This document shows, one piece after another, positions 1 to 26,515 of a stretch of DNA of 26,515 nucleotides. The notes under the pieces are model-generated. The model ran no database searches, had not been told where the DNA came from, and saw nothing but the letters and a program-made list of their open reading frames with translations. Each line of letters opens with the position of its first letter. Position 1 is the first letter of the stretch. The stretch covers positions 1 to 26,515 of the IMG/VR virus record IMGVR_UViG_3300023242_000874; one strand, 5' to 3'. This DNA comes from a virus. The translations under genes and the position numbers were made by a program.

Positions 1-2
1 GG

Positions 3-587
3 TCTGTTGCAGATGTTGCGAGTCTGCCAAGTGGGGCATCTAGCAACGATGCATATATTGTTGATGCCGATGGCAATCTTTATGTCTCAGACGGTGCAGA
101 GACCTGGACTGATGCAGGTCAGATTGTCGGGCCAATTGGTCAAACAGGTGCAACCGGTGCAGATAGTTTTGTAACCGGTCCAACTGGTTCAACAGGTGCT
201 GACTCACTTGTAACCGGTCCAACAGGTGCAACTGGTGCTACTGGTAATGACAGTCTTGTGACAGGTCCAACTGGAGCAACCGGTGCAACTGGTGCTGATA
301 GCACCGTAGTGGGACCCCAAGGTGCAACTGGTGACGTAGGTGAAGCAGGTGCAACAGGTCAAACCGGTGCAACTGGTGATGCAGGTGAAGCAGGTGCAAC
401 AGGTCAAACCGGTGCAACTGGTGATGCAGGTGAAGCAGGTGCAACAGGTCAAACCGGTGCAACTGGTGATGCAGGTGAAGCAGGTGCAACAGGTCAAACC
501 GGTGCGACTGGCGCTGCAGGTGCTGCTGGTGAAAACGCTACTGACGCTGTTCAATTATCAGTAGCCTATAGTTTGATTTTCGGATAG
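3..587 (+). CDS. Collagen-like phage fibre protein, 3' end (5' end outside window)
   Basis: The frame is open from position 3 to the TAG at 585-587, so the gene starts upstream of the window. The first ~45 visible residues are a non-repetitive segment containing [20 protein letters not shown], a type common just before collagen-like tracts in phage fibres. A Gly-X-Y tract follows ([18 protein letters not shown]), then four copies of a 15-residue unit [15 protein letters not shown], and a short non-collagenous C-terminus ending SVAYSLIFG. Such tracts are expected to form a trimeric triple-helix-like stalk. The role as a tail or virion fibre is inferred from composition and from the other fibre genes downstream. 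The tract shares a 39-nt identical stretch with the collagen-like gene at 5787-8135. An ATG at 258 lies inside the tract and is not the true start. Confidence 0.85.
330..509 (+). repeat. Four tandem in-frame 45-nt repeats
   Basis: Units start at 330, 375, 420 and 465. Units 2 and 3 are identical, unit 4 differs by one synonymous base near its end, and unit 1 differs by a few bases near its start. Each encodes [15 protein letters not shown] or a close variant. Near-identity at the DNA level, not only the protein level, points to recent duplication by slippage or unequal recombination, which would change stalk length. Confidence 0.9.
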
Positions 588-595
588 GATTAGCT

Positions 596-1039
596 ATGAA
601 GCAAATACTCACAACATACACATTTACACCCGCAACTGGCAAGATTGCTTTTTCAGGGGTGTTTAATTTTAATGCAAGCAGGGTTCTGTCTGTAATAAAC
701 CAAACCACCAACACCATGATTTATGCTCAGAGTCTCGCTGGTGTAGGCATGAGCACATCTGACAGTCAGTCCATAACTCTTTCTTACGACACAAGCTCAA
801 TGAGCGCGTCCGATGATCTTACAGTTATTTATGTTGGCTCTGACGCGGAATTAGCTCTAAAATTAGTAACTGTGGGTGCTGTGGATTACGTAGGTGAAGC
901 AGCAGTTGGATCATTAGGCAATCAGCCAGTGTGGAGAATTAAGAAAATTAACAGCGCATCTGGTATAGTTATTACATGGGCAGGGACTGGAATCTTTGAC
1001 CAGGTTATGAATAACTATTATGGGTTGGAGTACAATTAA
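596..1039 (+). CDS. Small putative virion structural protein
   Basis: 147 residues starting MKQILTTYTF, with an AGGA (586-589) a few bases before the ATG. No catalytic motif, signal peptide or membrane segment is visible. The sequence is rich in beta-prone Ser/Thr/Val segments (GKIAFSGVFNF, DLTVIYVGSD) and Trp appears twice near the C-terminus (VWRIKKI, ITWAGTG). Its stop overlaps the next start as TAATG, so it is probably co-translated with the large fibre downstream. Its place between two fibre genes suggests a fibre- or baseplate-associated role. The family is not recognised with confidence. Confidence 0.7.
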   Translation: MKQILTTYTFTPATGKIAFSGVFNFNASRVLSVINQTTNTMIYAQSLAGVGMSTSDSQSITLSYDTSSMSASDDLTVIYVGSDAELALKLVTVGAVDYVGEAAVGSLGNQPVWRIKKINSASGIVITWAGTGIFDQVMNNYYGLEYN

Positions 1040-3267
1040 TGGCAGCGCCACAGTATAATACAGACTTAATCACAGTAGCGACAGCCGATGAGGCTGACGG
1101 CTGGGTAGAGCTATCAGGGACAGATGAAGACGGTTTTTCTTACAACGCCCAGAGGTCACCAGCATATGTAAATTCTGCAGATCCATTTATTCAGGGCAGC
1201 TTTGCAGTGACCCAAGTAACCCCGTTTTCCGACGAAATAGCCTCCCTGGCATTTGACAGCGGTGGGATTACGATTCCCACGGATGGTGCTATCTTTTTAT
1301 GGCATAATTTCATCTCACCCGCGTCCATGGGAACATACGCTCAAGGTGGCTACAGAATTGCAGTTGGTTCAGAGATAACTGACTTTAAAGTATATTCAGT
1401 AGGCGGTAGTGAAAAAGACAACAACCCCTATGGTGGATTTGTCAATCACGTTGTCAACCCAACCGTATCTCAAGATAAAACAGTAGGTTCACCCTCGTCC
1501 GTAATAAATTACATAGGCAGTGCAGTTTTCGTGGTGAGTGGTATCAACGTTGGGTCGTCTCACCAGTGCGACGTTATTAGGTACGGTCGCGGTGTCTCTA
1601 TATTTGAACTTGGGGACAGTGCCGGGTTTGCCACCATAGAAGGATTTGCCACAAAGAACGACCTACTAGAAAACAGGTGGGGGCTAGTCCAAAAACTGTT
1701 CGGTGGCTATTTGTTCAAGGGCAAAATGCAGTTAGGCTCCATTGCCAACCCGGTAAACTTTAGGGATTCAGACAGAATAATCCTTGTCCAGTGGACTCCA
1801 AAAGTAACGAATAATTTCAATACAGTAGAGCTACTAAATGCAACCTCGGTAGTCTCCATGACTAGGTTTACTTTTATCACGCTAGATCCTAGCGGCACAG
1901 CTTCTCGTGGTAAGTGGGAAAACACTGCTAATGCTACCTTGACGCTAGATTCATGCGTATTTGCAGACATGGATACCTTTTCTTTTGGGTCCCTAACAAC
2001 CATAACTGGAACTGCATTTAATAGATGCAATAGCGTTACACAAGCCAATGCCACAATAACAGGCAGTACTTTTAATAGGTCTACGGACTCAGCAAGTTTA
2101 GTATCAAACAATATCACTAAGGTATACAAGTGCACCTTCACGAGTGACGGTAGCAACCATGCAGTAGAGGCCACCACTCCTGGTAACTATGACTGGAACA
2201 ACACGGCTGTTGGGTACGCAACTGTGAACGGGAGCACTGGGAATGAGATATTCTACAACAACAGTGGCGGGAACATTGACCTAACAATTCAAGGCGGAAC
2301 TGCTGTAACAGTAAGAAACGGCCCCGGCGCAACAACTGTACTGAAAGAGGGAAACCCCGCTGTTATAGACCTTAAATCAGCAGCATCCTTTGGTATTCTT
2401 TCTAAAGGAGCCATAACGGGAGGAGGCTCTGTTGAAGGTGACATTGGACAAGAGTCTGGCGGTATTGCCCCGACAATTACTTCTACAGGTACCAAATACC
2501 CACCAGGAGACCCCATTGTTTTGGCTGCTATCGCAGATTTTAACGCCGCGTACACTGAAGCAAAGGACAGGCCGTTTAGTACGCTGCTTTCAGCAGCGGC
2601 TTTCGACCTTGGAGGGTTGACTCTAAAAAGAGGAACGTACAAAGTTGGAGCAGCTGCCACATTAACAACAGCAGTTACCCTAGACGCAGAGAACGACCCC
2701 AACGCGGTATTTATAATCCAAATCGGCGGAGCCTTTGGAGCTACTGCAGCAACAGGAAATGTGATACTCATAAACGAAGCACTAGCCAGAAACGTTTTTT
2801 GGCAGGTAACCGGCGCGTTTACAAGAGGTGCAAATACAGTATTCAAAGGCACAATGCTTGGCGCGGGTACGGCATCCTTTGGAGCCGAGACAGCAGTAGA
2901 GGGGCGAATTCTTGCTGCTAAAGCTGGAAGCACAATTACCCTGGCCACTACAACAGTTACAGACCCTGCTCCAGGTGTCGAGCTGACAGTGGAGATTAGG
3001 GACGTAGACGGGGGGCTCATAACCGACCCATGTGAAGTAACTATAGTCACAGACTCAACAACATCAACGGTTTTCCACGATGAAAACGTTACAACCGGAT
3101 CAACAAAGTATTCATATTCAGCCAATATTGGGTCACTTGTTTACGTCAACGTTTTGAACACAACTGGATACGAAGCAAAAACAATCAACAACTTTGTTTT
3201 ATCAACTACTGACTCAGTTTTAGCTGTCCAGTTAGATGAAGACAGAGCCTATAGTAACCCGCAATAA
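1039..3267 (+). CDS. Large fibre protein with internal DUF3494-type ice-binding domain
   Basis: 742 residues; its ATG overlaps the preceding stop by one base. Residues 1 to about 250 are a beta-rich N-terminal region. Residues ~260-440 show short Thr/Ser/Asn-rich turns (TLDSCVFADMDTF, ATITGSTFNRS) typical of a right-handed beta-helix. Residues ~444-643 match the DUF3494 ice-binding family along their whole length: opening SAASFGILSKGAI, then GDIG, the helix segment ADFNAAYTEAKDR, LGGLTLKRGTYK, LDAENDPNAVFIIQIGG, NVFWQVTG, FKGTMLGAGTASF and VEGRILA. The last ~100 residues form a small beta domain (VELTVEIRDVDGG) ending EDRAYSNPQ. That end resembles the C-terminus of the next gene product (ERNYANPV). 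The fibre role is inferred from context. Ice binding is inferred from family membership and could be an adhesive reuse of the fold. Confidence 0.85.
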   Translation: MAAPQYNTDLITVATADEADGWVELSGTDEDGFSYNAQRSPAYVNSADPFIQGSFAVTQVTPFSDEIASLAFDSGGITIPTDGAIFLWHNFISPASMGTYAQGGYRIAVGSEITDFKVYSVGGSEKDNNPYGGFVNHVVNPTVSQDKTVGSPSSVINYIGSAVFVVSGINVGSSHQCDVIRYGRGVSIFELGDSAGFATIEGFATKNDLLENRWGLVQKLFGGYLFKGKMQLGSIANPVNFRDSDRIILVQWTPKVTNNFNTVELLNATSVVSMTRFTFITLDPSGTASRGKWENTANATLTLDSCVFADMDTFSFGSLTTITGTAFNRCNSVTQANATITGSTFNRSTDSASLVSNNITKVYKCTFTSDGSNHAVEATTPGNYDWNNTAVGYATVNGSTGNEIFYNNSGGNIDLTIQGGTAVTVRNGPGATTVLKEGNPAVIDLKSAASFGILSKGAITGGGSVEGDIGQESGGIAPTITSTGTKYPPGDPIVLAAIADFNAAYTEAKDRPFSTLLSAAAFDLGGLTLKRGTYKVGAAATLTTAVTLDAENDPNAVFIIQIGGAFGATAATGNVILINEALARNVFWQVTGAFTRGANTVFKGTMLGAGTASFGAETAVEGRILAAKAGSTITLATTTVTDPAPGVELTVEIRDVDGGLITDPCEVTIVTDSTTSTVFHDENVTTGSTKYSYSANIGSLVYVNVLNTTGYEAKTINNFVLSTTDSVLAVQLDEDRAYSNPQ

Positions 3268-3305
3268 GCGTGGTACAATAATAACACCCAATAGAGAGAA
3301 TTTTA

Positions 3306-4865
3306 ATGCCAAAGATTATTGACCCAGATAGCTTAAATCAAGGAACAGAGATAGTTATATCTTATAGTACAAAGACTATAGAACTACTAATAGCCGGTAC
3401 GTTGGACAACACAAGTCCAGGATCTACCTCCGGGGTGACCCTTCAGGCACTTTACTCTTTCCTAAAAGAAGAGTGGAAGACAGATAATTCTCTTAATAAG
3501 TTTAAATTCCCCCTTAAAATGTTTACTAAGACTGACGGAACCTTCATCAACGGTTGGGGCTTCGAGAATAGCGATTCTAGAGACCTAGTCCGTGATGCTG
3601 GCTGGACAGAGGGCGCAAACGCTTACGCTGGTATTCAGTCTCTGGGTAACTTCGATTCAAATGATGACCAAGCTTACTTCTCCAATGTTGTTGGGTATGA
3701 CCAGACAGTTACAGACTTCAACAAAACAGGTAACCTAAACGAAGCAATTTTGATTACAGGCTACACAGGATATCTAAAGAAGTTCCTGCGTATCGTAGGA
3801 AAAATCTACTCAGAGTACAACCTTCTTATAGAGCAGACAATCTCTACCCTTGAGCCAGTTCTATACAAGTTTCCACTTGCTAACTCCATAGACCTAAAGA
3901 TAACTATTGATGATGCCACCTTAGATTCCGCCGTTGAGCCTTATGACGGAATGAAGATTAACTACTTGGCAGGTACCGGCTTCACTGTAGCAGCTGCAAC
4001 GACTTACCTTGCAGGTGCTGTGGTAAAAGACGGCGCAGGCCGCTGGGCATTCTGCACCACTGGCGGAACCGTAGTAACACATACAGGGCCATATGCCTCA
4101 TTCGGTGGAACATCGACTTGGGAAGCGTATGACGGTGAAGAGGAGATCGGTACAACCTATTACGCCTTCAACCGTATTATTGAAGCAAACAACGCTACAG
4201 ACCTAGAAGTGTACAACTGGGCACAAAGGCAGCTAAGAAAAACAGAGACTATTAACGCCGATGACTCTGCCACTGTAGGTCAGCGAAGTGGACGAGAAAC
4301 AAAAGGTAACCTCGCTGAGCTGCTAGTAGAGTACGTTGGAGAGACCCTGAAAACAAAAGGTGGTTTGTTAATTAGAGGGTTCAATACGAACTCAACAAAT
4401 AATATTAATTTCCGCCCAATCGTTGAAGGTACAGGTGGAGTTTCTCCTGTCACTTTTCTCCCTCTATCCACAACTGCTGAAGTCAACTTCCCATTCGTTT
4501 CAACAGGTAACCTAGAGTTTTCTAGCAACTTGGTTAGCGAGCCAGACGCAGACACAAAGTTCACAATGTACTTTGACAACGCCGGTGGCAACTTGTTCGA
4601 TACTGCTAACGCTATTACCGTAAAAGACAATTCTCTTAACGAAATTACTGGTGTGATAGAGTCAGGAACTATCGCATTCGACTTCGACTATGACAACAAC
4701 ACTCAAGGAGGCAGAACGGCAGGAACTGACGCATCTGTATCAGTTGTTGCTCAAGGATTGAATGGCGCAACGTGGGTATTGGCAGCTTATACAATTTCCC
4801 GTGCTGCTGGACAGACTATTCCTGTGAATGCTGATGATGAGCGTAACTACGCGAACCCAGTGTAA
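3306..4865 (+). CDS. Putative phage structural (fibre or baseplate) protein
   Basis: 519 residues starting MPKIIDPDSL, with a purine-rich AGAGAGAA before the ATG. The 38-nt gap upstream holds a TACAAT (3274-3279) that could be a -10 element, but no convincing -35 is present. Residues ~48-72 contain the module ALYSFLKEEWKTDNSLNKFK followed by FPLKM. It is clearly related to a segment of the 159-residue protein at 5196-5675, so the two probably share a fold or attachment interface. The rest is beta-rich and Gly/Thr/Asn-rich with no catalytic motif. The C-terminus ERNYANPV parallels that of the preceding fibre protein. The virion role is inferred from context. Confidence 0.75.
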   Translation: MPKIIDPDSLNQGTEIVISYSTKTIELLIAGTLDNTSPGSTSGVTLQALYSFLKEEWKTDNSLNKFKFPLKMFTKTDGTFINGWGFENSDSRDLVRDAGWTEGANAYAGIQSLGNFDSNDDQAYFSNVVGYDQTVTDFNKTGNLNEAILITGYTGYLKKFLRIVGKIYSEYNLLIEQTISTLEPVLYKFPLANSIDLKITIDDATLDSAVEPYDGMKINYLAGTGFTVAAATTYLAGAVVKDGAGRWAFCTTGGTVVTHTGPYASFGGTSTWEAYDGEEEIGTTYYAFNRIIEANNATDLEVYNWAQRQLRKTETINADDSATVGQRSGRETKGNLAELLVEYVGETLKTKGGLLIRGFNTNSTNNINFRPIVEGTGGVSPVTFLPLSTTAEVNFPFVSTGNLEFSSNLVSEPDADTKFTMYFDNAGGNLFDTANAITVKDNSLNEITGVIESGTIAFDFDYDNNTQGGRTAGTDASVSVVAQGLNGATWVLAAYTISRAAGQTIPVNADDERNYANPV

Positions 4866-4869
4866 GGAG
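4864..4869 (+). promoter_or_regulatory. Ribosome binding site that selects a TTG start
   Basis: AAGGAG lies 9 nt before the TTG at 4879. The nearby ATG at 4872 is too close to the site and runs into a stop after seven codons, so the TTG is the supported start. Confidence 0.75.
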
Positions 4870-4878
4870 ATATGCTAA

Positions 4879-5187
4879 TTGGATCAGTTAACTAGAAGAA
4901 ATATTCGCTACATCTGCTTCCGCTTAAAGGCGGAGGCATGTGGCGGTGAAAGAGCAACCGGAGACGGGATTCTAGCTCACGTAGACGAAGTAAAAGAACA
5001 TATGTCCGATCAGTCAGATTTTGGTGGCTGGGACAGATTTGGAATTACTTGGGATCTTGATGAGAAAGCTCACTTTGTAGTAGTCCAACTGAGATCAAGT
5101 TTAGAGTCTCAGTGGAACGCGGTAGTAAAGACAAATGCTATTGACTTCCCGAAGCCAGAAGATTCTAAAAAGAAAGATAAGAGATAG
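4879..5187 (+). CDS. Small hypothetical protein in the fibre module (TTG start)
   Basis: 102 residues beginning at a TTG and reading DQLTRRNIRYICFRLKAEAC. The start rests on the upstream AAGGAG. The protein is soluble-looking, with a positively charged N-terminal segment, a central SDFGGWDRFGITWDL stretch and a lysine-rich end (EDSKKKDKR). No known domain is recognised. It lies 13 nt after the 519-residue gene and 8 nt before the 159-residue gene, so it belongs to the same transcription unit. A virion component or assembly factor is possible but not shown by the sequence. Confidence 0.65.
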   Translation: MDQLTRRNIRYICFRLKAEACGGERATGDGILAHVDEVKEHMSDQSDFGGWDRFGITWDLDEKAHFVVVQLRSSLESQWNAVVKTNAIDFPKPEDSKKKDKR

Positions 5188-5195
5188 AGGGTTAA

Positions 5196-5675
5196 ATGGC
5201 GATCAAAGTCACGTTTGAACCCGTTAACAAGATTATTCAGGTGACTCTTGTTCCAACATCTGGTGTTGTTGAGTTAGATGTAAAAGCCGATCTCTATTCT
5301 GACGGAAAAGAGGATTGGCTTGCTAGCAGCATGCTGAGTAAGTATAGGTTTCCCATTAGAGTCGTTGGGGGGGACTCCTTGCCAGGAAGCCGTGTGCTTG
5401 GCTCTACTTTCTTTTTGCTCTACGGCTGGAAGATACGACCTTACAGTTCAGACCATACTTTAAATATAAATGGGAACCTGTATTCCGAGGATGGATCCTC
5501 GCCCTTCACCTTAGCTCTAGGTACGGTTAATATCGCGATTGTCAATTTAGTTTCATCTCTTGTGGACTCTAGATCAACTGTCGGTGGCGGCAATGTTGAT
5601 AGTAGTGCTGTCTCCAACGCGGTATGGTCTAATAGCAAGGCACTAACCGTAGGAAAATTCTTAGGGTTAAAATAA
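5196..5675 (+). CDS. Putative virion protein sharing a module with the 519-residue structural protein
   Basis: 159 residues; GAGGG precedes the ATG. Residues ~33-56 (LYSDGKEDWLASSMLSKYRF then PIRV) align with LYSFLKEEWKTDNSLNKFKF then PLKM in the protein at 3306-4865. After this comes FFLLYGWKIRPYSSDHTLNI then NGNLYSEDG, a motif I associate with phage fibre/neck-type structural proteins, though I cannot name a family. The C-terminus (SAVSNAVWSNSKALTVGKFL) is helix-prone. It is the last gene before a possible terminator and promoter, so it may close the upstream fibre operon. Confidence 0.7.
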   Translation: MAIKVTFEPVNKIIQVTLVPTSGVVELDVKADLYSDGKEDWLASSMLSKYRFPIRVVGGDSLPGSRVLGSTFFLLYGWKIRPYSSDHTLNINGNLYSEDGSSPFTLALGTVNIAIVNLVSSLVDSRSTVGGGNVDSSAVSNAVWSNSKALTVGKFLGLK

Positions 5676-5710
5676 CATAGAGAACGTAGTAAACCGCCGC
5701 TGGGCATGAC

Positions 5711-5735
5711 CTGATCCTCAGTAAGGGTTTTTTTT
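5711..5735 (+). terminator. Weak candidate intrinsic terminator
   Basis: A short stem CTGA-TCC-TCAG (5711-5721) is followed, six bases later, by a run of eight T (5728-5735). The stem has only four pairs and is offset from the T run, so termination would be inefficient. It sits at the end of the 5196-5675 gene and directly before a promoter-like sequence. Confidence 0.3.
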
Positions 5736-5736
5736 A

Positions 5737-5765
5737 TTGTGTACAATGGGTAGTAGACGTATAAT
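5737..5765 (+). promoter_or_regulatory. Candidate promoter for the cupredoxin/collagen-like fibre gene
   Basis: TTGTGT (5737-5742), a 17-nt spacer and a consensus TATAAT (5760-5765) lie 21 nt before the ATG at 5787. The -10 is perfect and the spacing is optimal, but the -35 matches only its first three bases. Its place right after a T tract suggests that the last two fibre genes can be transcribed separately. Confidence 0.5.
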
Positions 5766-5786
5766 GAACCCGAAGGCTTGTAATTA

Positions 5787-8135
<2,349 letters not shown>

Positions 8136-8156
8136 CTAGAAGTAGAGGTGATTTAA

Positions 8157-10019
8157 GTGGTTCAGACAAATGCAAACTTTAGCTCACGCCCGCAATACAG
8201 AATAGAACTCTTCACCGAAGCTTACGCGGTGTCTGGCGGCACTAGAATTGATGTCTCTGCCAATCTAGTGAAGTGGCAAACCGTAAACAATAGCCCAAGC
8301 AGTAGTGGGTCCCCACGCTCGTACTCTGTGCCCAATGGTAGAGCAAACAGCACTAGTGGCCCCCTAGTTGAGACAGGCGGGGACAGCAACTTAAGCTTCG
8401 ACTTCAACTACTCTGCAGGTCAGAGCTTCATCATCTACAGCGGATTTAGTAGGTATATACCTTCCGCAAATGGTAGCACTACCGTTTCTATGTCGGTGAG
8501 CCACAGCTTGTTGGGCTCAGCTACTGCAAGTATAAACGTAGCCCAAGTTGTTACTGTAGTTAACAGGACTATCTTTTTTAACGGTAACGGAGGAGACTCT
8601 CCAGGCTCTCAAACCGTAAGCGAAGGTAGTTCAATATCGCTACCGTCATCCTCACGCTCCGGCTACACATTTGACTACTGGAATATAGGCGGGGCACAGT
8701 ATTCTGCGGGCCAGAACTATACTGTCAACAGTGACGTAACTGCGACCGCTTACTGGACCCAAACCTACAATAACCCCTCATTCACTAGTGGAGTATCGTC
8801 TGGTAGCTTTCGTGTTGGGGACAGTGTCGCTGACTATATTGATGCCTCTAACACTTTCAGCGACTATGGACAAAGTGGGACAAACTATAGCGCTTTGAGC
8901 ATACCTATCTCTGGCCTGTATGTGCAAGATTACGGCTCGTATGGGTACATAACTGGTCAAGTAGGTAATGTATTTCCAGGAAGCTATACCGTAAGCGTTT
9001 ACGCTAACGGTCCTTCTGGAATTTCTGCGACATCCCAAGGAACATACACCATACTTGCGGCCCTTCCTTCATGGTCAGACACTTCTGTATCTAGCGCTGC
9101 AAGAGTAGGAGCCTACTACTCATCTAATTTCTCCGCAACAAACGCCACTAGCTGGACAATTAATGGTATCCCGCCTGGACTAACTACTTCGGGTACTTCA
9201 TCCTCCACTGTAACATTATCGGGGACCCCCACAAATTCAGGTAGCTATACAGTAAGTGCAACGCCTAGGAACTCGGGAGGTGAGTCGGGATCAACCGAGT
9301 ATTTTTCAATAACGGTGTCGCCTCGACTTCCTGTTTGGTCGGACACTTCTCTCACGTTGACGGCAAGAGTTGGTGTCTATTACAGCAGCAGTGTTTCTGT
9401 CAATTATGTGCACAACTGGAGCACAACAGGCGTCCCCACTTCGGGGCTATCTTTTTCCTCTAATACAGGAGAGACTAGCTTAAGTACATCCAACTTATTT
9501 GGGACACCAACGGCCTTTGGCACAAAAAATATTGGGTTGACCCCTAGAAATTCTTCCAATGAATCAGCGACCACAGAGAACTATGCAATTGTCATATCTG
9601 ACGCGGCACTTTCTTGGGCAGATCAGGCGCTGTCTACTACTACAGTGGTACAAGACGAGGCCTACTCGGATCAGGTTTCAGTTCAATCCGGCCCAGTCTC
9701 AGTTACGTATTCAGAAACTCCAGGATCTGCTCTACCAACGGGATTATCTGTTAATTCGGCAACTGGAGCAATAACAGGAGCCGTCGCCACTCCGGGGGTT
9801 TACACGTTCAGGATCCGGTCTACAAATGGTAGCTCAGAGACTTTAGATACTAATTTCCTGAGTCTGACAGTTGAGGCTGCTGGCGGCTATGTGAAGGTTT
9901 GGAGTGGCTCCGCGTGGGTTGACGGAACAGTGAATGTCAGAACTGCCGGTGCATGGGTTGAAGGGACAACTCAGATTAGAAATTCAAGCAATGGATGGAC
10001 GCCAAGCTTTAGTAGTTAA
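8157..10019 (+). CDS. Tail fibre/adhesin with InlB-type repeat and Ig-like domains
   Basis: 620 residues from a GTG start preceded by AGAGGTG (8144-8150). Residues ~10-130 form a beta-sandwich-like domain resembling N-terminal parts of actinophage minor tail proteins (SRPQYRIELFTEAYAVSGGT). Residues ~137-200 match an InlB B-repeat (Listeria-Bacteroides repeat): IFFNGNGGDSPGSQTVSEGS, then SGYTFDYWN and VTATAYW. Residues ~205-575 contain about four Ig-like units of the putative-Ig type, with recurring LPSWSDTSV, LPVWSDTSL and ALSWADQAL starts and GSYTVSATPRNSGG-like ends. The C-terminus has short Trp repeats (VKVWSGSAWVDGT, AGAWVEGT). No catalytic site is visible. It is the last gene of the plus-strand fibre module and probably a receptor-binding or surface-attachment protein. 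Confidence 0.8.
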   Translation: MVQTNANFSSRPQYRIELFTEAYAVSGGTRIDVSANLVKWQTVNNSPSSSGSPRSYSVPNGRANSTSGPLVETGGDSNLSFDFNYSAGQSFIIYSGFSRYIPSANGSTTVSMSVSHSLLGSATASINVAQVVTVVNRTIFFNGNGGDSPGSQTVSEGSSISLPSSSRSGYTFDYWNIGGAQYSAGQNYTVNSDVTATAYWTQTYNNPSFTSGVSSGSFRVGDSVADYIDASNTFSDYGQSGTNYSALSIPISGLYVQDYGSYGYITGQVGNVFPGSYTVSVYANGPSGISATSQGTYTILAALPSWSDTSVSSAARVGAYYSSNFSATNATSWTINGIPPGLTTSGTSSSTVTLSGTPTNSGSYTVSATPRNSGGESGSTEYFSITVSPRLPVWSDTSLTLTARVGVYYSSSVSVNYVHNWSTTGVPTSGLSFSSNTGETSLSTSNLFGTPTAFGTKNIGLTPRNSSNESATTENYAIVISDAALSWADQALSTTTVVQDEAYSDQVSVQSGPVSVTYSETPGSALPTGLSVNSATGAITGAVATPGVYTFRIRSTNGSSETLDTNFLSLTVEAAGGYVKVWSGSAWVDGTVNVRTAGAWVEGTTQIRNSSNGWTPSFSS

Positions 10020-10031
10020 AAAACCTACAGG

Positions 10032-10127
10032 TTATCTTTGGTGTTTTTCTTCACATTCACGGGCTAGAGATGGAATTACGTGGAATTTTCCGCATTCTTT
10101 GCAAGAATATTCTGTACTATTAGCCAA
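10032..10127 (-). CDS. Zinc-finger-like microprotein, 31 codons (TTG start)
   Basis: On the minus strand a TTG at 10127 is preceded, 7 nt upstream, by a strong Shine-Dalgarno GAGGTG (10140-10135). It encodes 31 residues: MANSTEYSCKECGKFHVIPS followed by LARECEEKHQR. Cys9, Cys12, Cys25 and His29 give C-x2-C-x12-C-x3-H, the spacing of a classical zinc finger with Cys in the third position. An extra His16 lies between them. A longer form from the in-frame ATG at 10148 (38 residues) is possible but lacks a good ribosome site. The gene lies 77 nt downstream of the primase-helicase stop on the same strand, so it may be the last gene of that transcript. A small nucleic-acid-binding or adaptor role is inferred. 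Confidence 0.6.
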   Translation of the reverse strand: MANSTEYSCKECGKFHVIPSLARECEEKHQR

Positions 10128-10204
10128 TATTAAACACCTCAATGTCATGTACTTCGTACACCAATTATCTCACGAATTAGGATATAGGTATAGTCCGGTA
10201 TAGG

Positions 10205-12892
10205 CTAATAAGCCTGTAATTTAGCCCTCCAGTCTGTTTCTCCAACCGCAATTTCAGATACTTCTTTGAGGACCTTGGTATAGTCCTGAAGGTAGGCCCT
10301 GTTACCATCTCCGATAACAATCATTCCACGGTCAACTAGTTTTCTGTGGAATGCAATCTGAGTCATAGAACGCTCTCCACGACTCTCACTCCACATCCTG
10401 TAGGTCTGGAATAGGTCGTTTAGCGGTAGAGAGGCGCCCTCATTGGCGACTATCTCTTCTGCTAGGAAGGAGCCAATTCGATCTTCATTCTTTCTGTAGA
10501 TCTCGGAGGCATCCTTAACAACGCGGCACCAGCCCAAAGGATCTCTTTCAGATGAAGATAGGTATTTAATTGCACCCTCTACAGCCCAAGAAAAGACAGC
10601 AGGTAGCCCGCCTTCTGGGTCAGACAGGTACTCTTTGAGGCTGGGGTCTGGCCTCTCGGGTATGTTCATGATTGGGATAGTTCTTATTCGTCTCCACATA
10701 GCTTCGTCTGTAATGATAGGACGGTGGTTTGTAGTGATCCACATTTTACCCTTGGACTCAAAAGTAAAAGGCTTTTCTCCAGGAGATCGAGCAGAAAGAG
10801 TAGCTGAACCGGTCATCTTCTTGACCTGATTCTCCTTCAGGCGGTCACCTTCTGGAAGCTCGTCAATCCAAATCATGCGGCGACCACGAAGTTCGGCCAT
10901 GTGATACTCGTCAGTAGAGTTCTTTTTACCATCCGAGGCAACTAGTACGTTGGAGTCGAGCATCCAAGAGTAGCCGTTTTTGCCTAGCGCGTTGAATATT
11001 GTTTCAACAAAAGTGTTCTTACCGGAACCGGCAGGTCCGTAGACGAGGAAAAGTATGTCTTGGTTATTTAGCCCCGTTAGCGTGTATCCAATTGCCCTTT
11101 GCAGCCAGTCTTGATACTCTTTGTCTCCTCCAGTTACGAAGTCTAAAAACTGATCCCAGCGGACATTTGTAAGACCTGGAGTGTAAGAAACAGCAGCCCT
11201 ACGAGTGATGTCCAAGTCTGGACGCCCAGTCAGAAGTTCGCCGGTTTTTAGGTCGACTACGCCGTTCTTAACTCCAATTAAGTTAGGGTCGCTGTCCCAT
11301 TGATCTACAGGCTTTTTAATTCGTCCATCTGAGTTAGCACTGCTAATCATGTTGCCGATCCTAGCAACAGACTTAGTTTGCTTTGCCCAACTAATTAACT
11401 CACTCTGACGACTGTCATTACCAATATGTAGACGCACCTCACCCGCAACTACCGCAGCTATCCGCTTAGCGAGTTCTTGTATTTCTAGACGTTCCACGTC
11501 TGGTTTCCAGTAATTACCGTCCCAGTAGAACCAGCCTAGCCCTTCTGTATATCGGACTACAGATTGATATGTATCGATAAGTCGCCGGCCGTTTCCGGTA
11601 TCCGACGTGCTCCTGCGACCAGGGCTACCGCCATCTTCTACGCTAAGTGCGTCAGGGTCATTGGGAACATTCAAGTTGCCGTTACTGACAAGATCTCCAG
11701 CAGATAGCCCAGATTCAGCAAGCGCGGTTACCTGCATGCCTACGTAGTTATCTGGCATCTGAGAAGAAGTGTCCTCATCAGAACTGTCCTCATCCAAATA
11801 GTCGCTAGACGTGGTTATAATTCTAGGACTTAGAGGCTTAGGAGATTTTTTGGCCTCCCCCTGAGAGTTAGCTGCCCACTCCATTCCTTGGGTGTTCACC
11901 CAGTCGGTGACGCCCTCCCACTTCTTGTCAATAATTGGATTATTTTTTACGTACTCAATAGCACGGCGAACGTGCATTAGCAAAGAGTTTTGACCTTCAA
12001 GCTCCATAGGAGGAGTGATCTTTTCAGCATTAAACCTGATCATCATGGTTTCAATGTTGTTAGAGTGGAAAGAGTCAGTGCCCATTTTGTTGGCTAGCGC
12101 GCAGGCGAGCTTGTATACATCTACAGCTCTAGAACCTTCTGTAATGCCTTCTTCGAACATTTTCTCAATGTCTAGACGCCCTCCACCATAGTCGAGGTCT
12201 GCCAAGCCTGACCAGTCACCTTGAGAGTATCTAGTGCTTACGGCCCCAGACCCTCGCCTTGAGTTCTTAGCACGAACTACCGCAAGGAGTTCTTCGGGAG
12301 CTTCGGTAATTTCGCGCTCCCAAGGAGCGTGGCCCGGCTTCCATTCGTAAGTCAACCCCGAGAAATGTCGAGAAGGAGCGATAAGGACGTATCCATTGTG
12401 CTTGACGTCAATTCCGTTCAAGCCCTCGCTCTTAAAGTTCCCGATAAACTTTTCGTTAGGGTCACACTTATATATAAGGTGGCGACCACGAACAGGCTTA
12501 CCTCTGTTTTCATAGAGACCTGTTATAGCCTCAACAGTTGGAGGCAGAGCCCCTTGAGCGCGCTCTTCTAGCTTGAGAAAGGACTCATCACCGCCAGATC
12601 GCGGGTCTACATCAATTACTAGGAATCCAGAATCCTTGCAAAATACACCAACATTATAGTCTGGATTTTCGCCCCACCATGTTGCAATTTGTTCGTGATC
12701 AGAGGTTGCTTCACTGTTCCAAGAGTTGATAGCGGGATGCTTTCCACGTTCCCTAGACTCTGCGTGCTCTCTTCCGCACGTGCATTTACCCTGCTTGTCT
12801 ATACCGTGAACTGGTAGGACTTTCCACCCGTGGTCTGCGTACCAGTTGGCCGCACCGCCTAATCTGCCGTCAGCAGAAGACCAATCTCCCAT
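10205..12892 (-). CDS. Bifunctional primase-polymerase / D5-like superfamily 3 helicase
   Basis: 895 residues. The N-terminus is an archaeo-eukaryotic prim-pol domain: AANWYADHGWKVLPVHGID, CTCG, RGKHP, then the metal-binding VIDVDPRSGG (Asp94 and Asp96), GRHLIYK and GIDVKHNGYVLIAPSRH. A Ser/Asp-rich linker (about residues 355-420) joins it to the C-terminal half, which is a P4/D5-type helicase. There, Walker A is GPAGSGKNT (Lys625), Walker B lies in MIWIDELPEG, sensor 1 in WITTNHRP and an arginine-finger region in MWRRIRTIPI. Together these give primer synthesis and unwinding at the replication fork. AGGA precedes the ATG. The gene stands apart from the other minus-strand replication genes, separated by a plus-strand cluster. 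Function is confidently inferred from motifs, and no key residue is missing. Confidence 0.92.
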   Translation of the reverse strand: MGDWSSADGRLGGAANWYADHGWKVLPVHGIDKQGKCTCGREHAESRERGKHPAINSWNSEATSDHEQIATWWGENPDYNVGVFCKDSGFLVIDVDPRSGGDESFLKLEERAQGALPPTVEAITGLYENRGKPVRGRHLIYKCDPNEKFIGNFKSEGLNGIDVKHNGYVLIAPSRHFSGLTYEWKPGHAPWEREITEAPEELLAVVRAKNSRRGSGAVSTRYSQGDWSGLADLDYGGGRLDIEKMFEEGITEGSRAVDVYKLACALANKMGTDSFHSNNIETMMIRFNAEKITPPMELEGQNSLLMHVRRAIEYVKNNPIIDKKWEGVTDWVNTQGMEWAANSQGEAKKSPKPLSPRIITTSSDYLDEDSSDEDTSSQMPDNYVGMQVTALAESGLSAGDLVSNGNLNVPNDPDALSVEDGGSPGRRSTSDTGNGRRLIDTYQSVVRYTEGLGWFYWDGNYWKPDVERLEIQELAKRIAAVVAGEVRLHIGNDSRQSELISWAKQTKSVARIGNMISSANSDGRIKKPVDQWDSDPNLIGVKNGVVDLKTGELLTGRPDLDITRRAAVSYTPGLTNVRWDQFLDFVTGGDKEYQDWLQRAIGYTLTGLNNQDILFLVYGPAGSGKNTFVETIFNALGKNGYSWMLDSNVLVASDGKKNSTDEYHMAELRGRRMIWIDELPEGDRLKENQVKKMTGSATLSARSPGEKPFTFESKGKMWITTNHRPIITDEAMWRRIRTIPIMNIPERPDPSLKEYLSDPEGGLPAVFSWAVEGAIKYLSSSERDPLGWCRVVKDASEIYRKNEDRIGSFLAEEIVANEGASLPLNDLFQTYRMWSESRGERSMTQIAFHRKLVDRGMIVIGDGNRAYLQDYTKVLKEVSEIAVGETDWRAKLQAY

Positions 12893-13116
12893 TAAATCCT
12901 ACCCTTACGTCATTACAAAAAATAATTACTGTTCGCGAAACTTGTTTATAGCATACACACTTTTACGACTGCGTGCCAAGTCAAAATGCCAAAATGGCTG
13001 AAAGACTTAAAGAACGCCCGAACTAACGACATTTCTTCCAAGTCGGAGATACCTTTTTAAGGTATTATTGAGTAAAGCAAAACTAATTGCAATCTCGGTA
13101 GGACTAAGTATAACCC
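12893..13116 (-). promoter_or_regulatory. Divergent intergenic region (possible origin/promoter region)
   Basis: 224 bp lie between the divergent primase-helicase (minus) and the membrane-protein gene (plus), so promoters in both directions are expected. I see an AT-rich block (12905-12960), a minus-strand TTGACT (12984-12979) without a well-spaced -10, and a perfect 7-bp hairpin ATACCTT-TTT-AAGGTAT at 13049-13065. The hairpin could be an operator or a weak terminator. Being next to the primase, it is also a candidate place for a replication origin, but no iteron array is visible. Confidence 0.35.
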
Positions 13117-13458
13117 ATGACTTTTGAATCAATTATTATGATATCAGCAATCATTGCAGCAGTAACCGCTATCTTAGCAGCAGCTGTTGCAACCTTTAGA
13201 CTCTTTCGTAAATTTGATGACTTAATTGGCACTGATCGTACGGGTAGAACCCTGTCTGAGCGCTTAGAGCGCGTCGAGCACCAACTCTGGGAAAACGGCG
13301 GAAGCTCTCTAGCCGACCGCGTAAATAACATCGAGATGCATGTACTTAAAGTGTCCACTGAAATAGAGATAATTAAAGACATTACGCTAGGTTTACGTAG
13401 TGCAAGTGTTAGCTCAGATACCAAGCCCCAAGTAAAAACTCGTAGAAAAGCTAGCTAA
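13117..13458 (+). CDS. Small single-span membrane protein with coiled-coil tail
   Basis: 113 residues. One transmembrane helix spans about residues 5-27 (SIIMISAIIAAVTAILAAAV), followed by basic FRLFRKFDD. A heptad-like amphipathic stretch follows (LSERLERVEHQLWENGG, LADRVNNIEMHVLKVSTEIE), and the end is a basic tail (TRRKAS). Small actinophage proteins of this layout (TM plus coiled coil with an ENGGSSL-type turn) are common and usually unassigned (DUF2746-like), and some lie near lysis genes. No endolysin is in the window, so a holin role is only a possibility. TAGGA lies 13 nt before the ATG. This is the first gene of the plus-strand middle cluster. Confidence 0.65.
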   Translation: MTFESIIMISAIIAAVTAILAAAVATFRLFRKFDDLIGTDRTGRTLSERLERVEHQLWENGGSSLADRVNNIEMHVLKVSTEIEIIKDITLGLRSASVSSDTKPQVKTRRKAS

Positions 13459-13511
13459 ACATATAAACCTGTAGTAGCATAGGTCTCGACCCCTAACTTA
13501 GAGGAGAGACT

Positions 13512-13787
13512 ATGGCTTTAGTAGATCGAATAACGAATGCTAAGACATCTTATAAAAAAACCTTCATGTGTAAGCTGATATCAGTTCTACAGGACCCAAA
13601 ATTATCTGAAGCAGACGTAGACGCCGTTATCTCTGTTATCAACTCTAGTCCGTTAGCCGAAGGTTATGTGCCGAACATACGACTCGCATACGCTCTTCGA
13701 GAAGAAGGATATGATGTAAGTTCAAGCGCAGTTGATCGCCATAGGCGTAGAGACTGTTCTTGCTATAGAGTGATAACGGGAGCATAA
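13512..13787 (+). CDS. Small putative helix-turn-helix DNA-binding protein
   Basis: 91 residues, with AGGAG (13502-13506) 5 nt before the ATG. The central and C-terminal parts are helical. LAYALREEGYDVSSSAVDRHRRRDCSC looks like a helix-turn-helix in which SSSAVDRHRRR would be the recognition helix, a pattern seen in small actinophage proteins encoded next to metallophosphoesterases. The ending DCSCYR adds two cysteines. Its TAA overlaps the next ATG by one base, so the pair is translationally coupled. A role in DNA binding (regulator or terminase-small-subunit-like) is inferred; no enzymatic motif is present. Confidence 0.6.
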   Translation: MALVDRITNAKTSYKKTFMCKLISVLQDPKLSEADVDAVISVINSSPLAEGYVPNIRLAYALREEGYDVSSSAVDRHRRRDCSCYRVITGA

Positions 13788-14995
13788 TGGATTTGGCAAA
13801 GAAACTAGAAGAGCTTCGTTCACCTGGTCGCAGTGGATCAGATTTGAAGAAGGTAGGGGTCCCAGAAGATTGGCGCTCCCGAATGGACATAGATTCGGTT
13901 AAAGGTGGCTTTGTAATCTCCGCCCCTCGCCCAGAAGGCGAAATAACAGACGCCACTACTGTCCTGGAAGACTTTGGACTAGACCCTCGAGAGTGGACAG
14001 TTTCGTCCATGCGGAGAGGCAAGTGGCAAAAATTTGATGGTGACTACCTAGAGTCGGTGCGAGTAAACCTTGTACCAACAGGTCAAGTTGCAGAAGACGG
14101 CTTCGACGTCGAGTCCTTGATGGATGAGATAAAAAAATGGCGCCCGTCTAAGGGCATCAAGAAGTCAACCGGAACAGGTGCCTTCATGGTGGCACCCAGC
14201 GACCAGCAGATTGGTAAGAAGGCCGGTGACCAAGGTACACCACAATCTATAGGTCGGCTACTACAGCTCACCGATAGTGCGGTACACAGATTTGAAGCAT
14301 ATAAGAGAATGGGCCTTTCATTAGGAACTATCTGCCTTGCTCTACCTGGAGACCACGTTGAGGGAAATACAAGTCAGCATGGAAGGCTTCAGGGTCTTGC
14401 TGCATCGGATCTCGGGCTCACAGAGCAGACAAGAGTTGCCCGCAGACTGCTTTTGGCACAGATTAAAGCTTTTGCCCCTCTCACAGATCACATGATTGTG
14501 CCCGTTGTTAATGGCAACCACGATGAGGTAACTCGTCAGGTGGCTGCTGACCCGGCTGATGGGTGGAACGTAGAAATCGCTTCTGCAGTCCAAGACATCT
14601 GCGCAGAAAACCCGGAGCTTGCTCACATTGAGTTCAGGTACCCGTCTAGCGGTCATCAGACTCTAACCGTGAATGTTGCCGGCTCAATGCTGGGACTATT
14701 TCATGGGCACCAAGCAGGACAGAATAACATCATGAAATTTCTTTCCGGTCACGCTGCAGGGCAAACAGCTCTAGGCATGGCTGACCTGTGGGTGTCGGGC
14801 CATTACCACAACTTTAGGAGCATGGACATCAGTGACAGACTATGGCTGCAGTGCCCTACAACAGACCCCGGAAGCGAATGGTTCCGTGATCGTAGCGGAA
14901 TGGAGTCAAAGCCCGGATTGCTGACTACCGTTATCGGTGGAGACTTCGAGCCACGAGAATTTATCAGCGTTTTGGCTGTCAAGGGTGAAGTCTAA
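13787..14995 (+). CDS. Calcineurin-like metallophosphoesterase
   Basis: 402 residues; its ATG overlaps the previous stop. About 130 N-terminal residues form an uncharacterised domain (VPEDWRSRMDID, GLDPREWTVSSMRRGKWQKF). The phosphoesterase motifs then follow in order: SDQQIGK (Asp139, with Gln141 where many members have His), PGDHVEGN (Asp189), NGNHDE (Asn244-His245), FHGHQ (His306, His308) and SGHYHN (His339, His341). These give a two-metal site for phosphodiester or phosphomonoester hydrolysis. Phage members are often annotated as Mre11-like nucleases or DNA-end phosphatases, but the substrate cannot be read from sequence. Coupling to the putative DNA-binding protein upstream favours a nucleic-acid substrate. 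Confidence 0.85.
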   Translation: MDLAKKLEELRSPGRSGSDLKKVGVPEDWRSRMDIDSVKGGFVISAPRPEGEITDATTVLEDFGLDPREWTVSSMRRGKWQKFDGDYLESVRVNLVPTGQVAEDGFDVESLMDEIKKWRPSKGIKKSTGTGAFMVAPSDQQIGKKAGDQGTPQSIGRLLQLTDSAVHRFEAYKRMGLSLGTICLALPGDHVEGNTSQHGRLQGLAASDLGLTEQTRVARRLLLAQIKAFAPLTDHMIVPVVNGNHDEVTRQVAADPADGWNVEIASAVQDICAENPELAHIEFRYPSSGHQTLTVNVAGSMLGLFHGHQAGQNNIMKFLSGHAAGQTALGMADLWVSGHYHNFRSMDISDRLWLQCPTTDPGSEWFRDRSGMESKPGLLTTVIGGDFEPREFISVLAVKGEV

Positions 14996-14999
14996 AATC

Positions 15000-16067
15000 A
15001 TGAAAGTAGCAGTTTATACAATTGCGCTCAATGAAGAGAGTTTTGTCAAAAGATGGCACGAAAGCGCAAAAGACGCCGATTACCTCTTAATTGCAGATAC
15101 CGGAAGTACGGATAATACCGTAAAAGTAGCCAAAAAGCTTGGAATCAACGTAATAGACGTAAGAGTTCGTCCTTGGCGTTTCGAGGATGCACGTAATGCA
15201 TCTCTTGTAGCTATTCCTGATGATGTTGACTACTGTATTGCCCTAGACATGGATGAGGTACTTCTACCCGGATGGCGTGAAGAGCTCGAGAAGGCCCTGC
15301 AGCAGGGCTGGACGCGTCCAAGGTATCAATACACTTGGAACTGGAAGGATGCCGCTGAGACAGCCCCAGGGCTCCAATATGGCGGAGATAAGATACACTC
15401 TCGCCTAGGCTACCGCTGGTTCCACCCGGTACACGAAGTCTTGAAGACTTATGGTGAAACTAAGGAAGTTCAAGGTTGGGTTGGGCTAGAGATACACCAC
15501 CACCCAGATAACACAAAAACACGGTCGCAGTACTTTCCACTGTTAGCAATGGCAGTGGCAGAGGGCCCGGATGATGATCGCAATGCTTTTTATTATGCCA
15601 GAGAGCTCTTTTTCTATAATCACAGAGAAAAGGCAATAGCAGAGTTTAAAAGGCACCTCAGCCTGCCTAAGGCTATTTGGCTCCCAGAGCGTGCAGCATC
15701 CATGAGGTACTTAGCTAAGCTAGAGCCCGAAAAGACAGAAGAATGGCTGCTTTCTGCAATAAAGCAATCTCCCGGTCGTAGGGAATCATTGACAGAATTA
15801 GCAACGCACTACTATAAAACCAGTAACTGGCCTAAATGTCATGAAATGGCGACAAAAGCTCTAGAAATCAAGGAAAAGCCTCTTGACTATCTTTGCGAAG
15901 ATTTTGCTTGGTCAGCTCTACCTTTTGACTTGGCAGCAATTTCAGCGCATCAGCTTAAAAAGACCGAGAAAGCGTTGGAATACGGTGAGCAGGCCTTAAA
16001 GCTTGACCCAGAGAATGAACGTCTAAAGAAGAATGTTAGTTACTATCGCGCTTTTGCTGATTCTTAG
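15000..16067 (+). CDS. GT2-type glycosyltransferase with helical-repeat (TPR-like) C-terminus
   Basis: 355 residues from the ATG at 15000. An in-frame ATG at 14937 would add 21 residues but overlap the previous gene by 59 nt, so it is less likely. The N-terminal GT-A fold reads MKVAVYTIALNEESFVKRWH, ADTGSTDNT and CIALDMDEVLLPGW, where Asp83-Met84-Asp85 is the DxD-type nucleotide-sugar/metal site. A HPVHEV and EIHHHPD segment follows. Residues ~200-350 are helical repeats resembling TPR (ALEIKEKPLDYL, KALEYGEQALKLDPENERLK). Phage enzymes of this kind are thought to glycosylate virion proteins, phage DNA or host surface; the target is not evident here. The 3' end overlaps the convergent WhiB-like gene by 32 nt. 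Confidence 0.85.
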   Translation: MKVAVYTIALNEESFVKRWHESAKDADYLLIADTGSTDNTVKVAKKLGINVIDVRVRPWRFEDARNASLVAIPDDVDYCIALDMDEVLLPGWREELEKALQQGWTRPRYQYTWNWKDAAETAPGLQYGGDKIHSRLGYRWFHPVHEVLKTYGETKEVQGWVGLEIHHHPDNTKTRSQYFPLLAMAVAEGPDDDRNAFYYARELFFYNHREKAIAEFKRHLSLPKAIWLPERAASMRYLAKLEPEKTEEWLLSAIKQSPGRRESLTELATHYYKTSNWPKCHEMATKALEIKEKPLDYLCEDFAWSALPFDLAAISAHQLKKTEKALEYGEQALKLDPENERLKKNVSYYRAFADS

Positions 16068-16506
16068 CCTCTAATACGTGAAAAGCATCAACAGCATTGG
16101 CACTAGTACGACTTTGCCAGGTAAACTTGCATACTCCGCAGCCAACTACTCGCATAGTTGACCATCTGCCCCCCTCAGGGCGATCTACAGTTGCAGTTTT
16201 TAAGTGCTCTGTCTTTGCCTTGCAATACGGGCATAACGGAAACCGCTTATGACGCATTTCTTGGCCCTCCCAGTTAACTGAAAGAGTCCTACGAATTTTC
16301 TTAGGAGTGAGGCCGCCCCAAATGCCCCAAATCTGCTTATTGTCTAGTGCCCATTGGGTGCAGTCTTTTCTTACGGGGCAGATTTCACAGAGTTTTTTAG
16401 CCTCCCATTGCTGAGCGGGCTTATTTGAAAAAAAGTTGTCTATTTTGTCTGTGTTCTCGGGCTTAGAGCATTCGGCATCTTCGTGCCAGTCCGGGCTATC
16501 AATCAA
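16036..16506 (-). CDS. WhiB-family Fe-S regulator fused to a C-terminal zinc ribbon
   Basis: 156 residues from a TTG at 16506 with GGAGG (16520-16516) 9 nt upstream; a longer TTG start at 16536 lacks a good site. Numbered from 16506, the four WhiB cysteines are Cys13, Cys40, Cys43 and Cys49 (AEC, LCEICPVRKDC), followed by WAL and the signature turn GIWGG (61-65) with basic TPKKIRR. WhiB proteins bind a [4Fe-4S] cluster and act with the primary sigma factor in Actinobacteria. Beyond this, residues ~92-130 add a second metal site: CPYC (Cys92, Cys95) and CGVC (Cys123, Cys126), a zinc-ribbon pattern not typical of WhiB proteins. The start overlaps the upstream stop by 8 nt. It probably modulates host or phage transcription, and the ribbon may add DNA binding. 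Confidence 0.85.
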   Translation of the reverse strand: MIDSPDWHEDAECSKPENTDKIDNFFSNKPAQQWEAKKLCEICPVRKDCTQWALDNKQIWGIWGGLTPKKIRRTLSVNWEGQEMRHKRFPLCPYCKAKTEHLKTATVDRPEGGRWSTMRVVGCGVCKFTWQSRTSANAVDAFHVLEAKNQQKRDSN

Positions 16507-16846
16507 CTGAAAGAACCTCCACGAATGTCGCTTCAACTACATTATCTAGCGTAGCTCCTAGGAGGGTTTCTCCGGCTGAATTACAAATCTCTGGGTATAT
16601 TTCCTGGTCCAGTGTTCCTATCCACAAATGTGACTTTATGGACGCATCTACGAGCTTAAAGCTATCTCCAAGAGAGTAGGAGATACCGTCTCTCTGTATT
16701 GAGGACGCTAGTGCACGTTTTATGACGTCTTCTTCAACATCAATGTGTTCTTGTGTAAAGTAGACAGTTGCTTCATCATTATCTGCGACATATCCGTCGC
16801 CGTCCCATATAGACCACAACGACTCGCCAATTCTTGAATCCTTCAT
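16499..16846 (-). CDS. Hypothetical protein upstream of the WhiB-like gene
   Basis: 115 residues, acidic, starting MKDSRIGESLWSIWDGDGYV. The middle contains a helix (HIDVEEDVIKRALASSIQRD) and a beta-rich C-terminal half (HLWIGTLDQEIYPE, NVVEATFVEVLSVD). No domain is recognised. There is no Shine-Dalgarno before the ATG; instead a TANNNT-type -10 sits 7 nt upstream, which would give a leaderless message. The stop overlaps the WhiB-like start by 8 nt, so the two are probably co-translated, and this protein may belong to the same regulatory unit. Confidence 0.65.
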   Translation of the reverse strand: MKDSRIGESLWSIWDGDGYVADNDEATVYFTQEHIDVEEDVIKRALASSIQRDGISYSLGDSFKLVDASIKSHLWIGTLDQEIYPEICNSAGETLLGATLDNVVEATFVEVLSVD

Positions 16847-16853
16847 AACAAGG

Positions 16854-16859
16854 AGTCTA
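16854..16859 (-). promoter_or_regulatory. Candidate leaderless -10 element
   Basis: On the minus strand TAGACT (16859-16854) fits the actinobacterial TANNNT -10 and ends 7 nt before the ATG at 16846, so transcription would begin at or next to the start codon. No Shine-Dalgarno is present. No well-placed -35 was found: TTGTAA is only 12 nt upstream. An inverted pair ACGGT/ACCGT with an 8-nt gap lies just upstream in the same 67-bp intergenic gap. Confidence 0.35.
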
Positions 16860-16913
16860 CACTGAGCAGAATTACAACGGTGTAATTTTACCGTAGATTA
16901 CAGTTTTAGTGTA

Positions 16914-17168
16914 TTAATGCCAAAAGGGGTTATTCACACCTTGTTTAAGATTTGCAAAAGCTATAACTTGAAATATCTGAGCCGCAGCAGCCCCTTCTAT
17001 CTCGGGGACAGTCTCTGCCTTAGGATAAGAGACCTTAAGCTCCATGTTCACGCTATCACGAGCGGTGTCTACGTCAACTGCCAAAAATCCGGCGATTGCA
17101 GAGATTGCTTGTGCTTCCGCTTCTTGAAGTGTCTCTGCAAGTATCTTTAGATCAAAACTGGTGCGCAT
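16914..17168 (-). CDS. Small hypothetical protein
   Basis: 84 residues, acidic. The pattern is a strand (RTSFDLKILAE), an Ala-rich helix (TLQEAEAQAISAIAGFL), a second strand (VNMELKVSYPKAE) and a second helix (AAAAQIFQVIAFANL). It could be a small alpha/beta fold, but no family is recognised. The ATG overlaps the stop of the preceding KOW-like gene by one base (TAATG), so it is translationally coupled to it. About 67 bp separate it from the next gene, which seems to have its own promoter. Confidence 0.6.
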   Translation of the reverse strand: MRTSFDLKILAETLQEAEAQAISAIAGFLAVDVDTARDSVNMELKVSYPKAETVPEIEGAAAAQIFQVIAFANLKQGVNNPFWH

Positions 17169-17605
17169 TATTCCGGCTTTCTGTAGCGCTTTTCAAGTTT
17201 GTATGGAGAATAGTGAACTCCGTTTAAAACTGGGCTCTTGCCATCAGTTGCATTAAATATTACGTCACCATATCTAACTGCAGCCACTGTGCCCACTCTC
17301 CCGTTGTGAATAGGGCCTAGCTTGTCTGTGAATGCATCAGTTTTTACCCGAACTACATCGGAAACATTTATCTTTCCAGGTTCCAAGCTGATCCAGATGT
17401 AGTCATCATCGGTCTCTTCTACTTTGAGGACGTGTCCTTTAGCAAGTAAGGGGAAGATTGCTAGTACCTCATCGGTCATAGCATCACTTAATTTCGGTAC
17501 CTGCTCCCAGGCTTCTAATAGCTTAATAATAGCTTTCCCGGAGCCCACCTTAACTTTCGCGGCCTCCAGCTGCTCTTGTACCCAATCACGATTCATTTCT
17601 GGCAT
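17168..17605 (-). CDS. Hypothetical protein with a KOW/SH3-like C-terminal segment
   Basis: 145 residues. The N-terminal half is helical (RDWVQEQLEAAKVKVGSGKA, IIKLLEAWEQVPKLSDAM). The C-terminal half has a small beta-barrel look: VSDVVRVKTDAF, then GPIHNGRVGTVAAVRYGDVI, then HYSPYKLEKRYRKPE. The NGRVGTVAAVRYGDV piece matches the KOW-type turn pattern found in ribosome- or RNA-polymerase-associated and phage proteins. Start and stop each overlap neighbouring genes by one base, placing it in a tightly coupled group with the putative glycosyltransferase and the 84-residue protein. The function is unknown. Confidence 0.6.
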   Translation of the reverse strand: MPEMNRDWVQEQLEAAKVKVGSGKAIIKLLEAWEQVPKLSDAMTDEVLAIFPLLAKGHVLKVEETDDDYIWISLEPGKINVSDVVRVKTDAFTDKLGPIHNGRVGTVAAVRYGDVIFNATDGKSPVLNGVHYSPYKLEKRYRKPE

Positions 17606-18609
17606 TATTTCCTCTCCTTCTCAGAGTCTAACAGTGTTTCTTTTAGATGTTTGATCGCAACGCTTTTTAATGGTGTTGCCCTAATGTAAGAGTCGCGCTG
17701 TTCTTTAGCTAAAGCCTGTCGTTCAGCGGATGTCATATCTTCAATCTGGTATGCAAGCACAGCCCAGGAGAAGTGAAATTTATATGTGTCCTGCCAGTAA
17801 GTGCTTACAGGAGTGCTGGTGTTCATGGCTTGGAACATCCTGTAATTCCACCAAGTACCCATTTTACGCTCTTGAGGCGGGATAATTAGTCCAATACTGT
17901 TGCGCACTATAGTCATTGCGTACTCGTCATTGGTTTTCCTACCCGACTTGGTGGAGTTCTGAGGGTATGTCAGCAATCTACCTAGCGGCTCTAACCAAGT
18001 ACTCTTTAAACTCTCCACTGCCCATGCATCAGAGCGTCCAATTCGTGCTGGTTCTGGGTTTATAAGCATGGCGTCTAGGCTTATGCCAACTAACTTATCT
18101 TCGGGTATGAACCCTAAGATAGTTGCAACCTTAGACTTATCAAGCCAAGGAAGTGATGGATACAAAGTCTTTGGCCAGACAGAGTTGGTCATATGCTCTA
18201 CAGCTTTGTCTATGTACTTTCTGGAATCTTTTGCTATTGAGTAATCTACCCTCTTAGAGTAGAAGTTGCCAAACAACATGGATGCATCTCGTTTTACGGC
18301 TCCTACGCTGTTTTTGTACTGCCACATCTGGGCGCTGTCCATGACCAACTTCAGCTTAGGTGACTCAAACATGATGCCAAGAGCGTGCATTGCTCCGTAA
18401 ATTTTATTCGCACTAAGCGAGGTTGGGGGGATGAACCCGAATATGACAGCGTCAAATTTATCTAAATCTTTTTTAGTCCAGTCCAGCTTGGGCACTGCCC
18501 ATGTAACGTCAGCGAATTCAGCGACTGCATCAGCAAGTAGCGTAAAGAAAGTGCTGTTTTCTGGACGAATGCAATGAGATGTTGCCATCCCTGTAAATAG
18601 AACCTTCAT
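17605..18609 (-). CDS. Putative GT-B-like glycosyltransferase
   Basis: 334 residues, with AGGAGAG before the ATG. The N-terminus MKVLFTGMATSHCIRPENST and the strand-helix rhythm (DAVIFGFIPPTSLSANKIYG, LKLVMDSAQMWQY) resemble a Rossmann-like sugar-nucleotide transferase. The C-terminal half includes a segment reading IVRNSIGLIIPPQE, GTWWNYRMFQAMNTSTPVST and SWAVLAYQIEDM. This resembles the donor-binding region of GT-B enzymes, where a Glu/Asn-rich loop binds the nucleotide sugar. No single diagnostic motif is decisive. It sits between the SSB-like gene and the KOW-like gene. The window encodes a second, GT2-type enzyme at 15000-16067, so phage or host glycan modification is plausible. Confidence 0.5.
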   Translation of the reverse strand: MKVLFTGMATSHCIRPENSTFFTLLADAVAEFADVTWAVPKLDWTKKDLDKFDAVIFGFIPPTSLSANKIYGAMHALGIMFESPKLKLVMDSAQMWQYKNSVGAVKRDASMLFGNFYSKRVDYSIAKDSRKYIDKAVEHMTNSVWPKTLYPSLPWLDKSKVATILGFIPEDKLVGISLDAMLINPEPARIGRSDAWAVESLKSTWLEPLGRLLTYPQNSTKSGRKTNDEYAMTIVRNSIGLIIPPQERKMGTWWNYRMFQAMNTSTPVSTYWQDTYKFHFSWAVLAYQIEDMTSAERQALAKEQRDSYIRATPLKSVAIKHLKETLLDSEKERK

Positions 18610-18627
18610 ATCTCTCCTGTAAGTGAA

Positions 18628-18651
18628 GCGAGGTACCCGAAGGTACCCCGC
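18628..18651 (-). terminator. Very stable UUCG-tetraloop hairpin after the SSB-like gene
   Basis: The minus-strand transcript carries GCGGGGTACC, loop UUCG, GGTACCUCGC: ten pairs including one G-U, closed by C(UUCG)G. It lies 12 nt after the SSB-like stop (18664) and 18 nt before the next start (18609). No U tract follows, so it is more likely a 3'-end-stabilising or processing hairpin, or a partial attenuator, than a full terminator. Confidence 0.6.
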
Positions 18652-18663
18652 AACAACTAATTA

Positions 18664-19263
18664 CTAGAACGGTTCAGTGCTTTCAACTGGTGCCGCTGGT
18701 GCAGGTGCCGGTGCAGGTGCAGGTGCAGCAGCTACAACTGGTGCTGCCGCAGCCGGAGCTGGTGCAGGTGCAGCAGCCGGAGCTGGTGCCGGTGCCGGAG
18801 TTGGTGCAGCAAATGGTGTACTACCATCTCCAACTGCAGCATTTGCTGCCTGCGCTGGGTAGTAGCGCTTTATCTCGTTGCTTAGGTTGTTGTTGTAGCT
18901 ACGAGTTCCCAGGGTTGCTCGGAAGGATCGACTCATAAGAGCCTGCTCAACCTGAGCGTTAGTAGGATTGGCATCCCAGAAAGGTCGACCTAGGCCCATG
19001 GCGCTAGTCTTCATGAAGAACATATTCATGGCCTTAGGGTTGTCAGCGGTTACTACTAGCTGATCCCAGACGCGACGGCGGGCATGGACCCCGCCCTGAA
19101 CTTCGGTTGTTACCTTAAACATAGGCTTACCGCTAGCGGTAACTACAGCCTGAGCCTCGATAATTTTTAGTTCGTAGTCACCATCTGGTAATGGCTCATA
19201 GTTAGTACTTGTTGCAACATCGCCTGCCTGTTGAACTAGGTCGGCCCAATTTACTGAGGACAT
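18664..19263 (-). CDS. SSB-like (DUF669-type) single-stranded DNA-binding protein
   Basis: 199 residues, with AAGGAG 8 nt before the ATG. Residues ~1-140 fit the phage DUF669-like OB-fold family: NWADLVQQAGDV, LPDGDYELKIIEAQAVVTAS, GKPMFKVTTEVQGG, ARRRVWDQLVV. Residues ~145-190 are a low-complexity Ala-Pro linker (PAPAPAPAAAP). The extreme C-terminus VESTEPF ends in an acidic Pro-Phe tip like the partner-binding tip of bacterial SSB. It lies directly downstream of the Sak4-like ATPase, the usual arrangement for Sak4 recombination pairs. It probably coats ssDNA and recruits replication and recombination proteins. The OB-fold assignment is inferred from pattern, and the tail is directly visible. 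Confidence 0.8.
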   Translation of the reverse strand: MSSVNWADLVQQAGDVATSTNYEPLPDGDYELKIIEAQAVVTASGKPMFKVTTEVQGGVHARRRVWDQLVVTADNPKAMNMFFMKTSAMGLGRPFWDANPTNAQVEQALMSRSFRATLGTRSYNNNLSNEIKRYYPAQAANAAVGDGSTPFAAPTPAPAPAPAAAPAPAPAAAAPVVAAAPAPAPAPAPAAPVESTEPF

Positions 19264-19285
19264 TAATTACTCCTTAATCTGTCTT

Positions 19286-20050
19286 TTATTTGTCATTTGT
19301 TGTTGTATCGGTCTTCTTCTCACCGAAGACCATGTCCAGCATACGCTCTATTCCTAGATCGCCCTGCTGTACTATCTTACCTAGACGTCCCTGGACACGC
19401 TCTCCAGCTTCCCATTCAGGTGTCCGCTCAACATACATGCGTCTTACCTTATGTGGGGGCTGCATTGGATCAGGATTTGGCTCCGTCTCCACTGTGAGCG
19501 CCCCGAGGATGTCATAGAAGTAGGGGGCCTGAATAGCTAGCTGGCCTTGTAGGTACGGACGGAATACACCGTCTTGTCCCTTACGTGCCATAGCTGTCAG
19601 TACTACAGCCTCTAGGGGCTGAGTTGGATGCATCGTGAGGTCACGAAGGTCACGAAGTAGCGCACCCATGTGACGAAGTAGTTCGCCCCACTGTTGCATC
19701 TTCATTTGCTCTGTGCCAGCAATGTTGTCCATGCACTTAACCTGCAACTCAGAGATGGAGTCAATGATTAGGGACTTGAACTGGTGCTTACCGCTCTGAA
19801 GCCATTGAAATGTCTTCATAACCACATCGTACTCACGGACTTGGACCACCACTGTGTCCCAAGTTCCATCAGCCACTGGCGGCTCTTCAGTCATTGGGTC
19901 CCAATACTTGATAGTTACTGGTAGGAATCTGTGCCCACCCTCAACATCGAGCATTAGGCGTGGGTATGGTGCCGTGACTGCAAAGCTGGATTTTCCAACC
20001 TTGGATTCGCCATAAACCATAATTGTTAAACTGCGATCGACGTCAGACAT
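19286..20050 (-). CDS. Sak4-like RecA-fold ATPase (recombinase)
   Basis: 254 residues, with AAAGGATG before the ATG. Walker A is YGESKVGKSS (Lys20), a further acidic segment is LMLDVEGGH (~33-40), and Walker B is SLIIDSISE (Asp97). These match the single-domain RecA-like phage Sak4 ATPases (AAA_24/DUF-type). The C-terminal part has PYLQGQLAIQAPYFYDILGA, a segment typical of the family, and a Thr/Asp-rich tail. The neighbours, an SSB-like protein 22 nt downstream and a nuclease and helicase upstream, make a single-strand annealing or recombination-dependent replication role likely. Confidence 0.85.
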   Translation of the reverse strand: MSDVDRSLTIMVYGESKVGKSSFAVTAPYPRLMLDVEGGHRFLPVTIKYWDPMTEEPPVADGTWDTVVVQVREYDVVMKTFQWLQSGKHQFKSLIIDSISELQVKCMDNIAGTEQMKMQQWGELLRHMGALLRDLRDLTMHPTQPLEAVVLTAMARKGQDGVFRPYLQGQLAIQAPYFYDILGALTVETEPNPDPMQPPHKVRRMYVERTPEWEAGERVQGRLGKIVQQGDLGIERMLDMVFGEKKTDTTTNDK

Positions 20051-20095
20051 TACTCACATCCTTTCTTTCGTTTTCGTACTTTCTTGGCGAGTAGA

Positions 20096-21034
20096 CTACT
20101 CGTTGCCTTTCTTATCCCCTATGCCATAGTAGCCATAAGGGTCGGAAACTTCAAATGAGTCAGTAAGTGCTGCCTCTGCTGCAGAGCCATCATCAAAAAG
20201 TGGACAGTTAGCAAAGAACTGACACTTCCATTTGCAGTCCTTAGTTGGTGTTGGATACGCATTTCTGTAGTGACTACCGCCATCATCTAGCGCTTGACGT
20301 ACTTCCAGCATGTCGGTTAGTGTGCCTTCTAATTGATCTAGAAAAGCACGGAGCGTGAATCTGTTGTGGCGGACCTCAATCTGGTCATAGAACGGTGGCT
20401 TAGCATAAGCACCGCGCTTAACCTTACGAAGCATTGTAAAAATAGCTCCGTCGGTTCGCTCGCCATCTTTGTTATCCTGGGCCTCGTCTAGGAGCATGTA
20501 AGTCTTAACCTGCTCGTTCATGTGCGCCATAGAGCCAAAGTCAGCAAAAGAGCCACCTACAGTCTTGAAGTCACGTATCATTCGAGCACCATCGAGCTTT
20601 CGACGTACACGCATGTCAATCTTGCCCTGAAGAATAACCTTACCGTCAAGCATAGGGCGCTCAAGGATTTCTTCTGTAGAGATCATTTCAAGTTCGGCGT
20701 CAATACCTTCTTCTTCAATCCACTCTAGATAACCTTCTAGCATGATGCGCCCTAGCTCAGCTTCAGTTTCGAGAGATGAGGTGTCTTTATAGCCATCACT
20801 CATCTTCTTTAAGTCTTCTTTGACCAGATCAGTGTGTGCCTCTAGAAGGTCCTGCCCCGTTGAGTAGTGACGATCTAGAGCCTCGTGTATACGTGACCCT
20901 AAAGCCAACGCTCCTGTGAAGTTCTGTACCTTTGGCTTCAAGCGGCGATAGTACGTCAACCACCATTTTCTTCGGCAATCCTTAAACGTTTGCACTTCTG
21001 AGTTGGATATTCTTATTGGCTGTACGTCTGTCAT
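20096..21034 (-). CDS. PD-(D/E)XK nuclease of RecB/Cas4 type with Fe-S cysteines
   Basis: 312 residues; its ATG overlaps the helicase stop by 4 nt (ATGA). Nuclease motifs in order: LGSRIHEAL (His50), LQGKID (Asp140), IRDFKT (Asp155, Lys157) and QVKTYMLL (Gln175, Tyr179). Four cysteines, Cys20 (FKDCRRKW) near the N-terminus and Cys267, Cys271 and Cys277 near the C-terminus (DCKWKCQFFANC), match the split iron-sulfur site of Cas4 and AddB nucleases. Such enzymes resect DNA ends. Here it is coupled to an SNF2 helicase and upstream of Sak4 and SSB, so it is probably the resection enzyme of the phage recombination module. There are no CRISPR-associated genes nearby, so a Cas4 adaptation role is not indicated. 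Confidence 0.88.
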   Translation of the reverse strand: MTDVQPIRISNSEVQTFKDCRRKWWLTYYRRLKPKVQNFTGALALGSRIHEALDRHYSTGQDLLEAHTDLVKEDLKKMSDGYKDTSSLETEAELGRIMLEGYLEWIEEEGIDAELEMISTEEILERPMLDGKVILQGKIDMRVRRKLDGARMIRDFKTVGGSFADFGSMAHMNEQVKTYMLLDEAQDNKDGERTDGAIFTMLRKVKRGAYAKPPFYDQIEVRHNRFTLRAFLDQLEGTLTDMLEVRQALDDGGSHYRNAYPTPTKDCKWKCQFFANCPLFDDGSAAEAALTDSFEVSDPYGYYGIGDKKGNE

Positions 21035-22848
21035 TTTTTTGGTACTCCATTCTTTAACATCTCCAGTAACTTTGGCTTATCTTGCACAATCTGCTCAAAA
21101 TTATCGGCCTTACCTTCCAAGGCTTCGATTACTCGTTCCTCGATAGTTCCTTCGGTTACATAGTCCGTAATCAGAATAGAATCGTGTATTTCTGATCCTA
21201 TTCTGTGGACGCGGTCAAGGGCCTGCTTGTAGTTCACAAGGGACCATGGTCTCTGAAGCATAACAAGTCTTCGTGCTGCTGTCAAGGTAATTCCGACACC
21301 GCCTGCTGCATCTGTGAACAGTACCCACTTAATTCTGCCTGCCTGAAAATCATCAACAGCTTGCTGACGTTCGTCCCCAGACTGAGATCCAGTAATTAGT
21401 CCGTGCTTAATGCCTTCTTTTGTCATGCGAGCACTTAGTATTTCGATTAGCTGGCGAGACACAGCGCAGACAGCAACAGAGTCACTTCCAAAGTCACCGC
21501 TCTTTATGTCATCCATTAAAGCGTCTACCTTGCAAGAAGGGTCTGTAAGGAGAACTTTTTCATCTCCGTTTTCTTGAAGCTCTATGTGAGCGTACGCGCT
21601 AGCAAACTGAAGCAGACGAAGCGTCTGAGTTAGCGGGTTAGGCGCAACGACAACATCCCCGTTCGGTCCGATCTCGCCATCATGCTCTAGCATTACAACC
21701 ATATTTTCAAGCATCTGCTTGTAAGCTTTTGCTTGCTTCACGCCCATTTCGACGTCTCTACGATCGTTTATCACCTCTGGAAGCCACGGCAGCACTCGTG
21801 CCTTGAGCATTCGGCGCATCCGTGGGTTGATTCCTGCATAAAACTCTGCTTCCATGTGTGGCTTAAGCCCGAGAACCATCATCCCCCCAAAGGCATTCAT
21901 CATGGTATCCACATAACGGTCAATCCATTTAGTTTTGCTTGGCCACTCTTTAGAGTCCAACCAGTGCAGTATCGGCCATAAGTCCACAACATCGTTAGCC
22001 ATAGGAGTACCAGTAAGTGCAAATCTAATGTCAGCGTTTCCACTTGCAGCCCAAAGCGCACGAGTCTGTTTTGACTTAGGATCCTTAGAACGGTGAATTT
22101 CATCGGCAACTACCGCTTTAAAATCAATCTCGTTCAGCTCTCTGGTGTGAACCTCGCAACGATTTTCTGTGACCCTAGCGTCATGTCCCTTGCATTCCGT
22201 GCACCTAGCAAGAGCTATACTGCCGTATGACATTAGCTTAGAGTGCCCCCTGAGGGACTCCCAATTCACGATATAGACATCTGCTTCTTCCTCAAACGCT
22301 TTTCGGCGCTGAGTCGCTGACCCTTTTACCACCTGAACATTTACATCCGGCCACCACTTCTCGAATTCACGAGCCCAGTTGCTCTTCAAGGTATTGGGGC
22401 AAACTATAAGAGCTGGAAAAACCTGCTCTCCGCGGTCTTGTAAGAGTTTTAGAGCTCTTATAGCCTGAATGGTTTTTCCGAGCCCTGGTTCGTCCGCTAG
22501 GAGAGCTCTCCGAGCTGTTGTAAGGAACTCCACGCCTGCTTTTTGGTATGGGAAGAGGTCTTTGTCACTGCTGTCATACTCTTCAAGGTCACGGAGAGCG
22601 TTAGCTGGGTCGATACGGTTCAAACGCTCATTAGAGGCCCACTCTCTCACCCTAGGTCCGAGTGTAAGCTCTTCTTTAAATGTGGAACGAAGCGATAGGC
22701 AGCCAGTCCAAGACAGGGGAATACGCCAAACCTGCTTCTCACCGTCCCATTTAGCGCCGGGGAAAGCCCTACAAACCTCTTTTAGTCGCCATTCAGCCTG
22801 AATGATAATGTTCTGGCCTAGCTCATCGAGCTCAACGTAGACGCTCAT
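21031..22848 (-). CDS. SNF2-family DNA helicase/translocase
   Basis: 605 residues, with GAAGGAGAT before the ATG. A ~90-residue N-terminal segment (KWDGEKQVWRIPLSW) resembles the HARP-like region of SMARCAL1-type proteins. Helicase motifs: I in ADEPGLGKTIQA (Lys125), II as ADEIHR (Asp249; DEIH instead of the usual DEAH), III as LTGTPM, and C-terminal V-VI in AAGGVGITLTAARRL and QALDRVHRIGS. It would use ATP to move on double-stranded or forked DNA, for example for fork remodelling or annealing. It is the first gene after a promoter-like region with a 12-bp inverted repeat and is coupled to the nuclease gene downstream. Confidence 0.9.
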   Translation of the reverse strand: MSVYVELDELGQNIIIQAEWRLKEVCRAFPGAKWDGEKQVWRIPLSWTGCLSLRSTFKEELTLGPRVREWASNERLNRIDPANALRDLEEYDSSDKDLFPYQKAGVEFLTTARRALLADEPGLGKTIQAIRALKLLQDRGEQVFPALIVCPNTLKSNWAREFEKWWPDVNVQVVKGSATQRRKAFEEEADVYIVNWESLRGHSKLMSYGSIALARCTECKGHDARVTENRCEVHTRELNEIDFKAVVADEIHRSKDPKSKQTRALWAASGNADIRFALTGTPMANDVVDLWPILHWLDSKEWPSKTKWIDRYVDTMMNAFGGMMVLGLKPHMEAEFYAGINPRMRRMLKARVLPWLPEVINDRRDVEMGVKQAKAYKQMLENMVVMLEHDGEIGPNGDVVVAPNPLTQTLRLLQFASAYAHIELQENGDEKVLLTDPSCKVDALMDDIKSGDFGSDSVAVCAVSRQLIEILSARMTKEGIKHGLITGSQSGDERQQAVDDFQAGRIKWVLFTDAAGGVGITLTAARRLVMLQRPWSLVNYKQALDRVHRIGSEIHDSILITDYVTEGTIEERVIEALEGKADNFEQIVQDKPKLLEMLKNGVPKK

Positions 22849-22880
22849 CTGATCTCCTTCGTCATTTCGTACATGTATTT

Positions 22881-22909
22881 ATATTATCAGAAAAAAGTTC
22901 TGACTACAA
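22881..22909 (-). promoter_or_regulatory. Candidate promoter of the SNF2/nuclease/Sak4/SSB operon
   Basis: On the minus strand TTGTAG (22909-22904), a 17-nt spacer and TAATAT (22886-22881) lie about 33 nt before the ATG at 22848, in the 82-bp AT-rich gap after the RuvC-like gene. The first three bases of the -35 and the spacing are good. The -10 overlaps one arm of the inverted repeat described separately. Confidence 0.5.
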
Positions 22910-22925
22910 GTTATTTCTGATAATA
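22882..22925 (-). promoter_or_regulatory. 12-bp inverted repeat around the SNF2-operon promoter (operator candidate)
   Basis: TATTATCAGAAA (22882-22893) and its perfect reverse complement TTTCTGATAATA (22914-22925) are separated by 20 bp, so the arm centres are 32 bp apart, about three helical turns. The -35-like hexamer falls between the arms and the -10 overlaps the promoter-proximal arm. This is what a repressor binding both arms would use. As RNA it could also form a 12-bp hairpin, but no T tract follows in a useful place. Confidence 0.55.
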
Positions 22926-22930
22926 ACTTA

Positions 22931-23395
22931 TTATTCTAATAATCTTACAGGTTTCCAGCCTAATTTGATTACTCTGAGAAGTCCGTGTCGAATCGCATCC
23001 AAAGCGTGACCTTCACCACCTCTATGCCAGTACCCCAGCTTCTTAAGTTTAGGGTTGTCAAACATTGCTTTAGCATTAGCCGGTGATTGGAAGTAAATAT
23101 CGTCTGGAGCCCTTCCAGCGTCAATCATACACTGTTTTAAGATGCCAATCTGCTCTAGAGAGTAAGGCGCTTGAGCATTTCTAACAGTCTGAGCATTTAT
23201 GGTAAATCTCTCGCAAACTATATCCAAGTTAAGTGATATCTCTGGAGACGCTAGGGCCTCTCGTATGGGCTTGGCATATTCTTCCTGTTGTACTTCAACA
23301 GACCACTCTAAAACAGGCTCACCGCCCGCCTGGTGGCTAAATAGAGCTATTCCGGTAGCTTTACCTGGATCAACTGCTAGTACATATTTAATCAT
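22931..23395 (-). CDS. RuvC-like Holliday junction resolvase
   Basis: 154 residues. RNase-H-fold resolvase motifs: AVDPGKATGIALF with Asp9, DIVCERF with Glu62, and the C-terminal GHALDAIRHGL with His130, Asp133 and His137. These supply the acidic metal-binding site for cutting branched DNA. The size is close to RuvC and to phage RuvC-like resolvases. The start overlaps the end of the upstream GIY-YIG gene by 8 nt and has only a weak purine-rich site (GAGAG) before it, so translation may depend on coupling to that gene. It works logically with the polymerase, recombinase and nuclease genes around it to process replication intermediates. Confidence 0.85.
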   Translation of the reverse strand: MIKYVLAVDPGKATGIALFSHQAGGEPVLEWSVEVQQEEYAKPIREALASPEISLNLDIVCERFTINAQTVRNAQAPYSLEQIGILKQCMIDAGRAPDDIYFQSPANAKAMFDNPKLKKLGYWHRGGEGHALDAIRHGLLRVIKLGWKPVRLLE

Positions 23396-24029
23396 TTTTA
23401 TCTTTTTGCTCTCTTTCTCTACGTCTCTTCTGAGCGACTTTGATATTTTCTAAATGTTCCGGAGAAAGTTTCCTACCTTTTTGGGCAGCAGATATTTTTG
23501 CTGCAGTTTCGGACGAACACTCTCTACCAATTAAAGAAACTCTTATTTTTTCTTTATGTTCCGGAGAAAGGTTTCCACCTTTCTTTGCCTCAGACATCTT
23601 TCTTTTTGCCTCTTCAGATCTTTTTTTACCGCTGTTAGCTGAAGAGATCTTTTGTTTGGTCTCTTCTGAAACAGCTCTACCAGCCCCGGCCAAAGACTTT
23701 CTGCGTCTAGTTTCTTCGGAGTCTTTTTTTCCCAAAGAGCCTTCGCCACCATCAGTCATATTTAAAAGTCGAAATCCTTTTGCTCTAAGCTCTGCTATCA
23801 AAGAAATCTCTGCCAAACAAGCCTCTTCCCATGTTAAGTCACCTAAAACTTTTACAGCTTTAACCGAATCTCCATGCTTTTTGATCCAGTCAGCCACTGG
23901 ACGATTCACATTTCCTGCTTTTTCTTTGTGGGCTTTTAGTCTCATGGAGACGTCATCGTATTTAGTTATACCAACGTACCTGACCTCTTCAGGGCAAGAT
24001 TCTAATGAAAGCGTATACAGACTAGACAT
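23388..24029 (-). CDS. GIY-YIG homing endonuclease with six NUMOD3-like repeats
   Basis: 213 residues. The N-terminal GIY-YIG domain reads LYTLS (Tyr5) and RYVGIT (Tyr18-Gly20), with Arg30 in SMRLKAH and the catalytic Glu74 in CLAEISLI; LLNMTDGGEG ends the domain. Then about six 16-18-residue repeats follow (SEETKQKISSANSGKK, SEEAKRKMSEAKKGG, SPEHKEKIRVSLIGRE, SSETAAKISAAQKGRK), the NUMOD3 DNA-binding units of SegA/I-BmoI-type enzymes. The tail is basic. The gene lies between the polymerase and RuvC genes on the same strand, overlaps RuvC by 8 nt, and by eye has a lower GC content than its neighbours. It is probably a free-standing selfish endonuclease inserted here. No ribosome site is clear; a TAGTAT -10-like hexamer lies 6 nt before the ATG. 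Confidence 0.88.
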   Translation of the reverse strand: MSSLYTLSLESCPEEVRYVGITKYDDVSMRLKAHKEKAGNVNRPVADWIKKHGDSVKAVKVLGDLTWEEACLAEISLIAELRAKGFRLLNMTDGGEGSLGKKDSEETRRRKSLAGAGRAVSEETKQKISSANSGKKRSEEAKRKMSEAKKGGNLSPEHKEKIRVSLIGRECSSETAAKISAAQKGRKLSPEHLENIKVAQKRRREREQKDKND

Positions 24030-24058
24030 AATTTAATACTACCAGATAGTTTACTAGC

Positions 24059-25879
24059 CTATAGATATTTTCCGCCCCAGCTACTGAAGCCTCCCTCAAC
24101 GTCTGCAGTCAGGGGCACTGCCCAGCCGTCTTTCGTAGTCATGCACTCCTTTACGATTTGTTTTATCTCTTCTGCGTCCTCGCGAGGTGCATTTAGCACT
24201 ATTTCATCGTGCACAGGAACAATAAGTAGGTGAGTTAGCTCAGCTTGATCTAGTTTTACGAGATTTGATTTAAAAATCTCAGCAGCTCCACCTTGAATAA
24301 GGTAATTAGTTAAAACATACACACGGTCATCATCGCAGGGGATCCTACGGCCCGTCCAGGTGTTGATATACCCAATCCCCTCTTGCTCTAAACGCCTAGT
24401 GCCTCGCATTTCAACATCTTTCTGGAATCGCTGCATTCCCGGAAACCTTCGGTCAAACTGATCGGAAACTGCACGCATTTGCTCTTCGGGTACACCTGCA
24501 GTTATAGCCTGCTTGGCAATACCGGCTCCATACAGGCGCCCGTAGATCACTCCTTTTATAAAGCCACGTCTTTTATCGGATTTTTGCATAGTTGGGTCTT
24601 GATAAAGCTCTCGACCGATCTCAGTAAAGGGGTCAGAGCCTGTAGCATCTGCCTTGTGAAAGAGTTGGATAAGGTTTGGGTCCCTAGAGAGGGTGGCAAA
24701 CATGCGGAATTCCACCTGATCGAGGTCGGAAGTAATAATTACGTGGTCTTCGTCTTTCGGAATAAAGGCCCTACGAACAGTGTCATCGCCCTTAGGCAAG
24801 GTCTGGAGCGCCGGATCCCGTATCGTCATGCGCCCGGTCCTAGCACCTAAAGTATTGATAGATGGGTGAACTAAGCCGTCAATATTGCCACTTAAAAAGT
24901 TCTGGAAGTATGTACCAGCCAATTTACCAGCCTTGCGATACTTAAGAGTGGTGTCAGCCAGCTGTTTTATTTCAGGCGTGCCATCGCGAAGAAGAATCTT
25001 CAGTTGATCGGCAGAGGCAGAAGGTTGACCAGTTGGGGTGTACTCATCAATCTCCGCACCCATTTTCGTAAATTGATGCACTAACTGCTGATTGCTACCG
25101 ATAGACATGTTGTAAGTCTTTTTAGCCCAATCGCGGACCTTATCAGTGTACTCAACCAACTCATCGTGCTTCTTTTGGGAGTAATCAAGGTCAATCCGTG
25201 CTCCATTGAGCTCCATAGTAGTAACTATACGACGAGTGTTCATCTCTAGCTCATAGGCCATGCTATATGGCTTGCCCGGAGCGCACTTTTCCCAAAACTT
25301 CTCAAATATTCTTGCAGTTAGGACAGTGTCCAGTGCACCATAAGCCCAATAGGGTTGATATTTTATCGGAACCGTGCCCCAGGTCCAGCCATTGTCAACC
25401 ATCCCGTTGTCTAATACTGCTTGGAGGGCCGCAGCAGTTGGGTCAATAAGTTGCTGGGTTAGTTTCTTTAGCGCCCCGCTACCTAGCGGATCGATTAGAC
25501 GCGCCATTAACATTGTGTCGTGAACTCGATGCCATGGCATCTCCCAGTCGGACTGTAATGCAAACCAACGAGCATCGAAAGCTACATTATGCAGAACCAG
25601 CTTGCCGTCAAATTGATCCATGCCTTCATAGAAGACGCCCTTCCAGTCATCCCAGGGGATTGACCAGCCAGTTTGACCATCACCAACCTGTACTAGTCGT
25701 AATCGACCATGCCAAGGGGATAATGCATCTTTACGTGGGTTGCCTGGGAGCTCTCCGGTTTCAGTGTCAACAGCAACAGCATTTAGCGGTCGTCGTTCAC
25801 CTAGCCAGTGTAGGAATTTATCAGCCTGAGAAACGCTGTCTACCAGCTCTAGCTGAACCCCCTCTAGTCCGTTCGTCAT
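24059..25879 (-). CDS. Family A DNA polymerase with 3'-5' exonuclease domain
   Basis: 606 residues. Exonuclease motifs: AVDTETGE (Asp38, Glu40), HNVAFD (Asn98-Asp102) and YGALD (Tyr180-Asp184). Polymerase motifs: A in TSDLDQVEFRMFA (Asp385, Glu390), B in RRGFIKGVIYGRLYGAG (Lys442, Tyr446) and C in VPVHDEIV (His557-Asp558-Glu559). There is no N-terminal 5' nuclease, as in T7-type phage polymerases. Tyr446 stands where E. coli Pol I has Phe762; T7 polymerase also has Tyr there. It is the replicative polymerase of the phage, expressed with the downstream recombination genes. The ribosome site before the ATG is weak. All key residues are present. Confidence 0.93.
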   Translation of the reverse strand: MTNGLEGVQLELVDSVSQADKFLHWLGERRPLNAVAVDTETGELPGNPRKDALSPWHGRLRLVQVGDGQTGWSIPWDDWKGVFYEGMDQFDGKLVLHNVAFDARWFALQSDWEMPWHRVHDTMLMARLIDPLGSGALKKLTQQLIDPTAAALQAVLDNGMVDNGWTWGTVPIKYQPYWAYGALDTVLTARIFEKFWEKCAPGKPYSMAYELEMNTRRIVTTMELNGARIDLDYSQKKHDELVEYTDKVRDWAKKTYNMSIGSNQQLVHQFTKMGAEIDEYTPTGQPSASADQLKILLRDGTPEIKQLADTTLKYRKAGKLAGTYFQNFLSGNIDGLVHPSINTLGARTGRMTIRDPALQTLPKGDDTVRRAFIPKDEDHVIITSDLDQVEFRMFATLSRDPNLIQLFHKADATGSDPFTEIGRELYQDPTMQKSDKRRGFIKGVIYGRLYGAGIAKQAITAGVPEEQMRAVSDQFDRRFPGMQRFQKDVEMRGTRRLEQEGIGYINTWTGRRIPCDDDRVYVLTNYLIQGGAAEIFKSNLVKLDQAELTHLLIVPVHDEIVLNAPREDAEEIKQIVKECMTTKDGWAVPLTADVEGGFSSWGGKYL

Positions 25880-25903
25880 TTTTGTCTTTCGTTGAAGTTA
25901 ATG

Positions 25904-26374
25904 CTATGGGATTATCTCGTAATTATATACTTCCGCCATTCCTTTGTCAACCCGCGCGGCATCTTTCATCAACCGCTGAGCTACCGAAGTTAAATAGCGG
26001 ACGCCATTATTGTCGTGTTTATATAGTGCATCAAGAACAGCATCGGGCTTTTCACTTACTTGAGCCCAGTGGCGATACTTCTCTGGGAAGACTAAATCTA
26101 TTGTATCGTCAGGATCGCACTCCTCGCAGGGTATTGCATTATCTTCAAGAGTGGTATTAGATTTTTCCTGCAGGTCATAACGCTTTACTAAAGCGCATGC
26201 GGCCCCATGGAAAATAAGAGAGACGCCGATACGGGAAAGTATGTATGAGCCAGATTCTGTTCTATAGAGCTCAAACTCAATCCAACGGTAAGAGTACTTG
26301 CGCGCAGAAGATGACTTGGCAAGCAAGGTGCCGTTGAATTGGAGAGTCCTGTCTCCGTCTTTTATCTCATGCAT
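25904..26374 (-). CDS. Conserved-looking hypothetical protein upstream of the polymerase
   Basis: 156 residues starting MHEIKDGDRTLQFNGTLLAK. Visible features are WIEFELYRTESGSYILSRIG (beta-rich), IFHGAACALVKRYDL, a Cys pair in IPCEECDPDDTID, and KYRHWAQVSEKPDAVLDALY with NGVRYLTSVAQRLMKDAA helices. The two cysteines alone do not make a zinc site. The layout reminds me of small proteins found in actinobacteria and their phages, but no function is known to me. AAGGAA lies 12 nt before the ATG. It is 24 nt upstream of the polymerase and in the same direction, so it is likely in the same operon. Confidence 0.7.
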   Translation of the reverse strand: MHEIKDGDRTLQFNGTLLAKSSSARKYSYRWIEFELYRTESGSYILSRIGVSLIFHGAACALVKRYDLQEKSNTTLEDNAIPCEECDPDDTIDLVFPEKYRHWAQVSEKPDAVLDALYKHDNNGVRYLTSVAQRLMKDAARVDKGMAEVYNYEIIP

Positions 26375-26380
26375 ATGTCG

Positions 26381-26515
26381 TTAGTTTCCTTCTAGTGCTT
26401 CTAGTCTAGCCTCAAGTGCGTCGTTCTTAGCTGATAACTCCTGTATAGCTTTAGTGAGATACGGGATCAACTCTACGTGATTAAGACTTAGTAGCGGGTT
26501 GGCAGCAAAGTCTTC
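26381..26515 (-). CDS. Tail fibre C-terminus with S74-type intramolecular chaperone (5' part outside window)
   Basis: The minus-strand frame is open from the window edge to the TAA at 26383-26381, giving 44 C-terminal residues: EDFAANPLLSLNHVELIPYL then TKAIQELSAKNDALEARLEA and LEGN. The LIPYLTKAIQELSAKND.LEARL pattern is the last helix and coiled coil of the peptidase-S74 intramolecular chaperone found at the end of many phage fibres and endosialidases. This domain trimerises the fibre and then cuts itself off; the catalytic Ser/Lys would lie upstream of the window edge. It lies 6 nt from the next gene, so a fibre gene directly precedes the replication operon. Confidence 0.75.
   Translation of the reverse strand, partial: EDFAANPLLSLNHVELIPYLTKAIQELSAKNDALEARLEALEGN

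Follow-up and report, generated by a model that had tools for sequence, protein, structure and literature searches.

Organization of the locus and placement of the appendage genes

The window, by which we mean the whole stretch of 26,515 nucleotides analysed here, begins in a cluster of fibre-type genes bordered by a primase/helicase gene on the opposite strand, and within this cluster a single open reading frame of 742 codons encodes a protein bearing a domain of the DUF3494 (PF11999) family (Table 1). All the motifs quoted in the original prediction, an earlier reading of the same DNA, are present in the translation of this frame. The DNA polymerase of the contig is 69% identical to that of Actinomycetia phage DSL-LC01 and 53–56% identical to those of large Microbacterium phages, and the kinship of the primase agrees with that of the polymerase. 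By these sequence comparisons, the contig comes from the genome of an actinobacterial phage that has DSL-LC01 and the large Microbacterium phages as its kin; the hosts would be actinobacteria of lake or soil type. The NUMOD3 protein encoded further along is probably a homing endonuclease.

Table 1. Features of the window, with positions, strand and remarks
Feature	Position	Strand	Remark
Collagen-like fibre protein	3..587	+	truncated by contig end
147-aa protein upstream of carrier	596..1039	+	weak match to Arthrobacter phage Sonali virion protein
742-aa appendage protein (carrier)	1039..3267	+	gp54 position; bears DUF3494 domain
N-terminal module, residues 1–184	1039..1590	+	kept among cassette relatives; predicted fold pLDDT ~30
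Right-handed beta-helix, tailspike-like, residues about 185–435	1591..2343	+	structural match to 6e1r
Inserted DUF3494 domain, residues about 436–645	2344..2973	+	missing from all carrier relatives
Predicted B-face strand 1, GAITGG	2407..2424	+	aligned register
Long alpha-helix of DUF3494 fold	2512..2568	+	domain residues 56–74 (protein 492–510); predicted model
Predicted B-face strand 2, AAATLT	2650..2667	+	aligned register
Predicted B-face strand 3, GAFGAT	2728..2745	+	aligned register
Predicted B-face strand 4, GAFTRG	2812..2829	+	aligned register; Arg596 included
Predicted B-face strand 5, GTASFG	2866..2883	+	aligned register
Predicted B-face strand 6, STITLA	2929..2946	+	aligned register
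C-terminal beta-sandwich, residues 646–742	2974..3264	+	common to gp54-type proteins
C-terminal tag DRAYSNP	3241..3261	+	also on gp53-type proteins
gp53-like structural protein, end DERNYANPV	3306..4865	+	end-to-end homologue of Syn5 gp53
gp55-like small protein	5196..5675	+	same cassette
Collagen-like tail-fibre-type protein	5787..8135	+	
620-aa protein, Listeria-Bacteroides repeat and putative Ig domains	8157–10019	+	end of fibre cluster
Primase/helicase	10205..12892	−	adjoins fibre cluster; shows kinship of the contig with DSL-LC01 and Microbacterium phages
Glycosyltransferase family 2 with TPR-like repeats	14937–16067	+	beside calcineurin-like phosphoesterase/exonuclease gene
NUMOD3 protein	23388–24029	−	between DNA polymerase and RuvC-like gene; not annotated at corresponding place in DSL-LC01

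Judged by its sequence and that of its neighbor, the 742-aa protein is the gp54-position partner of a gp53/gp54 appendage cassette. The product of the following gene matches Syn5 gp53, which is annotated as structural, over its entire length (31% identity, 3e-53, coverage 100%), and in Syn5, S-TIP28, Panino, ctPCi537, and Rctr197k gp53 adjoins a protein whose N-terminal part varies and whose C-terminal beta domain is conserved. The locus resembles those of these phages in the two-gene layout, the gp53 homology, the gp54-type C-terminal domain, and the terminal tag. Homologues of gp53 occur in at least 286 viral stretches, and most of the viral loci collected show the same arrangement (a gp54-type neighbor in 61 of 80). 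The tag, [DE]RxYxNP, ends 79 of 87 gp53 proteins and 65 of 80 gp54-type proteins versus 2 of 738 other open reading frames, and we infer that it may be a shared docking tag. The cassette is widespread, and its N-terminal modules are swappable (loci L061–L140). A Laminin_G_3 domain is carried by 5 of 59 gp54-type proteins, and therefore the cassette slot appears to take binding domains. DUF3494 is found only in the 742-aa protein among them; PF11999 matched none of 48 other cassette contigs and none of the genomes of Syn5, S-TIP28, Panino, ctPCi537, and Rctr197k. Peptide scans using the N-terminal and C-terminal modules of the carrier returned no matches.

The whole-protein model of the carrier, which is presumably a trimer, is weak (pLDDT 54 over the full length) apart from the beta-helix. 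The predicted beta-helix (residues 184–438), which is right-handed as in phage tailspikes, aligns with 6e1r over 216 residues (Z 14.5 in a structure comparison of the predicted model). PF11999 is the only Pfam family reported in the protein, which also weakly matches, with a score under the cut-off, a Bacteroidota ice-binding family of NCBIfam. By inspection, its N-terminus (MAAPQYNTDLITVATADEADGW) has no signal peptide or lipoprotein motif, in contrast to virus-encoded secreted ice-binding proteins of the kind regarded as host cryoprotection genes.

It is likely that the 742-aa protein resides on the virion, and on the basis of gene position a place in the tail region is favored. In Pumpernickel, minor tail proteins occupy the slot next to the primase and the tape measure lies upstream, and in DSL-LC01 a collagen/fibre cluster lies near the primase; since the fibre proteins of the contig have no homology to those of Pumpernickel, the tail placement is an argument from position. 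In Syn5 itself, gp53 and gp54 reportedly make the horn, a result ascribed to Raytcheva et al. in 2014; this structure sits on the vertex farthest from the tail. The horn is described as standing opposite the tail in PMC10575957. A cassette that builds such a capsid-vertex appendage, from which any ice binding would then come from the capsid end, would accord with the end-to-end homology of the neighbor to gp53, with the gp54-type C-terminal domain of the carrier, and with the presence of the adenovirus capsid protein LH3 among the structural matches of its beta-helix, but we regard this location as rather unlikely in view of the nearest well-annotated relatives, in which the primase-side slot is taken by minor tail proteins, the tape measure being upstream, or has a collagen fibre cluster in its vicinity. 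The question concerns location and not activity, and a horn is compatible with any of the readings of the domain considered below.

The inserted DUF3494 domain

The original prediction had recognized an ice-binding domain of the DUF3494 type, a fold with which polar bacteria and fungi hold on to ice, in a phage fibre, and a profile search bears this out. PF11999 matches residues 488–641 of the 742-aa protein (profile 57–208) with 117.3 bits (E 9.6e-34) against a Pfam cut-off of 28.7 bits. The first quarter of the domain is too divergent for the Pfam HMM, yet it is present in the predicted fold. Folded in isolation using an alignment with 13 relatives, the domain is predicted with high confidence (pLDDT 93.1, pTM 0.90) to be the irregular DUF3494 beta-helix with a long helix alongside, as had been anticipated. 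All 31 Foldseek matches in the PDB at E <= 0.001 are DUF3494 ice-binding proteins. The best structural match is 7bwy (Z 33.1, rmsd 1.2 Å, 199 residues), and the next fold after the ice-binding proteins is that of the Thermus pilin ComZ (Z 13.9), for whose pilin domain we know of no ice binding. Nearest by sequence among solved proteins are 5uyt, 6eio, 6bg8, and 3wp9. AnpIBP (7bwy), EfcIBP (6eio), IBPv (5uyt), and ColAFP (3wp9) are like the phage domain in Pfam score, fold, side helix, and small-residue B-face, and the solved DUF3494 ice-binding proteins are 28–34% identical to it. We therefore regard as secure, from the profile match together with the predicted model, that the 742-aa protein contains a complete DUF3494 domain. 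The solved proteins are secreted, whereas the phage copy sits within an appendage protein. A DUF3494 domain on a surface tether is likewise seen in Shewanella frigidimarina SfIBP_1 (6bg8) and other tethered ice adhesins of the type already described (PMC9957290); in those the tether consists of Ig repeats on the cell, whereas that of the phage protein would be a beta-helix with a virion-type C-terminal domain.

Belonging to the DUF3494 family is no proof that a protein binds ice. The register of the B-face, the presumptive ice-binding face, was taken from published segments of AnpIBP and IBPv (PMC5673226) and transferred by alignment. Across the six beta-helix strands, whose counterparts make up the ice-binding face of characterized relatives, all 24 outward positions are glycine, alanine, serine, or threonine (10 of them serine or threonine), compared with 48% small residues in the whole domain, 11–20 of 24 outward positions in shifted registers, and 55–100% at the outward B-face positions of aligned DUF3494 relatives. 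The nominal probability of this pattern, 6e-9, is to be discounted because the register was chosen by the analyst. Arg596 in strand 4 occupies an inward position that is normally hydrophobic. Overall, the aligned residues indicate a predicted ice-binding face that looks intact.

The proposal that the two flanking modules lie next to each other in related fibre proteins was also confirmed. Relatives of the carrier, obtained by collecting loci around the gp53-like neighbor gene, lack exactly the DUF3494 segment (L062, L137, L121, L100, L084, L126, and Rctr197k_179), and in an alignment of six relatives the insertion point is a single gap between RNGPGATTVL and GVELTV. The L062 protein, 42% identical to the carrier overall, matches its residues 1–445 (39%) and 636–741 (47.7% over the last 106 residues) with both parts abutting. 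The domain does lie where it was first placed, at 2368–2967, but the module extends slightly further at both ends (2344–2973). Both junctions are in frame within a single open reading frame and fall exactly at a module boundary, and neither target-site repeats nor sharply foreign composition was found at 2344 or 2973. GC3 is 0.36 in the insert versus 0.40–0.44 in the remainder of the gene, and lower still in the collagen gene, and the codon usage of the insert falls inside the range of the neighboring virion genes. A clean insertion of DUF3494 between the beta-helix and the C-terminal domain is secure as far as aligned sequences can establish it.

DUF3494 domains in hosts and in other viruses

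DUF3494 is present in 65 of 300 Microbacteriaceae genomes, where it often occurs as repeats, and the best identity to the phage domain is 46–47% over the whole domain. Because the Microbacteriaceae are the family of the hosts of kin phages and DUF3494 is common there, it is plausible that the domain was captured from such a host; the position of the phage domain in the DUF3494 tree has no support, and the donor is consequently judged by identity only.

How rare such domains are among phages, a question raised with the original prediction, can be gauged from a tblastn search of 50,697 phage records with the carrier protein and two other DUF3494 domains as queries, which returned none. The BFVD contains only three DUF3494 proteins, all from Hyperionvirus. 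A scan of IMG/VR with DNA patterns for N[VI][FY]W[QK]VxG followed by a PF11999 check, from which genes lacking the motif may escape, yielded a handful of further viral DUF3494 genes. Several of these (G005 at L052, G007 at L053, G008 at L054, G080 at L157, and G002/G009 at L055/L056) encode DUF3494 with signal, lipoprotein, or membrane-anchor features and have a closer resemblance to surface proteins of hosts or to auxiliary genes; the host-targeted proteins of other viral contigs have an N-terminal signal, whereas the 742-aa protein is without one.

A second phage lineage (G001 at L051:3982–6114, G082 at L160, G084 at L156, G088 at L158, and G087 at L159) encodes fibre-like DUF3494 proteins composed of an N-terminal helical module, chitobiase-like repeats, and a C-terminal DUF3494 domain. 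Like the 742-aa protein, they have no signal peptide and are encoded in a structural cluster, where the gene for a major capsid protein of the Mx1-like type lies within a few kb, but their DUF3494 domain is C-terminal, whereas that of the 742-aa protein lies between modules. Tunturiibacter phages have similar chitobiase-like repeats in structural proteins of their virions. In the domain tree, the domains of this lineage form a clade separate from that of the 742-aa protein, which suggests that phages took up DUF3494 more than once.

Viral genes of this family have been reported before. The PF11999 genes of three Arctic viral contigs (PMC11515562) and a single antifreeze gene from viruses of the Southern Ocean (PMC8407431) were both read as host protection. 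In the former study (PMC11515562), Synechococcus phage S-SKS1 is the phage to which the viral ice-binding-like homologues are mostly tied, but in its genome (HQ633071) we found no PF11999 match. These genes and the Hyperionvirus proteins share with the present case a viral origin, but the former were interpreted as host cryoprotection, Hyperionvirus is a giant virus, and none has been described in a virion appendage. In a search of mainly freely accessible literature, we found no report of a DUF3494 or ice-binding domain in a virion. DUF3494 in viruses was already known and a second fibre-like phage lineage exists; what appears to be new is DUF3494 within a phage virion-type appendage protein.

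Possible roles of the inserted domain

We propose that a host-derived DUF3494 domain on an actinophage virion appendage adsorbs to ice, a reading to which we assign a probability of about 0.5. The carrier would belong to an appendage on the virion of an actinobacterial phage, and its tailspike-like beta-helix and the attachment domain at its C-terminus, both conserved across phages, would be the scaffold. The DUF3494 domain, probably from a Microbacteriaceae host, would have been inserted between these scaffold modules and be displayed on the particle exterior, where a presumably flat B-face, made up of threonines and small residues, would order water and adsorb to ice. Virions might then be tethered at ice-water interfaces in lake or soil ice where hosts with similar ice adhesins gather, and freeze-thaw damage could perhaps be limited in ice-bound virions. 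On the predicted fold and face, the inserted fold may allow phage particles to adhere to ice. The cold or seasonally frozen habitat suggested in the original prediction is conjectural. Taken separately, we lean towards the view that the inserted domain binds ice, and the ecological role of tethering at ice-water interfaces is put forward tentatively. More tentative still is the wider suggestion that an actinophage captured an ice-adhesin domain of its host so that virions come together with their hosts at one ice-water interface, and that a second lineage independently did likewise.

The fold could instead be a receptor-binding or adhesive module for a target other than ice, such as host glycans, host DUF3494 adhesins, or exopolysaccharide. 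The tailspike-like beta-helix of the carrier, the lectin-like Laminin_G_3 domain on sister proteins, the relation of the fold to the pilin ComZ, and the DUF3494 repeats often borne by the likely Microbacteriaceae hosts all point this way. We nevertheless consider it unlikely, given that a switched ligand would not need a B-face that is wholly small and threonine-rich; moreover, no characterized DUF3494 protein is, to our knowledge, known to bind a glycan. A stable beta-helical spacer or stabilizing insert that has no ligand, its composition being incidental, is less probable again. Here one beta-helix would simply adjoin another, in a class of genes that freely gains and loses domains (L068 has a different insert within its C-terminal domain), but the 24 small outward residues are confined to the register of one face and the entire domain is preserved, side helix included. 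The published reading of Arctic viral DUF3494 (PMC11515562), together with the viral genes that have signal peptides or lipoprotein motifs, would make the protein the product of an auxiliary gene, released at lysis and protecting the host or its ice habitat. This is very improbable for a protein that has no signal peptide, joins DUF3494 to appendage modules, and ends in the tag shared by a structural pair. An assembly chimera of a bacterial DUF3494 gene and a phage gene would explain why the fusion with gp54-type modules was found in one contig only, with no second copy, but is hardly credible with in-frame junctions at the module boundary and an insert whose codon usage does not fall outside that of the neighboring virion genes.

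If adsorption of the virion to ice is correct, this would be the first virus particle known to us with a built-in ice-binding domain, and it would alter the view of how phages persist and meet their hosts in lake ice, snow, and frozen soil. The Syn5-type gp53/gp54 appendage would gain a testable function, the modular display of an exchangeable outer domain that is lectin-like in some phages and of ice-binding type in the 742-aa protein. As a separate observation, two gp54-type proteins of other loci (L121:3689–5890 and L125:9347–12415) run ~200–500 residues past the usual tag, another route to outer domains.
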